Shown here piece by piece: positions 1-64,000 of a DNA stretch of 64,000 nucleotides. The stretch comes from Acidimicrobiales bacterium (GTDB lineage: Bacteria > Actinomycetota > Acidimicrobiia > Acidimicrobiales > Aldehydirespiratoraceae): assembly GCA_040219515.1 (NCBI GenBank), contig JAVJSI010000004.1:124001-188000 (forward strand), written 5' to 3'. Below the pieces are notes generated by a model. That model was not told the origin of the DNA. It was given only the letters and a program-made list of their open reading frames with translations, and did not search any database. Numbering within the stretch: the first letter of the stretch is position 1; every line of letters begins with the position of its first letter. The translations under genes and the position numbers were made by a program.

Positions 1-1
1 G

Positions 2-133
2 TGGTGGCGTGGTCAGTCGGTGGTCACCGCCGAGCTGCGGACGCGGCGCCGGCTCCGCTATCCGCGTCGCTACTTCGCCGGCGCCCACGCCGCAGCCCGG
101 TCCGTCGGAGCGGCGCTCGCACCGTCGCCCTGA
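2..133 (+). CDS. Possible 3' end of an unidentified upstream gene (partial)
   Basis: The frame is open from the window edge to a TGA, 43 codons, rich in arginine and alanine. It would be the C-terminal tail of a gene lying mostly outside the window. Nothing in it is recognisable, and open frames are common at this GC content, so it may be chance. It ends 42 bases before the tgt -10 box, which fits a gene boundary. Confidence 0.3.
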   Translation, partial: WWRGQSVVTAELRTRRRLRYPRRYFAGAHAAARSVGAALAPSP

Positions 134-175
134 CCATCGTCGGGGGCGCGGGGACACAGCCTGGGCGCAGCGACA

Positions 176-181
176 TAGCCT
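176..181 (+). promoter_or_regulatory. -10 box TAGCCT for tgt (leaderless type)
   Basis: TAGCCT fits TANNNT and lies 7 nt before the GTG chosen as the tgt start. The same arrangement recurs at most operon starts in this window, so it also supports the choice of start. Confidence 0.6.
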
Positions 182-188
182 GGTCTCG

Positions 189-1301
189 GTGAAAGCGACG
201 TTCACCGAGACCGGCCGTGACGGCGGCGCCCGCACCGGGGTGGTCACCACCGCGCGCGGCGAGTTCACGACGCCGCGCTTCATGCCGGTCGGCACCCGCG
301 GCGCGATCCGTCATCTGGCCTCCGATGACGTCGAGGCGCTCGGCGCGCAGGTGATCCTCGCCAACACGTATCACCTGATGTTGCGTCCCGGCGCCGACGT
401 GGTGGCCGAGCTCGGTGGTATCCACGGTTTCGCCGCGTGGGACGGTCACTTCCTCACCGATTCCGGCGGCTACCAGATCTTCTCGCTCGGTCCGGAGCTG
501 ACGGACGAAGGGGCCACGTTCAAGTCGACCTACGACGGCTCGACCCATCTCCTCACGCCGGAACGGGCCGTCGCCGTGCAAGCCCTGATCGGCGCCGACA
601 TCCAGATGGTGCTCGACGTGTGCCCGAGTTCCGTGGCCGACCTCTCGGTGGTGAAGGCCGCCGTCGACCGAACCTCGCTGTGGGCCGAACGAGGCCGCCG
701 AGCCTTTCTCGATCACGACGATGCCGCCGACCGGCAGAGCCAGTTCGGCATCGTCCAGGGTGGCACCGACGACGCACTACGGCGCGAGTCGGCGGATCGG
801 ATCGTGGGTCTGGACTTCGACGGCTACGCCGTCGGCGGCCTGTCCGTGGGTGAGGACCGCAGCGAGATGCTCCACGGGCTCGCCAGCTGCATGGACGTCC
901 TTCCCGTCGACCAACCCCGCTACTTCATGGGCCTGGGCGATCCGATCGGCATCACCGAGTCGGTCGCTCGCGGGGTCGACATGTTCGACTGCGTGCTGCC
1001 GACGCGCCACGCGCGCCACGGCACCGTCCTCACCGACAACGGGCGCTACAACCTGGGCCGGGCCGAGTTCGCCCGTAGCGACGAACCTCTCGACCCGTCC
1101 TGGCCCGAGAGCCCCGCAGCCCGCTGGAGCAGGGGCTACCTGCGCCACCTGCTGCAGACCAAGGAGCCCACGGCGGCGCGAATTCTCACCCTTCACAACG
1201 TGGCGTGGCTCCTGCGATTCATGGACCGGATGGGCGACGCGATCCGGGCCGGCGAATTCGAGTCGTTCCGGCTGGGAGTCCACGAGGTGTGGGGCAGCTA
1301 G
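189..1301 (+). CDS. tgt: tRNA-guanine transglycosylase lacking the zinc cysteines
   Basis: Exchanges the wobble guanine of GUN-anticodon tRNAs for a queuosine precursor (preQ1 in bacteria). The protein is 370 residues, normal for the family. Visible motifs: DSGGYQIFSL (residues 91-100, general-base Asp), QFGIVQGG (185-192), GGLSVGE (216-222) and MFDCVLPTRHARHGT (265-279) with the nucleophilic Asp. The C-terminal zinc site normally has CxCxxC plus a histidine. Here the aligned segment DPSWPESPAARWSRGYL has Trp305, Glu307 and Ala310 in place of the cysteines, while His336 in LTLHN remains. The length is conserved, so this is substitution and not deletion. The start GTG is set by the -10 box 7 nt upstream. 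No queA or other queuosine gene is in view. Confidence 0.93.
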   Translation: MKATFTETGRDGGARTGVVTTARGEFTTPRFMPVGTRGAIRHLASDDVEALGAQVILANTYHLMLRPGADVVAELGGIHGFAAWDGHFLTDSGGYQIFSLGPELTDEGATFKSTYDGSTHLLTPERAVAVQALIGADIQMVLDVCPSSVADLSVVKAAVDRTSLWAERGRRAFLDHDDAADRQSQFGIVQGGTDDALRRESADRIVGLDFDGYAVGGLSVGEDRSEMLHGLASCMDVLPVDQPRYFMGLGDPIGITESVARGVDMFDCVLPTRHARHGTVLTDNGRYNLGRAEFARSDEPLDPSWPESPAARWSRGYLRHLLQTKEPTAARILTLHNVAWLLRFMDRMGDAIRAGEFESFRLGVHEVWGS

Positions 1302-1304
1302 CCT
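1299..1304 (+). promoter_or_regulatory. -10 box TAGCCT for yajC, made from the tgt stop codon
   Basis: The TAG stop of tgt is also the first half of a TAGCCT hexamer that ends 8 nt before the yajC ATG. The spacing matches the other leaderless starts here. Confidence 0.5.
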
Positions 1305-1312
1305 CCGTTCCT

Positions 1313-1630
1313 ATGTCAGTCGTCGTTCTCGTCGTTCTCATGGGTGCCCTCTACGCGTTCATGATCCTCCCGCAGCAAAAGCGCATGAAGGCGCACCAGC
1401 AGCTCGTCAACTCGCTGGCCGAAGGCGACCTCGTGGTCACCAACTCCGGCATCTACGGCGCCATCGCCGAGGTCGAGGGCGACGTGATCTGGCTCGAGGT
1501 CGCGCCCGACGTCGAACTCAAGCTCAGCCGCGCCGCCGTCGCCGAGCGAGTCAGCGACGACGACGATGACGGCGACGATGCCGACGACGATTCGCTTGTC
1601 GAGGCCGATTCGGACGACGGCGACGCCTGA
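1313..1630 (+). CDS. yajC: Preprotein translocase accessory subunit YajC
   Basis: Small single-span membrane protein that associates with SecDF and the SecYEG channel. Of 105 residues, the first 18 or so form the membrane helix, followed by the family hallmark MILPQQKRMK and a YajC core (NSGIYGAI, VEGDVIWLEV). The last 25 residues are almost entirely Asp, Glu, Ser and Ala, an unusually acidic tail. The ATG 8 nt after the -10 box is preferred; upstream starts would lie inside tgt. It is followed after 2 nt by secD, the usual yajC-secD-secF order. Confidence 0.93.
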   Translation: MSVVVLVVLMGALYAFMILPQQKRMKAHQQLVNSLAEGDLVVTNSGIYGAIAEVEGDVIWLEVAPDVELKLSRAAVAERVSDDDDDGDDADDDSLVEADSDDGDA

Positions 1631-1632
1631 CG

Positions 1633-3111
1633 ATGCGCCGTCAGCTCACTCTTGCGATCGGCGTCGTCGCGCTGTCCGTGCTGGGGCTCGTCTACACCTT
1701 CGCCTCGGGGAACGAACCGTTGCTGGGGCTCGACCTCCAGGGCGGTGTCTCGGTCGTGCTCGAGCCCGAACCCAACCCCGACGGCAGCGACGTCGACAAC
1801 GAGGTGATCGACCAGGCGATCGAGGTCATCCGCAATCGCGTCGACGGTCTCGGCGTGCGCGAGCCGGAGATCACACGGCAGGGACAAACGGTGCTCGTGC
1901 AGATCCCCGGCGTCGACGACCAGGCCCGGGCGCTCGAACTGGTCGGCCAGACGGCCGAGCTGCGGTTCCGGCCGGTCCTCGTCGAGGCGCCGCTCGGAAC
2001 CGACCTCACCACGCTCGCCGGCCTGTGTCCGATCGGCGAGGACCAGGAGCTCCCCCCCGAGTACGCCTCGGGCACCCCGACGCCCGACGCAGGTGCCGAC
2101 GAGTGCCTGATCGCCGAGCAGACGGTCTCGACCGACGGCATCGACATCGACACGTTGCTCCTTCTCGGCCCCGCGCCGGAGCTCATCGAGGGCGGTGACA
2201 CCGGCGCCCGCCTCACGGGCCTGGCCGTCGAGGACGCCAATGCCCGGCTCCAGGCGGGCTGGAATGTGGCCCTCGAACTCCGCAGCGGTTCGCCGGGCAT
2301 CGACGACTTCAACTCCCTCGCCTCACTCTGCTTCTCGCGATCGACCGTGTGTCCCAGCGGTCGCGTGGCGATCGAGATCGACGGCGGCGTGGAGAGCGCC
2401 CCCACGATCCAGAGCCCCACCTTCGAGCGCACGAACATCTCGATCTCCGGCAACTTCAGCGAGGGTGAGGCGAAGGACCTCGCCCTCGTTCTCCGCTACG
2501 GCTCGTTGCCGGTCGAACTCACGCCACAGGAGTCGCGCAGCGTCTCGGCGACACTGGGCAAGGACGCCCTCGACGCCGGTGTCACCGCTGGGCTCATCGG
2601 CTTCGCGCTCGTCTCGCTCTACCTGATCGCCTACTACCGGCTGCTCGGACTCGTCGCCATCGCGAGCCTCGCGGTCTCGGGCGCGATGCTCTGGACGATC
2701 ATCGCCTGGCTCGGCGACTCGCAGGGGTTGGCGCTCACACTGGCGGGCGTCACCGGTCTCATCGTCTCCGTGGGTGTCTCGGTCGACTCGAATGTGGTCT
2801 TCTTCGAACATCTCAAGGAAGACGTCCGCCACGGGCGAACGATGCGCTCGGCGGTGACGCGGTCGTTCCCGATCGCCTTCTCGACGATCGTGAAGGCCGA
2901 TGTCGCCAGCCTGATCGCCGCGGTGGTTCTCTATGTGCTGACCGTCGGCCAGGTGAAGGGCTTCGCGCTGTTCCTCGGACTCGCCACGGTGCTCGACATC
3001 GTCGCCACTTATTTCTTCATGGGCCCGGTGGTTCGGCTCATGGCCGAACGTGAAGCGATGGCCGATCATCCCGGCCGCTATGGCCTCGTTCCCGCCGAGG
3101 AGGCGCGGTGA
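1633..3111 (+). CDS. secD: Protein translocase subunit SecD
   Basis: RND-type membrane subunit that, with SecF, uses the proton gradient to pull exported proteins out of SecYEG. Of 492 residues, the N-terminal helix is followed by DLQGGVSVVLE, then a large extracytoplasmic region (about residues 40-310) and five more helices; VSVDSNVVFFEHLKE is the conserved motif in the membrane domain. The extracytoplasmic part has four cysteines (LCPIG, ECLIA, LCFSRSTVC) that could form disulfides, not a general SecD feature. The stop overlaps the secF start (GTGA). Confidence 0.95.
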   Translation: MRRQLTLAIGVVALSVLGLVYTFASGNEPLLGLDLQGGVSVVLEPEPNPDGSDVDNEVIDQAIEVIRNRVDGLGVREPEITRQGQTVLVQIPGVDDQARALELVGQTAELRFRPVLVEAPLGTDLTTLAGLCPIGEDQELPPEYASGTPTPDAGADECLIAEQTVSTDGIDIDTLLLLGPAPELIEGGDTGARLTGLAVEDANARLQAGWNVALELRSGSPGIDDFNSLASLCFSRSTVCPSGRVAIEIDGGVESAPTIQSPTFERTNISISGNFSEGEAKDLALVLRYGSLPVELTPQESRSVSATLGKDALDAGVTAGLIGFALVSLYLIAYYRLLGLVAIASLAVSGAMLWTIIAWLGDSQGLALTLAGVTGLIVSVGVSVDSNVVFFEHLKEDVRHGRTMRSAVTRSFPIAFSTIVKADVASLIAAVVLYVLTVGQVKGFALFLGLATVLDIVATYFFMGPVVRLMAEREAMADHPGRYGLVPAEEAR

Positions 3112-4187
3112 AAACGCTCCGACTCATGTATCGCGGCGAGCAGGAGTTCGACTTTCCGCGGCTCTGGAAATGGATGCTCAGCACATCGGCCATCTTCGTG
3201 CTGGTCAGTGTCGGCTCGCTCGTGGTCCAAGGTCTGAACCTCGGTATCGAGTTCGAGGGCGGCACGAGCTGGGAGGTGCTCGCCCCCGACGCCAGCGTCG
3301 CCGACGCACGCGAGGCATTGGCCGACACCGGCGCCGCCGCCGGAAAGATCCAGATCGTCGGCGGCGACAGCGTTCGGGTTCGCGATGGGCTCGACACGCC
3401 GGCCGACATCGAAGCGGTCACCGCCGCCCTCGCGGCGCTGGGCGGAACCGAACTCAACAGCGTGAGCGTCACGACGGTGGGCCCGTCGTGGGGTGATGAG
3501 ATCACCGATCAGGCGCGCAACGCGCTGATCTGGTTCTTCGTCATCGTCGCCGGCTACATCACGGTGCGCCTTGAGTGGAAGATGGCAGTGGGCGCGTTGG
3601 TGGCAGTCGTGCACGACATCCTGTTGTCGGTCGGCATCTACTCCATCTTTCAGTTCGAAGTCACGCCGGCCACCGTCATCGCCTTTCTCACCATCACCGG
3701 CTACTCGCTCTACGACACGATCGTCGTCTACGACCGGGTCCGCGAACTCGAGGGCCGACTCTCGGCCACCGGGCGCTACACCTACACCGAGATGATGAAT
3801 TCGGCCCTGAACCAGGTGCTGATGCGGTCGATCAACACCTCGTTCACCTCCGTGATCCCGGTGCTCTGCATGCTCGTGATCGGGTCGTTCTTCCTCGGCG
3901 CCCTGACGCTCCAGGAGTTCGCGATCGCCCTGCTGATCGGCATCCTCGTCGGCGGCTACTCGTCGATCTCGGTGGCGTCGGCGACGGTGGCGTTCCTCAA
4001 GGAACGAGAAGCCGGAAACCTCGCCGTCGCGCAGAAGGTCGCGGCCCGCGGGCTGACGGGCGAGTCCACCCGCCCGGTGGCCACCGAGGACGTGGCGCTC
4101 GGCTCGGTTGCCGCTCGCACGGTCGCCGATCGGCCCCGCACGGGGAACGCCCCGCCGCGGCCGAGGAAGAAAAAGAAGCGGAGCTAG
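3108..4187 (+). CDS. secF: Protein translocase subunit SecF
   Basis: Partner of SecD in late protein export. It is 359 residues with six predicted helices. NLGIEFEGGTSWEVL matches the SecF periplasmic signature, and TGYSLYDTIVVYDRVRE is the conserved membrane motif. The C-terminus is a basic tail (RPRKKKKRS), probably cytoplasmic. The GTG start overlaps the secD stop, so the two are probably translationally coupled. The next gene, apt, has its own -10 box inside the short gap. Confidence 0.95.
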   Translation: MKTLRLMYRGEQEFDFPRLWKWMLSTSAIFVLVSVGSLVVQGLNLGIEFEGGTSWEVLAPDASVADAREALADTGAAAGKIQIVGGDSVRVRDGLDTPADIEAVTAALAALGGTELNSVSVTTVGPSWGDEITDQARNALIWFFVIVAGYITVRLEWKMAVGALVAVVHDILLSVGIYSIFQFEVTPATVIAFLTITGYSLYDTIVVYDRVRELEGRLSATGRYTYTEMMNSALNQVLMRSINTSFTSVIPVLCMLVIGSFFLGALTLQEFAIALLIGILVGGYSSISVASATVAFLKEREAGNLAVAQKVAARGLTGESTRPVATEDVALGSVAARTVADRPRTGNAPPRPRKKKKRS

Positions 4188-4193
4188 GGGCGG

Positions 4194-4199
4194 TACTCT
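4194..4199 (+). promoter_or_regulatory. -10 box TACTCT for apt
   Basis: TACTCT ends 6 nt before the apt ATG, a leaderless arrangement, in the 18-nt gap after secF. Confidence 0.55.
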
Positions 4200-4205
4200 G
4201 GGGGC

Positions 4206-4739
4206 ATGCCCGCTGTTGGTCTGATCGAAGGACTGATCCGAGACATCCCCGACTTCCCGGAGCCGGGCGTGGTCTACAAGGACATCACGCCGCTGCTGGG
4301 CGACCCGGTCGGGTTCGACGCCGCGCTGCACGCCATGTCGTCGCCATGGTCCGCAACCGAGGTCGATCTCGTGGTCGGGATCGAGGCCCGCGGATTCCTC
4401 TTCGGCGTCCCGGTCGCTCGCCAGCTCGGCGTCGGGTTCGTGCCGGTTCGCAAGCCGGGCAAGCTCCCGTTCACGACGTCATCGCTCGACTACGGCCTCG
4501 AGTACGGCGCCGACACCGTCGAGATGCACACCGACGCGATCGCCCCGGGACAGCGTGTGGTCATCATCGACGACGTGCTGGCCACGGGCGGCACCGCGGC
4601 GGCGGCGGCCGAGTTGGTGAACCGACAGGCGGGGATCCTGGTGGGGTTCGGGTTCCTCCTCGAGCTCGAGTTCCTTCATGGCCGGGGGAAACTGGGCGAT
4701 ACGAGCATCGAGAGTCTGATCAAGGTCGGAGGCGACTGA
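4206..4739 (+). CDS. apt: Adenine phosphoribosyltransferase
   Basis: Salvages adenine with PRPP to give AMP. The protein is 177 residues. FPEPGVVYKDITPLL is the N-terminal Apt signature, VGIEARGFLFG the middle motif, and VVIIDDVLATGGTA the PRPP-binding loop. A secDF-apt-rel order is widespread in actinobacteria, so the context supports the call. The stop and the rel start share one base (TGATG), which suggests coupled translation with the ppGpp enzyme. Confidence 0.95.
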   Translation: MPAVGLIEGLIRDIPDFPEPGVVYKDITPLLGDPVGFDAALHAMSSPWSATEVDLVVGIEARGFLFGVPVARQLGVGFVPVRKPGKLPFTTSSLDYGLEYGADTVEMHTDAIAPGQRVVIIDDVLATGGTAAAAAELVNRQAGILVGFGFLLELEFLHGRGKLGDTSIESLIKVGGD

Positions 4740-6985
4740 TGGCAACCGTCACGCGGGTCCTGCCCTGGCGTCGAGGACCCAACCGGTCGACGTCGGCTGA
4801 GATCGCCGGCCTGCTGGCCGCATTCGAACAGCACCATCCCAAGGCCGACACGTCGCTCATCGAGCGGGCCTTCGAGCTCGCGGCGAGGGCCCACGAGGGT
4901 CAGTACCGCAAGTCGGGCGAGCCCTACATCCGCCACCCGGTTGCGGTGGCGACCATCGTCGCCCGGCAGGGGATCGACGACATCACCATCGCCGGTGCGC
5001 TTCTGCACGACGCGGTCGAGGACACCTCGGTCGGGTTGGCCCAGCTCGAGAAGGAGTTCGGTCCCGAGGTCGCCAAGATCGTCGACGGCGTGACGAAGCT
5101 CGAACGGGTCAAGTACGACACCAAGGAGCTGCAGCAGGCCGCCACGATGCGCAAGATGATCGTGGCGATCGCGTCCGACATGCGGGTGTTGATCATCAAG
5201 CTCGCCGACCGTCTGCACAACCTGAGCACGATCGCTGCGTTGCCCGCCTTCAAACAGGAGCGATCGGCCCGCGAGACGCTCGATGTGTATGCACCGCTGG
5301 CCCACCGGCTCGGCATGCAGGAGATGAAGTGGCAGCTCGAGGATCTGTCCTTCGCCGCACTGCATCCCCGCCGCTATGCCGAGATCGACCAGATGATCCA
5401 GCAGCGGGCCCCCGAGCGCGATCTCTACCTGGCCCAGGTGCTCGGTGACGTGCAGGCCCGGCTGGCCGAGCTCGGCATCGTGGCCCAGATCGACGGTCGT
5501 CCGAAACACCTCTGGTCGGTCTACGAGAAGATGGTCGTGAAGGGCCGCGGATTCGACGAGATCTTCGACCTCGTCGGCATCCGTGTCATCGTCGATTCCG
5601 TCCGTGAGTGCTACGGCGCCCTCGGTTCGATCCACGCGACGTGGCGTCCGGTCCAGGGCCGCTTCAAGGACTACATCGCGATGCCCAAGTTCAACCTCTA
5701 CCAGTCGTTGCACACGACGGTGGTGGGGCCGCAGGGCAAGTCGATCGAGGTGCAGATCCGCACCCGCGAGATGCATCAGCGGGCCGAGTTCGGCGTGGCT
5801 GCGCACTCCGACTACAAGGACGGCGAAGCAGGCAGCGAGATGGCCTGGCTCAACCGCATCGTCGAATGGCAACAGGAGACCTCCGACCCGTCGGAGTTCA
5901 TGAACAACCTGAAGTTCGATCTCGACCAGGACGAGGTCTACGTCTTCACGCCCAAGGGAAAGGTGGTCGAGCTCCCGGTCGGCGCCACCCCGGTCGATTT
6001 CGCCTACACGATCCACACCGACGTCGGGCACTCCTGCATCGGCTCGAAGGTCAACGGCCGGCTGGTGCCGCTCAACAGCCGGCTCGAATCGGGCGACAGC
6101 GTCGAGATCTTCACCTCGAAGGTCGAGGGCGCAGGGCCCAGCCGGGACTGGTTGAAGTTCGTCGCCAGCCGGCGAGCGGCAAACAAGATCAAGCAGTGGT
6201 ACACCCGTGAACGTCGCGAGGACGCGATCGAGCACGGGCGAGACGAGGTGCTCGCGGCACTGCGCCGGGCCGGCTTGCCCGCGCAGCGCATCGTCAAGGA
6301 GCCGGTGTTTCTGCTCGTCGGCGAGCAGCTCAACTACACCGACGAAGAATCGTTGTTCGCCGCCGTCGGAGAAGGCCATGTCGCGGGGTCGACGATCGCG
6401 GAGCGCGTCACGAAGGAACTGCGGGGCGAGGACCTCTCGGCCGACGAGGAGCAGGCTCGGTTGCCGGCCAACGTCAGCCGGCGTCTCGGCACGAAGCGGC
6501 GGGCCACCGGATCGGCCGGAGTCCACGTCGAAGGCCTCGACGACATCATGATCCGCATCTCGCGGTGCTGTTCGCCGGTGCCGCCCGACGAGATCATCGG
6601 TTTCGTCACCCGTGGACGCGGCGTGTCGGTCCACCGGGCCGACTGTCTCAACGCCACGACCCTTCAGGAGGGTCAGCCCGACCGGCTCATCGAGGTCGAG
6701 TGGGACGCTGACCACGATGGCCGCTTCGCGACCACGATCGAACTCCAGGCCCTCGACCGCAACCTCTTGCTCGTCGACGTCGCCAAGGTGCTGTCCGACC
6801 ACGGGCTCAACGTCATCAGCGTGGCCACCGAAACCGGCGACGATGCCGTCGCCAAGATGCAGTTCGAGTTCGAACTCGCCGATGTGAGCCAGCTCGACTC
6901 GGTGCTCTCACGGCTCCTGGCCGTCGAAGCGGTCTACGACGCCTACCGGCTCGTCCCCGGTGGCGGAGCATCCGACACCGACTGA
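4739..6985 (+). CDS. rel: Bifunctional (p)ppGpp synthetase/hydrolase
   Basis: Makes and degrades the stringent-response alarmone. The 748-residue protein has all parts of a long RelA/SpoT homologue: HD hydrolase domain with HDAVEDT (His90-Asp91) and DRLHNLST; synthetase domain with RFKDYIAMPKFNLYQSLHT (about 308-326) and EVQIRTREMHQRAEFG; a TGS domain from about residue 400; a Cys-rich segment (SRCCSPVPPDE); and a C-terminal ACT domain. Both catalytic sites look intact. The ATG overlapping the apt stop agrees with where homologues begin. Confidence 0.95.
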   Translation: MATVTRVLPWRRGPNRSTSAEIAGLLAAFEQHHPKADTSLIERAFELAARAHEGQYRKSGEPYIRHPVAVATIVARQGIDDITIAGALLHDAVEDTSVGLAQLEKEFGPEVAKIVDGVTKLERVKYDTKELQQAATMRKMIVAIASDMRVLIIKLADRLHNLSTIAALPAFKQERSARETLDVYAPLAHRLGMQEMKWQLEDLSFAALHPRRYAEIDQMIQQRAPERDLYLAQVLGDVQARLAELGIVAQIDGRPKHLWSVYEKMVVKGRGFDEIFDLVGIRVIVDSVRECYGALGSIHATWRPVQGRFKDYIAMPKFNLYQSLHTTVVGPQGKSIEVQIRTREMHQRAEFGVAAHSDYKDGEAGSEMAWLNRIVEWQQETSDPSEFMNNLKFDLDQDEVYVFTPKGKVVELPVGATPVDFAYTIHTDVGHSCIGSKVNGRLVPLNSRLESGDSVEIFTSKVEGAGPSRDWLKFVASRRAANKIKQWYTRERREDAIEHGRDEVLAALRRAGLPAQRIVKEPVFLLVGEQLNYTDEESLFAAVGEGHVAGSTIAERVTKELRGEDLSADEEQARLPANVSRRLGTKRRATGSAGVHVEGLDDIMIRISRCCSPVPPDEIIGFVTRGRGVSVHRADCLNATTLQEGQPDRLIEVEWDADHDGRFATTIELQALDRNLLLVDVAKVLSDHGLNVISVATETGDDAVAKMQFEFELADVSQLDSVLSRLLAVEAVYDAYRLVPGGGASDTD

Positions 6986-7037
6986 CGCCGGATCCAACTC
7001 TCCCCGAATCCTCCACGGGGTCGGGAAGTGCCACCGG

Positions 7038-7043
7038 TAGTCT
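7038..7043 (+). promoter_or_regulatory. -10 box TAGTCT for hisS
   Basis: TAGTCT ends 8 nt before the hisS GTG. The 66-nt gap after rel also holds a weak 5-bp GC hairpin (7002-7020) with no T-run. Confidence 0.55.
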
Positions 7044-7051
7044 GAGCGGCT

Positions 7052-8341
7052 GTGGCTGAGCCGACATTCCGTGCCCCGAAAGGCACCCGCGACATCCTCC
7101 CGCCCGAGTCGGGTCGCCGGCGGGCGCTCGTCGACCGGTTCGCGTCGGCCGCAGGTCTCGGCGGATTCGGTGAGGTCGTCTCGCCGATCTTCGAGGACCT
7201 CGGAGTCTTCAAGCGCATCGGCGAGTCCACCGACGTCGTCACCAAGGAGATGTTCGACTTCCTGGACAAGGGCGACCCGCCGCAACACCTGGCCCTGCGC
7301 CCCGAGCTGACCGCCTCGATCTGTCGGGCCTACGCCGAACACCGGCCGGTGCCGCCGTGGAAGGTCTGGTACGAGGGCCCGCAGTTCCGCTACGAGCAGC
7401 CCCAGGCCGGGCGCTACCGCCAGTTCACCCAGGTCGGGGTCGAGGTGCTCGGCGCCGACGACCCCCAGGCGGACGTCGACGTCATCGCGCTGGCCTCACG
7501 CTTCTTCGCCTCGCTCGGGCTGCGCGATGTCGAGCTGTCGGTCAACAGCCTCGGCGATGCGACCTGTCGCCCGGCGTATCTCGCGGCGCTCACGACGTAT
7601 CTGACCGAACGTCGCGACGAACTCTCGCCGCAGTCGCAGGTCACCCTCGAGCGCAACCCACTCCGGGTGCTCGACTCGAAGCGCCCGGAGGACCAGGCGA
7701 TCATCGACGCCGCGCCGGTGATGGTCGACTTCCTCACCGACGAGACGGCCGAGCACTTCGCCGCGGTTCGTGCCGGACTCGATGCCCTCGGCATCGGCTA
7801 CACGATCTCGGCCCGGCTCGTTCGCGGTCTCGACTACTACACCCGCACGACGTTCGAGTTCGCAGCGACCGCACTCGAGACCGCCCAGAACGCGGTCGGT
7901 GGCGGCGGCCGCTACGACGGTCTCGTCGAGGATCTCGGGGGGCCGGCCACGCCGGGTATCGGCTTCGCACTCGGCGTCGACCGTATTCTCCTGGCCTGCG
8001 ATGCCGAAGGCGTGTTCCCCGCGCCGGAACCGACGGTGACGGTGTTCGTGGTCGACGTGACCGGTGGGGGCCACGCCCTCGACGTGTGCGAGCGCCTTCG
8101 CCAGGGCGGCGTCGGCGCCGACCGGGCCTACGGCGGGCGGTCGATGAAGGCGCAGATGAAGGTCGCCGACCGCTCTGGAGCGCCGTTCGCCGCGATCATC
8201 GGCGACGACGAGGTCGCGGCAGGAGAAGTGACGCTCCGCGACCTGCGGGGAGATACCGGTCAACGCCGTGTCGCGCTCGACGATCTCCTCGACGACATCC
8301 GAATGCTCGGGGCGCTGCCCCGCCACCACGAACAAACCTGA
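7052..8341 (+). CDS. hisS: Histidine--tRNA ligase
   Basis: Class II synthetase charging tRNA-His. It is 429 residues. FRAPKGTRDILPPES is the usual N-terminus. LALRPELTASICRAYA is motif 2, RGLDYYTRTTFEF the histidine-binding loop, GGGGRYDGLVEDLGG and GIGFALGVDR the later conserved blocks. The C-terminal anticodon-binding domain follows (VFVVDVTGG, RSMKAQMKVADRSGAPF). The GTG start is fixed by the -10 box and by the family N-terminus. aspS follows after 13 nt, a common pairing. Confidence 0.95.
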   Translation: MAEPTFRAPKGTRDILPPESGRRRALVDRFASAAGLGGFGEVVSPIFEDLGVFKRIGESTDVVTKEMFDFLDKGDPPQHLALRPELTASICRAYAEHRPVPPWKVWYEGPQFRYEQPQAGRYRQFTQVGVEVLGADDPQADVDVIALASRFFASLGLRDVELSVNSLGDATCRPAYLAALTTYLTERRDELSPQSQVTLERNPLRVLDSKRPEDQAIIDAAPVMVDFLTDETAEHFAAVRAGLDALGIGYTISARLVRGLDYYTRTTFEFAATALETAQNAVGGGGRYDGLVEDLGGPATPGIGFALGVDRILLACDAEGVFPAPEPTVTVFVVDVTGGGHALDVCERLRQGGVGADRAYGGRSMKAQMKVADRSGAPFAAIIGDDEVAAGEVTLRDLRGDTGQRRVALDDLLDDIRMLGALPRHHEQT

Positions 8342-8354
8342 AACAGGAATCACG

Positions 8355-10112
8355 ATGGATCTGACCACCTCCCAACGAACCGACATGTGCGGCACCCTCA
8401 CCGCCGCCGACGTCGGACGCACCGTCACCGTCTGCGGGTGGGTCGACAAGCGTCGTGAACACGGCGAACACCTCGCCTTCATCGACCTCCGTGACCACAC
8501 CGGTGTCGTGCAGTGCGTGGTCAACCGCTCACACGACCTCCGCAGCGAGTACGTGGCGTCGATGACCGGCGAGGTGCGGCTGCGGCCCGACGACACCGCC
8601 AACACCGACCTCGCCACCGGCGAGATCGAGATCGAGATCACCGAGATCACCATTCTCGCCGAGTCCGAACCGCCGCCGTTCCCGCTCGACGAGCGCACCG
8701 ACGTCGACGAGACCATCCGCCTCCGCCACCGCTACGTCGATCTTCGCAAGGACCGGATGCAGCGCAACCTGCGCACCCGGGCCGCGGTCAACAGCGCGCT
8801 GCGCCGTGGCATGGAAGAACAGGGTTTCGTCGAGATCGAGACCCCGATGCTGATCGCCTCCACCCCCGAGGGCGCCCGCGACTTCGTCGTGCCCTCGCGC
8901 AAGGAGCCGGGCTCGTTCTACGCCCTGCCGCAGAGCCCGCAGCTGTTCAAGCAGCTCTGCATGGTGGGCGGCATCGATCGCTACTACCAGATCGCCCGCT
9001 GCCTGCGTGACGAGGACCTTCGGGCCGATCGCCAGTTCGAGTTCATGCAACTCGACGCCGAGATGAGCTTCGTCGACCAGGAGGACGTGTTCGCCGTCAT
9101 CTCCCACGCGGTCGCCGAGGCCACCGAGGCAGTGACCGGCGAGCGCCCGACGGAGTTTCCCCGTATCACCTGGCTCGATGCGCAGGAGCGTTACGGCTCC
9201 GACAAGCCCGACGTGCGCTTCGGAATGGAACTCGTCGAGCTCACCCCGATCTTCGAGGGCACCGAGGCGCGCGTCTTCCAGGCCCCGTGCGTGAAGGGCA
9301 TCCGCATGGAAGGCGGCGTCGAGGCACTCAGCCGCAACCAGATCGACGGTCTGGTGGAGACCTGTCAGCGCTGGGGGGCCAAGGGTCTGGCCTGGATGAA
9401 GGTCATCGAGGGCGAGAACGGCCCGGCCCTCGATGCCGGCGTCGCCAAGTTCCTCTCGGCCGACGAGGCCGGCCAGGTCATCGCCGCGCTCGACGCCGTG
9501 CCCGGCGACATGGTCTTCCTGGTGGCCGACGAGCGCCGGCTCGTCCGCCACGTGCTCGGCCTGCTCCGGCTCGAGTTGGGCCGGCCGCCCGTCAACGAGG
9601 GCGGACTCCAGTTCCTCTGGGTCGTCGACTTCCCGCTGTTCGAAGCGCTGGGCGACGGTGGCAAGCCGATTCCCGCCCATCATCCGTTCACGATGCCGCA
9701 TGCCGACGACGTGCATCTGCTGGACGAGGGCGGAGAGGCGCTCCTCGACGTCCGTTCGCAGGCCTACGACCTCGTGCTCAACGGCATCGAGCTCGGGTCG
9801 GGCAGCATCCGAATCCACCGGACCGACGTGCAGACCCGCATCTTCGAGCTGCTGGGCATCGGCGAGGAGGAGGCCCGGGCGAAGTTCGGGTTCCTGCTCG
9901 ACGCGTTCCGCTTCGGTGCGCCGCCTCACGGGGGGTTCGCCTTCGGCACCGATCGTCTGACGATGCTGCTCGTCGGCGAGAGCAACATCCGCGAGGTCAT
10001 CGCGTTCCCGAAGACCCAGTCGGGCGCCGATCCACTGACCAACGCCCCTTCACCGATCGACGACACCCATCTCGACGATCTCGGCCTGCGGGTGCTGCCA
10101 CCCGCCACCTGA
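8355..10112 (+). CDS. aspS: Aspartate--tRNA ligase
   Basis: Bacterial-type class II AspRS of 585 residues. An N-terminal OB fold (VTVCGWVDKRREHG) precedes the catalytic core (FVEIETPMLIASTPEGARDF, FDTDRL-type motif 3 seen as FAFGTDRLTMLL); the bacterial GAD insertion lies between. The ATG has a Shine-Dalgarno-like AGGA 5 nt upstream and fits family starts. Whether it also mischarges tRNA-Asn cannot be judged; no gatCAB gene or asnS is in the window. It converges with the next gene with only 3 nt between stops, and I see no terminator. Confidence 0.95.
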   Translation: MDLTTSQRTDMCGTLTAADVGRTVTVCGWVDKRREHGEHLAFIDLRDHTGVVQCVVNRSHDLRSEYVASMTGEVRLRPDDTANTDLATGEIEIEITEITILAESEPPPFPLDERTDVDETIRLRHRYVDLRKDRMQRNLRTRAAVNSALRRGMEEQGFVEIETPMLIASTPEGARDFVVPSRKEPGSFYALPQSPQLFKQLCMVGGIDRYYQIARCLRDEDLRADRQFEFMQLDAEMSFVDQEDVFAVISHAVAEATEAVTGERPTEFPRITWLDAQERYGSDKPDVRFGMELVELTPIFEGTEARVFQAPCVKGIRMEGGVEALSRNQIDGLVETCQRWGAKGLAWMKVIEGENGPALDAGVAKFLSADEAGQVIAALDAVPGDMVFLVADERRLVRHVLGLLRLELGRPPVNEGGLQFLWVVDFPLFEALGDGGKPIPAHHPFTMPHADDVHLLDEGGEALLDVRSQAYDLVLNGIELGSGSIRIHRTDVQTRIFELLGIGEEEARAKFGFLLDAFRFGAPPHGGFAFGTDRLTMLLVGESNIREVIAFPKTQSGADPLTNAPSPIDDTHLDDLGLRVLPPAT

Positions 10113-10115
10113 GCA

Positions 10116-10733
10116 TCAGCTCAGCGTCAACTCCACGACGAGAGCGTCCGCCGGCGCGCTCGGGTGGTGCTCCCGCAGCACCTCCGAGGAGGTGAGCTCG
10201 GCGCTCGTCAGCCGGGCCCGGATCAGATCAGGACCTCGTTCGGCGTGGATCGTCCGCTCGTCGACCGGGCGGATCTGAAAACCCAACCGTTCGAATTCGT
10301 CGGCCAGTGCCGCACCGACCGTTGCGGCCGGATGGCCCTGGGTGAAGAAGGCGACGTCTCGGGGGTCGAGCGGGCCGGTGCCCATGAGCGGCGCCAGGTC
10401 GCACGGCATGGCGATGCCTTCGACCGCCTCGGCCAGAGTGCGTGATCGAGGACGATCGGGGTCGACCGGTGTCATCACCGAGCCCGGTGCCGATGACGGT
10501 GCCGACGGCTCGCGTGTCGATGACGGTGCATCGGGCCGGGAGGACGCCGAAGAGGGTGCGATCAGCGAGGGCACGGGGAGGTGGCTCGTGGGCGGCGGCG
10601 GAAACTCGAGCGGTTCGACGACCTTCTCGTCGTCCATCGGGCGCCAGCTTCCACCGGTGACCCGCCGGCGCACGAGGATGAAGCACGAGGCGAAGAACCA
10701 CGGCCAGAAGATGAAAGGGATGATGTCTCTCAC
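10116..10733 (-). CDS. Membrane-anchored hypothetical protein
   Basis: Not recognised. The 205-residue product starts with a hydrophobic stretch (IIPFIFWPWFFASCFILV, about residues 4-21) followed by RRR, so the rest is probably cytoplasmic. Residues 40-95 are a Pro/Ser-rich linker. The C-terminal half looks folded (MPCDLAPLMGTGPLDPRDV, TVGAALADEFERLGFQIRP). It fills the space between aspS and rarA exactly and shares a 56-nt divergent region with rarA. The start is GTG. Confidence 0.65.
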   Translation of the reverse strand: MRDIIPFIFWPWFFASCFILVRRRVTGGSWRPMDDEKVVEPLEFPPPPTSHLPVPSLIAPSSASSRPDAPSSTREPSAPSSAPGSVMTPVDPDRPRSRTLAEAVEGIAMPCDLAPLMGTGPLDPRDVAFFTQGHPAATVGAALADEFERLGFQIRPVDERTIHAERGPDLIRARLTSAELTSSEVLREHHPSAPADALVVELTLS

Positions 10734-10776
10734 ACTGTCCGTATCGGCATCTGCTCGCCCGCCCTGAGCGCTGGCG

Positions 10777-10782
10777 TAGGGT
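10777..10782 (+). promoter_or_regulatory. -10 box TAGGGT for rarA
   Basis: TAGGGT ends 7 nt before the rarA GTG in the region between two divergent genes. Confidence 0.55.
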
Positions 10783-10789
10783 CGGCCGC

Positions 10790-12082
10790 GTGAGTGACGA
10801 CCTGTTCAGTGCCGCCGCGCAGTCGCGATTGGAAGGACGGTCACCGCTCGCGGCTCGACTCCGGCCCCGTGACGTCGACGATGTCGTGGGGCAACGGCAC
10901 CTGCTCGCTCCCGGCAAGCCGCTGCGGGCGTTGATCGACAACGACCGGCTGTCGTCGGTGATCTTCTGGGGACCGCCCGGCACCGGGAAGACCAGTCTCG
11001 CCCGGCTCGTCGCCACCACGACCGACAAGGTCTTCGAGGAGCTCTCGGCCGTCACCGCGTCGGTGAAGGACGTGCGCGAGGTGATCGCCAAGGCCCGGCA
11101 ACGGCTGGGCGAGCGCGGTCAGGGGACGATCCTCTTCCTCGACGAGGTGCATCGCTTCAACAAGGCGCAGCAGGACACCCTGCTCCCGGCGGTGGAGGAG
11201 GGGCTCATCATCCTCATCGGCGCGACCACCGAGAATCCGCATTTCGAGGTGAACCCGCCACTCATGTCCCGCTCGACCCTCTTTCGCCTCCACGCGTTGG
11301 GTGAGGACGACATCGCCGAGCTGATCCGCCGAGGTCTCGAGATCGAGGGCGCCACCGCCGACGACGACGCCGTCGCCCATCTCGCAGCCCGTAGCGGCGG
11401 TGACGGTCGCCATGCGCTGACCGGGACCGAGGTGGCGGTGGCGCTGGCCTCCGAGCGGGGTCGTCCACTCCACGTCACGCTGCCCGATGCCGAGGGGGCG
11501 GTCGACGCGAAGGCCGTCCGCTACGGACGAGACGGGCACTACGACGTGATCTCCGCCTTCATCAAGAGCATCCGGGGGAGCGACCCCGATGCCGGGCTCT
11601 ACTGGCTCGCCCGCATGCTCGAGGCGGGCGAGGATGCCCGTTTCATCGCCCGCCGCCTGGTGATCCTCGCGTCGGAGGACGTGGGCATGGCCGACCCCCA
11701 GTCGCTGCTCGTGGCCAACGCCGCCGCGCAGGCGGTGGAGTTCGTCGGGCTCCCCGAGGCGCAGCTCAACCTCGCGCAGGCCGTCGTCCATCTCGCGACG
11801 GCGCCGAAGTCCAACCGGGTGACCGAGGGCATCTTCGCCGCACTCGAAGCCGCCCGTTCGGCGGGCACCGGGGAGGTGCCACCGCATCTGCGCGACGCGC
11901 ACTACAAGGGCGCGTCGAGCCTCGGCCACGGAAAGGGCTACCGGCTCCCACACCACGATCCGCAGGGATGGGTGGACCAGCAGTACCTGCCCGACGAGCT
12001 CGCGGGGTCGGTCTTCTACCGCCCGACCGACCACGGCCACGAGGGCGAGATCAGCGAGCACTGGCCGGGCCGTGACGGCTGA
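10790..12082 (+). CDS. rarA: Replication-associated recombination protein A (MgsA/RarA)
   Basis: AAA+ clamp-loader-like ATPase acting at stalled replication forks. The product is 430 residues. Motifs: RPRDVDDVVGQRHLL at the N-terminus, Walker A GPPGTGKTS, Walker B plus the family signature LFLDEVHRFNKAQQDTLLP, sensor 1 GATTENPHFEVN, and the C-terminal tetramerisation domain (GLPEAQLNLAQAVVHLATAPKSN starts at about residue 320). The GTG start sits 7 nt from a -10 box, giving a leaderless mRNA. Confidence 0.93.
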   Translation: MSDDLFSAAAQSRLEGRSPLAARLRPRDVDDVVGQRHLLAPGKPLRALIDNDRLSSVIFWGPPGTGKTSLARLVATTTDKVFEELSAVTASVKDVREVIAKARQRLGERGQGTILFLDEVHRFNKAQQDTLLPAVEEGLIILIGATTENPHFEVNPPLMSRSTLFRLHALGEDDIAELIRRGLEIEGATADDDAVAHLAARSGGDGRHALTGTEVAVALASERGRPLHVTLPDAEGAVDAKAVRYGRDGHYDVISAFIKSIRGSDPDAGLYWLARMLEAGEDARFIARRLVILASEDVGMADPQSLLVANAAAQAVEFVGLPEAQLNLAQAVVHLATAPKSNRVTEGIFAALEAARSAGTGEVPPHLRDAHYKGASSLGHGKGYRLPHHDPQGWVDQQYLPDELAGSVFYRPTDHGHEGEISEHWPGRDG

Positions 12083-12123
12083 CCATCCCCCCGTGGAGGC
12101 GAGGGGCCGGGTTCACTGGGGGC

Positions 12124-12519
12124 ATGTCCGCCGCCGACCTCGCCGCCGTGATCGTCTCGATCGTCTGTCTCGCCGTCGTTGTCGTGATGGTGCTGGCGGT
12201 GCAGGCCCTGGTGCGAACGCTGCGGGAGTTGCGCTCGACGGTCGACGACCTGCGGGGCGCCACCCTGCCGATGGTGCACGATCTCCATTCCACGGTCACG
12301 AAGGCCGGCGACGAGCTCGAGCGTGTCGATGCGGTGCTCGACAAGGCCGAGCGGATCTCGACCACCGCCGACGTGGCGTCGCGTCTCGCCTACAAGGCCG
12401 TCGCACCGCCGCTGATCAAGACCGCGTCCTTCGTTGCCGGGGCCGGACGGGCGACGTGGCGGCTCCGAGGTGGTGGCCCGCGTCGGCGGGCGATCGACGT
12501 CGGGGGTCGATCCCGATGA
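12124..12519 (+). CDS. DUF948-type membrane-anchored protein
   Basis: The 131-residue protein has one N-terminal transmembrane helix (about residues 5-28), then a helical region (RELRSTVDDLRGATLPMV, KAGDELERVDAVLDKAERI), the pattern of the DUF948 family. Function unknown. It and the next gene lie just upstream of alaS, a conserved actinobacterial neighbourhood. The stop overlaps the next start (ATGA). TTCACT 6 nt upstream is only a partial -10 match. Confidence 0.75.
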   Translation: MSAADLAAVIVSIVCLAVVVVMVLAVQALVRTLRELRSTVDDLRGATLPMVHDLHSTVTKAGDELERVDAVLDKAERISTTADVASRLAYKAVAPPLIKTASFVAGAGRATWRLRGGGPRRRAIDVGGRSR

Positions 12520-12821
12520 AGCGCATCTTCTGGTCCGGCGTCGGCTACGCGGCCGGCCTGAGCAGCTCGATCTACGTCCAGCGGCGCGTGCGTCGGGCCG
12601 TCGAGCACTACACCCCCGAGCAGGTGCGCCACGACGTCTCGATCAAGGGTCGTCAGGTGGCCGAGAAGGCTCGCGAGGTCGTCATCGACCTCCGCGATGC
12701 GGCAGTCGAGGGCGCCGAGGCGATGCGTGATCGCGAGAACGAGCTCCGTCGGGAGTTCGCCCCCGAGCCGCCACGTCGGGGCAACCCCCACCAGCATCGG
12801 CCCAGCCGACTCCGTCGCTGA
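12516..12821 (+). CDS. Small hypothetical protein between DUF948 gene and alaS
   Basis: The 101-residue product begins MKRIFWSGVGYAAGLSSSIY, a short hydrophobic segment that may associate with the membrane, followed by a charged amphipathic helix (ARQ/KAREVVIDLRDAAVEGAEAMRDR-like region) and a basic Pro-rich tail. Similar small proteins occur at this place before alaS in other actinobacteria. The function is unknown. Its ATG overlaps the previous stop, so the two genes probably form an operon and may act together. Confidence 0.65.
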   Translation: MKRIFWSGVGYAAGLSSSIYVQRRVRRAVEHYTPEQVRHDVSIKGRQVAEKAREVVIDLRDAAVEGAEAMRDRENELRREFAPEPPRRGNPHQHRPSRLRR

Positions 12822-12870
12822 CCCGTTGCCGGTCGCGGTATTCGGCGGACTTGGGCTGGGACCGCGGCGG

Positions 12871-12876
12871 TAGACT
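12871..12876 (+). promoter_or_regulatory. -10 box TAGACT for alaS
   Basis: TAGACT ends 9 nt before the alaS ATG in a 64-nt gap that holds no other visible feature. Confidence 0.5.
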
Positions 12877-12885
12877 GCCCATTTC

Positions 12886-15450
12886 ATGAGGGCCAACGAA
12901 GTACGCAAAGCGTTCACCGACTTCTTCGTCGAGCGCGGTCACTCGCCGCAGCCGTCGGCGAGCCTGATTCCCCACGACCCGACGCTGCTCTTCACGGTTG
13001 CGGGAATGGTGCCGTTCAAGACCTACTTCACCGGCGAAGAGGCCGCTCCCTACGATCGGGCTGTCACGATCCAGAAGTGCGTGAGGGCGGGCGGCAAGCA
13101 CAACGACCTCGACGAGATCGGCCGCACGAAGCGCCATCTCACGTTCTTCGAGATGATGGGCAACTTCAGCTTCGGCGACTACTTCAAGTCCGACGCGTGC
13201 AAGTGGGCCTGGGAGTTCGTCACCGTCACGTTGGGCCTCGACCCCGAACGCCTCTGGGTCACCGTGCACCTCAGCGACGACGAGGCGGCGACGATCTGGG
13301 AGCACGAGGTCGGCGTGCCGGCCGAGCGCATTCAGCGCCTCGACGAGGACAACTACTGGAAGATGGGCGACACCGGCCCGTGCGGTCCCTGCTCGGAGAT
13401 CTTCTGGGACAAGGGCCCCGAGTTCGGCGCCGACGGCGGTCCCGAACACGGCGACGAGGATCGCTTCATCGAGATCTGGAATCTCGTCTTCATGCAGTTC
13501 GACCAGGGCGCCGACGGCACGAAGACGCCGCTGCCGAAGCCGTCGATCGACACCGGCATGGGGCTCGAGCGCACCGTCTCGGTGCTCCAGGGCGTCGACT
13601 CCGTGTGGGACACCGACGAACTCAGCGCCCTGCAGCAGGCGGCTGCGGAGCTGACCGGGCTCGATCCGGCCACTGCAGAGTTCGATTCGCTCGTCTCGCT
13701 CAGGATTCTCGCTGACCACGCCCGCAGCACATCCATGCTGGTCAGCGACGGTGTCTTCCCCTCCAACGAGGCCCGCGGCTACGTGCTGCGGCGCATCCTT
13801 CGTCGCGCCGTCCGCCACGCCTACCTGCTCGGGGTCGAGACCCCCGTCATGGGTGGCATGGTCGACGCGGTCGTCGAGCTCATGGGCGGGGACTACCCCG
13901 ATCTCGTCGAGAACCATTCGTTCATCCGCGACGTCATCGATCGCGAAGAGGTGCGCTTCCGCGAGACCCTCCGCACCGGCCAGGCGATCCTCGACGAGGA
14001 ACTCGGCGCATTGGCCGAGGGCGCGACGCTCTCCGGCGACACGGCGTTCCTGCTGCACGACACCTACGGCTTCCCCCTCGAGGTCACCCAGGAGATCACC
14101 GCCGAGCGGGGCGTCGAGGTCGACGTCGACGCGTTCCGCCAGGCCATGGCCGATCAGCAGAAGCGGGCCAAGGACGCCCGCAAGGTGGCGGCGGTCGGCG
14201 ACACCGGCAGCCTCGTCTCGATCGTCGAGGCCAACGGCGAGACCGTGTTCACCGGCCGCGACGAGGCCCAGACCGATGCGGTCGTGCTCGTGAACGACGG
14301 GGCGGTGCTGGTGCTCGACCGCACCCCGTTCTACGCCGAGTCGGGCGGGCAGATCGGCGACGTCGGCACGATCCGCACCGAGAGCGGTGAAGCCACCGTG
14401 ACCGACACCCGCTACGGCGTGCCCGGACTCGTCGTGCACGAGATCGGTGAGATGCGCGGAGAGATCAGTGTCGGCCAGCACGCCACGGCCATCATCGACA
14501 ACGAGCGTCGGGCCGCGATCCGCCGCAACCACACGGCCACCCACCTCCTTCACTGGGCGCTGCACAAGGTGGTCGGCGACCACGTCAAACAGCAGGGTTC
14601 GTGGGTGGGCCCCGACCGGCTCCGCTTCGACTTCAGCCACTACGAGGCGGTCACCCCTGCGCAGATCGCCGAAGTCGAGGACCTGGTCAATGGCGAGGTC
14701 CTCAGCAACCCGTCGTGTCGCCACTTCGAGACCACGATGGACGAAGCCCAGAAGCTGGGCGCCATCGCCTTCTTCGGCGACAAGTACGGTGACATCGTCC
14801 GCGTGCTCGAAGCGGGCCCCAACTCCACCGAGCTCTGCGGTGGCACCCACGTGCGGGCCCTGGGCGACATCGGGGCGTTCCGGGTGGTTTCCGAGGGTTC
14901 GATCGGCAGCAACATCCGCCGCATCGAGGCGGTCACGGGAATGGCCACGATCGAGCTGATGCGGGGCGTCGACGCCACGGCGTCGGCGGCCGCGAAGGCG
15001 CTCAGCGTGCAGCCCGACGAGTTGACTGACGGTGTCGAGCGGCTCCAGGCCGAGGCCAAGAGCCTGCGCAAGGAACTCGACCGGTTGAAGCAGCAGCTGG
15101 CGGTGGGTCAGGCGCCGGCGCTCGCCGCCAAGGCGGTCGACGGCGTGGTCGTCGACCGGGTCGACGGGCTCGACCGCAACGGTCTGCGCGACCTGGCGGT
15201 CTCCATCCGCGATCAGGAATCCATCCATGCGGTCGTGCTCGGGGCCGAGCTCGACGGCGGGGGAGTGGCGCTCGTCGCCGCGGTCACGCCCGACAGCCCG
15301 CACAAGGCCGGCGCGCTCATCGACGACGCGAAGAGAACGGTCGGCGGCGGCGGCAAGTCGGCCGACGACCTGGCCGTCGCCGGCGGCAAGGACGCCTCGG
15401 CGCTCGACGCCGCGCTCGATCAGGCCCGCGCCGCGGCCGGCATCGGTTGA
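12886..15450 (+). CDS. alaS: Alanine--tRNA ligase
   Basis: Charges tRNA-Ala and edits Ser and Gly mischarging. It is 854 residues, near the usual length. The catalytic domain begins at the N-terminus (VRKAFTDFFVERGHSPQPS, LFTVAGMVPFKTYFTGE). The editing zinc site is present as HTATH (about 549-553) and CGGTH (about 651-655). A coiled coil (EAKSLRKELDRLKQQLAVG) leads into the C-Ala DHHA1-type domain with a Gly-rich end (TVGGGGKSADDLAVAGGK). ruvX starts 1 nt after the stop. Confidence 0.96.
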   Translation: MRANEVRKAFTDFFVERGHSPQPSASLIPHDPTLLFTVAGMVPFKTYFTGEEAAPYDRAVTIQKCVRAGGKHNDLDEIGRTKRHLTFFEMMGNFSFGDYFKSDACKWAWEFVTVTLGLDPERLWVTVHLSDDEAATIWEHEVGVPAERIQRLDEDNYWKMGDTGPCGPCSEIFWDKGPEFGADGGPEHGDEDRFIEIWNLVFMQFDQGADGTKTPLPKPSIDTGMGLERTVSVLQGVDSVWDTDELSALQQAAAELTGLDPATAEFDSLVSLRILADHARSTSMLVSDGVFPSNEARGYVLRRILRRAVRHAYLLGVETPVMGGMVDAVVELMGGDYPDLVENHSFIRDVIDREEVRFRETLRTGQAILDEELGALAEGATLSGDTAFLLHDTYGFPLEVTQEITAERGVEVDVDAFRQAMADQQKRAKDARKVAAVGDTGSLVSIVEANGETVFTGRDEAQTDAVVLVNDGAVLVLDRTPFYAESGGQIGDVGTIRTESGEATVTDTRYGVPGLVVHEIGEMRGEISVGQHATAIIDNERRAAIRRNHTATHLLHWALHKVVGDHVKQQGSWVGPDRLRFDFSHYEAVTPAQIAEVEDLVNGEVLSNPSCRHFETTMDEAQKLGAIAFFGDKYGDIVRVLEAGPNSTELCGGTHVRALGDIGAFRVVSEGSIGSNIRRIEAVTGMATIELMRGVDATASAAAKALSVQPDELTDGVERLQAEAKSLRKELDRLKQQLAVGQAPALAAKAVDGVVVDRVDGLDRNGLRDLAVSIRDQESIHAVVLGAELDGGGVALVAAVTPDSPHKAGALIDDAKRTVGGGGKSADDLAVAGGKDASALDAALDQARAAAGIG

Positions 15451-15451
15451 C

Positions 15452-15874
15452 GTGCGAGCCCTGGGGCTCGACCTGGGCAGCAAGCGCATCGGCGTGGCGA
15501 TCAGCGACTCCGACGGTGCGCTGGCCATGCCGATCGAGGTGTTGCAACGCTCCGGCGACCGTCAGCGGGAGCACCGCGAGATCGCCGCGCTGGTCGAGGA
15601 GTGGGAGGCCGAGATCGTCGTCGTCGGCCTGCCCTACAACATGGACGGATCAGTCGGCCCCCAGGCCAAGAAGTACCTCGCCGAAACAAAGGTGCTGGGC
15701 GACACCCTTGACGTGCCAGTTGTTCCCTACGATGAACGGCTGACAACCGTCAGCGCGGAGCGATCCCTCATGGAACAGCAGATGAAGGCAGACGCTCGCC
15801 GCCGAGTCGTCGACAAGGTCGCCGCCGCAGTGATGCTGCAGGCATGGCTCGACGGAGGCATGCCCCGTGACTGA
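15452..15874 (+). CDS. ruvX: RuvX/YqgF RNase H-fold nuclease
   Basis: RNase H-like family implicated in pre-16S rRNA processing and proposed as a Holliday junction resolvase. The product is 140 residues. LGLDLGSKRIGVAISD carries the first catalytic Asp, VVVGLPYNMDGSVGPQA the conserved middle motif, and PYDERLTTVSAERSL the third. The GTG is chosen because it directly follows alaS and gives the family N-terminus. Its 3' end overlaps mltG by 8 nt. Confidence 0.93.
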   Translation: MRALGLDLGSKRIGVAISDSDGALAMPIEVLQRSGDRQREHREIAALVEEWEAEIVVVGLPYNMDGSVGPQAKKYLAETKVLGDTLDVPVVPYDERLTTVSAERSLMEQQMKADARRRVVDKVAAAVMLQAWLDGGMPRD

Positions 15875-17378
15875 CCCGCAGAAGCCCAAACGAAACTTCG
15901 CGGCCTTCCTCACCGGTCAGACCGACGACGAGATCCCCGAAGAAGCGAAGGCGCCGGCGGAAACCCCGCGCGCCACCAGCCTGCCGTTCATCCCCGCCGA
16001 CGAACCGAAACGTCCGGCCACCCGGGTCGCCCGTCCGGCCCAGGCCGCGCCCCGCACCCCGCCGCCGATGGCGGTCGGTCCCGATGGCGAGGAAGTGCCG
16101 ATCGTGGCGCTTCCCGACTACGCGGCCCCACCGGGAGCCGTCGTCTCCGCCGGGTTCGACGCCAACGGGGTCGAGTACGTGTTCGAGGACGACCCCGATG
16201 GCACGCCGCTCGTCGACCCGCGCTACGACGCCGACGATCGCAACTGGGTTCGCTACCGCACCAGCTGGGGCGGCTTCCTGCGGATCATCGGCCTCGTCGC
16301 ACTGGTGTTGGTGCTGGTGGTCGCGGCCCGGAGCCGCGTCTACAGCTGGATCGACGACCAGATCGATGCCGGCGGCGATCACGGCGACGAGGTCCCGTTC
16401 ACCATCGAACAGGGGGCGGCCGTCAACGACGTCGCCACCAAGCTCGCCGATGCCGGCATCATCAACAACGCCACGGTGTTCCGCTACTGGCTGCGCTGTG
16501 ACGTGCCCAACGGCGGCGAGATCACCATCACCGGTTTCCTGTCGTGCGACACCGAGGTCCAGTTCCAGGCGGGCGACTACGAGATGCTCGAGAACATGAC
16601 CTACCAGGAGGTGATCGACACCTTGGCCGAGGGTCCCTACGTCCCCGAGATCTTCACGGTCAGGGTGCCCGAGGGCCTCACGGTGGCGCAGACGATCGAG
16701 CAGCTGCTCGAGGAGAACGATCTCTACGATCGCGAAGAGCTGCTCGATGCGCTGCGCGACCCGGAACTGTTCTCCACCTACCTCCCCGAGGGCGCGTCGT
16801 TCTTCCCCCACGAAGGACTCCTGTTCCCCGCCTTCTACGACGTGCCCGAACAGGACATCACCAACGAACGCCAGATCATCGGCCGGATGACCTCCGAGTT
16901 CGATCGACGGTTCGATGCGCTCCTCGCTGATGGCGGTCTGCCACCCGAGGCCGAAGAACTCGGTCTCGACGCCTACGACATGGTGATCATCGCCTCGCTG
17001 ATCGAGGAGGAAGCCAAGATTCCCGAGGATCGGGCCAAGATCAGCCGGGTCATCTGGAACCGCCTCCTCATCGACGAGCCGCTGGGCATCGACGCCGCGG
17101 TCTGCTACGGCGCCGGCATCTCGTGCCAGGACATCACCCAGGCCGATCTCGACAACACCGACAACCGCTGGAACACACGGCGGCTGCCCGGCTTGCCCCC
17201 CACGCCGATCGCCGCGCCGGGCGAGGCGAGCCTGGAAGCGGCGCTCAACCCCGAACCCGGCGACTGGCTCTTCTACGTGCTCACCGACGAGGACGGGTCC
17301 CACTCGTTCGCCGTGACGAACGCCGAACACGAGGCCAATGTGGCGATCTGTGTGGAGAAGGATCTCGGCTGCGGATGA
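15867..17378 (+). CDS. mltG: Endolytic murein transglycosylase MltG
   Basis: Cleaves nascent glycan strands at the membrane and is thought to end chain growth. The 503-residue protein has a long Pro-rich cytoplasmic N-terminus (about 130 residues), one transmembrane helix (RIIGLVALVLVLVVAARS), a LysM-like region, and the YceG catalytic domain with VIIASLIEEEAKIPEDRAK (catalytic Glu) and RRLPGLPPTPIAAPGEAS. Extracytoplasmic cysteine pairs (LRCDVP, LSCDTE, VCYGAGISC) are extra. The alaS-ruvX-mltG-aroE order is typical of actinobacteria. Confidence 0.92.
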   Translation: MTDPQKPKRNFAAFLTGQTDDEIPEEAKAPAETPRATSLPFIPADEPKRPATRVARPAQAAPRTPPPMAVGPDGEEVPIVALPDYAAPPGAVVSAGFDANGVEYVFEDDPDGTPLVDPRYDADDRNWVRYRTSWGGFLRIIGLVALVLVLVVAARSRVYSWIDDQIDAGGDHGDEVPFTIEQGAAVNDVATKLADAGIINNATVFRYWLRCDVPNGGEITITGFLSCDTEVQFQAGDYEMLENMTYQEVIDTLAEGPYVPEIFTVRVPEGLTVAQTIEQLLEENDLYDREELLDALRDPELFSTYLPEGASFFPHEGLLFPAFYDVPEQDITNERQIIGRMTSEFDRRFDALLADGGLPPEAEELGLDAYDMVIIASLIEEEAKIPEDRAKISRVIWNRLLIDEPLGIDAAVCYGAGISCQDITQADLDNTDNRWNTRRLPGLPPTPIAAPGEASLEAALNPEPGDWLFYVLTDEDGSHSFAVTNAEHEANVAICVEKDLGCG

Positions 17379-18199
17379 TCAGCGGCCACACGACTGTCGC
17401 CGCCGTCATCGGTGATCCGGTCCACCACTCGCTCTCGCCGGCCATCCACAACGCCGCCTTCGCGGCCACGGGCCTCGACTGGGTCTACATCGCCCTTCCG
17501 GTGGCTGATGGCAAGGGTGCCGCTGCCGTCGACGCCATGCGTGCGCTCGGTCTCGGTGGCCTCTCGGTCACGATGCCCCACAAGGACGTGGTCGCCGTCG
17601 CGGCCGACGAGCGCTCCGATGCGGTGGTGGCCCTCGGCGCGGCGAACTGTCTGGTCGCGCTCGGCGACGGCCGCGTGCGGGCCGAGAACACCGACGGCGC
17701 GGGCTTCCTCGCCGGGCTCCGCGATGACGCCGACCTCGACGTCGACGGCCGCAGGGTGCTGGTCCTCGGCGCCGGTGGCGCAGCCCGGGCCGTGATCCAT
17801 TCGTGCGCGCAAGCGGGGGCGGCCGAGGTCGTCGTCGTCAACCGCAACGCCGACCGGGCCGCCATCGCGGCCGGTCTCGCCGGGCCGGTCGGGCGCGTCG
17901 GCGACGCAGCCGACATCGGTGGCGCCGATCTCGTCGTCAACGCCACCTCGGTGGGCATGGGCGACGATCGTGCACTGCCGTGCGACCCCGGTCTCCTCCA
18001 CCCCGGGCAGACCGTGGTCGACCTCGTCTACGACCCGATCGAGACGGCCTGGCTCGCCTCGGCCCGTGCCGCCGGCATCGATGCCCACAACGGTGTGTCG
18101 ATGCTGATTCACCAGGCGGCGGTGGCGTTCACACTCTGGACCGGTGTCGAGGCCCCGATTCCGGCCATGCGGGCCGTCGTCGAGAACAAATTCTCGTAG
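17375..18199 (+). CDS. aroE: Shikimate dehydrogenase
   Basis: Reduces 3-dehydroshikimate with NADPH. It is 274 residues. HHSLSPAIHNAAFAATGLDW binds shikimate, VTMPHKDVV holds the catalytic Lys, NTDGAGFLAGL the Asp, and VLGAGGAARAVIHS is the nucleotide loop. The ATG overlaps the mltG stop (ATGA). It is the first of four shikimate genes here; aroK, aroB and aroQ follow after two pilus-associated genes. Confidence 0.95.
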   Translation: MISGHTTVAAVIGDPVHHSLSPAIHNAAFAATGLDWVYIALPVADGKGAAAVDAMRALGLGGLSVTMPHKDVVAVAADERSDAVVALGAANCLVALGDGRVRAENTDGAGFLAGLRDDADLDVDGRRVLVLGAGGAARAVIHSCAQAGAAEVVVVNRNADRAAIAAGLAGPVGRVGDAADIGGADLVVNATSVGMGDDRALPCDPGLLHPGQTVVDLVYDPIETAWLASARAAGIDAHNGVSMLIHQAAVAFTLWTGVEAPIPAMRAVVENKFS

Positions 18200-18261
18200 T
18201 CCTTACTTCCCCCGTTGCCCGTGCCGATGGTCAGGGTGTTCGCACGACTTCGGAGGTCACC

Positions 18262-19398
18262 GTGGCGCTTTCGGGCACACTCGACACCTTTGCCCTACCC
18301 GACGTACTTCGCCTGCTCGCGTCCACCGCGAAGACGGGCCGACTCCGCATCACGGGTGACCGCGGTTCGGGAAGCGTCTGGGTCGACTCGGGGGAGGTCG
18401 TGGCGACCGAGCTCGCGTCCGCCGTCACACAGTCACCCAGCAACGCGGAGGTGATCTTCGGCCTGCTGCGGTTCTCGGCGGGCTCGTTCACCTTCGAGGC
18501 CGATGCGAAGGCCGCCAACGCCGGCGCGCCGGAGTCGCTCGAGCCCGTGCTCGGCGCGGCCGAGAACATGCTCGTCGAATGGCGATCGATCGAAGAGGTC
18601 ATCCCGTCGCTCGACGTGTGGGTGGCTCTGCGACCCGTGCTCGAAGGTCCCGACGTCATGGTCGACCAGCACCGCTGGAAGGGCATCGCCGCCATCGGAT
18701 CCGGTTCGCAGGTGGGCGCCGTGGCCGAGTCCCTTCAGCTGAACGAGATCGATTCCTGCCGCCTGGTCAAGGAGTTGCTCGAGCTCGGTCTCGCGGACTT
18801 CATCGACGAACCCGCCGGCTTGCCGGCCCCGACCTCGTTCGAGCCCGAACCGGTCGAAGAGGTTCCTTTCGAGGATCACGCCGAGTCGCCGGTGTTCGAG
18901 GACGCCACCCCCGGCGAGCCCGAAGCGCTGCTGCACGAACTCGACGCCATGGACGACTCGCCCGACTTCTCGGCCGACGACTTCGGCGGCGACGACGGCG
19001 AGGATGTCGATGACACGGACGATCTCCACGAGATCGAGCCGAGCCTCGCGGCGTTGACGTCGAGCGACGATGTCATCGATCCGCTGCTGTCGGCCGGCGA
19101 CCCGCTCGAGGGCCTGTCCTCGATCGCTGCGTCGGACAACGGCGTCAGCCACGATGAGATCAGCGCCGACATCTTCGCCGGTGCGCCGGCGCCGGTCGAC
19201 GGCGACGACGAGCTCGATCCCGCCGAGATGGCCCGCCAGCTAGCCAACCTGAGCCCCAAGGCCGCCAAGGCCGTCGCCGCGGCGGCGAGGGCGACCACCG
19301 AGGCCGAACGCGACGCCGCCCTGGCGGCCGTCGAGGCCGAGGACGACAGCGTCAATCGCGGGCTTCTCCTGAAGTTCCTGGGTTCCGTCGACGGGTGA
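18262..19398 (+). CDS. DUF4388 (PATAN-type) domain protein
   Basis: The 378-residue product starts with a DUF4388 domain: LSGTLDTFALPDVLRLLAST, KTGRLRITG, GSVWVDSGEVVATEL. Such domains are linked to two-component and gliding or pilus regulation in other bacteria. A second helical region resembling a winged helix follows (IGSGSQVGAVAESLQLNEID). Residues about 210-330 are very acidic and probably disordered, and the end is Ala-rich and helical. The GTG has a clear GGAGG 5 nt upstream, unlike its leaderless neighbours. Adjacent to pilD, so a role near type IV pili is possible. Confidence 0.75.
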   Translation: MALSGTLDTFALPDVLRLLASTAKTGRLRITGDRGSGSVWVDSGEVVATELASAVTQSPSNAEVIFGLLRFSAGSFTFEADAKAANAGAPESLEPVLGAAENMLVEWRSIEEVIPSLDVWVALRPVLEGPDVMVDQHRWKGIAAIGSGSQVGAVAESLQLNEIDSCRLVKELLELGLADFIDEPAGLPAPTSFEPEPVEEVPFEDHAESPVFEDATPGEPEALLHELDAMDDSPDFSADDFGGDDGEDVDDTDDLHEIEPSLAALTSSDDVIDPLLSAGDPLEGLSSIAASDNGVSHDEISADIFAGAPAPVDGDDELDPAEMARQLANLSPKAAKAVAAAARATTEAERDAALAAVEAEDDSVNRGLLLKFLGSVDG

Positions 19399-19409
19399 GT
19401 TCGGGGCCC

Positions 19410-19415
19410 TAGGGT
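19410..19415 (+). promoter_or_regulatory. -10 box TAGGGT for the prepilin peptidase gene
   Basis: TAGGGT ends 9 nt before the ATG of the prepilin peptidase gene, in the 26-nt gap after the DUF4388 gene. Confidence 0.5.
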
Positions 19416-19424
19416 CCGCTCTTC

Positions 19425-20261
19425 ATGGACCTCCTGGTCATTCTCCTCGCCATCCCTCTCGGGTTGGTCGTCGGCGGCTTCGTGACGATGCTGGTCGACC
19501 GTGTACCCGACCGGACCCCGCTGTCCATGGGGTCGCGGTGCCCGTTCTGCGAGCACCACCTCGGCGTCGCCGAGGTCGTGCCCGTCGTGTCGTGGTTCGT
19601 GCGCAAGGGCCGTTGCCGTCACTGCGGTGATCGGATCACTCCGGCCTATCCCGCAGTCGAGCTCGCGACGATGGGCCTGTGGGTTGCCGCCGCCGCTCAC
19701 TACGGGTGGCACTGGACGCTCCTGCCGCCGCTCGTCCTGGTCACCGCCGCCGTTGCGCTGTCCGTCATCGACCTCTACACGTTCCGGCTGCCCAATCGCC
19801 TGGTCTTCGGTTCCACGGTGCTCTCGCTGGTGGCGATCATGGGCGCCGCGTTCGGGCTCGACCGACCGACGGCCATCGGCAAGGCGCTGGCGGGAATGCT
19901 CCTCTACAGCGGGATCCTCTTCGTTCTGCACCTCATCTCGCCCCGCAGCCTGGCGTTCGGGGACGTGAAGTTCGCGCTCCTGCTCGGCCTGCATCTCGGC
20001 TGGGCGGCCGGTTCGGTCTGGGTCGGGTGGACGCCGGTGTTCCAGCTGGTGTTCTACGTGATCCTCGGATCGTTCCTGATGTTCGGTGTGATCGGTCTGC
20101 TGGTCGCCGTCATCGGGCAGCGTCTGCAACGCGACCTGTTACCCGATCCCGATGCCGAGGGCTCGGCACCGACCCGCGTGTCGGCCAAGGCGTTGCCGTT
20201 CGGGCCGGCGATGGCGGTGGCCACGGTGGCCGTGGTGTTCTTCGCCGACAGCTTCGTCTGA
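19425..20261 (+). CDS. pilD: Prepilin peptidase (type IV leader peptidase, PilD family)
   Basis: Membrane aspartyl protease that cleaves and N-methylates type IV prepilins. The product is 278 residues with about eight helices. The cytoplasmic zinc-type motif is complete: CPFC (Cys39, Cys42) and CRHC (Cys64, Cys67). The catalytic aspartates are Asp116 in VIDLYTFRLPNR and Asp180 in LAFGDVKFALLLG. No pilin, PilB, PilC or PilM gene is in the window, although pilus genes often sit between aroE and aroK in related genomes. Confidence 0.92.
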   Translation: MDLLVILLAIPLGLVVGGFVTMLVDRVPDRTPLSMGSRCPFCEHHLGVAEVVPVVSWFVRKGRCRHCGDRITPAYPAVELATMGLWVAAAAHYGWHWTLLPPLVLVTAAVALSVIDLYTFRLPNRLVFGSTVLSLVAIMGAAFGLDRPTAIGKALAGMLLYSGILFVLHLISPRSLAFGDVKFALLLGLHLGWAAGSVWVGWTPVFQLVFYVILGSFLMFGVIGLLVAVIGQRLQRDLLPDPDAEGSAPTRVSAKALPFGPAMAVATVAVVFFADSFV

Positions 20262-20316
20262 CGCCGTCGAGGCGCAGGACCGCGAAACCCATCCCGGCCC
20301 GGTGGCGACACGCCGG

Positions 20317-20322
20317 TAGCCT
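20317..20322 (+). promoter_or_regulatory. -10 box TAGCCT for aroK
   Basis: TAGCCT ends 7 nt before the GTG taken as the aroK start, and decides this start against the longer open frame upstream. Confidence 0.55.
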
Positions 20323-20329
20323 GCTCAGC

Positions 20330-20848
20330 GTGTCGCCGTGCGCCGTCGTTCTGGTGGGCCCCATGGGCTCGGGGAAGTCGACGGTCGGTCGCGCCCTTGC
20401 CCGTCGACTCCACACGACGCATGTCGACACCGACACGCTCGTCGAGCAGTCGGCGGGACGCCCGATCGCCGACATCTTCGAGACCGACGGAGAGGCGCGG
20501 TTCCGAGAACTCGAGGCGATGGTGCTCGATACGGCACTCGCGTCACCGGGGGTCGTGTCCACCGGCGGGGGCATCGTGGTCAGCGAGGCCAATCGCACCC
20601 GATTGCGGGCGTCGTCCGCACTGGTGGTCTGGCTCGACGGCAGCGTCGATGCCCTGGCCCGACGGGTGGGATCGGGTCGAGATCGCCCACTGCTGACGGG
20701 CGACGTTCGTCGCTCGCTCCAGGAGAGGATCACCGAGCGCGAGCCCGGATACCTCGCCGTGGCCGATCTACGGATCGACACCACCGACATGCGCCGGACC
20801 GACTGCGTCGACGCCATCGTCGCAGCTCTGGAGGAGGTTTCGGCATGA
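20330..20848 (+). CDS. aroK: Shikimate kinase
   Basis: Phosphorylates shikimate at O3. It is 172 residues. VLVGPMGSGKSTVGRALA is the P-loop, HVDTDTLVEQSAG the shikimate-binding Asp region, STGGGIVVSEANR the glycine motif and RDRPLL the lid. The GTG start places the P-loop near residue 10, as usual. The stop overlaps the aroB ATG, which has a strong GGAGGAGG just before it. Confidence 0.94.
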   Translation: MSPCAVVLVGPMGSGKSTVGRALARRLHTTHVDTDTLVEQSAGRPIADIFETDGEARFRELEAMVLDTALASPGVVSTGGGIVVSEANRTRLRASSALVVWLDGSVDALARRVGSGRDRPLLTGDVRRSLQERITEREPGYLAVADLRIDTTDMRRTDCVDAIVAALEEVSA

Positions 20849-21849
20849 CCATCACCATCGATGTCCGACTCGAAGACCGCAGTTACCCCGTCCACGTCGG
20901 CGCCGGCGTGCGCGAGATGCTGCCCGAGGTGATCCCGGCCGGGGCGAAACGGGTGGCCGTCATCACCCAGGAGGACATCCCCTGGGGAGTCGACCCGGGC
21001 ATCGACCACGAGGTCGTCAACGTGCCCGACGGTGAGCAAGCGAAGTCGCTGACCGTCGTCGAGGAGATCTGTCGGCGGATGGCGGCCGCCGGGCTCACCC
21101 GGGGTGACGCGATCGTCGGTGTCGGCGGTGGCGTGGTCACCGATCTGGCCGGCTTCGCGGCGGCCGTGTACCACCGGGGCATTCGCTTCGTCAGCGTGTC
21201 CACCACGCTGCTCGGTCAGGTCGACGCGGCCATCGGTGGCAAGACGGGCGTCAACCTTCCCGAAGGCAAGAACCTGGTCGGCGCGTTCTGGCAACCCTCG
21301 GCGGTGCTGTGCGACACCGACACGCTCAAGACGCTCCCGCCACGCGAGTTCCGGAGCGGCGTCGGCGAGGTCGCCAAGTACCACTTCCTCGGTGGCGGGC
21401 GACTCGACGAACTCGACCTCGAGGCCCGCGTGGCGGCCTGTGTGCAGATCAAGGCCGACGTGGTCGCCGCCGACGAACGCGAGGGCGGACGCCGGGCGAT
21501 CCTCAACTACGGCCACACACTGGCTCACGCCATCGAGACCGCCGGCGACTACGACCTCCGCCACGGCGAAGCGGTCGCCGTCGGCATTGCCTACGCCGGC
21601 GAGGTCGCCCTGCGCCTCGGCCGTATCGACGAGGCCCGGATGGCCGAGCACCGTCGCGTGCTCTCGGCCTACGACCTTCCCCACACGTTGCCCCCCCAAC
21701 TCGACCCGGCCGAGCTGCTCGATCTGTTCAGCCGCGACAAGAAGGCCGTCGACGGCATCACCCTGGTGCTCGACGGCGCGAACGGCGTCGAATCGGTGGT
21801 GGGTGTCGATCGAGCCGTCCTCGCCGACGCCATGGAGGCCATCCGATGA
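20845..21849 (+). CDS. aroB: 3-dehydroquinate synthase
   Basis: Converts DAHP to 3-dehydroquinate using NAD and a divalent metal. It has 334 residues, a little shorter than many AroB. GVGGGVVTDLAGFAAAVYHR is the NAD loop and PTTLLGQ-type STTLLGQVDAAIGGKTGVN follows. The metal ligands are in GVGEVAKYHF (Glu), NYGHTLAHAIE (His) and RHGEAVAVGI (His). It overlaps both neighbours by ATGA, part of a tight aroK-aroB-aroQ-peptidase unit. Confidence 0.95.
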   Translation: MTITIDVRLEDRSYPVHVGAGVREMLPEVIPAGAKRVAVITQEDIPWGVDPGIDHEVVNVPDGEQAKSLTVVEEICRRMAAAGLTRGDAIVGVGGGVVTDLAGFAAAVYHRGIRFVSVSTTLLGQVDAAIGGKTGVNLPEGKNLVGAFWQPSAVLCDTDTLKTLPPREFRSGVGEVAKYHFLGGGRLDELDLEARVAACVQIKADVVAADEREGGRRAILNYGHTLAHAIETAGDYDLRHGEAVAVGIAYAGEVALRLGRIDEARMAEHRRVLSAYDLPHTLPPQLDPAELLDLFSRDKKAVDGITLVLDGANGVESVVGVDRAVLADAMEAIR

Positions 21850-22286
21850 GCCGACCCGAGATCCTGCTCCTGCACGGTCCCAACCTGAACCTGCTCGGCA
21901 CCCGCGAGCCGCAGATCTACGGCACCGCCACGCTCGACGATCATGTCGACACGGCGACGACCGTCGCCGATGCCCGGGGATTCGGTCTCGTCGCGCTCCA
22001 GTCGAACCACGAGGGGGTGCTGATCGACGCGATCCATGCGGCCAGAGGTGTCAATCCGGGCATCGTGATCAATCCCGGTGCGTTCACCCACTCGTCGTGG
22101 GCGATCCACGACGCGCTGGCCGCCTTCGACGGCCCGATCATCGAGCTCCACCTCTCCAACCCCGACGCCCGCGAACCGTGGCGCCGCACGTCGGTCGTGA
22201 GCCCGGTCGCCACCGGGTCGATCTCCGGCTTCGGCGGCGACGGCTACCGGCTCGCCATCGACGCCATGGCCGCCCTGTTGTCATGA
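21846..22286 (+). CDS. aroQ: Type II 3-dehydroquinate dehydratase
   Basis: Dehydrates 3-dehydroquinate to 3-dehydroshikimate. It is 146 residues, the usual type II size. LLHGPNLNLLGTREPQIYG carries the catalytic Tyr loop, LQSNHEGVLIDAIH and NPGAFTHSSWAIHDAL the middle motifs, and ELHLSNPDAREPWRRTS the His/Arg region. ATGA overlaps link it to aroB and the following peptidase. Confidence 0.95.
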   Translation: MSRPEILLLHGPNLNLLGTREPQIYGTATLDDHVDTATTVADARGFGLVALQSNHEGVLIDAIHAARGVNPGIVINPGAFTHSSWAIHDALAAFDGPIIELHLSNPDAREPWRRTSVVSPVATGSISGFGGDGYRLAIDAMAALLS

Positions 22287-23386
22287 GCGGCGACCTCCTG
22301 CCGCTCCGGGTCGACGGGCGGCTCGATCAGATCCGCTCGGCGATCGCGACGGCCGGCGCCGATGCCCTCGTCGTCACCAATCTCACCAACGTGCGCTGGT
22401 GCACCGGCTTCACCGGTTCGGCCGGGGTGCTCCTGGTCACGTCCACCGACGCTGCGCTGATCACCGACTCGCGCTACGCCACACAGGCGCCGGCCCAGAT
22501 CGCCGACGGCGGCGCCGCCGTCGAGGTCCGCATCAGCGCCGACACCGTCGCCGAGGGGCGCGCGTTCCTCGACACCGCCCATGGCCCCGGCATCGCGGTC
22601 GCGCTGGAGGCCGACCACGTGACCTGGGCCGACCATCAGCGTTGGGAGGGTGCACTCGACGCCGAGCTCGTCGCCACCCACGGCCTGATCACCGAGCTGC
22701 GCAGCGTCAAGACCGAGGCTGAGCTGGCCCGTATGGCGCGTGCGGCAGCGATCACCGACGACGCCCTCGTCGACGCGATCCCGTTGCTGGTCGCCGGCAC
22801 CACCGAGCGCGAGGTCGCGCTCGCGCTCGAGGACGGCATGCGGGCGCGTGGCGCCACCGGTCCGGCCTACGAGACCATCGTGGCCGGCGGACCCAACGCG
22901 GCGCTGCCCCACGCCCGTCCGAGCGACCGGCCGTTCGCGCCGGGTGACCTGGTCGTGATCGACGCGGGTTCGCTGGTCGATGGCTATCGCAGTGACATGA
23001 CGCGCACGTTCGTGATCGGCGATGCCGACGAGACGGCCCGCACCATCCACGATCTCGTCACCCGGGCCCAGGCCGCAGGAGTCGAGGCGGTCCGGGCCGG
23101 CGTCGTGGTCGGCGACATCGACCGGGCGTGCCGCGATCTCATCACCGCCGAGGGCTACGGGCCCGAATTCGCTCACGGCACGGGTCATGGCGTGGGGCTC
23201 GACATCCACGAACTTCCCTCGGTCCGTGGCACCAACACCGATAGCCTCCAGCCCGGCCAGGTCATCACCGTCGAGCCCGGGATCTATCTTCCCGGCGTGG
23301 GCGGTGTCCGGGTCGAAGACATGGTCGTCGTCACCGACGACGGCTGCCGTCCGCTGACCCGCTCGCCCAAGATCTCACTCTCATGA
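22283..23386 (+). CDS. M24 family Xaa-Pro aminopeptidase
   Basis: Dimetal peptidase releasing N-terminal residues before proline; a cytoplasmic role in peptide turnover is likely. The product is 367 residues: a creatinase-type N-terminal domain (VTNLTNVRWCTGFTGSAG, ITDSRYATQAPAQI), then the pita-bread domain with ligands in VIDAGSLVDGYRSDMTRTF (two Asp), GTGHGVGLDIHELP (His), ITVEPGIY (Glu) and VRVEDMVVV (Glu). The gene precedes efp, a widespread arrangement (often called pepQ). Confidence 0.9.
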   Translation: MSGDLLPLRVDGRLDQIRSAIATAGADALVVTNLTNVRWCTGFTGSAGVLLVTSTDAALITDSRYATQAPAQIADGGAAVEVRISADTVAEGRAFLDTAHGPGIAVALEADHVTWADHQRWEGALDAELVATHGLITELRSVKTEAELARMARAAAITDDALVDAIPLLVAGTTEREVALALEDGMRARGATGPAYETIVAGGPNAALPHARPSDRPFAPGDLVVIDAGSLVDGYRSDMTRTFVIGDADETARTIHDLVTRAQAAGVEAVRAGVVVGDIDRACRDLITAEGYGPEFAHGTGHGVGLDIHELPSVRGTNTDSLQPGQVITVEPGIYLPGVGGVRVEDMVVVTDDGCRPLTRSPKISLS

Positions 23387-23428
23387 AGATCACGTCGTAA
23401 CCAGTCGCTGAAGCAACCAGGAGTTCCC

Positions 23429-23992
23429 GTGCCCACCATCACCACCAACGACCTGAAGAACGGCATGACGCTCGAACTCGACGACGGCCTGTTCCAGATC
23501 GTCGACTTCCAGCACGTGAAGCCGGGCAAGGGTCACGCCTTCGTGCGCACCAGCCTGCGCAACGTGCGGGCAGGCGGCACCGTCGAGCGCACTTTCCGGG
23601 CCGGAGAGAAGGTCGAGCGGGCCACCATCGACAAGCGCGAGATGAATTTCCTCTACAAGGACGGCGACGACTTCGTCTTCATGGACAACGAGACGTACGA
23701 CCAGATCAACGTCTCGCCCAACGCCCTGGGCGATACCGGCAACTACATCGTCGACGGTTCCACCGCAGTGCTGCTCATGTTCGGCAGCGAGATCGTGGGC
23801 ACCGACATCGCCGCATCGGTCGAGTTGACGATCGCGGAGACCGAGCCCGGACTCCAGGGCGATCGTTCCTCCGGGGGCACCAAGCCGGCCACGCTCGAGA
23901 CCGGGCTCGTCGTCCAGGTGCCGTTGTTCATCGAGCCCGGCGAGCGGGTCAAGATCGACACGCGCTCGGGCGAATACCTCAGCCGGGCGTGA
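23429..23992 (+). CDS. efp: Elongation factor P
   Basis: Relieves ribosome stalling at polyproline. It is 187 residues with three beta domains. The tip loop is VKPGKGHAFVRTSLRNV with Lys34, the residue that is beta-lysylated in some bacteria. No modification gene (epmA, epmB, or the rhamnosyltransferase earP) is nearby, and the Lys loop excludes the Arg-type EF-P. A GGAG 5 nt before the GTG makes this an SD-led gene. The stop overlaps the nusB GTG. Confidence 0.96.
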   Translation: MPTITTNDLKNGMTLELDDGLFQIVDFQHVKPGKGHAFVRTSLRNVRAGGTVERTFRAGEKVERATIDKREMNFLYKDGDDFVFMDNETYDQINVSPNALGDTGNYIVDGSTAVLLMFGSEIVGTDIAASVELTIAETEPGLQGDRSSGGTKPATLETGLVVQVPLFIEPGERVKIDTRSGEYLSRA

Positions 23993-24408
23993 GCGCCTCC
24001 GTTCCCGGCCTCGGCGGCCGGCGCGAGGCACGAGAGGAAGCGCTGTCGTTCCTCTACCAGACCGAAGTCACCGGCGATGCCGTGGCCGAGGCCCTCGCGG
24101 CCCGCGAGATACCGCTCGAGGCGTACGCCGTCGAGATCATCGAAGGTGTCGACGCAACCCGAGTGGATCTCGACGAGGTCATCGGACGGAATCTCACCCG
24201 GTGGAGCATCCATCGCATGCCGGTCATCGATCGGGTCATCGCCCGCGTGGCCACATGGGAGCTGCAGTCGCGAGCCGATGTGCCAACCGCCGCGGTGCTG
24301 AGCGAGGCCGTCGAATTGGCCACGCAGTACTGCGGCGAGGACTCACCCCGATTCCTGAACGGCGTGCTGCGCTCGGTGGCGAACGAGCTGCGGCCCGACG
24401 AAGAGTGA
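23989..24408 (+). CDS. nusB: Transcription antitermination factor NusB
   Basis: Binds boxA RNA with NusE during rRNA antitermination. It is 139 residues and all-helical. GGRREAREEALSFLYQTEV is the N-terminal Arg-rich motif, MPVIDRVIARVATWEL the core and SEAVELATQYCGEDSPRFLNG the conserved end. The efp-nusB-pyrR order is standard in actinobacteria. The stop overlaps the next gene by GTGA. Confidence 0.94.
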   Translation: MSASVPGLGGRREAREEALSFLYQTEVTGDAVAEALAAREIPLEAYAVEIIEGVDATRVDLDEVIGRNLTRWSIHRMPVIDRVIARVATWELQSRADVPTAAVLSEAVELATQYCGEDSPRFLNGVLRSVANELRPDEE

Positions 24409-24941
24409 CCACCGAACCGATCGTGATCGAGGTCCCCGATCTCGCAACCGACCGGTTCGTCCTGCGGCCCTGGCGCGCGGCCGACGCGGAATCGCTCACG
24501 GCCGCATGGCACGACGTGCGGATCGCCGCCGGTTCCACACCGCCACCCGACCGGTCGGTCGCTGCTGCGGCGCACTGGATCGCCGGCTGGGAGGTGCGTC
24601 GCCTCGCCGGACTCGCGTTCGACCTGGTGATCGCCGACCCGATCGACGATGGGGTGATGGGTGAGGTCGGGTTCGGGCACTTCGACACGACTCGTTGCGC
24701 CGCGACGATCGGCTGGTGGCTCCACGAGGATCGCCGAGGTCGAGGCATCGCGTCCGATGCCGTCACTCTTGTGGCCGACTGGGTTCTGGCCGGTCCGCTC
24801 GAGCACCTGCTCGCCGAGATCTCCGTGGACAATCCGGCCTCCGAGGCCGTCGCCCGAGCCGCCGGTTTCACCCCGCTCGCCACCGGCGTCTGGCACCGCC
24901 CCCGCCATCCCGGCCCCGACCGATCCCGTTCTGGTCCGTGA
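24405..24941 (+). CDS. GNAT family N-acetyltransferase (RimJ/RimL-like)
   Basis: The 178-residue protein begins TDRFVLRPWRAADAESLTAA, typical of RimJ/RimL-like acetyltransferases, and has the acetyl-CoA loop in HEDRRGRGIASDAVTLVADW. NPASEAVARAAGF is the usual C-terminal motif. The substrate cannot be inferred. It overlaps nusB by GTGA and ends the operon; an insertion between nusB and pyrR. Confidence 0.8.
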   Translation: MTTEPIVIEVPDLATDRFVLRPWRAADAESLTAAWHDVRIAAGSTPPPDRSVAAAAHWIAGWEVRRLAGLAFDLVIADPIDDGVMGEVGFGHFDTTRCAATIGWWLHEDRRGRGIASDAVTLVADWVLAGPLEHLLAEISVDNPASEAVARAAGFTPLATGVWHRPRHPGPDRSRSGP

Positions 24942-24985
24942 CGGACCGTGGCTACGGGTGCGGGCCCGGCCGGAACGGTGGGGCT

Positions 24986-25008
24986 CGCGAAATCCACAGG
25001 GATTCGCG
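24986..25008 (+). other. Imperfect hairpin between the GNAT gene and the pyr operon
   Basis: CGCGAAATCC and GGGATTCGCG can fold over a 3-nt loop with one mismatch or bulge. There is no T-run, so it is a weak candidate for an operon-end terminator or a processing site. The remainder of the 154-nt gap holds the pyr promoter and PyrR site. Confidence 0.3.
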
Positions 25009-25032
25009 CGGGGGTGCGGGGCGCGCGTCTGT

Positions 25033-25038
25033 TACGTT
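25033..25038 (+). promoter_or_regulatory. Candidate -10 box TACGTT for the pyr operon
   Basis: TACGTT fits TANNNT and would start transcription about 10 nt before the PyrR hairpin, giving a leader of roughly 50 nt. No clear -35 is visible. Confidence 0.4.
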
Positions 25039-25055
25039 GCGTTCTCGACCGTGAA

Positions 25056-25075
25056 ATGAGTCCGGAGAGGCTCAT
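25056..25075 (+). promoter_or_regulatory. PyrR-binding RNA hairpin in the pyr leader
   Basis: A stem ATGAG/CTCAT closes the loop TCCGGAGAGG. Bases 25059-25072 read AGTCCGGAGAGGCT, a full match to the known PyrR recognition consensus ARUCCNGNGAGGYU. It ends 20 nt before the pyrR start, overlaps no terminator and precedes the GAGAAGG ribosome site. As in mycobacteria, UMP-bound PyrR would be expected to repress translation here rather than cause attenuation. The motif is seen; the mechanism is inferred. Confidence 0.85.
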
Positions 25076-25095
25076 ACGGACGAGAGAAGGTTGAA

Positions 25096-25662
25096 GTGGC
25101 AGAGCGAGAACGTCGCCTGGCTGCGCCGCCGAGTGGTGGTGAGTTCCAGGCCCGGACCCGGGTGATGACATCGGAAGATGTCACCCGAGCCGTTCGCCGG
25201 ATGGCCCACGAGATCCTCGAGCGTAACCACGGCGCCGACGGTCTGATGATGATCGGCTTGCAGACCGGCGGCGTCGGGCTCGCCCGCCGCCTCGCCGACG
25301 ACATCCGCGAGATCGAGGGCAGCGAGGTGCCGGTCGGCTGGCTCGACGCCACCATGTATCGCGACGACTTCGGTCTTCGCCCGGTGAAGCTCGAGGCGCC
25401 CACCGAGATCCCCGACGACCCGACCGGCAAGGTCATCGTGTTCGTCGACGATGTGCTCTACACCGGCCGTACGGTGCGGGCCGCCCTCGATGCGATCCAC
25501 AGCTACGGCCGCCCCCAGGCCATCCAGCTCGCCGTGATGGTCGATCGGGGCCATCGAGAGCTGCCGATTCGGCCGGACTTCGTGGGCAAGAACCTGCCGA
25601 CGCGACGAGACGAACTCGTCGATGTGCACGATGCGGGCGTCGATCTGGGGGACATCACGTGA
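25096..25662 (+). CDS. pyrR: Bifunctional pyr operon regulator / uracil phosphoribosyltransferase PyrR
   Basis: RNA-binding regulator that senses UMP, with residual uracil phosphoribosyltransferase activity. It is 188 residues. MTSEDVTRAVRRMAHEILER and the PRPP loop VIVFVDDVLYTGRTVRAALD are diagnostic; QLAVMVDRGHRELPIRPDFV and GKNLPT complete the family pattern. GTG start with GAGAAGG 5 nt upstream. It heads the pyr operon and lies behind its own binding hairpin, so autoregulation is likely. Confidence 0.95.
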   Translation: MAERERRLAAPPSGGEFQARTRVMTSEDVTRAVRRMAHEILERNHGADGLMMIGLQTGGVGLARRLADDIREIEGSEVPVGWLDATMYRDDFGLRPVKLEAPTEIPDDPTGKVIVFVDDVLYTGRTVRAALDAIHSYGRPQAIQLAVMVDRGHRELPIRPDFVGKNLPTRRDELVDVHDAGVDLGDIT

Positions 25663-26609
25663 GTGCATTGCGTCATCTGCTCTCGATGGAGGACCTCGGG
25701 CGTGAGGAGGTCGAACAGATCCTCAACCTCACCGAGTCGTTCGCCGAGGTGAGCGGGCGTCAGATCCCTAAGGTGCCGGCCCTGCGGGGGAAGACCATCG
25801 CCTGGCTCTTCTACGAGGACTCGACCCGCACCCGGTTGTCGTTCGAGACCGCGGCCAAGCGCCTCTCGGCCGACAGCATGAACTTCAGCGTGAGCTCCTC
25901 GTCGGTCAGCAAGGGCGAGTCGTTGCGTGACACCGTCGAGACGATCTCGGCCATGGGTGTCGACGGCATCGTGGTCCGCCATGGCGGTGCCGGGGCGCCG
26001 CACCGCATCACGCAGTGGACCGACGCGAGTGTCGTCAACGCCGGTGACGGGTGGCATCAACACCCCACCCAGTCGTTGCTCGACCTGTACACCGCCACGC
26101 GTCACCTCGGCAGCCTCGACGGACGCCACGTCGCGATCGTCGGCGACATCAAGCACTCTCGGGTCGCCCGCTCGAACGCCATCGGGTTCGCGATGATGGG
26201 CGCCGCCGTCACGTTCGTCGCCCCCCGGACCCTGCTGCCGCCGGGCATCGAGAGCTGGCCGGTCAGGGTCACCCACGACCTCGACGAGGTCATCGGCGAC
26301 GTCGACGTCTGCTACCTGCTGCGAATGCAGTCCGAGCGTCAGGAGCAGGCGGTCGTGCCGAGCCTGCGCGAATTCCACGAGGAGTACGGCCTCACGGCGG
26401 CTCGGGCCGACCGCTTGCGCGACGACGCGCTCATCATGCATCCCGGGCCGATGAACCGGGGCGTCGAGATCGACGGCGAGGTCGCCGATCGGCCCAACGC
26501 CGTCATCACCGAACAGGTCACCAACGGCATCGCCGTGCGGATGGCCGTGCTGTATCTGCTGCTGGGGTCGGGCCTCGACCTCGTCGAGGAAAGGTCTGCT
26601 GTCGCATGA
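25659..26609 (+). CDS. pyrB: Aspartate carbamoyltransferase catalytic subunit
   Basis: Second step of de novo pyrimidine synthesis: carbamoyl phosphate plus aspartate. It is 316 residues. FYEDSTRTRLSFETAAKRL binds carbamoyl phosphate, HPTQSLLDLYTA the middle motif, and MHPGPMNRGVEI the aspartate-side loop. No pyrI regulatory subunit is seen. GTGA overlap with pyrR and ATGA overlap with pyrC. Confidence 0.96.
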   Translation: MSALRHLLSMEDLGREEVEQILNLTESFAEVSGRQIPKVPALRGKTIAWLFYEDSTRTRLSFETAAKRLSADSMNFSVSSSSVSKGESLRDTVETISAMGVDGIVVRHGGAGAPHRITQWTDASVVNAGDGWHQHPTQSLLDLYTATRHLGSLDGRHVAIVGDIKHSRVARSNAIGFAMMGAAVTFVAPRTLLPPGIESWPVRVTHDLDEVIGDVDVCYLLRMQSERQEQAVVPSLREFHEEYGLTAARADRLRDDALIMHPGPMNRGVEIDGEVADRPNAVITEQVTNGIAVRMAVLYLLLGSGLDLVEERSAVA

Positions 26610-27916
26610 ACACCGCTTCCGGAAACACCGTGATCAAGGGAGGGACGGTCGTCGACGAGACGGGGAGTCGCCGAGCCGATGTCGTCGTGTCCGATGAGGG
26701 AACGGTCCTCGCGGTGGGCGACGACCTCGATGGTGATCGCATCCTCGACGCCACCGACTGTGTGGTCAGCCCCGGACTCGTCGATCTCCACGTGCACCTC
26801 CGTCAACCCGGCAAGGAAGAGGCCGAGACGATCGAGACCGGGGCCCGCGGCGCAGCCCTCGGCGGGTTCACGTCGGTCATCGCCATGCCGAACACGACTC
26901 CGGCCATGGACTGTGCGGCCGTGGTGCGCGAGGTGATCGATCTCGCGGCCGACACGATCTGCGACGTGCGTCCGTCGGCCGCGATCACCGTGGGCCGCGG
27001 TGGCGAGTCGCTCGCCCCGATGGCCGAACTGGTCAAGCTCGGGGTGCGGATCTTCACCGACGACGGCACCGGGGTACAGGACGACAAGCTGATGCGCACC
27101 GCCCTCGAGTACGCGGGGTCCCTCGCGCACCTGTCGGGCGGCCAGCCCATCGTGCTGGCCCAGCACTGCGAGGTGAACGCCCTCAGCGAGGGCACCTACA
27201 TGCACGAGGGGGAGTGGTCGGGCCGCCTCGGAATCCCCGGCCAGCCGGCCGAGGCCGAAGAGCTCATGGTGATGCGCGACATCGCCCTGGCCCGCCTCAC
27301 CGGCACGCGGGTGCACTTCCAACACATGTCGACGGCCGGTTCCGTGGCGATGATCCGGGCCGCGAAGGCTGCGGGCCTGCCCGTCACCGCCGAAGCGGCC
27401 ACCCACCATTTCTGCCTCACCGACGCGTGCTGCGCGGACTACGACCCGCTCTACAAGGTGCATCCGCCCTTGCGGACCGACGCCGACGTCGCTGCGGTCA
27501 AGGAGGGTCTCGCCGACGGCACGATCGACGCCATCGCCACCGACCACGCACCGCACACTGCCCAGGACAAGGAACAGACGTTCGCCGACGCCCCGCCCGG
27601 CATGCTCGGTTTGGAGACGGCGTTCGCCATCGCCAACACCCACCTGGACCTGCCGATCGAGGCCATTCTGGCCGCGATGAGCTGGCGACCGGCGGCCATC
27701 GCCGGCATCGCGGCCGACCATGGCGGGCCGATCGTGGAGGGTTCGCCCGCCAACCTTGCCATCATCGACCCGAACACGACATGGACCGTGTCGGGCGAGG
27801 CCATGGCGAGTCGGAGCAACAACACGCCCTACGAGGGCATGGCCGTCCGTGGTCGGGTACGGCACACGATCCTGAAGGGTGAAGCAGTGGTGATCGACGG
27901 AGAGGCACAGCGCTGA
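26606..27916 (+). CDS. pyrC: Dihydroorotase
   Basis: Cyclises carbamoyl aspartate to dihydroorotate. The product is 436 residues, the class I type. Metal-binding HxH is in LVDLHVHLRQPGKEEAET, MPNTTPAMD follows, the carboxylated-Lys region and His ligands lie in the middle (QHCEVNALSEG), and the catalytic Asp is in AIATDHAPHT. The pyrB-pyrC pair is typical. One base is shared with carA (TGATG). Confidence 0.95.
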   Translation: MNTASGNTVIKGGTVVDETGSRRADVVVSDEGTVLAVGDDLDGDRILDATDCVVSPGLVDLHVHLRQPGKEEAETIETGARGAALGGFTSVIAMPNTTPAMDCAAVVREVIDLAADTICDVRPSAAITVGRGGESLAPMAELVKLGVRIFTDDGTGVQDDKLMRTALEYAGSLAHLSGGQPIVLAQHCEVNALSEGTYMHEGEWSGRLGIPGQPAEAEELMVMRDIALARLTGTRVHFQHMSTAGSVAMIRAAKAAGLPVTAEAATHHFCLTDACCADYDPLYKVHPPLRTDADVAAVKEGLADGTIDAIATDHAPHTAQDKEQTFADAPPGMLGLETAFAIANTHLDLPIEAILAAMSWRPAAIAGIAADHGGPIVEGSPANLAIIDPNTTWTVSGEAMASRSNNTPYEGMAVRGRVRHTILKGEAVVIDGEAQR

Positions 27917-29030
27917 TGACGGAGATTCGCGAATATCAACTCGTCCTGGCCGACGGCGAGGTCTTCGAGGGCGAAGGCATCGGCGCCGACCCCGTCGAGG
28001 GGATCGCATCGGGCGAGGTCGTCTTCAACACGGTCCTGTCGGGATACCAGGAGGTGATCACCGATCCGTCCTACGCCGGTCAGATCATCACCTTCACCTA
28101 CCCCCACATCGGCAACTACGGGGTGAGCGCGGCCGACGACGAGGCGAGCCGCCCCCACTGTCGCGGCGTGATCATCAGAGATCTCGCGCGCCGCCACAGC
28201 AGCTGGCGGGCCGAGGGCGACCTCGACTCGTTCCTGCGCACCCACGGCATCGCCGGCATCGCCGGCATCGACACCCGTCGCCTCACCCGTCACATCCGTG
28301 ACAGCGGGGCGATGCCGGGGGCCTTCGGCTCCGCCGACGCCGCCGCGCTCCGAGCTGCGGCCCAGGCCGATCCCGGCACGGCCGGCGTCGACCTGGTGAG
28401 CCAGGTCACGACCGGCGCCGCCTACACGGTGGGCAACGGCCCCCGCCGGGTGGTGGCCTACGACCTCGGGGTGAAGGCCACGATGCTTCGCCACCTCGGC
28501 GAGTTCGCCACCGTCACCGTCGTTCCCGCCGACACTCCGGCGGCCGAGGTGCTGGCCATGAATCCCGATGGCGTGTTCCTCTCCAACGGCCCCGGCGATC
28601 CCGAAGAGGCCGGCAGCATCGTCACCGAGCTGCCCAAGCTGATCGGTGAGGTGCCGATCTTCGGCATCTGCCTGGGTCACCAGGTGTTGGCGCTGGCGCT
28701 CGGCGGCACGACCTTCAAGATGAAGTTCGGTCACCACGGTGGCAACGTGCCGGTGCAGGACGTGCGTTCCGGCAAGGTCGAGATCACGAGCCAGAACCAC
28801 AACTTCGCGGTCGAGGTCGGATCGGTCCCCGGTGTCACCGAGACCCACGTGTGCCTCAACGACGGCGCGCTCGAGGGGCTGGTCCACAACGACCTCCCCA
28901 TCTTCAGCGTCCAGTACCACCCCGAAGCCGGCCCCGGCCCGCACGACAGCCGCTACCTGTTCGACGAGTTCGCCGCCCTCATGGACACCAACCGAACAGG
29001 CGCCGACCCGAGCGAGAAAGAGACCTCCTG

Positions 29031-29031
<1 letters not shown>
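27916..29031 (+). CDS. carA: Carbamoyl-phosphate synthase small subunit
   Basis: Glutaminase subunit supplying ammonia to CarB. It is 371 residues. The N-terminal domain has [16 protein letters not shown]; the class I amidotransferase domain has [15 protein letters not shown] with the nucleophilic Cys and [13 protein letters not shown] with the His-Glu pair. The carbamoyl phosphate serves both this pathway and arginine synthesis, whose genes begin near the right edge. Overlaps carB by one base. Confidence 0.96.
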
Positions 29032-32323
<3,292 letters not shown>

Positions 32324-32327
<4 letters not shown>

Positions 32328-33238
32328 CCGACCTGGCGACGTCCGTCGGTTCGGTCCGGCTCCGGGCCCCGGTGCTGACGGCGTCGGGCACGGCCGGACA
32401 CGGCGCGGAGTTCACCCGCTACATGAAGCCCGCACAGCTGGGCGCGGTCGTGGTCAAGTCGATGAGAGCCGAGGCGTGGGCGGGCAATCCCTCCCCGCGG
32501 GTGCATCCGACCGCCGCCGGCATGATCAACAGCGTGGGCCTGCAGGGCAATGGCGTTCCCCACTGGCTCGAGCACGAGCTCCCGGCGCTGGTGGCAACCG
32601 GCGCCGCCGTCGTGGCCAGCATCTGGGGCAACTCGATCGACGACTATCGGGCGGCCGCCGAGGCACTCGCCGATGCACCCGCCGCCGTGGTCGCGGTGGA
32701 GGTCAACGTGTCGTGTCCGAATCTCGAGGACCGCAGCAAGATGTTCGCCCACTCGGCCGAGGCGACCAGCGAGGCGATCGCCGTCACCGCCGGTTGCGGG
32801 CGCCCGCGATGGGCGAAGTTGAGTCCCAACGCGGCTGATCTCCCCGAGATCGCCATGGCGGCACACGCCGCCGGCGCCGAGGCGGTGGTGCTCACCAACA
32901 CGCTCCTGGGGATGGTGATCGACCCGGAGACGAGACGTCCGGTGCTGGGTGCGAAGAAGGGCGGGCTGAGCGGCCGGGCCATGCATCCCGTCGCCGTTCG
33001 CGCCGTCTACGACGTGCACGAGGCGGCGCCCGACCTGCCGATCGTGGGTGTGGGTGGCGCCGCCGACGGGGTCGATGTCGTAGAGTTTCTGCTCGCCGGG
33101 GCCTCTGCGGTGGAAGTGGGGACCGCAACGTTCGCAGACCCGCGGGCTCCTCGGCGGATTCTCAAGGAATTCTCGCAATGGTGCGACCGGCATGGTGTTG
33201 CCGATGTCGCCGAACTGATCGGAGCAGCTCATGGCTGA
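32324..33238 (+). CDS. pyrD: Dihydroorotate dehydrogenase, class 1 (catalytic subunit)
   Basis: Flavoprotein oxidising dihydroorotate to orotate. It is 304 residues. The catalytic base is Cys, in [14 protein letters not shown], which marks a class 1 soluble enzyme, not the membrane class 2 with Ser. [26 protein letters not shown] and [20 protein letters not shown] bind FMN. Class 1B enzymes need the PyrK electron-transfer subunit, but no pyrK is in this operon or window. The GTG that overlaps the carB stop is preferred to one 24 nt earlier. Confidence 0.93.
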
Positions 33239-33944
33239 CACAATCGATGCCGACATCCGCAGCAAGCTCGCCCTGGCGCTCGACGTCGACGACCTGGTGG
33301 CGGCGGTCCGGCTCGGTCGTGCGCTCAATGGCCACTTCGGGGTCGCCAAGATCGGGCTCGAGCTCTACAGCGCCGCCGGCCCCGAGGCCGTCGGCGCGAT
33401 CGCCGAACTCGGCTACCGGATCTTTCTCGACATCAAGCTGCACGACATTCCGACCACCGTCGGCAAGTCGGCTCGGGTTCTCGGTGCACTCGGCGTCGAC
33501 TACCTCACGATGCACGCCCACGGTGGCGTCGACATGCTCAGAGCGGGCGTGCAGGGACTCGAGGAGGGTGCCAGCAACGCCGGCCTCGAACGTCCGACCT
33601 CGCTCGCCATCACGGTGCTCACCAGCGATGCCGACGCCCCCGAGCACATCATGCCCAAGCGCGTGATGTTGGCTGCCGAAGCGGGATGCCGCGGTCTCGT
33701 GTTGGCCGCCGGCGACCTCGAGCAGGCCCACCACTACGCGCCGCGCATGACCCGCGTCGTCCCCGGCATCCGGCTCCCCGGCGACACGGTCGACGATCAG
33801 GCCCGGGCGGCGTCGCCCGACGAGGCCATCACCGCAGGCGCGGACCTCTTGGTGATCGGGCGATCGGTCACCAAGGCCGATGACCCCCTCGTCGCCGCAG
33901 CCCGTATCCACGAACTGATCGCCGGCGCCTCGGCCGAGTCGTAG
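33231..33944 (+). CDS. pyrF: Orotidine 5'-phosphate decarboxylase
   Basis: Last step to UMP. It is 237 residues. KLALALDVDDLVAAVRLGRA begins the barrel; the catalytic charge network is in FLDIKLHDIPTTVGKSA. TRVVPGIRLPGDTVDDQ and LLVIGRSVTKADDP bind phosphate. This is the group I short type, not the long form found in mycobacteria. The start lies 8 nt inside pyrD. pyrE, the preceding enzyme, is not in the window. Confidence 0.95.
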   Translation: MADTIDADIRSKLALALDVDDLVAAVRLGRALNGHFGVAKIGLELYSAAGPEAVGAIAELGYRIFLDIKLHDIPTTVGKSARVLGALGVDYLTMHAHGGVDMLRAGVQGLEEGASNAGLERPTSLAITVLTSDADAPEHIMPKRVMLAAEAGCRGLVLAAGDLEQAHHYAPRMTRVVPGIRLPGDTVDDQARAASPDEAITAGADLLVIGRSVTKADDPLVAAARIHELIAGASAES

Positions 33945-33981
33945 CACGGCCCTACTCCGGCGGCTGACGCGCCCTGTCAGG

Positions 33982-33987
33982 TAGGGT
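33982..33987 (+). promoter_or_regulatory. -10 box TAGGGT for mihF
   Basis: TAGGGT ends 6 nt before the mihF ATG, in the 49-nt gap after pyrF. Confidence 0.55.
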
Positions 33988-33993
33988 CTCGAC

Positions 33994-34308
33994 ATGTCGA
34001 AGCCACCGGTCCTGTCCGACGAGGCCCGCGCCGCGGCGCTGGTCAAGGCCGCCGAGGCCCGACGGGTACGAGCCGAGCTCAAGCAACGGCTCAAGATGGG
34101 TTCGTTGTCCTTGCAGGAACTGCTCGACAAGGCCGAGAACGACGAGATGATCGGCAAGACCAAGGTGCTCGCCGTACTCGAGTCGTTGCCGGGCGTCGGC
34201 AAGGTCAAGGCCCGTCGCACGATGGAAGAGATCGGCATCGCCGAGAACCGTCGACTGCGCGGGCTCGGCGACAACCAGCGCAGCGAACTGCTGGCCCTGC
34301 TCGGTTGA
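33994..34308 (+). CDS. mihF: Actinobacterial integration host factor (mIHF)
   Basis: Nucleoid protein confined to actinobacteria. The product is 104 residues, helical and basic. A long N-terminal helix (EARAAALVKAAEARRVRAEL, KQRLKMGSLSLQELL) is followed by the helix-two-turn-helix DNA-binding part with ESLPGVGKVKARRTMEEIGI. The pyrF-mihF-gmk-rpoZ-coaBC-metK order is the conserved actinobacterial synteny and strongly supports the phylum assignment. gmk begins immediately after the stop. Confidence 0.95.
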   Translation: MSKPPVLSDEARAAALVKAAEARRVRAELKQRLKMGSLSLQELLDKAENDEMIGKTKVLAVLESLPGVGKVKARRTMEEIGIAENRRLRGLGDNQRSELLALLG

Positions 34309-34878
34309 GTGGCTGAGCTCACCGACCGCTTGATCATCGTCATCTCCGGCCCGGGCGGGGTCGGCAAGGGGACGATCGTCGCGAATCTGCTCGACCGTGA
34401 TCCCCACCTGTGGCTGAGCCGCAGCTGGACCACCCGTGCCCGACGCCCCGGCGAGCACATGGAGGCCTACCACTTCACCAACGAGGCCCTCTTTCGTGCC
34501 CATGTCGACAACGACGGGTTCCTCGAATGGGTCGAGTTCCTCGACTACCTCCAGGGCACGCCGGTGCCGGATCCTCCCGCCGGCCACGACGTCGTGTTCG
34601 AGATCGACGTCTTCGGGGCCGAGCAGATCCAGCGTCGCTATCCCGACGCACTGCTGATCTTCGTGGACGCGCCGAGCCGCGAGGCCCAGGAACGGCGCCT
34701 GCGAGGTCGCGGCGATCCCGAGGAGAAGGTGCGAGCCAGGCTTGCCAAGGCCGAGGAAGAGGTGGCGATGGCTCGCCACCTCGGCAGCTCGGTGGTGATC
34801 AACGACGATCTCGAACGCGCGGTCGACGAGGTACGGGGGTTGATCGCCGCGCGTCGCGCCGGCTCGGGGCACTGCTAG
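34309..34878 (+). CDS. gmk: Guanylate kinase with a shortened NMP-binding segment
   Basis: Phosphorylates GMP to GDP. The product is 189 residues. The P-loop is SGPGGVGKGT (13-22) and SRSWTTRARRPGEHMEAYHF binds GMP. In typical Gmk the GTP/GTS after the FLEWxE motif is followed by about 15 residues before the next strand. Here FLDYLQGTPVPDPPAGHDVV has about 6 fewer, removing most of that helix. The Arg-rich lid ERRLRGRGDPEEKVRARL is intact, so the enzyme is probably active. Its TAG stop contributes to a -10 box for rpoZ. Confidence 0.92.
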   Translation: MAELTDRLIIVISGPGGVGKGTIVANLLDRDPHLWLSRSWTTRARRPGEHMEAYHFTNEALFRAHVDNDGFLEWVEFLDYLQGTPVPDPPAGHDVVFEIDVFGAEQIQRRYPDALLIFVDAPSREAQERRLRGRGDPEEKVRARLAKAEEEVAMARHLGSSVVINDDLERAVDEVRGLIAARRAGSGHC

Positions 34879-34881
34879 GAT
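34876..34881 (+). promoter_or_regulatory. Candidate -10 box TAGGAT for rpoZ, overlapping the gmk stop
   Basis: The gmk stop TAG starts a TAGGAT hexamer 50 nt before the rpoZ ATG. This would give a leader of about 40 nt with a GGAGA ribosome site. Confidence 0.4.
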
Positions 34882-34931
34882 TGTCGGTCGGTTCCACGGT
34901 CGCGTGGGGCGTGAGACCTTCGGAGAATCCA

Positions 34932-35258
34932 ATGGCGCACGGCTACGACACGATGATGAATCCGGCGATCGAGGAACTCCTCGAGGAGACCGGATCGAAG
35001 TTCAGTCTCGTCACCCTGTCGGCCATGCGGAGCCGGGAGATCACGAACTATGTCGGTCAGCTGGGCCAGGGAATCGGCGCCTCCGTGCCGCCCCAGGTGA
35101 CCTCGACGGCGAGCAAGCCCCTGTCGATCGCGTTCGAGGAGATCGCGGCCGAGAAGATCGAGGCCATCGAGGTCGATCCCGAAGCCGAGGCTGCCGCCGC
35201 AGCGTTGGCGCTCGCCGAGGCGCAGGCCGCGGCCGAGCTCGGCGACGACAGCGCCTGA
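34932..35258 (+). CDS. rpoZ: RNA polymerase omega subunit
   Basis: Small subunit that helps assemble beta-prime into the core enzyme. It is 108 residues. MMNPAIEELLEETGSKFSLVTLSAMRSREITNYV carries the family core, split here as NPAIEELLEETGSKF and LVTLSAMRSREITNY. KPLSIAFEEIAAEKI is the second conserved helix. The tail is acidic and Ala-rich. The ATG has GGAGA 5 nt upstream. Confidence 0.92.
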   Translation: MAHGYDTMMNPAIEELLEETGSKFSLVTLSAMRSREITNYVGQLGQGIGASVPPQVTSTASKPLSIAFEEIAAEKIEAIEVDPEAEAAAAALALAEAQAAAELGDDSA

Positions 35259-35274
35259 GCCGACCGAGCTGGTC

Positions 35275-36495
35275 GTGGGCACCCTCTCCGGTCGACATGT
35301 CGTCCTGGGCGTCACCGGGGGCATTGCCGCCTACAAGGCCGTCGAAGTCTGTCGACGACTGGTCGACGCCGGGGCCCACGTCACCCCGATCCTGACCGAC
35401 GGTGCCCTGGAAATGGTGGGCGCCACCACGTTCTCCGCGCTGGCCAGCGAACCGGCTCGCACTTCCCTCTTCCACGATCCGACCACGCCGATTCCGCACA
35501 CGGTGCTCGGCCAGCAGGCCGACCTGGTGCTGATCTGCCCGGCGACGGCGCGTGTCATCTCCGACATCCGCACCGGACGGAGCGCGGATCTGCTGATGGC
35601 CACGGTCCTGGCCACCCGGGCGCCCGTCATGGTGTGTCCGGCGATGCACACCGAGATGTGGGAGCAGGTCTCGGTGCAGGAGAATCTCGAGGTCATCGAG
35701 TCACGCGGCGTGCACATCGTGGCCCCCGAATCGGGACGGCTGGCCGGTGGCGACATCGGTCACGGCCGTCTCGCGGCCCCCGCGACCATCGCGGCCGCGG
35801 TCGAAGCGTTGTTGACCCCCGGCGATCTCGTGGGCCGTCGGGTACTGGTCACCGCCGGCGGCACGCGCGAGCCGATCGACGCGGTCCGCTATGTCGGCAA
35901 TCGCTCGTCGGGCAAGCAGGGCCACGCGGTGGCGGCCGAAGCCGCCGCCCGCGGCGCCGAGGTGGTGCTGATCACCACGAAGCCCGGCGACGCCCCGACC
36001 GGACTGCGGGTGCTGCCGGTGGAGACCGCAGCCGAGATGGCCGCGGCGTGCGACATCGAAGCCCCAACGGCTGACATCGTGGTGATGGCGGCCGCGGTCG
36101 CCGACTTTCGTCCGGCGACTGCCGCCGAGCACAAGCTGAAGAAACACGACGGCGCCCCCGAGGTCGAGCTGGTCCCCACGGTCGACATCCTGGCCGGCCT
36201 CGGCGCCGACAAGCCCGACGGCCAGGTGCTGATCGGATTCGCGGCCGAGACCGACGACCTGATCGACAACGCCGGCGCGAAACTGCGGCGCAAGAACCTC
36301 GACGCGATCGTGGCCAACGACGTGTCGAAACCCGGTGTGGGTTTCGAGCACGAGACGAATGAGGTCATTGTGCTCATGGCCGACGGCACCCGACATCATG
36401 TACCACTGTCCGACAAGCGCGACGTCGCCCGCGCCATACTCGACGTGGCCCGCGCCCGTTTCGACACCGATCCCACCACCCAGGAGCAAGAGTGA
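35275..36495 (+). CDS. coaBC: Phosphopantothenoylcysteine decarboxylase / phosphopantothenate--cysteine ligase
   Basis: Two consecutive steps of coenzyme A synthesis. The 406-residue protein has the flavodoxin-like CoaC domain ([37 protein letters not shown]) and the CoaB domain from about residue 185 ([39 protein letters not shown]). The position of the CoaC cysteine in LACGDxGxGR is Gly here ([12 protein letters not shown]); actinobacterial CoaC proteins are generally divergent at this site. The stop overlaps metK. Confidence 0.94.
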
Positions 36496-37694
36496 CCCGC
36501 TGGACCTTCACCTCGGAGAGCGTTTCCGAAGGCCATCCCGACAAGATGGCCGACCAGATCTCGGATGCGATTCTCGACGCCATGCTCGAGCAGGACCCGA
36601 TGAGTCGGGTGGCCTGCGAAACCATGGTCACAACCGGACTCGCGATCGTCGCCGGTGAGATCACCACCGAGGCCTATGTCGACATTCCGGGCACCGTCCG
36701 GGAGACGATCAACGGCATCGGCTACGACCGCGAGGCCTTCGGCTACGACGGCAACACCTGTGGCGTGATGGTCGCCATCGACGAGCAGTCGCCCGACATC
36801 GGCCAGGGCGTCACCGCCTCCGAAGAGGTCCGCTCCGGCACCGCGGGCGAGGAAGACGAGCTCGACAAGCAGGGCGCCGGCGACCAGGGAATGATGTTCG
36901 GCTACGCATCCGACGAGACCGACGTCCTGATGCCGTTGCCGATCCACGTGGCCCACCGCATGGCCGAGCGCCACGCCGAGGTCCGCAAGGCGGGCACGAT
37001 TCCCTACCTCCGTCCCGACGCCAAGACCCAGGTCACCTTCGAGTACGAGGACAACGTCCCGGTCAAGCTCAAGACCGTGCTCGTGTCCACTCAGCACAAC
37101 GACGGCATCGATCGCGACACGATGATCCGCCCGGATCTGATCGAACACGTGATCCGCCCGGTCATCCCCGAGCAGTTCGCCGACGACGACTACGAGGTCC
37201 ACGTCAACCCGACCGGGCGCTTCGTGATCGGCGGTCCCGTGGGCGACGCCGGACTCACCGGCCGCAAGATCATCGTCGACACCTATGGCGGCATGGCTCG
37301 TCACGGTGGCGGTGCCTTCTCCGGCAAGGACCCGTCGAAGGTCGACCGTTCCGCGGCCTACGCCACCCGTTGGGTCGCGAAGAACCTCGTGGCCTCGGGT
37401 GCGGCCAAGCGCTGTGAGATCCAGGTGGCCTACGCAATCGGCATGGCTCGCCCCATGTCGGTGCTGGTCGAGACGTTCGGCACCGAGACCGTCGACAAGG
37501 CGGCCATCGAGAAGGCCGTCGACGACGTCTTCGATCTGCGCCCCGGCGCGATCATGCGCGACCTCGACCTCCGCCGGCCGATCTACAAGCAGACGGCCGC
37601 CTACGGCCACTTCGGCCGGTCGACCGATGGCGGCCTGTTCCCGTGGGAACAGACGAACCGGGTCGACGAACTGAAGTCGGCGCTCGGGCTCTGA
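36492..37694 (+). CDS. metK: S-adenosylmethionine synthetase
   Basis: Makes AdoMet from methionine and ATP. It is 400 residues. [36 protein letters not shown] (methionine-binding loop) and [20 protein letters not shown] (phosphate loop) are all present. The GTG overlaps the coaBC stop. No SAM riboswitch is visible. Two perfect inverted repeats lie within 120 nt after its stop. Confidence 0.97.
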
Positions 37695-39523
37695 ACCAGA
37701 GCGACCCGGACTCGACAGCGCCCGCGCTGTTCGAACTCGACGAGTTCGAACCGCCAGCGCCCGAGACGGAAACACACGCTGCCACGACCCGCCCCGAGGG
37801 GCGGGTCGTGCGCGTGCTCCCCGATGTGGTGGCCATCGACCGCGAGTTCGACTATCTCGTGCCGTCGGCATGGGGGAGCGACGGGCGAAACGACCGACTT
37901 GCCTTGGGGTCCATGGTCCGCATCGATCTCGCCGGCCGGCGGGTCGCCGCCTGGGTCATGGCGTTGGACGTCGAACCGATCGACGGCGTGCGCTACTCCG
38001 AACTCCAGAAACTCAGCGGCATCGGACCCGATGAGGAACTCATCGACCTGGCGGGCTGGGCGGCGTGGCGATGGGCCGGTCGCCGCGTACCGTTCCTTCG
38101 CGCCGCCTCGCCGCCGCGCATGGTCGCCGGGGTCCCGACGCGGGGTCACCCGATCTCGCCGGTGCCGGCCGGCCCCGGCGACGTGTTCGACGACGCCTTC
38201 GACCACGAGGTCTCGGTGGTAAGAACCCCGCCGGCCGACGACGGTGTGTCACTCGCGTTGGCCGCGTGTCGACGAGGCGACGCCCTCTTGATCCTGGCGG
38301 ACATGAGTCGCGCCCGGCGGATGGCGATCGCGCTGCGGCGGGCCGGCGTCACCGTGGCGCTGGGCCCCGACGAGTGGGCCGCCGCCGCAGCCGGGGCGAC
38401 GGTGGTGGGGACCCGCTCGGCCGCGTGGTTGCCGATGCCCGACCTCGCCGCCGTGGTGGTGTTCGACGAGCACGAGGAAACGCTGCAGGAAGAGCGGACG
38501 CCGACCTGGCACGCCCGCGACGTGGCCATCGAGCGGGCCAGGCGACGCGGGGTGCCGACCGTGCTGTGCTCGCCGACACCGTCGCTCGAGGCGCTGCGCT
38601 CCGGCCGTCTCCTGCGACCGAACCGCACGGCCGAGCGCGAGGGCTGGCCGGTGGTCGACGTCCTCGACCGTCGCGACGACGACCCGGTCAAGGCGGGTCC
38701 CTTCGCTCCCCGGCTCGGCGACCGCGTGCGCGACGGTCGCGTGATCTGCGTGCTCAACCGGAAGGGTCGCTCACGACTCCTGGCGTGTGCCGCCTGCGGC
38801 GAGATCGTGCGATCCGAGGACGGCACCGAGCCCATGGTGCTGATGGAGGATCGACTGGAGACGGCCGACGGCACCGAGCATCGCCCGGTGGTGTGCGCCA
38901 ACTGCGGGAGCACGTCACTGAAGAACCTGCGGGCCGGTGTCACCCGGGCCCGGGAGGAACTCGAGGCGCTCGTGGGGGAGTCGGTCGACGAGATCACCGC
39001 GGCTGACGACGACCCACCGACCAGTCGAGTGGTGATCGGCACCGAAGCGGTGTTGCACCGGGTGGATCGGGCCGCGGTGGTCGTCTTCCTGGACCTCGAC
39101 CAGGAACTGCTCGCGCCCCGGCAGCGGGCGGCAGAGCAGGCGCTCGCTCTGCTCGCCCGGGCCGCCCGGCTGCTCGGACCCCGCAGCGATGGCGGCCGGC
39201 TTGTCCTCCAGACCCGTCAGCCCGATCACGAGGTCGTTCGGGCTGCGGTGCGGGCCGACCCCTCGGTGGTCGCCGTTGCGGAGCGCGATCGCCGCCAGGA
39301 TCTCGGCACGCCACCGTATGGCGCGCAGGTGCTGGTGACCGGGGCCGGCGGCGCCGAGTTCATGGCCGCATTCGGCACGCCCGAGGGTGTGCGGGTGCGC
39401 GGCCCGATCGACGACCGATGGCTCCTGCGGGCCGACACCCACGCGCCGCTCCTCGATGCGCTGGCTCGCACGCCGCGCCCGTCGGCCCGGCTGCGGGTCG
39501 AGGTCGATCCGCTGCGAGTATGA
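37643..39523 (+). CDS. priA: Probable PriA (primosomal protein N'), helicase motifs degenerate
   Basis: Replication-restart protein homologue, 626 residues from this GTG. The 3'-DNA-binding domain begins [20 protein letters not shown]. The Walker A motif is absent; the region reads [41 protein letters not shown] is a remnant of DEEH. Only two CxxC pairs of the zinc region remain ([16 protein letters not shown]), and the arginine-finger motif is lost ([11 protein letters not shown]). Helicase-dead PriA is typical of actinobacteria. The start is uncertain: the GTG lies 52 nt inside metK, a CTG at 37691 would give a CTGA overlap, and GTG 37808 would remove an N-terminal extension like those of other actinobacterial PriA. 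Confidence 0.85.
37729..37751 (+). repeat. Perfect inverted repeat, 10-bp arms, after metK
   Basis: GTTCGAACTC, a 3-base centre GAC, then GAGTTCGAAC. It begins 34 nt after the metK stop, inside the 5' part of the priA frame. As RNA it would be a stable hairpin. There is no T-run. The inner GAAC/GTTC spacing of 7 does not fit a LexA box. Confidence 0.7.
37783..37810 (+). repeat. Perfect inverted repeat, 13-bp GC-rich arms
   Basis: CACGACCCGCCCC, a 2-base centre GA, then GGGGCGGGTCGTG. It is the strongest perfect palindrome I noticed in the window. It ends exactly at a GTG (37808) that is in the priA frame, so a hairpin would bury that codon. It could be a terminator-like or processing element after metK, a translational control of priA, or a protein-binding site. 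Confidence 0.75.
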
Positions 39524-39527
39524 CGGC

Positions 39528-40079
39528 ATGCGTCGGCCCTGGATCGTGCTCGTCCTGATCGTGTGTGCGGTGGTCGGCGGTGTGCTGATCATCACCGCCG
39601 ACGAGTCCGAGGCGCCCGTCGATCTCGAGGCGTTCACCACCGAGGAGGGTCTCGTCACCGAGATTCCGAGCGGTTGGGTGGTCTCCGAGGAGTTCCCGTT
39701 CGACTTCGCGCCCCCGGACGAGGGCAAGTCGTTCAACCAATGGACCGTGGCTCGGGCCTGTCCGAGTGAGGGCTGCGCCGAGCGGTCCCTCGACGAGTGG
39801 CTCGGTATCGCGTCGGAGTTGCCGATGTTCACGGCGATCGAGGATGCCGACGAGGACGGCCTCATCGGCGTCGAGGGCGAGACGGGCGCCGACGTGCGCA
39901 TCGTTCGAGCCCAGACCGAGAGCGCCGGTCGGCTCGTCTTGGTGGCGGCCTTCACGGACGGTGCCGAGGACTTCGTGGCCTGTGGGGCGCGCCTCGGGAT
40001 CGCTGCCGACGAGCGCCTGCTCGACGCCATCGTCGACGTCTGTCGGAGCACCGAGCGGGCCGACTCGTCGGCCGAGTAG
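39528..40079 (+). CDS. Membrane-anchored or secreted hypothetical protein
   Basis: Not recognised. The 183-residue product starts with a signal-anchor (RRPWIVLVLIVCAVVGGVLI); the Val before Cys makes a lipobox unlikely. The mature part is acidic, with four cysteines (RACPSEGCAER, VACGARLG, VDVCRSTE) that could form disulfides outside the cell. It begins 4 nt after priA, so it is probably cotranscribed. The frame IPSGWVVSEEFPFDF resembles small extracytoplasmic proteins but I cannot name a family. Confidence 0.7.
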   Translation: MRRPWIVLVLIVCAVVGGVLIITADESEAPVDLEAFTTEEGLVTEIPSGWVVSEEFPFDFAPPDEGKSFNQWTVARACPSEGCAERSLDEWLGIASELPMFTAIEDADEDGLIGVEGETGADVRIVRAQTESAGRLVLVAAFTDGAEDFVACGARLGIAADERLLDAIVDVCRSTERADSSAE

Positions 40080-40101
40080 CAGCCTCGGATCCCGGGCGTC
40101 G

Positions 40102-40620
40102 CTAGGCCCAGCTGCGGCGGCGGGCTTCGTAGATCGCGATGGCGGTTGCCGCCGCGACGTTGAGTGAGCCGACCTTGCCGAGCTGGGGGATGAACGCCGT
40201 CTGGTCACAGACCGCGAGGGTGGCCGGGGTGACTCCCCGGTCCTCGTGGCCGATCACGAGCGCCACGTCGCCGTCGAGGTCGGCGGCGGGCAGCGGTACG
40301 GCGTCGGAGGTGAGTTCGATGGCCACGACCCGGTAGCCGGCGGCCTTGGCTGCGGCGACGGCGGTGGGGCCGTCGTCGACCACGTCCCAGGTGAGATACC
40401 GCTGGGTGCCCAGCGCGGTCTTGTTGACCTTGTCGTGGTTCGGCGCAGTGCCGGCCGCGATCCACAGATGGTCCACGCGTTCCGCCGCTGCGGTGCGGAC
40501 GACTGAGCCGACGTTGAACGGGTTCTGCACACCGTCGAGAACCAGGGCGAGCCGGCCTTCGGTCCGTCGCCGCCATTCCCGGTGCAGTCGCTTCATGCCG
40601 GTGCCGTCGAGTTGGGCCAT
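40102..40620 (-). CDS. TrmH/SpoU-family tRNA or rRNA 2'-O-methyltransferase
   Basis: SPOUT methyltransferase of 172 residues. All three family motifs are present: VQNPFNVGSVVRTAAAERV (motif 1), VALVIGHEDRGVTPATL (motif 2) and IPQLGKVGSLNVAAATAIAI (motif 3). Length and motifs suggest a TrmH-like tRNA Gm18-type enzyme, but the target is not certain. The ATG overlaps the stop of the gene before it (ATGA), so the two methyltransferase genes form an operon. Confidence 0.88.
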   Translation of the reverse strand: MAQLDGTGMKRLHREWRRRTEGRLALVLDGVQNPFNVGSVVRTAAAERVDHLWIAAGTAPNHDKVNKTALGTQRYLTWDVVDDGPTAVAAAKAAGYRVVAIELTSDAVPLPAADLDGDVALVIGHEDRGVTPATLAVCDQTAFIPQLGKVGSLNVAAATAIAIYEARRRSWA

Positions 40621-41246
40621 CACGCAGTCTTCCCGGATTCGTTGTCGCCGCGTCGCACCTCGAGGATCCGGTACCCGGCGCGGCTCGACAGTCGTGAGGT
40701 CGGGAATCCCTGCTCGCCGAGCCAGTTGGCGAGGGAGTCGCTGCCGAGGTGCTTCTGGACGACGAGATGCGCCGCGCCGTCGGGTGTCAGCCGGGGGAGC
40801 CATCGGAGCAGTAACTGGTGGAGCGCCTTTTTTCCCACGCGAATCGGCGGGTTGGACAGGATGCGATCGAACGCGAGATCGCTCGGCACCTCGTCGGGTA
40901 CGCCGACGTGCACGCGGTCGCCGAGACCCGTCGCGTCGGCATTCGCCGCGGTCAGCGCCCTCGCTCGACGGTTCACGTCGATGCCCCACACGGTTGCGCG
41001 GGGAGCGCGGTGGCCGGCGACACAGGTGATCGGACCCCAGCCGCAGCCGATGTCGAGGATCGAACGGGCGTCGTCGAGGGCCGGGGCCTCGAGCAACAAC
41101 AGCTTCGTGCCGGCGTCGAGTCTGCCGGCCGAGAACACCCCACGGTCGGCGGTCAGGGTGAGGGTCATGTCGGGCAGCGTGACGGTGACCGGATGGGGCG
41201 ACGACGGCGTGTCGGGATCGTCGTCGAAGTAGTGACCGTCGCTCAC
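40620..41246 (-). CDS. Class I SAM methyltransferase, RsmC-like
   Basis: The 208-residue protein resembles the C-terminal half of RsmC (16S rRNA G1207 methyltransferase). RSILDIGCGWGPITCVAGH is the SAM loop, DRILSNPPIRVGKKALHQLL the NPPF/Y-type catalytic motif, and GAAHLVVQKHLGSDSL the last motif. Single-domain forms are common in actinobacteria. The GTG is 7 nt from a -10 box that overlaps the one for def on the other strand. Confidence 0.87.
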   Translation of the reverse strand: MSDGHYFDDDPDTPSSPHPVTVTLPDMTLTLTADRGVFSAGRLDAGTKLLLLEAPALDDARSILDIGCGWGPITCVAGHRAPRATVWGIDVNRRARALTAANADATGLGDRVHVGVPDEVPSDLAFDRILSNPPIRVGKKALHQLLLRWLPRLTPDGAAHLVVQKHLGSDSLANWLGEQGFPTSRLSSRAGYRILEVRRGDNESGKTA

Positions 41247-41253
41247 CGGGTCG

Positions 41254-41263
41254 ACGGTAACCT
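41254..41263. promoter_or_regulatory. Overlapping head-to-head -10 boxes for the RsmC-like gene and def
   Basis: On the plus strand TAACCT (41258-41263) ends 6 nt before the def ATG. On the minus strand TACCGT (41259-41254) ends 7 nt before the GTG of the RsmC-like gene. The two hexamers share a TA, all inside a 23-nt intergenic gap. Confidence 0.55.
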
Positions 41264-41269
41264 GAACGC

Positions 41270-41803
41270 ATGTCCGGCTACGACATCCGCATCATCGGCG
41301 ACCCTGTCCTGCGGCAGACGGCGCAGGAGATCACCGACATCGACGGGTCGTTGGTGCGGCTGGTCGACGACATGCTCGACACGATGTACGAGGCGCCCGG
41401 TATCGGTTTGGCCGCGCCTCAGGTCGGCGTCCAGAAGCGCTTGTTCGTGTGGGACGTGGGCGAAGGCCCCGAGGCCATCGTCAATCCCCGGATCGTGGAG
41501 AGCGACGGCGAATGGGTCTTCGAGGAAGGCTGCCTGTCGGTGCCGGGGCTCTCGTGGGAGATCGTCCGGCCCAAGGTGGTCCACATCGTCGGGCGTGACC
41601 TCGACGGCAACGAAGTCTCGTTCGAGGCCGACGAGATCGAAGCGCGGCTCTTCCAGCACGAGCTCGACCATCTCGACGGCACGCTGCTCATCGAGCGGCT
41701 CGACGACGACATCCGCAAGGAGGCGCTGAAGACCATTCGCGACCTCCAGCTGCGGGCCGCCGAGAAGCCCCGTACCTCAGGCGGCGGGCTGACGCTCCCG
41801 TGA
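41270..41803 (+). CDS. def: Peptide deformylase
   Basis: Removes the formyl group from nascent proteins. It is 177 residues. The three motifs are complete: GIGLAAPQVG, EGCLSVPG (metal Cys) and QHELDHLDG (two metal His and catalytic Glu). Followed by fmt with a 4-nt overlap, so the formylating and deformylating enzymes are coupled. Confidence 0.96.
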   Translation: MSGYDIRIIGDPVLRQTAQEITDIDGSLVRLVDDMLDTMYEAPGIGLAAPQVGVQKRLFVWDVGEGPEAIVNPRIVESDGEWVFEEGCLSVPGLSWEIVRPKVVHIVGRDLDGNEVSFEADEIEARLFQHELDHLDGTLLIERLDDDIRKEALKTIRDLQLRAAEKPRTSGGGLTLP

Positions 41804-42681
41804 CGATCCCGCCCCCGGCGGAGATCCGACGCGTCGCCTATCTCGGCACTCCTGATCTCGCCGTGCGGCCGTTGACGGCGTTGGTGGAAGCCGGCTACGA
41901 GGTCCCGATCGTGATCAGCCGGCCCGACACCCGCCGGGGAAGGGGTGGCGCCCACCAGCCGTCCCCGGTGAAGGCTGCGGCCCAGGGGCTCGGCCTCCGC
42001 GTCACCGACCGGCTCACCGACCTGGCCGACGTCGACGTCGACCTGGGTGTCGTCGTCGCCTATGGACGGATCATCCCTGCGGCGGTGCTCGACGAGCTGG
42101 CCATGGTGAACCTCCACTTCTCGCTGTTGCCGCGCTGGCGCGGCGCCGCGCCGGTCGAGCGCGCGATCCTGGCCGGCGACCCGATCACCGGCGTGTGCCT
42201 CATGGCGGTCGAGGAAGGGCTCGACACCGGTGGCGTCTATCGCCGCGACGAAGTCGAGATCGACGGCGACGAGACCCTCGACGAGCTGCGCGGCCGGCTC
42301 GTGGCGATCGGTGTGGCCCAGCTGCTCGACGGTCTGGCCAACGGACTCGGCGAGCCACTTCCACAGGTCGGCGAGCCCGTACACGCGGCGAAGATCAGTG
42401 CCGATGAACGACGGATCGACTGGCACGCGCCCGCGATCGACGTGCATCGGCGGGTGCGCACCGGGGGTGCGTGGACGACCTTTCGGGGCAAACGCCTGAA
42501 GATCCACCGCACGTCGCTCACCGACGGGAACGGCGATGTCGGGTCGATCGACGGTGTACGGGTCTTCGCCGGCGAGGGTGCGGTCGACCTGGTCGAGGTG
42601 CAGCCCGAGGGAAAGGGCCGCCAGGCCGCCGCTGCGTGGCGCAACGGGGCGCAGCCGACCGCCGACGATCGCCTCCTCTGA
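41800..42681 (+). CDS. fmt: Methionyl-tRNA formyltransferase
   Basis: Formylates initiator Met-tRNA. It is 293 residues. VAYLGTPDLAVRPLTALVEA begins the domain, RGRGGAHQPSPVKAAA follows, and NLHFSLLPRWRGAAPVERA holds the active-site His and the folate site (Asn is in NLH). The C-terminal OB domain is short. GTG start overlapping def, and one base shared with rsmB. Confidence 0.94.
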   Translation: MTIPPPAEIRRVAYLGTPDLAVRPLTALVEAGYEVPIVISRPDTRRGRGGAHQPSPVKAAAQGLGLRVTDRLTDLADVDVDLGVVVAYGRIIPAAVLDELAMVNLHFSLLPRWRGAAPVERAILAGDPITGVCLMAVEEGLDTGGVYRRDEVEIDGDETLDELRGRLVAIGVAQLLDGLANGLGEPLPQVGEPVHAAKISADERRIDWHAPAIDVHRRVRTGGAWTTFRGKRLKIHRTSLTDGNGDVGSIDGVRVFAGEGAVDLVEVQPEGKGRQAAAAWRNGAQPTADDRLL

Positions 42682-43829
42682 TGGCCGATTCACCGGCGTC
42701 GAGCGACGCGCGCAGAGTGGCGATCGACGCCATCGTCCGCATCGACGAGGACGGGGCCTACGCCAACGTGGTCCTCCCGGGAATCCTGGCCGACACCGAT
42801 CTCGAACCGCGCGATCGTGGCTTCGTCACCGAGCTCGTCTACGGCTCGACGCGGCGAAAGCGGGCGCTCGATCATGTGGTCGACCGTTTCCTGGTGCAGG
42901 ACCCGCCCCCGGCCGCCCGGGCCGCGTTGCGCATCGGGGCCCACCAGCTGATCGAGATGGGCACGCCGCCCCATGCCGCCGTGTCGGCCACGGTGTCGGC
43001 CGCGCCGAAGCGGTTCAGGGGCATGGTCAATGCGGTGCTGCGAAAGGTGGCCACTGCGCAGACCGAGGGCATCGAATACCCGTCGCTCGCCGTGGCGCTG
43101 AGCTATCCCGACTGGATGGTCGCGCGGCTCTCCGACGAGCTCGGCGCCGACGCGGCCGAGGCCGCCCTGCGGACCATGAACGATCCTGCGACGGTGCAGC
43201 GTCGCGACGACGGCTACGTGCAGGACGAGAGTTCGCAGCGAGTGGCCGCCCTCGTACCGTCGGGTGCCGGTCAACTCGTGCTCGACATGTGCGCCGCACC
43301 GGGTGGCAAGGCCACCGAGATCGCCGGTCGGGGCGCCACCGTGGTGGCCGCCGACCTGCAGCGCCACCGTGTCGGGCTGATCGCGTCCAACGTGGACCGG
43401 CTCGAACTCGACGGGGTCGCGGTGCTCCAGGCGGACGGCACGTCACCGCCCTTCGCGCCGGCGTCGTTCGACGCGGTGCTGGTCGATGCGCCTTGCTCGG
43501 GGTTGGGCGCCCTCCGCCGTCGTCCCGATGCCCGCTGGCGGATCACGCCCGCCGACATCGAGTCGCTCGGCGCGCTCCAGACCCGGCTCCTCGAAGAGGC
43601 TGCGCCGCTGGTGAAGCCCGGAGGAGCGTTGGTCTACAGCGTGTGCACCCTCACGAAGGCCGAGTCCGTCGATGTCGTCGGCCGCGCCCACGAGACGCTC
43701 GGTGATCTCGGCTTCGACGGTGTCGGGGGCGAGGGCGACGGATGGCGTTCCTTCGGCCCGGGGGTGGAGATCCTCGAACCGGGCCCGCAACACGACGGAA
43801 TGTGTCGCGCTCTCTTCCGGCGCGGCTGA
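42681..43829 (+). CDS. rsmB: 16S rRNA m5C methyltransferase RsmB, internally shortened
   Basis: Methylates C967 of 16S rRNA in E. coli. Here it is 382 residues against about 430 usually. A NusB-like N-terminal domain (about 1-140) is followed by the Rossmann domain: LDMCAAPGGKATEIA, VDAPCSGLGALRRRPDARW (Cys272) and YSVCTLTKAES (Cys322), so both catalytic cysteines are present. Between residues 168 and 182 (NDPATVQRRDDGYVQDESS) about 45 residues of the usual RVN-containing RNA-binding segment are missing. The flanks align well, so it looks like a clean lineage deletion. Confidence 0.9.
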   Translation: MADSPASSDARRVAIDAIVRIDEDGAYANVVLPGILADTDLEPRDRGFVTELVYGSTRRKRALDHVVDRFLVQDPPPAARAALRIGAHQLIEMGTPPHAAVSATVSAAPKRFRGMVNAVLRKVATAQTEGIEYPSLAVALSYPDWMVARLSDELGADAAEAALRTMNDPATVQRRDDGYVQDESSQRVAALVPSGAGQLVLDMCAAPGGKATEIAGRGATVVAADLQRHRVGLIASNVDRLELDGVAVLQADGTSPPFAPASFDAVLVDAPCSGLGALRRRPDARWRITPADIESLGALQTRLLEEAAPLVKPGGALVYSVCTLTKAESVDVVGRAHETLGDLGFDGVGGEGDGWRSFGPGVEILEPGPQHDGMCRALFRRG

Positions 43830-43839
43830 GGCGAATGGG

Positions 43840-43845
43840 TAGGGT
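43840..43845 (+). promoter_or_regulatory. -10 box TAGGGT for the MoaB-type gene
   Basis: TAGGGT ends 6 nt before the ATG, right after rsmB. Confidence 0.55.
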
Positions 43846-43851
43846 CGCACC

Positions 43852-44364
43852 ATGAACCACGGACACGAGGCCGACGACGCCACGCCGCTCCACGTCAAGA
43901 TCCTCACGGTCTCCGACGGTGTCGTGCACGGCACCCGCGAGGACCGGTCCGGTGCCATTCTCGACGACCACATGAGTGCCACGGGGTGGACGGTCGTGGA
44001 CCGCCGGGTGACCGAAGACGGCGAGCTGCCGGTGGCCGGTGCGCTCCGGGCGATGGCCCAGGGATTCCACGGGCTGATCATCACCACCGGCGGCACCGGG
44101 TTCGGTCCGCGCGACCGCACGCCGGAAGGCACCCGCGCGGTGATCGATCGCGAGGCGCCGGGCCTCGCCGAGGCGATGCGGCTCGTCAGCCCGCTCGGCC
44201 GGTTGAGCCGGGCCGTGGCGGGCACCGTCGGCACCGCACTCGTCGTGAACACCCCCGGATCCTCGAAGGGATGCGTGGAGACGATCGACGCAGTGATCGA
44301 CGTGTTGCCCCATGCGGTGCGACTCCTGGTCGACAATGCCGATCCCCATCCCGCGGGACCGTGA
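43852..44364 (+). CDS. MogA/MoaB-family molybdenum cofactor protein
   Basis: Family that adenylylates molybdopterin before metal insertion. The product is 170 residues. ILTVSDGVVHGTREDRSG begins the fold, LIITTGGTGFGPRDRTPEGT is the diagnostic glycine motif with its Asp, and VNTPGSSKGCVETIDAVIDV the second. No other moa, moe or mob gene is near, so the partner genes must lie elsewhere. One base is shared with ribD, implying one transcript. Confidence 0.9.
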   Translation: MNHGHEADDATPLHVKILTVSDGVVHGTREDRSGAILDDHMSATGWTVVDRRVTEDGELPVAGALRAMAQGFHGLIITTGGTGFGPRDRTPEGTRAVIDREAPGLAEAMRLVSPLGRLSRAVAGTVGTALVVNTPGSSKGCVETIDAVIDVLPHAVRLLVDNADPHPAGP

Positions 44365-45407
44365 TGGACGACGTCTCTCCGGTGCTCGATCGCGACCGCA
44401 TGCTGCGGGCCGTCGACGTCGCCAGCCGGGCCCGCCACCGAACGTCGCCCAATCCGTGGGTCGGCGTCACCCTCGTCCAGACCGACGGCAGCGTCACCTG
44501 GGGAGCCACGGAACCGGCCGGGGGCAACCACGCCGAGATCGAGGCGTTGGCCGCAGCCGAGGTCACCGAGGGTGCCACCGTCTACACCACCCTCGAGCCC
44601 TGCAATCACCACGGCCGCACCGGCCCCTGCACCGAGGCGCTGATCGAAGCCGGCATCGCCCGGGTCGTGATCGGCGTGACGGACCCCGATCCGCACGTCG
44701 CCGGCGCGGGTATCGAACGCCTGCGGGCGGCCGGCATTCGCGTCGACGTCGGCGTGGCGGCCGAGGAGGTCGAGCGCCAACTGCGGCCCTATCTCCATCA
44801 CCGGCGCACCGGCCGGCCCTGGGTCGTGCTGAAGCTGGCCGCGAGCATCGACGGGCGCGTCGCTGCGCCCGATGGGTCCTCACAGTGGATCACCGGTCCC
44901 GAGGCCCGCGCCGACGCCCATCGACTCCGAGCCGAGAGCGACGCCATCCTCGTGGGCGCAGGCACCGTGCGGGCCGACGACCCCGCGCTGACCGTGCGGG
45001 ACTGGCCGCCGCCCGAACTCCGGATCGATCCGGCGGGGGTCCGTGATCCGCGCCGAGTGGTGCTCGGTGCGGCCCCGGCCGATGCCCGAGTGCATCCGTG
45101 CCTCGAGTTCGACGGCGAGGTCCCCGACCTGCTCGATCAGCTCGGTGCCGATGAGGTGGTCCAGCTGATGGTCGAAGGCGGCCCGCGGGTGGCTCACACG
45201 TTTCACCATCAGGGCCTGGTGGACGAGTACGTGATCTATCTGGCGCCGGTGCTCTTCGCCGGCGGGGATGCGGCGGGACTGTTCGCCGGTGCGGGCGCCG
45301 TCTCGATCGACTCGGTCTGGCGGGGCCGGTTCGACGAGGTGGTCACGCTCGGTGCCGACCTCCGGGTCACCCTCCTGGCCCACGGCGGCGAATCCGCCGA
45401 GGGATAG
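44364..45407 (+). CDS. ribD: Bifunctional pyrimidine deaminase/reductase RibD
   Basis: Second and third steps of riboflavin synthesis. It is 347 residues. The deaminase zinc site is complete: GGNHAEIEAL and LEPCNHHGRTGPCTEALIEA. The reductase domain follows from about residue 145 (WVVLKLAASIDGRVAAPDGS, SDAILVGAGTVRADDPALTV, VQLMVEGGPRVAHTF). Other rib genes are absent here, unlike the usual ribD-E-BA-H cluster. The stop codon lies inside the hisG -10 box. Confidence 0.94.
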   Translation: MDDVSPVLDRDRMLRAVDVASRARHRTSPNPWVGVTLVQTDGSVTWGATEPAGGNHAEIEALAAAEVTEGATVYTTLEPCNHHGRTGPCTEALIEAGIARVVIGVTDPDPHVAGAGIERLRAAGIRVDVGVAAEEVERQLRPYLHHRRTGRPWVVLKLAASIDGRVAAPDGSSQWITGPEARADAHRLRAESDAILVGAGTVRADDPALTVRDWPPPELRIDPAGVRDPRRVVLGAAPADARVHPCLEFDGEVPDLLDQLGADEVVQLMVEGGPRVAHTFHHQGLVDEYVIYLAPVLFAGGDAAGLFAGAGAVSIDSVWRGRFDEVVTLGADLRVTLLAHGGESAEG

Positions 45408-45410
45408 CCT
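45405..45410 (+). promoter_or_regulatory. -10 box TAGCCT for hisG, made from the ribD stop codon
   Basis: The TAG stop of ribD starts TAGCCT, which ends 8 nt before the hisG ATG. Confidence 0.5.
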
Positions 45411-45418
45411 TCACGCCC

Positions 45419-46294
45419 ATGCTGAAGCTGGTTCTCCCCAAGGGGTCGCTCGAGAAGGCCACGTTGGATCTCTTCGAGGCGGCCGACCTTCCCGTCGAGC
45501 GCTCGTCCTCGGTGGCCTACAAGGCCACGATCGACGATCCTCGCATCGAATCGGTGCGGATCCTTCGACCGCAGGAGATCCCCACCTATGTCGCCGACGG
45601 TTTGTTCGACGTGGGCATCACCGGTCGTGACTGGATCGAGGAGACCAGCAGTCGGGTCGAGACGCTCGGCGAGCTGAAGTATTCGAAGGCCACGTCGAAG
45701 CCGGTGCGCATCGTGATGGCGGTGGCGGGCGACTCCCCGTGGCAGTCCGTGGCGGACCTGCCCGCCGGGGTCAAGGTGTCCACCGAGTACCCCGAGATCA
45801 CCCGGCGGTTCCTGGCCGACGCCGGGGTCGACGCCGATGTCCGCCTCAGCTACGGCGCCACCGAGGCGAAGGTGCCCGACATCGTCGACGTCGTGGTCGA
45901 CATCACCGAGACCGGGCGGGCACTGCACGCGGCCGGTCTGCGCATCATCGACACACTCGTCACCAGCTACACCGAACTGATCGCGAACCCGGAGTCGTTC
46001 GCCGACCCCGACAAGGCCCACGCAATGGGCCAGATCCACACACTGCTCCAGGGCGTGCTCGACGCCCGGGGGAAGGTGCTCGTGAAGATGAACGTGCCGG
46101 TGGGCTCGCTCGACGCGGTCATCGAACTGCTCCCGTCGATGAAGGCCCCAACCGTCAACGAGCTCTTCCGCGGTGCGGGCTATGCGATCGAGACCGTCGT
46201 TCCGAAGAACGAGATCAACATCCTCATCCCTGCGCTGCGAGACGGCGGGGCCACCGACATCGTGGAGTTGCCGATCGCCAAGATCGTGCCATGA
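45419..46294 (+). CDS. hisG: ATP phosphoribosyltransferase, long form
   Basis: First and feedback-regulated step of histidine synthesis. It is 291 residues, the HisG-long type with a C-terminal ACT-like domain (about 215-291), which needs no HisZ. LKLVLPKGSLEKATLDLFEA begins it, FDVGITGRDWIEE binds the substrate, and DIVDVVVDITETGRALHAAG is the PRPP loop. No other his gene is adjacent except distant hisS. It overlaps the next gene by ATGA. Confidence 0.95.
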   Translation: MLKLVLPKGSLEKATLDLFEAADLPVERSSSVAYKATIDDPRIESVRILRPQEIPTYVADGLFDVGITGRDWIEETSSRVETLGELKYSKATSKPVRIVMAVAGDSPWQSVADLPAGVKVSTEYPEITRRFLADAGVDADVRLSYGATEAKVPDIVDVVVDITETGRALHAAGLRIIDTLVTSYTELIANPESFADPDKAHAMGQIHTLLQGVLDARGKVLVKMNVPVGSLDAVIELLPSMKAPTVNELFRGAGYAIETVVPKNEINILIPALRDGGATDIVELPIAKIVP

Positions 46295-46512
46295 GCCGAC
46301 GGAGCGGGGCCGGCCGCCGGCAGGGCCGGGTGAGCGCCTATGACGACGCCGCCGGCTGCGGGACCCTCGCCGACGACGACGGCGAATGGTTCTTCCACTG
46401 CACGGCGATCGCCGACGGCACTCGGACGATCGCGCCCGGGGCCGAGGTCGACTTCCTGCTGGTCCCTGGGCATCTCGGGCGATGGGAGGGGCGAGACATC
46501 CGTCTCGCCTAG
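46291..46512 (+). CDS. Small cold-shock-domain protein
   Basis: The 73-residue product has the CSD pattern: GRVSAYDDAAGCGTLADDDG (RNP1-like region), WFFHCTAIADGTRTIAPGAE (RNP2-like FFH) and a last strand GRWEGRDIRLA. It has a basic N-terminus (SRRSGAGRRQGR). Nucleic acid binding is likely. Its coupling to hisG is unexplained; the family member probably serves RNA folding. The TAG stop is directly followed by the GTG of the transporter gene. Confidence 0.82.
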   Translation: MSRRSGAGRRQGRVSAYDDAAGCGTLADDDGEWFFHCTAIADGTRTIAPGAEVDFLLVPGHLGRWEGRDIRLA

Positions 46513-47313
46513 GTGGTGAACGGCGTCGCGGTCGCGCTGGTCCTCAGCTCGGCGTTCTTCCACGCCATCTGGAACGCCAGAGCGAATCGCGGCGACGACC
46601 GAGCGGTCGAGTTGGCCATCGCCTACGCCACCGGCGCGGTCGTCCTGCTGCCCTGGCTGGTCATGGACCCCCCGACCGAGGTGCTCGGATGGATGGTGCT
46701 CAGCGGGCTGGCCCATGGCGGCTACATCGGCTTCCTCGCGCAGGCGTATCGACGCGGTGGGTTGGCGACGACCTACCCGATCGCTCGCGGGGCTGCGCCG
46801 CTGTTCGTGGCGGCAGCGGGCATCTGGCTGCTCGACCAGACCCCGGCGGTCACGACGGTCGCAGGGGCAATCGTGGTCGGCGTGGGCATGTCGGTCATCG
46901 GCGGGGTGGCGTGGGGTCAGGGCGAACGCGCCGCAGTGGCGATGGCGCTCGTCACCGGTGGCTTCATCGCCTCCTACACGCTCCTCGACGCCCGCGGAGT
47001 GGAGTCCACCGGTGAACTCGGCTACTTCGCCGGTGCCTCGATGGTGGCGGCGGCGGTCGTGCTGTTGACCGAACGGGCCTCGCTCGCGCGGGTTCGAGCC
47101 TCGCTGTACGAGGGTCTGCGGATCGGTGCCTTCGCCGTGGTGGCCTACGGTCTCGTGCTGCTCGCCTACACCCGGGCCGACGCGGCTGACATCGCGACCC
47201 TTCGGGGGACCTCGATCCTGTTCGGGCTGGTTCTCGTGCGCCGCACGGTCACCGCCCGCTTGCTCACCGGCACGCTGGCGGTCGTGCTCGGGGCAGTGCT
47301 CGTCGTGGTGTGA
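46513..47313 (+). CDS. EamA/DMT-family transporter
   Basis: Membrane protein of 266 residues, about nine or ten hydrophobic helices in two repeats. FFHAIWNARANRG is the typical first-helix motif, and LATTYPIARGAAPLFVAAAG with ADAADIATLRGTSILFGL the ends of the two EamA halves. The substrate (metabolite export is common) cannot be inferred. Start GTG directly after the previous stop; a second GTG follows it, so the start is ambiguous by one codon. It converges with the HD-GYP gene over 28 nt. Confidence 0.85.
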   Translation: MVNGVAVALVLSSAFFHAIWNARANRGDDRAVELAIAYATGAVVLLPWLVMDPPTEVLGWMVLSGLAHGGYIGFLAQAYRRGGLATTYPIARGAAPLFVAAAGIWLLDQTPAVTTVAGAIVVGVGMSVIGGVAWGQGERAAVAMALVTGGFIASYTLLDARGVESTGELGYFAGASMVAAAVVLLTERASLARVRASLYEGLRIGAFAVVAYGLVLLAYTRADAADIATLRGTSILFGLVLVRRTVTARLLTGTLAVVLGAVLVVV

Positions 47314-47341
47314 GCCGGACGTGGTCTGAGCCGGCGGCGAG

Positions 47342-49120
47342 CTACACGACGATGTTGATCGTGACCATGGCAGTGTCGCAGCTGCCGGCCATCGAGCAGA
47401 TTCGGTAGACGAAACTGTCGGACCCGCCGATCGGGAGGCCGGTGGGGGACCAGGTGATCTCCCCCGTCGCCTGGTTGACGCTCGTCGTGCCCCGCGACGG
47501 CCCGGCGACGACCGCCAGCGTCGTGGTGTTCGCACTCGACGTGCCGAAGTCGTCGTTGGCCAGCACAGCAACCGTGCGGCCCACTCCGAGGAGCACGGTC
47601 GTGCTGTCGTCGTTCGCCTCGGTGACTGCGGGCGCCAGTGTGGTGGTCGTCGTCGTGGTCGTCGTCGTACCGGTGCTGGCGGTGGTTGTGGTCGTCGCAT
47701 CGGTGCCGGCGGTCGCTGTGGTCGTCGTACCGGTGCCGGCGGTCGTTGTGGTCGCCGGACTCGCCGTGGTGGTCGGTGTCGGGTCGCTCGGGTCTCGGGT
47801 CGTGGCCGGCGCCAAGGGGTCCGCGGCGGTCGTCGTCGGCGTCGGGTCGCCGGCGGTCGTGGTGGCGCGGGGCGTGGTGGTCGTCGGCGCCGGTGCGAGG
47901 TCCGTCGGGTCATCCGGAACGGTGGATCCAGGAGCTTCGTCGTCCTCCACCGCCCGTTCGACGGCGAACGAGACCTCCTCCTCCGGGAGCTCGGTGAGAG
48001 GCGTGGCGATCACGGCTGCTGCAGTGATGGTGCCGGCGGCCACGACACCGCCGACCGACTGGACGGCGGCGGGGATGGCGGGCAGGCGCAGCATGGTCGG
48101 CAGGTGGGCGAGCCAGCCGAGCCAACCCGTGATCATCCGTTGGCGGGGTATCGAGATCTGGAGAAACGATCGGACGAGGGCCGCGTCGAACTGGGTGCCG
48201 GCATTGCGAAGCAGTTCGGCGCGAGCCTGGGACGCGGGCTGCGGTCGCTTGTAGGAGCGGGTGGCCGTCATGACATCGAACGCATCGGCGATCGAGACGA
48301 TCCGGCCCGAGAGCGAGATCTCCTCGCCGGCCAGCCCGTCGGGGTAGCCCTTGCCGTCGATGCGCTCGTGATGCTGGGTCGCACAATCGACCCAGTCTCC
48401 GAGCCAGGGCCGCAACGAGCGGACGTACTTCTCTGCGTGGCCGGGGTGTGACTTGAGCACCGTCCACTCGTCGTCGCTCGGTCGACCGTTCTTGTTCAAC
48501 ACCGACTCGGGCACGTGAAGCTTGCCGACGTCGTGGGCGAGCGACGCCCAGTTGAGCTTGATCAGGTCGTTCTTGTTCAACCCGATCTCTTCACCGAGCA
48601 TCACGGAGAATGCTCGGACCCGCTCGGAGTGGCCGCGGGTCAGTCGGTCGTGGGCGCTGAGGCGCGCCAGCAGCTCGACGAGGTGCTCGGCCGCGGCCTG
48701 GTTCGACTCGAACGTCGCAGGGATGGCGACCGAGCGTCCGAGGTCACGACCGGTGTGGGCGCGAAGCGCGGCGCCGAACCTCGACGGTGCGGCGTCCGGG
48801 AACACGAGCGACATCTGGAACAGGGCGCGAAGCGGGGCAAGGCGCCGGGTGGCGAAGTTGGCCACCCGCATCCCCGCGAAGGCAGCGGCGACCATGAGCG
48901 CGAGCCATGGCAGCAGTAGGAGAAGCGTCTTCGGCTTCGCGACGACGACCATCGAGGCCCAGACGGCGAGGAAGCCGACGGCGGCCGGAAGCAAGAGTGA
49001 TACCAACCACACGAGCGCACTGATCCCTCGACGCGGCTGCCAGGTGCGCGCGTCGAGAGAGTCGGCTTGAGAGTCGGCGGACCCGCCGGTGGCAGAGGTC
49101 CGCTCTGTCGATTGGGTCAC
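47342..49120 (-). CDS. HD-GYP phosphodiesterase with threonine stalk and Ig-like domain
   Basis: Probable c-di-GMP hydrolase fused to a surface domain, 592 residues. Two helices (about 33-56 and 65-84) precede a cytoplasmic HD-GYP domain (156-320) with GHSERVRAF, AHDVGKLHVPESVLNK, SHPGHAEKY, HHERIDGKGYPDGLAG and SIADAFDVMTATRSYKRP, all key residues present. A third helix (about 354-376) leads to a Thr/Pro/Ala-rich stretch (411-495) and a C-terminal Ig/cadherin-like domain (NDDFGTSS, SPTGLPIGGSDSFVYRICS). Topology predicts that stalk and domain are outside. Downstream of the DUF1844 gene, 42 nt apart. The GTG start has GGAGGAG abutting it, so the true start could differ. Confidence 0.87.
   Translation of the reverse strand: MTQSTERTSATGGSADSQADSLDARTWQPRRGISALVWLVSLLLPAAVGFLAVWASMVVVAKPKTLLLLLPWLALMVAAAFAGMRVANFATRRLAPLRALFQMSLVFPDAAPSRFGAALRAHTGRDLGRSVAIPATFESNQAAAEHLVELLARLSAHDRLTRGHSERVRAFSVMLGEEIGLNKNDLIKLNWASLAHDVGKLHVPESVLNKNGRPSDDEWTVLKSHPGHAEKYVRSLRPWLGDWVDCATQHHERIDGKGYPDGLAGEEISLSGRIVSIADAFDVMTATRSYKRPQPASQARAELLRNAGTQFDAALVRSFLQISIPRQRMITGWLGWLAHLPTMLRLPAIPAAVQSVGGVVAAGTITAAAVIATPLTELPEEEVSFAVERAVEDDEAPGSTVPDDPTDLAPAPTTTTPRATTTAGDPTPTTTAADPLAPATTRDPSDPTPTTTASPATTTTAGTGTTTTATAGTDATTTTTASTGTTTTTTTTTTLAPAVTEANDDSTTVLLGVGRTVAVLANDDFGTSSANTTTLAVVAGPSRGTTSVNQATGEITWSPTGLPIGGSDSFVYRICSMAGSCDTAMVTINIVV
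47667..47756 (-). repeat. Three imperfect 30-bp tandem repeats in the Thr stalk
   Basis: Units of 30 bp (47667-47696, 47697-47726, 47727-47756) share the pattern CCGGTGCCGGCGGT...GTGGTCGTC on the plus strand. They encode ten-residue Thr/Ala/Gly/Asp blocks on the minus strand. In-frame repeats of this kind can expand or contract and alter stalk length. Confidence 0.75.
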
Positions 49121-49162
49121 CTCCTCCAGATCGGCCTGCGAGAACGCCGAATGAGGAGTGGG

Positions 49163-49621
49163 TCAGGCGGTCTCGTCCGAAGCCTGGGACTTCAGCTGCA
49201 CGAAGACCATGCGGAGCTGATCGAGTGCCTCGACCAGTGTTGCCTCGGCCTCGCCGAGACGCCCTTGGAGCTTCTCGACGATGGCGGCGAGGCCGTCGAT
49301 GGCGACGGTTGCCTCGCTGAAGTTCGGGGTTTCCTGCGACAGGTGCAGGGCGGCCAGTTCGTAGAGCCCCATGCCGTGGTTGGCCACGATCATCGCGGCC
49401 GGGGTCTCGAGCAGTCGACCCCGTGCCTCGGTCATCTCTCGCACCATCTCCTCGGCACGAGTCCGTTCCTCGGGGCTGAGATCGTCGAGCTTCACTCCCT
49501 CGGGGAGCGCGGCCGCGATCTCGTCGTCGAGGCTGTGGTCGACGGCGGGCGCCTCGGCCTGTGGGGCGGGAGAAGGGCGATCAACGGGGTGTTCGCCCCC
49601 AGGTGTCCAGAGAGAACTCAT
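49163..49621 (-). CDS. DUF1844-type protein
   Basis: The 152-residue product has a variable Pro-rich N-terminus and a conserved helical C-terminal half: MGLYELAALHLSQ, VAIDGLAAIVEKLQGRLGEA and LDQLRMVFVQLKS, the DUF1844 pattern. Function unknown; often next to infC in actinobacteria. The ATG is preferred over a GTG 21 nt upstream because a TAGGGT -10 box ends 7 nt before it. Divergent from infC. Confidence 0.8.
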   Translation of the reverse strand: MSSLWTPGGEHPVDRPSPAPQAEAPAVDHSLDDEIAAALPEGVKLDDLSPEERTRAEEMVREMTEARGRLLETPAAMIVANHGMGLYELAALHLSQETPNFSEATVAIDGLAAIVEKLQGRLGEAEATLVEALDQLRMVFVQLKSQASDETA

Positions 49622-49627
49622 GGCTGG

Positions 49628-49634
49628 TACCCTA
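49628..49634. promoter_or_regulatory. Overlapping head-to-head -10 boxes for the DUF1844 gene and infC leader
   Basis: TACCCTA reads TACCCT on the plus strand (49628-49633) and TAGGGT on the minus strand (49634-49629). The minus box gives a leaderless DUF1844 mRNA. The plus box would start the long infC leader near 49641. Confidence 0.55.
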
Positions 49635-49640
49635 ACGGTC

Positions 49641-49883
49641 ACAATTGAATGGCAAGCGGGGCAACCCCCACCTGGCCATCCGGTTCGTGCTCACTCCGGT
49701 GGATGCGGGTCGCTGATGCGTCCAGGTCGACCACACGGCAGAATCCTCCGGATTCTTTCGCGGACGTCGGCTCGCCGACGTCCGTTGTTTCGTTTTCGCC
49801 GGGTACATGGTTTCCCGGAGATACGGCTCGACGGAGACCCAGCCAACCTACGGAGGTTCCGTGCTCACAAGGATTTCAGAGCG
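49641..49883 (+). promoter_or_regulatory. Structured infC leader (candidate attenuator)
   Basis: A 240-nt stretch without a convincing long gene. In order it contains a bulged stem around 49676-49704 (CATCCGG with CCGGTGGATG), a 6-bp hairpin GAATCC/GGATTC (49741-49755), a terminator-like hairpin, a CCGGG/CCCGG stem (about 49798-49818) and a GGAGG ribosome site (49852-49856). The operon encodes IF3, L35 and L20. In Firmicutes an L20-binding leader attenuates this operon; whether this one binds L20 is unknown. Confidence 0.6.
49761..49797 (+). terminator. Intrinsic terminator/attenuator in the infC leader
   Basis: An 11-bp perfect stem CGGACGTCGGC/GCCGACGTCCG with a 2-base centre is followed by TTGTTTCGTTTTC (9 T of 13), exceptional in this GC-rich sequence. 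The upstream gene runs away on the other strand, so the hairpin can act only on the infC transcript. Confidence 0.7.
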
Positions 49884-49887
49884 ATAG
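49861..49887 (+). CDS. Candidate 8-residue leader peptide overlapping the infC start
   Basis: GTG with a strong GGAGG 4 nt upstream opens a frame of eight codons (MLTRISER) that stops at TAG 49885-49887. That stop overlaps the ATA of infC (ATAG), like the ATGA couplings elsewhere in the window. An ATG at 49807 in the same frame would give 26 residues. Expression is not shown by the sequence. Confidence 0.4.
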   Translation: MLTRISER

Positions 49888-50489
49888 CACCGCAAAACGA
49901 CGAGCCAAGGATCAATGATCGGATCCGCGCCCGAGAGGTCCGTTTGATCGGACACGACGGCGAACAGATCGGCGTCAAGACGCTGCCCGAAGCGCAGAAC
50001 ATCGCGCGAGCGTCCGGCCTCGACCTGGTGGAGGTCGCCCCCGAGGCGAAGCCGCCGGTCTGCAAGGTCATGGACTACAGCAAGTTCAAGTACGAGGCGA
50101 ACCAACGGGCGAAAGAGTCCAAGAAGAAGTCCTCGAACCTGTCGGTCAAGGAGATGAAGTACCGGCCCAAGATCGGTCCGGGAGACTTCGACACCAAGAC
50201 TCGCAAGGTCGAGGAGTTCCTCGGAGAAGGTCACAAGGTCAAGGTCACGATCATGTTCCGTGGCCGAGAGATGCAACACCCCGAACTGGGTCGCAAGATC
50301 CTCGATCGGGTCGCCGAGACGGTCGAACACGTCGGCAAGGTGGAGTTCCACCCCCGACAGGACGGCCGCAACATGGTGATGGTGCTCGCTCCCGACAAGC
50401 AGGCCCAGGCCCGCCACCAGAAGCAGAAAGAAAAGGAAGAGGCCGAAGCGGCAGCCGCCGAAGCCTCGGAGTCCAACTCCGAATCCTGA
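49884..50489 (+). CDS. infC: Translation initiation factor IF-3, apparent AUA start
   Basis: IF3 discriminates against wrong start codons. From the ATA it is 201 residues: PRINDRIRAREVRLIGHDGE begins the N-domain, DLVEVAPEAKPPVCKVMDYS the linker region, and KVKVTIMFRGREMQHPELG the C-domain, with an Ala/Glu-rich tail. No ATG, GTG or TTG exists in frame between 49848 and the conserved RINDRIR. The ATA at 49884 is preceded by AAGGA with 10-nt spacing and gives a normal N-terminus. Non-AUG starts (AUU in E. coli) let IF3 repress its own synthesis. An upstream frameshift or sequence error is the alternative. Confidence 0.88.
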   Translation: MAPQNDEPRINDRIRAREVRLIGHDGEQIGVKTLPEAQNIARASGLDLVEVAPEAKPPVCKVMDYSKFKYEANQRAKESKKKSSNLSVKEMKYRPKIGPGDFDTKTRKVEEFLGEGHKVKVTIMFRGREMQHPELGRKILDRVAETVEHVGKVEFHPRQDGRNMVMVLAPDKQAQARHQKQKEKEEAEAAAAEASESNSES

Positions 50490-50502
50490 GAAAGAAGACA
50501 AA

Positions 50503-50694
50503 ATGCCAAAGATGAAGACCCACAAGGGCGCGGCCGCGCGGTTCAAGCGCACCGGCTCCGGCAAGCTCAAGCGCCGGCACCAGGGCAAGAACCACATGAT
50601 GGAGGGCAAGAGCCCGAAGCGTGTGCGTCAGCTCCGCAAGACGACCCTCGTTTCGAAGGCCGACGAGAAGAACCTGCGCGACCTCGGCGTCTGA
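50503..50694 (+). CDS. rpmI: 50S ribosomal protein L35
   Basis: Basic 63-residue ribosomal protein. MPKMKTHKGAAARFKRTGSG and KLKRRHQGKNHMM are the family signatures. It follows infC by 13 nt with a purine-rich GAGAAAGAAG ribosome site. Standard infC-rpmI-rplT order. Confidence 0.96.
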   Translation: MPKMKTHKGAAARFKRTGSGKLKRRHQGKNHMMEGKSPKRVRQLRKTTLVSKADEKNLRDLGV

Positions 50695-50724
50695 GCCGGT
50701 CCGTACCCCATTCACCGAGTGCCA

Positions 50725-50770
50725 GGAGTCGAATCGACTCCCGGCGAGAAGTCCGCACGCCGACGGCGTG
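50725..50770 (+). promoter_or_regulatory. Two hairpins between rpmI and rplT
   Basis: In the 101-nt gap, GGAGTCG/CGACTCC (50725-50741, loop AAT) and CACGCC/GGCGTG (50756-50770, loop GAC) form consecutive stems before the AAAGGGAG ribosome site of rplT. L20 represses this operon by binding RNA in other bacteria, so a regulatory site is possible but unproven. No T-run follows. Confidence 0.4.
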
Positions 50771-50795
50771 AGGCGAAATAGAGAAAGGGAGACTC

Positions 50796-51158
50796 ATGGC
50801 ACGCGTCAAGCGGTCTGTTCACTCCAAGAAGCGCCGCCGGGTAGTACTCGAGCGGGCGAAGGGCCACTACGGCAACCGCTCACGGACGTTCAAGTCCGCC
50901 AACGAATCGGTCATGCACGCGGGCAACTACGCGTTCCGCGATCGTCGGGCCCGCAAGGGTGAGTTCCGCAAGCTGTGGATCCAGCGCATCAACGCCGCGT
51001 GCCGTGAGAACGGCACCAGCTACAGCCGGTTCATCGCCGGGCTGAAGGCGGCCGAGATCGAGGTCGACCGCAAGATGCTGTCCGAGATGGCCATCCACGA
51101 CCCGGCCGCGTTCAGCGCTCTCGTCGAGGCGGCCAACGGGGCGCTCACCGACGCCTGA
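50796..51158 (+). CDS. rplT: 50S ribosomal protein L20
   Basis: Early assembly protein of the large subunit, 120 residues. [20 protein letters not shown] and [20 protein letters not shown] mark the basic N-terminal extension, and [20 protein letters not shown] the globular domain. The stop shares one base with the next methyltransferase gene (TGATG). Confidence 0.97.
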
Positions 51159-51940
51159 TGGCTCCTGCCGCCGGGTCACATGTGCTCGGGGCACAGAATC
51201 CGAGAATCGCTGAACTGCGTCGCCTGATCGGGCGGCGCAGTTCGCGTTCCGCCGAGATCGTGCTCGAAGGGCCGCGGACGGTTCGTGAGGCCCTCGACGC
51301 CGGCCATGTCCCGTCGACGGTGATCCTCCCCGAATCCCACGACGATCATCCGCTGCTCGAGGAGCTGCCGGCCGGTGTCGAGGTCATCGTCACCCGCGAC
51401 AACGTGTTCGAGCGGCTCGCCCCGTCGGTCTCGCCCCAGCCGATGCTGGCGCTGGTGCCCCGCCCGAACGGGGAGGTGCCAGCCGCGTTCGGTGCCGACG
51501 ACGTCGCGCTGGTTCTGGCCGAAGTGAGTGATCCTGGCAACGTCGGGACGCTCATCCGGGTCGCGGATGCCGTGGGGGCCGCCGCGGTGGTCTGCATCGG
51601 TGGAGCCGATCCGTGGGGCCCCAAGGTGGTCCGCTCGTCGGCCGGTTCGGTTCTGCGGGTGCCCGTGGTGCAGCTCGACACGTTCGAGGACGCCTCCGAG
51701 CGTCTCCGTGGCGCCGGTGCGAGAGTGATCGGCACCGATGTGCGTGAGGGTGAGCCGCACGACGGGGGAGTGCTCGACGGCCCGGTGGCCATCGTGCTCG
51801 GCTCCGAGCCCCACGGGCTCGACCGTTCCATCGCCCCGCTGATCGACGCGTGGGTCCGCATCGACATGCCCGGCAACACCGAATCGCTCAACGTCGCGAT
51901 GGCCGGCACATTGCTGGCCTACGAGGCCCGTCGACGCTGA
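51158..51940 (+). CDS. SpoU-family rRNA 2'-O-methyltransferase (RlmB/TsnR-like)
   Basis: SPOUT methyltransferase of 260 residues with an N-terminal L30e-like RNA-binding domain (EIVLEGPRTVREALDAG) and the catalytic domain: VSDPGNVGTLIRVADAVGA (motif 1), IVLGSEPHGLDRSI (motif 2) and IDMPGNTESLNVAMAGTLLA (motif 3). It is coupled to rplT, the usual actinobacterial position between rplT and pheS. The exact 23S nucleotide is not determined. Confidence 0.9.
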   Translation: MAPAAGSHVLGAQNPRIAELRRLIGRRSSRSAEIVLEGPRTVREALDAGHVPSTVILPESHDDHPLLEELPAGVEVIVTRDNVFERLAPSVSPQPMLALVPRPNGEVPAAFGADDVALVLAEVSDPGNVGTLIRVADAVGAAAVVCIGGADPWGPKVVRSSAGSVLRVPVVQLDTFEDASERLRGAGARVIGTDVREGEPHDGGVLDGPVAIVLGSEPHGLDRSIAPLIDAWVRIDMPGNTESLNVAMAGTLLAYEARRR

Positions 51941-51979
51941 GTTGCTACGGCACCGAGAAGGCGACGGTGAATTCGTGGC

Positions 51980-53071
51980 TCAGTTCGAAGCCGATCCAGC
52001 GCCGGGTGTCGTCGAGTCCAGCGCAAGTGCGTCGACCGTCCAGAAGAGGCTGACGGCGATCCATGTCCGACCATGTCCGACCTGTACGGGCTCGGGCTGG
52101 AAATCAGTAGTGCCGTCGCCCACCCGACCCCGGTCGTTCTTGCCCCAACACCACATCGAGTTGTCCTGTTGGATCCCGCATGCCGAGCTGGGGCCGGTGT
52201 CGACGGTTCGCCACGCGCTGTCAGCGCCCACCCGAGTCGGTATCTCGGCGAATATCTCGTTCGTGAAGAGGAGGCTGCCCCAGCACCACAGACTGTTGTC
52301 GATTCTGGTGGCACAGGCGTACGAGTCGGCGAGGCTCACCTCCCGCCAATCGGTCGACGACCCGACCTGGGTCGGGACCGGATACTCGACCTCGGGCCCG
52401 GGACCCTGCCCCGTCTCGCCGCTGACGTCGACGCCCCAGCACCAGAGCGTGTGGTCATTCTGTACGCCGCAGCTCGCTCTGTAGCCGGAGTCGACGGAGA
52501 TCCATCGGGCGTCGCTGATCAGCACCGGGTCGGGACGGTAGTCCCGGGTGCCATCGCCGAGCTGGTAGGTGGTGTTCGCGCCCCAGCACCACAACGATCC
52601 ATCGACCTTCGTTCCGCACAACGACTCCTGGCTCCCGCCCACGGTCGCCCAGTCGGTGGTGTTGCTTCGCGGTTGCGGCGAGAGCACGAGGTCAGCCGGG
52701 TCGGGCGGATAGGTCCCGTCGTTGATGACACCCCAGCACCAGAGCGTGCGGTCGGTCTTCACTCCACAGGTCGACGCCGCCGTCGTGTTGACATCCAGCC
52801 AGGTGTCGGTGCCGATGCGAACGAAGTCGTCGGTGGCGACGCCGGTGCCGTCGCCGACCTCACCGAATCGGTTCTCGCCGTGGCACCACAGGCCGAAGTC
52901 GACGGCGATACGGCAGGTGTTGAAGGCACTGGCGCTGGTACTCAGCCAACCGGCCGTCTCTTCGGCAGGAGTGCTGGGGCCCTGGTCGTAGCGGTTGCCC
53001 CAGGTCCATGCGGTGCAGCTGCTCGCCAGCAGAGCGACCACGAGGGCCGTCGTCAGTTTCTCTCGTAACAC
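51980..53071 (-). CDS. RCC1-repeat lipoprotein
   Basis: Probably a surface-exposed beta-propeller, 363 residues. A signal peptide ends in LLASSC, an acceptable lipobox. Six repeats each carry C-x9-C with a near-constant end, for example CGVKTDRTLWC, CGTKVDGSLWC, CGVQNDHTLWC, CATRIDNSLWC and CGIQQDNSMWC, mostly followed by WG. A degenerate seventh unit closes the chain. The paired cysteines suggest one disulfide per blade. Function unknown. The GTG with GGGGAGG 6 nt upstream is chosen over a longer frame because it places the signal peptide at the N-terminus. Confidence 0.85.
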   Translation of the reverse strand: MLREKLTTALVVALLASSCTAWTWGNRYDQGPSTPAEETAGWLSTSASAFNTCRIAVDFGLWCHGENRFGEVGDGTGVATDDFVRIGTDTWLDVNTTAASTCGVKTDRTLWCWGVINDGTYPPDPADLVLSPQPRSNTTDWATVGGSQESLCGTKVDGSLWCWGANTTYQLGDGTRDYRPDPVLISDARWISVDSGYRASCGVQNDHTLWCWGVDVSGETGQGPGPEVEYPVPTQVGSSTDWREVSLADSYACATRIDNSLWCWGSLLFTNEIFAEIPTRVGADSAWRTVDTGPSSACGIQQDNSMWCWGKNDRGRVGDGTTDFQPEPVQVGHGRTWIAVSLFWTVDALALDSTTPGAGSASN

Positions 53072-53165
53072 CGCTCGCCTCCCCGTCCACCAGGCTGGAG
53101 CCGGCCGGGAGCGACCGCAATGGGTCCATTGGCCCATCGGCGGCGATGGGTCGCGGCTGAAGGGT

Positions 53166-53465
53166 CTACGCCAAGAGGTCCGCGTCGGCGGGATGGTCGC
53201 GGATGTAGGCGGCGGCGAACGGGCACTGGGGGACGATCGTCATCTCCCGTTCGCGCAGGTCGTCGAGGAGGCCCCGCATGAGCCGGTCGGCCATGCCTCG
53301 GCCTCGCATCGAAGGGTCGGTCTCGACATGGGGCACCACGATGGTCGACCCCGCGGTGGAGTAGTCGGCGATCGACACGATGCGGTCGTCGACGAGCAGC
53401 TCGTAGCGCTCGCGGTCGGGGTTGTCGCGAACGACGTGGGAGAGGTCGTCGGCTGGTTCGGTCAC
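53166..53465 (-). CDS. Small GNAT-like acetyltransferase (YjdJ type)
   Basis: The 99-residue protein matches the compact GNAT fold: YELLVDDRIVSIADY, IVVPHVETDPSMRGRGMADR (acetyl-CoA loop) and VPQCPFAAAYIRDHP, which is the hallmark end of this small family. The substrate is unknown. The GTG start is 25 nt after the OafA-type stop, so both may share a transcript. A 94-nt gap with no clear feature separates it from the RCC1 gene. Confidence 0.85.
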   Translation of the reverse strand: MTEPADDLSHVVRDNPDRERYELLVDDRIVSIADYSTAGSTIVVPHVETDPSMRGRGMADRLMRGLLDDLREREMTIVPQCPFAAAYIRDHPADADLLA

Positions 53466-53489
53466 GTCAACAGTCTCGCAGACGGTGTG

Positions 53490-55544
53490 TCACGGGCCGT
53501 CGAGGCTGGTGATCGCGGGACCGAGGGGGTCGAGGGCGATGAGCTGTGCACCGAGGCTCGCGGCGTAGGTCGTGGTCATGTGGGACTGGTCGCGGAACAC
53601 GACCATGTCGTCGACGATGGTGTCGCAGCGGGGGAGTCGGGGACAGGCCAGCGCATCGAGATCGATCGTGAACACCGACGGGTTCTCCGCGGCGATCTCT
53701 CGGTACCGAACCTCGAGCGATGTCGGCTCGGCGGTTGCGTCGAACCCGCAGTCGTCGGGGGCCCCTCCGTCGGCGAGACACACCAGCGGATCGGACTCGG
53801 GATTGGTCAGCGGCGTGGGCTCGAGGACGACGACGGCAGGGACCTCCTCGACGAGCTGGCCGATCGTGAGGTCGGACGCCGCCAGGAACCTGGGCTCGGA
53901 TGCGAGGAACGGCCGGGCGGGGTCGAACGTGGCCCGATGGATGAGGACGACGATGTCGGGCGCCAGCGCAGGAACGATCTCGTCGACCCACTCGTGTTGT
54001 TGGCGGTAGCACTCCTCCTGGATCTCGGTGCTGATGGCGACCATGGTGTCGAGATGCCATGAGCAGCGACTGACGCTGGCGACCGAGAGCCGCATCCCGG
54101 TGGCCTCGGCATAGGGAACGAACGCGGCCTGCCACACCTTGGCGTGGCTGTCGCCGATGAGCAGGACGTGGGGTCCGTCGCCCTCGATCACCGTGCACAC
54201 CGAGACATCCGCCGCACGACAGTCGGGTGATTCGCCACGGTCGCTGCGCACCTCCTCCCAGTCGAATTCGAGTACGACAGGGCCGGCGGGGGCGGCGGTC
54301 GAGACCGTCGGGTCCTCGTCGGCGGCGGTGTCCGGCGTCGGCACGGGGTCCGGGTCGACGGTGATCTCGACCCGAGTCGACGGACTGAGCGCAGCGGGGA
54401 TGATCGCCAAACCGCCGAGCAGCGAGACCGCCAAGCCGGCGGCGATGACCGGCACGGGAATGCGGTCGAGCCGTCGACCATGCCGGATCGGCCCCTCGAT
54501 CACCGCGGCGCTGGCCGCGGACAGCGCGATCGACGCAGCGCCGGCGGTGGCCAGCAGCTGGATCGGGGTGAGGTCCCAGCTGTCGCGGAGGACGAACATC
54601 GCCGGCAGATGCCAGAGGTAGATGCCGTAGGACAGTCGACCGATCGCGGTGAAGGCCGGCAGCGACAGCAGGCGATCGATGCCGGCCTCGGCGTCGGACT
54701 CGAGCACCACGATGACCACGCCGGTGGCGAGCGCTGCGGCCGCACCGCGGGTGACGGCCGACAGCGAGAGGATGTCGGTCGCCAGGATCACGATGGCGCC
54801 GACGCCGAGCGCCCCGGCCAGCACCGCCCAGCGCCGGTGGGCGCGGACAGCCACCGCCGGGAGCAACGACAGGAACGCGCCGAGGAGGAGTTGGTACGCC
54901 CGGGTGTCGGTGCCGTAGTAGGCCCGGTTGAGATCGCTGGCACCGATGATCAGCGCCGCCGCGAACGACGCCACACCCGCCACCGCGACCAGCACGAGGA
55001 GCGCCCGGAGCGGCTGGGCCGTGAACCGCGATGCCACCCGGTGCACCCCCGCGATGACCAATGGCCACACCAGGTAGAACTGCTCCTCGATGGCCAACGA
55101 CCAGAAGTGGAGGATCGGATTGTTGTCGAGATCGCTGCCGAGGTACTCGGTCGACTCACCGATGAACCACCAGTTCGCCACGTAGAGGAACGCCGCCGCG
55201 AACGAGCCGCGGGCCTCGTTGACGACCACCGGCGACGAGAGCGCAGTGAACACCACTGCGGTGAGGACGAGGACGGTTGCGGCCAGCGGCAGGAGCCGCC
55301 GGATTCGGCGTGAGTAGAAACGACGGAACCCCACGACGCCGTTGCGGTGCAGCCCGTCGATGAGGATGCCGGTGACGAGATAGCCCGACAGCACGAAGAA
55401 CACGTCGACGCCGACGAATCCACCGGAGAGCGGAATCCAGTCGGCATGGAATGCGACCACCAGGGCAACGGCGACCGCACGAAGCCCGTCGAACCCGGGT
55501 CGGTAGCCCCGCCGTGAGCCGGCCGGTTGGTATGGCGCCCCCAT
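53490..55544 (-). CDS. OafA/YrhL-type acyltransferase with SGNH domain
   Basis: Membrane O-acyltransferase that modifies cell-surface glycans, 684 residues. The acyltransferase-3 part (about 14-390, ten or so helices) has RPGFDGLRAVAVALVVAFH (catalytic His), VDVFFVLSGYLVTGIL, RRIRRLLP and FWSLAIEEQFYLVWP. An acidic linker leads to an extracytoplasmic SGNH esterase-like domain with GDSHAKVW (464-471) and DQSH (652-655), the Ser and Asp-His of the triad. The ATG lies 7 nt from a TACTCT box. Accessory gene in character, inserted in a translation gene cluster. Confidence 0.92.
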   Translation of the reverse strand: MGAPYQPAGSRRGYRPGFDGLRAVAVALVVAFHADWIPLSGGFVGVDVFFVLSGYLVTGILIDGLHRNGVVGFRRFYSRRIRRLLPLAATVLVLTAVVFTALSSPVVVNEARGSFAAAFLYVANWWFIGESTEYLGSDLDNNPILHFWSLAIEEQFYLVWPLVIAGVHRVASRFTAQPLRALLVLVAVAGVASFAAALIIGASDLNRAYYGTDTRAYQLLLGAFLSLLPAVAVRAHRRWAVLAGALGVGAIVILATDILSLSAVTRGAAAALATGVVIVVLESDAEAGIDRLLSLPAFTAIGRLSYGIYLWHLPAMFVLRDSWDLTPIQLLATAGAASIALSAASAAVIEGPIRHGRRLDRIPVPVIAAGLAVSLLGGLAIIPAALSPSTRVEITVDPDPVPTPDTAADEDPTVSTAAPAGPVVLEFDWEEVRSDRGESPDCRAADVSVCTVIEGDGPHVLLIGDSHAKVWQAAFVPYAEATGMRLSVASVSRCSWHLDTMVAISTEIQEECYRQQHEWVDEIVPALAPDIVVLIHRATFDPARPFLASEPRFLAASDLTIGQLVEEVPAVVVLEPTPLTNPESDPLVCLADGGAPDDCGFDATAEPTSLEVRYREIAAENPSVFTIDLDALACPRLPRCDTIVDDMVVFRDQSHMTTTYAASLGAQLIALDPLGPAITSLDGP

Positions 55545-55551
55545 GGCCGGG

Positions 55552-55557
55552 AGAGTA
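55552..55557 (-). promoter_or_regulatory. -10 box TACTCT for the OafA-type gene
   Basis: Read on the minus strand, TACTCT ends 7 nt before the ATG. Confidence 0.5.
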
Positions 55558-55595
55558 CAGGACCGAATCCCCACGGCACCGTGCCGCCGACGCCC

Positions 55596-55601
55596 TAGCC
55601 T
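55596..55601 (+). promoter_or_regulatory. -10 box TAGCCT for pheS
   Basis: TAGCCT ends 9 nt before the ATG at 55611. A GTG directly abutting the box would lie at or before the transcription start, so it is unlikely. Confidence 0.5.
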
Positions 55602-55610
55602 GTGCCCCTG

Positions 55611-56609
55611 ATGATGCAGGAGCTCGAACAGACCGCAGCCGAGGCCAGTGCCCGGCTGGCCGACGTGGCCGACCTCGATGAGCTGGCCGCGATCGATGCC
55701 GAGTTCCTCGGCAAGAAGTCGGCGCTCACCACGGCGAAGAAGCAGCTCGGCGGTCTCGAGCCCGACGAGCGCAAGGCTACGGGCCGGGCGGTGAACGAGA
55801 TCCGCGCTCGCATCGAAGCGGAGATCGCCGACGCACGATCCCGCCTCACGATCGCGGCTCGAGCCGAGCAACTCGAAGCCGAGCGGCTCGACCTCACCGA
55901 GCTGCGAGACCCCATCCGTCGAGGCTCGAAGCACCTCGTCACCCAGGCCCGGGACCGTCTCGAAGACGTGTTCGTCGCCATGGGCTTCACCATCGCCGAG
56001 GGACCCGAGGTCGAGACCGCCTGGTACAACTTCGAGGCCCTCAACATCCCGGAATGGCACCCGGCGCGCGGTGCGTTCGACACCATCTTCGTGAACCTCG
56101 GTGAACCCGAGGAGGTCATGCTCCGCTCCCACACCTCGCCGGTGCAGATCCGCACGATGGAGAACACCGAGCCGCCGATCTACATCGTGGCGCCGGGCCG
56201 AACGTTTCGTACCGACACCCCCGACGCCACCCACCTTCCCGCCTTCAACCAGATCGAGGGGCTCGTCGTCGACCGGGGGATCACCCTCGGCGACCTCTCC
56301 GGCACGATCGACGAGTTCGTCCGGGCATTCTTCGGTGGCGAGGTGAAGACCCGCCTGCGGCCGTCCTACTTCCCCTTCACCGAGCCCAGCGCCGAGTTCG
56401 ACATCTCCCTGCCCGACGGGTCCTGGCTCGAGCTGGGGGGCTGCGGGATGGTCCATCCCAACGTCTTGCGCAACTGCGGCATCGACCCCGAGATTTGGCA
56501 GGGCTTCGCGTTCGGGTTCGGCATCGACCGCCTGGCGGTCATGCGCTACCAGCTCGACGACATCCGTGAGCTGGTCAACAACGACGTCCGTTTCCTGAGG
56601 CAGTTCTGA
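55611..56609 (+). CDS. pheS: Phenylalanine--tRNA ligase alpha subunit
   Basis: Catalytic subunit of the alpha2beta2 PheRS, 332 residues from this ATG. The N-terminal coiled coil (EQTAAEASARLADVADLDEL) binds tRNA. HPARGAFDTIF, LRSHTSPVQIRTME (motif 2) and FGFGIDRLAVMRY (motif 3) form the active site. The ATG 9 nt after the -10 box is preferred; a second ATG follows at once. pheT overlaps by one base. Confidence 0.95.
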   Translation: MMQELEQTAAEASARLADVADLDELAAIDAEFLGKKSALTTAKKQLGGLEPDERKATGRAVNEIRARIEAEIADARSRLTIAARAEQLEAERLDLTELRDPIRRGSKHLVTQARDRLEDVFVAMGFTIAEGPEVETAWYNFEALNIPEWHPARGAFDTIFVNLGEPEEVMLRSHTSPVQIRTMENTEPPIYIVAPGRTFRTDTPDATHLPAFNQIEGLVVDRGITLGDLSGTIDEFVRAFFGGEVKTRLRPSYFPFTEPSAEFDISLPDGSWLELGGCGMVHPNVLRNCGIDPEIWQGFAFGFGIDRLAVMRYQLDDIRELVNNDVRFLRQF

Positions 56610-58993
56610 TGAAGGTCACCCTTTCCTGGCTGCGCGAGTTCGCGCCCGACATCGACGGCGATCCGGTCGAACTCGGCGAGACCCTCTCCGCCCTCGGCCT
56701 CGCCGTCGAGGAGATGGAGATCATCGGCGACGTCGTCGACGGGGTCGTGCTCGCCCGCGTGCTCGACCTCCGCCCTCATCCCGACGCCGACAAGATCCAG
56801 CTGGTCGACGTCGACGCCGGCGACGGGCAGCCGCTACAGGTCTGCTGCGGCGCGTTCAACATGGCCGTCGGCGATCTGATCCCGTTCGCCACGATCGGCA
56901 CCACGATGCCCAACGGCATGGAGATCGCCCAGCGCGAGATGCGGGGCCAGACCTCCAACGGCATGTGTTGCTCGGGGGTCGAGATCGGTTTCGGGGCCGA
57001 CGACGAGGGCATCCTGATCCTCAACGACCGCGTGATCGACGGCGCCGAGGTCGGTCAGCCGCTCGGCCAGGCCCTCGGCATCGAAGCCGACGTGTTGTGG
57101 GACCTCGAGGTCAACGCCAACCGACCCGACGCGATGTCGGTCGCCGGCGTCGCGCGCGACCTCGCCGCCGCGCTCGGCGTGCCGTTCTCGTTCCCCGACT
57201 ACGAGCTGCTCACCGAGGCACCCCGCAGCGACGAGCCCGCCACCGAGCTGCTCACCGTCGACATCGTCGACCCGTCGTTGTGCGGGCGCTTCGTCGCCAC
57301 CGTCCTGCGCAACGTCACCGTCGGCACGTCGCCGGCGTGGATGCAGAACCGTCTGACCCAGCTCGGGATGCGCCCGATCAACTCGATCGTCGACATCTCC
57401 AACTACGTGATGCTCGAGCTCGGCCAGCCCAACCACACCTTCGACCTCGCCACTGTGCCCAACGGTCATCTGCGGGTGCGCCGGGCCATCGATGGAGAGA
57501 CACTCGTGACGCTCGACGATGTCGAGCGCACGCTCACCGCGATCGACGGCGTGATCGCCGACGAGTCCGATCGTGTCGTCTCCCTCGCCGGTGTCATGGG
57601 TGGTGCCGCCACCGAGATCTCCGAGTCGACCACCGACGTCCTGCTCGAGATGGCGTGGTGGGATCCGCCGTCGATCTCCCGCACCGTGAAGCGCCTCAAC
57701 CTGCCGAGCGAGGCGTCCACTCGCTTTCGTCGCGGTGTCGATTGGGGCGAGAACATCGATCGGGCGATGGCGCGATTCGTCCAGCTCGCCACCGAGCAGG
57801 GTGCGGTCGCGGTGCGCGGTCAGGTCGACGTCGCCGGGACCACACCCGACCGGACGCCGGTGCGTGTCCGCACGGCAAAGGTCAACGGCCTCGTGGGTAT
57901 CGACCTGACGGCGTCCGAGATGGCCGATCACCTCACCTCCATCGGATTCGGCGTCGACGTGGTCGACGGCGACCTCGACGTCGTCGTGCCGACCTGGCGG
58001 TGGGACACCGCCACCGAGACCGACGTGGCCGAGGAAGTGGCCCGGATGTACGGCTACGAGAACATCGAACGGACCGTGCCCAAGGGCGCCGCGGCCGGTG
58101 GGCTCAGCGAGTATCAGCAGGCCCGCCGCCTGGTCCGCGAGGTGTTGCTCGGCGCCGGCTGCGACGAGACCCAGCCGATGCCGTTCCTCGCGCCCGGTGA
58201 TCTGCTCGCCGCCGGCCTTCCCGAGGAAGGGGTCACCCTCACGAACCCCCTGGTGCACGAAGAGTCGGTCCTGCGCACCTCGCTGCTGCCCGGTCAGCTG
58301 AAGGCCATCGCCTACAACCAGTCGCACCGCAGCGACCATGTGCGCTTCTTCGAGATCGACCACGTGTTCCTCCCGTCGCCGGAAGGGCAACTCCTGCCCG
58401 ACGAGCGCGAGTACCTCGCGGTCGCCCTCGCCGACGAGGAGGCACCGTCGGCGGTCGCCATCCTCGACCTGCTCGAATCCGCGCTCGCGTTGCCCAACGT
58501 GCAGCTGAAGGCCGCGTCCCCGCCCGGGCTCCACGCCACCCGATCGGCCGAGGTCGTCATCGCCGGTCGCACCCGCGGCCATGTCGGCGAGGTCGATCCG
58601 ACGGTGCTGGAGAACTATGGCGTGGCCGGACGGGTGGCGTGGATCGAGCTCGATCTGGGCGCCGTGCTCGACGGACCCCACGGCAACCGGAAGTACACGC
58701 CGGTCAGCAAGTACCCGTCGAGCGACATCGACCTGGCGTTCGAGGTGCCTGACGACGTGGCCGCGGCCACCGTCGCCGGCTCACTGCGCAAGGGTGGCGG
58801 TGCGCTGCTGCGGGCGGTCGAACTCTTCGACGTCTATCGCGGCGAGGGCGTGGCCGATGGGGCGCGCAGCCTGGCCTACCGCCTGCGTTTCCAGGCCGAC
58901 GACCGCACGCTCACCGATGCCGAGGTCGCCGAGGCCCGCCAGTCCTGCATCGACACCGTGGCCAAACAATACGGCGCCACCCTTCGCGCCTGA
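56609..58993 (+). CDS. pheT: Phenylalanine--tRNA ligase beta subunit
   Basis: 794 residues with the full domain series: MKVTLSWLREFAPDIDGDPV, the EMAP-type tRNA-binding OB domain (VVLARVLDLRPHPDADKIQL), B3/4 editing domain (VDISNYVMLELGQPNHTFDL), the B5 region (RRGVDWGENIDRAMARFVQL onwards), a catalytic-like domain (VREVLLGAGCDETQPMPFL) and a C-terminal FDX-ACB domain (YPSSDIDLAFEVPDDV). Standard pheST pair. Confidence 0.96.
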   Translation: MKVTLSWLREFAPDIDGDPVELGETLSALGLAVEEMEIIGDVVDGVVLARVLDLRPHPDADKIQLVDVDAGDGQPLQVCCGAFNMAVGDLIPFATIGTTMPNGMEIAQREMRGQTSNGMCCSGVEIGFGADDEGILILNDRVIDGAEVGQPLGQALGIEADVLWDLEVNANRPDAMSVAGVARDLAAALGVPFSFPDYELLTEAPRSDEPATELLTVDIVDPSLCGRFVATVLRNVTVGTSPAWMQNRLTQLGMRPINSIVDISNYVMLELGQPNHTFDLATVPNGHLRVRRAIDGETLVTLDDVERTLTAIDGVIADESDRVVSLAGVMGGAATEISESTTDVLLEMAWWDPPSISRTVKRLNLPSEASTRFRRGVDWGENIDRAMARFVQLATEQGAVAVRGQVDVAGTTPDRTPVRVRTAKVNGLVGIDLTASEMADHLTSIGFGVDVVDGDLDVVVPTWRWDTATETDVAEEVARMYGYENIERTVPKGAAAGGLSEYQQARRLVREVLLGAGCDETQPMPFLAPGDLLAAGLPEEGVTLTNPLVHEESVLRTSLLPGQLKAIAYNQSHRSDHVRFFEIDHVFLPSPEGQLLPDEREYLAVALADEEAPSAVAILDLLESALALPNVQLKAASPPGLHATRSAEVVIAGRTRGHVGEVDPTVLENYGVAGRVAWIELDLGAVLDGPHGNRKYTPVSKYPSSDIDLAFEVPDDVAAATVAGSLRKGGGALLRAVELFDVYRGEGVADGARSLAYRLRFQADDRTLTDAEVAEARQSCIDTVAKQYGATLRA

Positions 58994-58999
58994 GCAACC

Positions 59000-59626
59000 T
59001 CAGTCGCCGAGGTGGTTCGCGGCAAGGCGGAGGAGGTCGTAGAGCGCACCATCCGTGACCTGCTCGTCGCTGGCCTCGGTGAGTGAAACCGAGATGCGGA
59101 CCGTGGACCCGTCGACCTCGACATCGACGGGCTCGCCGAGTGAGCGGACCAACGCCAGCATGGGTGCGTTCTCCCGGAGCACCTCGGTCACGAGTGTCGT
59201 ATAGCCCGCAACCGAGGCGGTGCCGGCGACGACCTGGAGCATCAGGTGGCCGATGCCGCGCCCCTGATAGTCGTCGGTGACGGCGATCGCGGCCTCGGCC
59301 GTCGTCGGATCGTCGGCGAGTTCGATCAGCCGGGCCACGCCGACCCCGAGGCCCGGCGGCGTCGCTTCCGGCGCGTCGGGGTCGTAGGCGACCCAGGCCC
59401 GATGGGTGCGGTGATCGAGCACACTGAGTCGCTCCACCCACTCGTCGCTGAGCCTCGGAAGCGGCGTGAAGAAGCGGAGGAACCGCGAGCGCTCCGACAT
59501 ACGTTCGAATCCGCTGCGAAGCTGGTCGCCGTCATCGGGCCGGATCGGTCGCAGCACGACCTTCGTGCCGTCGCGAAGTTGACGTATCACCCCGTCCGGC
59601 GAGAGAGGAAGGACGAGACGGGCCAC
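59000..59626 (-). CDS. GNAT acetyltransferase (Pat-like)
   Basis: The 208-residue protein begins LRDGTKVVLRPIRPDDGDQL and has SERSRFLRFFTPLPRLSDEW, typical of the acetyltransferase domain of protein lysine acetylases of the Pat type. The acetyl-CoA loop is YQGRGIGHLMLQVVAG. There is no cyclic-nucleotide-binding domain as in mycobacterial Pat, and no CoA-ligase-like domain. The target is unknown. It has a -10 box 6 nt before the GTG, and its stop lies 6 nt past that of pheT. Confidence 0.85.
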   Translation of the reverse strand: MARLVLPLSPDGVIRQLRDGTKVVLRPIRPDDGDQLRSGFERMSERSRFLRFFTPLPRLSDEWVERLSVLDHRTHRAWVAYDPDAPEATPPGLGVGVARLIELADDPTTAEAAIAVTDDYQGRGIGHLMLQVVAGTASVAGYTTLVTEVLRENAPMLALVRSLGEPVDVEVDGSTVRISVSLTEASDEQVTDGALYDLLRLAANHLGD

Positions 59627-59632
59627 CGCGAA

Positions 59633-59638
59633 ACCGTA
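59633..59638 (-). promoter_or_regulatory. -10 box TACGGT for the GNAT gene
   Basis: Read on the minus strand, TACGGT ends 6 nt before the GTG. Confidence 0.5.
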
Positions 59639-59669
59639 GTCGCCATCGCGAGCACCCGGGATCGAGGAC

Positions 59670-59675
59670 TAGGTT
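59670..59675 (+). promoter_or_regulatory. -10 box TAGGTT for the quinone oxidoreductase gene
   Basis: TAGGTT ends 6 nt before the ATG. Confidence 0.5.
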
Positions 59676-59681
59676 CGCCGA

Positions 59682-60653
59682 ATGAGAATCTGGCGATCCC
59701 ACGAACTCGGCCACCCGCTCGACGTCCTGCGCCTCGAGGAGACCGACACGCCCGAGCCGGGCCCCGGTCAGGTGCAGGTGGAGACCCGTGCCGTCGGCCT
59801 GACCTTCCCGGATGTGCTGAGCTGCCGCGGCGAGTACCAGGTCCCGACCCGGCTGCCGTACACACCCGGCGGCGAGACGGCGGGCGTGGTGACGGCGCTC
59901 GGCGAGGGCGTGGAGGGACTCGAGGTGGGCACCGCGGTGGCCGTCCTGGGCGGCGGTCTGCGCGAGGTGAACGTGGCCGCGGCGAGCAGCGTGTTTCCGT
60001 ACCCGACCGACGCACTGACGGCCGCGCAGGCGGCGGCGGTTCCGGTCAACTACGGCACCGCGTGGTTCGCGCTCCACGATCGGGCCCACCTCCAGGCCGG
60101 CGAGACGGTGTTGATCACCGGCGCCGCCGGCGGCACCGGCACTGCGTGCATCCAACTCGCGCTCGCCGCCGGCGCGACCCCGATCGCGGTCGTGGGAGGC
60201 GAGGAGAAGGCGGCGGTGGTTCGTGATCTCGGCGTGACCCACGTCGTCGACCATCGCGAGACTCCGGCGTGGGTCGACACGGTTCGGGAGATGTCGGGTG
60301 GGGGAGTCGACGTCTGCTTCGATGCCGTCGGCGGCGATGCCTACCACCAGGCCCGTCGATGCATGGCGTGGGACGGACGTCTGCTGATCATCGGGTTCGT
60401 CGGCGGCATCGCCGACGCGCCGACCAACCACATCCTGTTGAAGAACTACAGCGTGGTCGGCGTGCACTGGGGTGCGTCGTTGATGCGCGATCCGGCCGCC
60501 GTGGGCCGCCAGATGGCTGCGGTCTTCGACCTGGCCCGCGACGGCGAGGTCGCGCCGCCGCTCTACCCACCGTTCGCGTTCGATGCCGCCGCGCAGGCGC
60601 TCCAGGATCTCGCGGATCGCAAGGTCTACGGCAAGGCGGTGGTGACCGTCTGA
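59682..60653 (+). CDS. NADPH:quinone oxidoreductase family protein (MDR)
   Basis: Zinc-free medium-chain reductase of 323 residues. The N-terminal GroES-like domain has VGLTFPDVLSCRGEYQ and LPYTPGGETAGVVTALGEG; the Rossmann domain has VLITGAAGGTGTACIQLALA and VDVCFDAVGGDAYHQ. No structural or catalytic zinc ligands are seen. The substrate is unknown; family members reduce quinones or enoyl compounds. Divergent from the GNAT gene. Confidence 0.9.
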   Translation: MRIWRSHELGHPLDVLRLEETDTPEPGPGQVQVETRAVGLTFPDVLSCRGEYQVPTRLPYTPGGETAGVVTALGEGVEGLEVGTAVAVLGGGLREVNVAAASSVFPYPTDALTAAQAAAVPVNYGTAWFALHDRAHLQAGETVLITGAAGGTGTACIQLALAAGATPIAVVGGEEKAAVVRDLGVTHVVDHRETPAWVDTVREMSGGGVDVCFDAVGGDAYHQARRCMAWDGRLLIIGFVGGIADAPTNHILLKNYSVVGVHWGASLMRDPAAVGRQMAAVFDLARDGEVAPPLYPPFAFDAAAQALQDLADRKVYGKAVVTV

Positions 60654-60673
60654 GCCGCGAGTGCCGGGGCGTG

Positions 60674-60679
60674 TAGCTT
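60674..60679 (+). promoter_or_regulatory. -10 box TAGCTT for the PI-PLC-like lipoprotein gene
   Basis: TAGCTT ends 7 nt before the ATG at 60687 and excludes an earlier TTG that overlaps it. Confidence 0.5.
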
Positions 60680-60686
60680 GCGGCTC

Positions 60687-61916
60687 ATGCGCTCCACGTT
60701 CCTTCGCGCCACCGCAGCTGTCCTCGGGTTGGCCCTCCTCGCCACCGCGTGCGGCGACGACGGCGCCGAGTCCTCCGCGGCCACGTCGACCTCCACGACG
60801 ACCGTGGCGGCCATTTCCACGACGACTGAATCGACGACGACGACCACCGTCGGGCCCGAACCCCTGCGGCTCAACGACCTGCAGGTCCTCGGCTCGCACA
60901 ACTCTTATCACCAGCGCCCGGAGCCCGACGTCTACACCGCGATCGAGCTCGTCAGCCAGGAACTGGCCGAGTCGATCGACTACTCCCATCGAACGTTGAC
61001 CGAGCAACTCGACGAGTTCGGGGTGCGCCAGTTCGAGATCGATGTATTCGCCGACCCGGACGGCGGTCTCTACGCCTCGAGAGCTGCGCTGCCGGTCGTG
61101 GGTCAGCCGGCCGAGTCGGGCCTGCCCGAGCTCGATGAACCCGGGTTCAAGGTGCTCCACACCCAGGACTTCGACTTCGGGACGAATTGTCTGACGCTGC
61201 AACTCTGTCTGGGTGAGATTGCGGCGTGGTCCGATGCCAACCCGGACCATCTGCCCTTGATGATCATGATCGAGCTGAAGGAGGAGTCGGTGCCGGATGC
61301 CGCAGCGGCGTCGGGGCTCGAGCTGCCCGACCTCGGAATCGCATGGACCCAACCGATCCCGACCGATGTCGCCGTCCTCGACGCGCTCGACGCGGAGCTG
61401 GTCGCGGCAATGGGGTCGGAGCGCATCATCCGACCCGACGACGTGCGCGGCGAGCAGTTCACGCTCGAGGAAGCGGTGCTCGCCGACGGCTGGCCCACTG
61501 TCGACGAGAGTCGCGGCAAGGTGATGTTCGCGATGGTGAATGGCGGTGACGCCCACGATCTCTACCGAGTCGACCGCCCGTCGCTCGAAGGGCGCGTCAT
61601 GTTCACCACGTCCACTCCCGGTGAACCCGATGCCGCCTTCCTGCGCATCGACGATCCGATCGCCGGCGCGGCCGACATCGCCCGGCGAGCCGCCGAGGGC
61701 TACCTCATCCGCACCCGTACCGACACACCGACGGTCGACGCGCGAACGGGCGACGAGACCCGTCGCGACGCGGCGATCGGGAGCGGGGCCCACTTCCTGA
61801 GCACCGACTATTACGCCGAGGACCCGGGGTTCGACACCGGCTATGTGGTCGAGGTTCCGCCCCTCTGCAATCCCGTCACTGCGCCACCGGGGTGCGTGCT
61901 CGAACTGGTCGGATAG
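60687..61916 (+). CDS. Lipoprotein with Ca2+-dependent PI-phospholipase C-like domain
   Basis: Predicted exported lipoprotein of 409 residues. The signal peptide ends LALLATAC with Cys22. A Ser/Thr-rich stalk (about 28-55) precedes a PLC-like TIM-barrel domain: QVLGSHNSYHQRP (catalytic His71), RQFEIDVFADPDG and VLHTQDFDFGTNC, where GxEIDV/FAD and the next His fit the metal site. The lipid or glycan substrate is unknown. Four further cysteines near the ends may pair (NCLTLQLC, LCNPVTAPPGC). Confidence 0.85.
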   Translation: MRSTFLRATAAVLGLALLATACGDDGAESSAATSTSTTTVAAISTTTESTTTTTVGPEPLRLNDLQVLGSHNSYHQRPEPDVYTAIELVSQELAESIDYSHRTLTEQLDEFGVRQFEIDVFADPDGGLYASRAALPVVGQPAESGLPELDEPGFKVLHTQDFDFGTNCLTLQLCLGEIAAWSDANPDHLPLMIMIELKEESVPDAAAASGLELPDLGIAWTQPIPTDVAVLDALDAELVAAMGSERIIRPDDVRGEQFTLEEAVLADGWPTVDESRGKVMFAMVNGGDAHDLYRVDRPSLEGRVMFTTSTPGEPDAAFLRIDDPIAGAADIARRAAEGYLIRTRTDTPTVDARTGDETRRDAAIGSGAHFLSTDYYAEDPGFDTGYVVEVPPLCNPVTAPPGCVLELVG

Positions 61917-61961
61917 AGAGTCCGGACCGGACGGGGTACGTGCACATGTTCATGCAGATAG

Positions 61962-61977
61962 TTGCATAAAGATGCGC
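61962..61977 (+). promoter_or_regulatory. Candidate ArgR operator (ARG box) before argC
   Basis: TTGCATAAAGATGCGC differs at three positions from TTGCATAACGATGCAA, the mycobacterial ArgR operator as I recall it. The first six bases, TTGCAT, also serve as a possible -35 with 18 nt to the -10 box. ATG-TGCA-like half sites at 61941-61956 may be a second, weaker box. Binding by ArgR with arginine would block the promoter. Confidence 0.6.
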
Positions 61978-61985
61978 GTTCGGAG

Positions 61986-61991
61986 TAGGGT
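61986..61991 (+). promoter_or_regulatory. -10 box TAGGGT for argC
   Basis: TAGGGT ends 6 nt before the argC ATG and lies 18 nt after TTGCAT. Confidence 0.6.
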
Positions 61992-61997
61992 GCTCGA

Positions 61998-63032
61998 ATG
62001 CAACGGGTCGCCATCATCGGCGCGTCGGGATTCACCGGCGCAGAGTTCCTCAGATTGTGCGCCGGTCACCCCGAGTTCGAGGTGGTCGTCGCAACCGGCG
62101 AGACCCAGGCCGGCACCCGTATCGGCGATCTCTACCCCAGTCTGGCCGCTGCCTACGGCGAGATGGTGTTTGCTCCCTACGACGAGTCGATCCTCGACGG
62201 CATCGACCTCGTGTTCATGGGTCTTCCCCACGGTCACTCGCAGAAGCTCGTGCCGGAGATCAGGGGCAAGGTGCCGCACATCGTCGATCTGTCGGCCGAC
62301 TTCCGCTTCGACGACCCGTCGATCTACCCCGAGTGGTACGGCGAAGCGCACACCGCCCCCGAACTGCTCACCGACTTCGTGTTCGGCATGCCCGAGCTCT
62401 TCCGTGACCGACTTCCCGGGGCCGAACTCGTCGCCGTCGCCGGCTGCTACGTCACCACCGCATCGCTCACACTGGCCCCGTTGCTGGCCGCCGGGCTGAT
62501 CGAGTCGTCCGGCATCATCGTCGACGCCGCGAGCGGTGCGTCCGGGGCCGGGCGTCCGCCCAAACCCACCACCACGTTCTGCACGGTCGACGAGGACTTC
62601 ACGGCCTACGGCTTGTTGTCGCATCGGCACACGCCCGAGATCGAGTTCGCCCTCGGTGCCCATGCCGGCACCGGCGCCCAGGTCCTCTTCACCCCCCACA
62701 TGGCGCCGATGAATCGGGGCATTCTCGCCACCTGCTACGGGCGGCCGGTCGGCTCGATCACGACCGCCGACGTGATGGCGTGCCTGCACGACGCCTACGA
62801 CGACGAGCCGTTCGTGGTGGTGTCCGAGCGGAGCCCGTCGACCAAGGCGACGCTCGGCTCCAACAGCGTGCACCTCACCGCCCGGGTCGATCAGCGCACG
62901 GGCACCGTGCTGGCCATCGGCGCCCTCGACAACCTGGTCAAGGGCGCGTCGGGTCAGGGCGTGCAGTGCGCCAACGCCGTGCTCGGTCTACCCGAAGCCA
63001 CCGGTCTGGCTGCGGCCGGCCTCTACCCGTAG
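61998..63032 (+). CDS. argC: N-acetyl-gamma-glutamyl-phosphate reductase
   Basis: Third step of arginine synthesis. It is 344 residues. VAIIGASGFTGAEFLRLCAG binds NADP, LVFMGLPHGHSQKLVPEI and VDLSADFRF are conserved, and the catalytic Cys lies in VAVAGCYVTTASLTLAPLLA; HMAPMNRGILATCY carries the His. First gene of the arg operon and probably under ArgR control. argJ follows after 8 nt. Confidence 0.95.
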   Translation: MQRVAIIGASGFTGAEFLRLCAGHPEFEVVVATGETQAGTRIGDLYPSLAAAYGEMVFAPYDESILDGIDLVFMGLPHGHSQKLVPEIRGKVPHIVDLSADFRFDDPSIYPEWYGEAHTAPELLTDFVFGMPELFRDRLPGAELVAVAGCYVTTASLTLAPLLAAGLIESSGIIVDAASGASGAGRPPKPTTTFCTVDEDFTAYGLLSHRHTPEIEFALGAHAGTGAQVLFTPHMAPMNRGILATCYGRPVGSITTADVMACLHDAYDDEPFVVVSERSPSTKATLGSNSVHLTARVDQRTGTVLAIGALDNLVKGASGQGVQCANAVLGLPEATGLAAAGLYP

Positions 63033-63040
63033 GCCACCTC

Positions 63041-64000
63041 ATGACCGACATCTCACCACTCGCACCCTCGTCGTTTCCTGTCCTCCCGCCCGTCGCCGGG
63101 GTGCGGCTCGCCACCCACGAGGCCGGCATCCGCTACGCCAAACGGGCCGATCTGTTCCTGGCCGAGCTGGCCGAGGGCACCACCGTGGCGGGCACTTTCA
63201 CGAAGAGTCTCTGCCCGAGCGCACCCGTCGACTGGTGCCGGCGCATTCTCGGAGCGGGAGACGGCTCGGCGCGGGCCATCGTCTGCAACAGCGGCAATGC
63301 CAATGCCTTCACCGGCAAGGCGGGCGACACCGCCGCCGCGCTCACCGCCGACCTGGTCGGACAGGCGCTCGGCGTCGACCCCGACACGATCTATCTGGCC
63401 TCGACCGGCGTGATCGGCGAGACCCTGCCGAGCGACGCGCTCCGCGCCGGCCTGCCGGCACTGGCCGCGAAGCTCGAAGCCTCCGGCGCCGACGGTTGGG
63501 CCGCATCGGCCGGGGCCATCCGCACGACCGACACGTTCTCGAAGGCCGCGTCAGCGGCGGTGCCCGACACCTCCGCGCACATCGTCGGCATCGCCAAGGG
63601 CAGCGGCATGATCGCGCCCGACATGGCCACGATGCTGGCTTTCGTGTTCACCGACCTCGCGGTCGCCCCCGATGTGCTCCAACGGGTCCTGTCCGCGTCG
63701 GTCGCCGCCTCGTTCAACCGCATCACCGTCGACAGCGACACCTCGACGAGCGACACCGTGCTCCTCTTCGCCACCGGCGCCCAGCCCGACGCGATCATCT
63801 CCTCGACGGCCGACCCGCGAGTGCCCGGCTTCCAGGCCGCGCTCGATGGCGTCTTGCTGGACCTGGCCCATCAGATCGTCCGCGACGGCGAGGGGGCCAC
63901 GAAGTTCGTCGAGGTCCAGGTCACCGGCGCGGCGTCCGCCGACGCGGCCGAGATCATCGCGTTCGCCATCGGCAACTCGCCGCTGGTGAAGACGGCGTTG
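63041..64000 (+). CDS. argJ: Bifunctional glutamate N-acetyltransferase / amino-acid acetyltransferase (5' part)
   Basis: Moves the acetyl group from acetylornithine to glutamate. Only the first 320 codons are in the window; the frame is open at the right edge. NSGNANAFTGKAGDTAA and the autocleavage region GIAKGSGMIAPDMATMLAF (cut before the Thr of ATM) are clear, as is VDSDTSTSDTVLLF. The argC-argJ order predicts argB and argD beyond the edge. Confidence 0.93.
   Translation, partial: MTDISPLAPSSFPVLPPVAGVRLATHEAGIRYAKRADLFLAELAEGTTVAGTFTKSLCPSAPVDWCRRILGAGDGSARAIVCNSGNANAFTGKAGDTAAALTADLVGQALGVDPDTIYLASTGVIGETLPSDALRAGLPALAAKLEASGADGWAASAGAIRTTDTFSKAASAAVPDTSAHIVGIAKGSGMIAPDMATMLAFVFTDLAVAPDVLQRVLSASVAASFNRITVDSDTSTSDTVLLFATGAQPDAIISSTADPRVPGFQAALDGVLLDLAHQIVRDGEGATKFVEVQVTGAASADAAEIIAFAIGNSPLVKTAL

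Follow-up and report, generated by a model that had tools for sequence, protein, structure and literature searches.

A probable L20-type attenuator in the leader of infC-rpmI-rplT in Acidimicrobiia

We propose that the leader of the infC-rpmI-rplT operon in an uncultured Acidimicrobiales bacterium is homologous to, though diverged from, the L20 leader of Bacillus and functions as an autogenous transcription attenuator of the operon, a reading that we consider likely from comparative sequence analysis. Two covarying hairpins (P1 and P2) and a covarying terminator stand before the operon and are linked to the L20_leader family of Rfam (RF00558). L20 would be the ligand of the P1-P2 element, and the direction of control is presumed to be that of B. 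subtilis, from which it is taken by analogy. L20-type attenuation of this operon had been raised by an earlier sequence-only reading; the covarying stem and upstream helices, together with a chain of covariance models that leads to L20_leader, speak in its favor.

Gene context and conserved RNA of the infC leader

The window is the whole stretch of 64,000 nucleotides that was analyzed. Its relevant features are as follows:

49163-49621, minus strand: DUF1844 gene (Pfam), upstream neighbor, divergent from infC
49604-49633, plus strand: putative promoter, TGTCCA (49604-49609), 18 nt, TACCCT (49628-49633)
49640-49883, plus strand: leader of infC (sequence, alignment of relatives; presumed transcript start)
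49654-49656, plus strand: AAG motif preceding P1, a candidate for the AA dimer of the L20 site; AAG in 52/53 leaders
49658-49668, plus strand: hairpin P1, GGGG (49658-49661) with CCCC (49665-49668) (covariation counts)
49670-49727, plus strand: hairpin P2, ACCUGG (49670-49675) with CCAGGU (49722-49727)
49677-49680 with 49715-49718, plus strand: inner helix of P2, CAUC with GAUG, C49719 bulged
49725-49731, plus strand: GGUCGAC, candidate antiterminator that overlaps the 3' strand of P2 (partition folding without the terminator 3' arm)
49740-49756, plus strand: variable hairpin AGAATCC-TCC-GGATTCT (sequence, fold), where the B. subtilis leader has helix H3
49760-49785, plus strand: terminator stem-loop (terminator scan, conservation, covariation, folding)
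49786-49797, plus strand: U-rich tail TGTTTCGTTTTC (sequence)
49852-49856, plus strand: GGAGG, ribosome site of the short upstream ORF, conserved in the family
49861-49887, plus strand: short upstream ORF of 8 codons, GTG start, MLTRISER, stop TAG
49884-50489, plus strand: infC (IF3), AUA start (Pfam IF3_N and IF3_C, tblastn of relatives)
50503-50694, plus strand: rpmI (L35) (Pfam)
50796-51158, plus strand: rplT (L20), presumed regulator (Pfam; operon order)

The gene order infC-rpmI-rplT was found in all 57 named loci of relatives examined. In tblastn the infC of relatives aligns from ATA 49884 onward, which is most likely the infC start; GTG 49861 was rejected as the start since it is out of frame and opens the 8-codon ORF instead. 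The leader is thus about 244 nt long if transcription begins near 49640, slightly more than the 240 nt given by the sequence-only reading. The same reading had placed a promoter upstream of the hairpin: a block conserved in the family, TGTCCA-N18-TACCCT, is a putative promoter there and overlaps the start of the divergent DUF1844 gene, while a sigma-70 scan of the infC upstream region returned no promoter. As had been noted, the upstream gene is divergent (minus strand), and the complement of the hairpin lacks a U-run; for both reasons the signal points at infC. The rpmI-rplT spacer of the window (50695-50795) carries two inverted repeats, GGAGTCGAATCGACTCC and CACGCCGACGGCGTG.

The terminator reads GCGGACGTCGG-CTCG-CCGACGTCCGT at 49760-49785, followed by the U-rich tail. 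A hairpin is indeed present where a perfect stem of 11 bp had been described, but its stem consists of 10 Watson-Crick pairs and an outer G·U pair closed by a CUCG loop, and eleven perfect pairs would require a loop of 2 nt. The segment 49760-49797 is the sole terminator-like site in 49500-50000 on both strands; shuffles of this region yield 0.4 such sites on average, so the presence of a terminator alone is weak evidence. The folding energy of the hairpin is -21.1 kcal/mol (z -3.4), a value equalled by one of 200 shuffles. The stem was tested separately from P1 and P2 on a MAFFT alignment of 32 leaders, in which 99.1% of cells are paired, 23 cells are doubly changed, and none of 500 shuffles scores as high in covariation. 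Lack of conservation of the stem in close relatives had been named as one finding that would overturn the earlier reading; the stem is kept and covaries across Acidimicrobiia, and this class-wide conservation with compensatory changes exceeds chance. By a loose rule (stem of at least 7 pairs and at least 4 T in the 10-base window after it) a terminator is found in 45 of 53 leaders and is absent in 8; 377 of 1060 shuffled spacers satisfy the same rule, but seldom attain scores as high as those observed. In several members outside the order the terminator stem is GC-rich and the U-run weak. Two loci (L129 and L157) show a compressed form of the leader, in which only some 10-20 bases separate a U-run terminator hairpin from the infC ribosome site that follows it.

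When infC upstream regions of the same family and of named genomes were compared, we observed a fixed order of conserved RNA: the AAG motif, hairpin P1, the abutting irregular hairpin P2, and the terminator at the end. Most genera of the family share a promoter-like block, AAG, P1 (G-run/C-run), and P2 (ACCUGG...CCAGGU), followed by GGUCGAC or GGUCGGC, the variable hairpin, and the terminator. Among 19 family leaders, 97.7% of P1/P2 cells are paired, and the value falls to 27-55% when the partners are slid by one to three columns. A covariance model built from these 19 leaders (R1) matched 43 of 97 loci at E < 0.05, and the inspected matches lie at the expected place before infC. The matching loci, family members included together with one from Coriobacteriia, were aligned as 53 leaders, in which both sides have changed in 8 of 11 P2 pairs. 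The observed P1/P2 covariation score is not reached by any of 500 shuffles; as this alignment was fitted to the R1 structure its counts lean towards R1, whereas the 19-leader test is free of such bias. Covariation is stronger in P1 and P2 than in the terminator stem. The single-sequence fold of the whole leader is only modestly better than shuffles (z -1.7), and the lowest-energy single fold of the window sequence lacks P2, being 1.6 kcal/mol better than the fold with P2.

Two genera depart from the common pattern. Genus g10 (L117, L118, L122, L123, and L124) retains P1, P2, and the stem, with compensatory changes (UGGAUGUCG/CGGUAUCCA). It has lost the U-run, and its stem directly adjoins the ribosome site; regulation in this genus may have shifted from the transcriptional to the translational level. 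In genus g2 of the same family (L007, L011, L013, L023, and L040-L043), whose named members include sponge-derived genomes by isolate names, P1 and P2 are lost and a strong GC-rich hairpin, GCCCCGGCCGCGGCCGGGGC, stands in their place before a conserved ribosome site.

Distribution and relation to the L20_leader family

A second covariance model (R2), built from the 53 aligned leaders, matches the window at 49646-49732 with 58.2 bits, its single match in this genome. Across Acidimicrobiia the P1/P2 element is found upstream of infC by covariance model, with R2 matching 51 of 60 genomes sampled from the class (E-value no higher than 0.1), some of which are also named loci. R2 was further run on 296 genomes of the phylum: infC is present at the locus in 23 of its best 30 matches; the remaining seven, six of them outside the class, have no infC nearby and were taken as noise. 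The predicted element is therefore present before infC in most sampled Acidimicrobiia, in a form missed by Rfam.

Rfam finds nothing relevant in the window at the gathering cut-off or at E 10, and RF00558 gives no match there. As it does not reach the gathering cut-off, the window leader is to be regarded as a divergent variant that stands outside the curated RF00558 family. Sub-threshold RF00558 matches occur at the correct place in the infC leaders of Collinsella and other actinobacteria. In the phylum, RF00558 matches 76 of the 296 genomes with E-values up to 1, a single match exceeding the cut-off, and all of the best 30 loci contain infC. A third model (R3) was built from 12 leaders of Coriobacteriia only, because a second actinobacterial group was misaligned by MAFFT in a joint alignment. 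Its structure is supported, with the same plan of two abutting hairpins in Coriobacteriia. R3 matches L159, which is above the Rfam cut-off (65.6 bits with RF00558), at a rough E-value of 1.9e-5, and L181, an L20_leader-type leader, at an equally rough 1.1e-5. Against 46 loci of Acidimicrobiia it gives 22 matches up to E 5, 20 of them exactly on the leader, the best at 8.4e-5 (E-values rough). The window's own leader is not among these matches, so its link to L20_leader passes through its relatives. In the reverse direction, R2 matches nine leaders of Coriobacteriia at the right place, mostly weakly, and its strongest match there (L105) belongs to its own training set. Neither R1 nor R2 matches the Firmicute-like actinobacterial leaders directly, and only R3 bridges the two groups. 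The plan held in common is AAG, a hairpin, an abutting ACC...GGU hairpin whose 3' side carries a bulged nucleotide, a spacer, and a terminator; RF00558 features present in the window are the place before infC-rpmI-rplT, two abutting covarying hairpins of which the second is irregular, and a downstream intrinsic terminator.

The putative L20 site shows further signatures. In P2, two adjacent C-G pairs are conserved in 52/53 and 53/53 leaders, respectively. The 23S rRNA of this organism carries GGGCCCCAAGC-GCCGGCU...AGCCGGC-CCCCGAAGCUGUGGGC, which we take to be the region of helices 40-41, and the leader order (G/C)AAGC, P1, P2 resembles a circularly permuted form of this site. Two consecutive G-C pairs and an AA dimer are reportedly common to L20 leaders and the rRNA site (PMC7247131); in B. 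subtilis the L20 site is located where the first two helices of the leader meet (PMC6097659). The C-G pairs and AAG of the leader appear to be the same nucleotides as in these reported signatures.

Proposed mechanism, the infC start codon, and alternatives

In B. subtilis, L20 binding favors the terminator (PMC6097659, PMC10931766). By analogy, when free L20 exceeds the available rRNA, it would bind the P1-P2 junction and keep P2 closed; the downstream arm would then be free, the terminator would form, and transcription would stop near 49797, before infC-rpmI-rplT. When L20 is scarce, GGUCGAC 3' of P2 would instead engage the terminator's 5' arm and allow read-through. When the terminator 3' arm is omitted from folding, the 5' arm pairs with the segment immediately downstream of P2 in some 27 of 34 leaders. 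Pairing of GGUCGAC (49725-49731) with GUCGGCU (49766-49772) would break two invariant C-G pairs of P2, and mutual exclusion of P2 and terminator-arm pairing is a good candidate for the switch in the window. Although its partner varies, the GUCG within the 5' arm does not change among the aligned terminators, as expected if GUCG has a second partner. The post-P2 segment is the preferred partner of the terminator arm within the family only, and a class-wide antiterminator of this kind was not supported, as the preference does not hold outside the family. A leader-peptide attenuator was rejected, since the conserved short ORF (49861-49887) lies after the terminator.

The TAG stop of this ORF overlaps the AUA start of infC as AUAG. 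All 45 placed family members have the 8-codon ORF with a strong ribosome site and the AUAG overlap, and in the order an ORF of 5-8 codons is present in 41 of 44 named members, the other three having an in-frame UAA one codon earlier. The start of the ORF varies (GTG/TTG/ATG) and several lengths occur, always in the same frame. The AUAG arrangement is conserved in many families of the order and missing from others, where infC mostly begins with AUC; a compact short ORF was found in about 35 of 60 sampled genomes, and 16 of the 60 genomes lack AUAG at the infC start, most of these with AUC there. Conservation of the short ORF may be due in part to infC's own ribosome site, located within it. The simplest reading is translational coupling, in which ribosomes would re-initiate at a rare start codon that IF3 disfavors. 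The conserved overlap suggests a second, IF3-linked layer of control. It is tentatively suggested that two autogenous circuits are stacked on one leader, L20 acting on transcription via the attenuator and IF3 on translation via AUA re-initiation, a combination that we hold possible but doubtful; as IF3 disfavors AUA and acts on post-termination ribosomes, the AUAG overlap would in that case sense free IF3 directly. No report of an infC start overlapping the stop of a conserved short ORF was found in the literature searched.

The same RNA might attenuate in response to a signal other than L20, e.g., IF3, L35, or a small molecule. The position of infC as first gene and its AUA start, which suggests that the IF3 level is controlled too, would fit such a signal, but the regulator in B. 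subtilis is L20 (PMC6097659), and the L20_leader link and the near-invariant L20-site signatures favor L20; we consider another ligand unlikely. It is also conceivable, with a low probability in our estimate, that P1-P2 is an L20 site whose control is exerted mainly on translation or RNA stability and not on termination. Genus g10, which retains P1, P2, and the stem next to the ribosome site with no U-run, is in keeping with it, as are the weak U-runs of several members outside the order and the 8/53 leaders lacking a terminator by rule; against this, the stem and U-rich tail are present in 45/53 leaders, and those of the window lie at least 90 nt before the infC start.

That the leader has no regulatory role at all, the hairpin being a chance product of GC-rich sequence or a constitutive terminator or processing site that trims expression, is in our view highly improbable. 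The region is GC-rich and the whole-leader fold stands only at z -1.7 against shuffles, yet the helices upstream of the terminator covary class-wide and keep a fixed place before infC; a chance origin is rejected because of this covariation. Attenuation by L20 is the reading we favor.

Comparison with known L20 and IF3 systems

The Bacillus-type L20 leader has been described as confined to Firmicutes (PMC6097659), to which Thermotogales were added (PMC3766115), and L20 leaders have been listed in Gammaproteobacteria, Firmicutes, and one candidate of Deltaproteobacteria (PMC7247131). In M. tuberculosis a long and abundant infC leader was noted and compared with L20 control (PMC3207917). With respect to the open-access literature searched, actinobacterial L20-type leaders appear to be new; earlier notice of them, for instance in subscription papers or in Rfam's species list, is possible. 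The self-regulating L20 ribosome circuit probably also works in a large part of Actinobacteria. With an L20-type leader now placed before infC in several actinobacterial lineages and in most sampled Acidimicrobiia, the L20 leader would be either older than thought or transferred. The element offers a concrete, testable control for a ribosome operon that is essential, in a large class whose members are mostly uncultured, with a hint of a second layer through IF3.

The window leader shares with the L20 leader of B. subtilis the place before infC-rpmI-rplT, the succession of AAG, hairpin, abutting hairpin, spacer, and intrinsic terminator, and the conserved C-C/G-G pairs and 3'-side bulge of the second hairpin. 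It differs in that its sequence is too distant for recognition by Rfam, P1 is a G-run/C-run in place of GAAGC/GCUUC, P2 is longer with a different inner part, the terminator is GC-rich with a short interrupted U-run, and an overlapping short ORF precedes infC. The infC leaders of Coriobacteriia and other actinobacteria are intermediate forms (GAAGCGGGG...CCCCACCU...GGUC with a bulged A and a strong terminator); unlike the window, the Coriobacteriia-type leaders have the inner P2 helix as in RF00558, strong U-runs, and no overlapping short ORF.

The L20 operator of E. coli (rpmI-rplT) exerts autogenous control by mimicry of 23S rRNA (PMC10931766), and the proposed system resembles it in both respects. 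In E. coli, however, the sites through which L20 acts on the translation of rpmI-rplT lie downstream of where infC starts, and L20 does not control infC; an operator of that type was rejected for the window, whose element stands before infC. IF3 autoregulation via a rare infC start codon is known from E. coli (AUU) and S. aureus (AUA) (PMC13009471). The window has a non-canonical infC start in common with both, and differs from them in that this start overlaps the stop of a conserved ORF of 5-8 codons with its own ribosome site.
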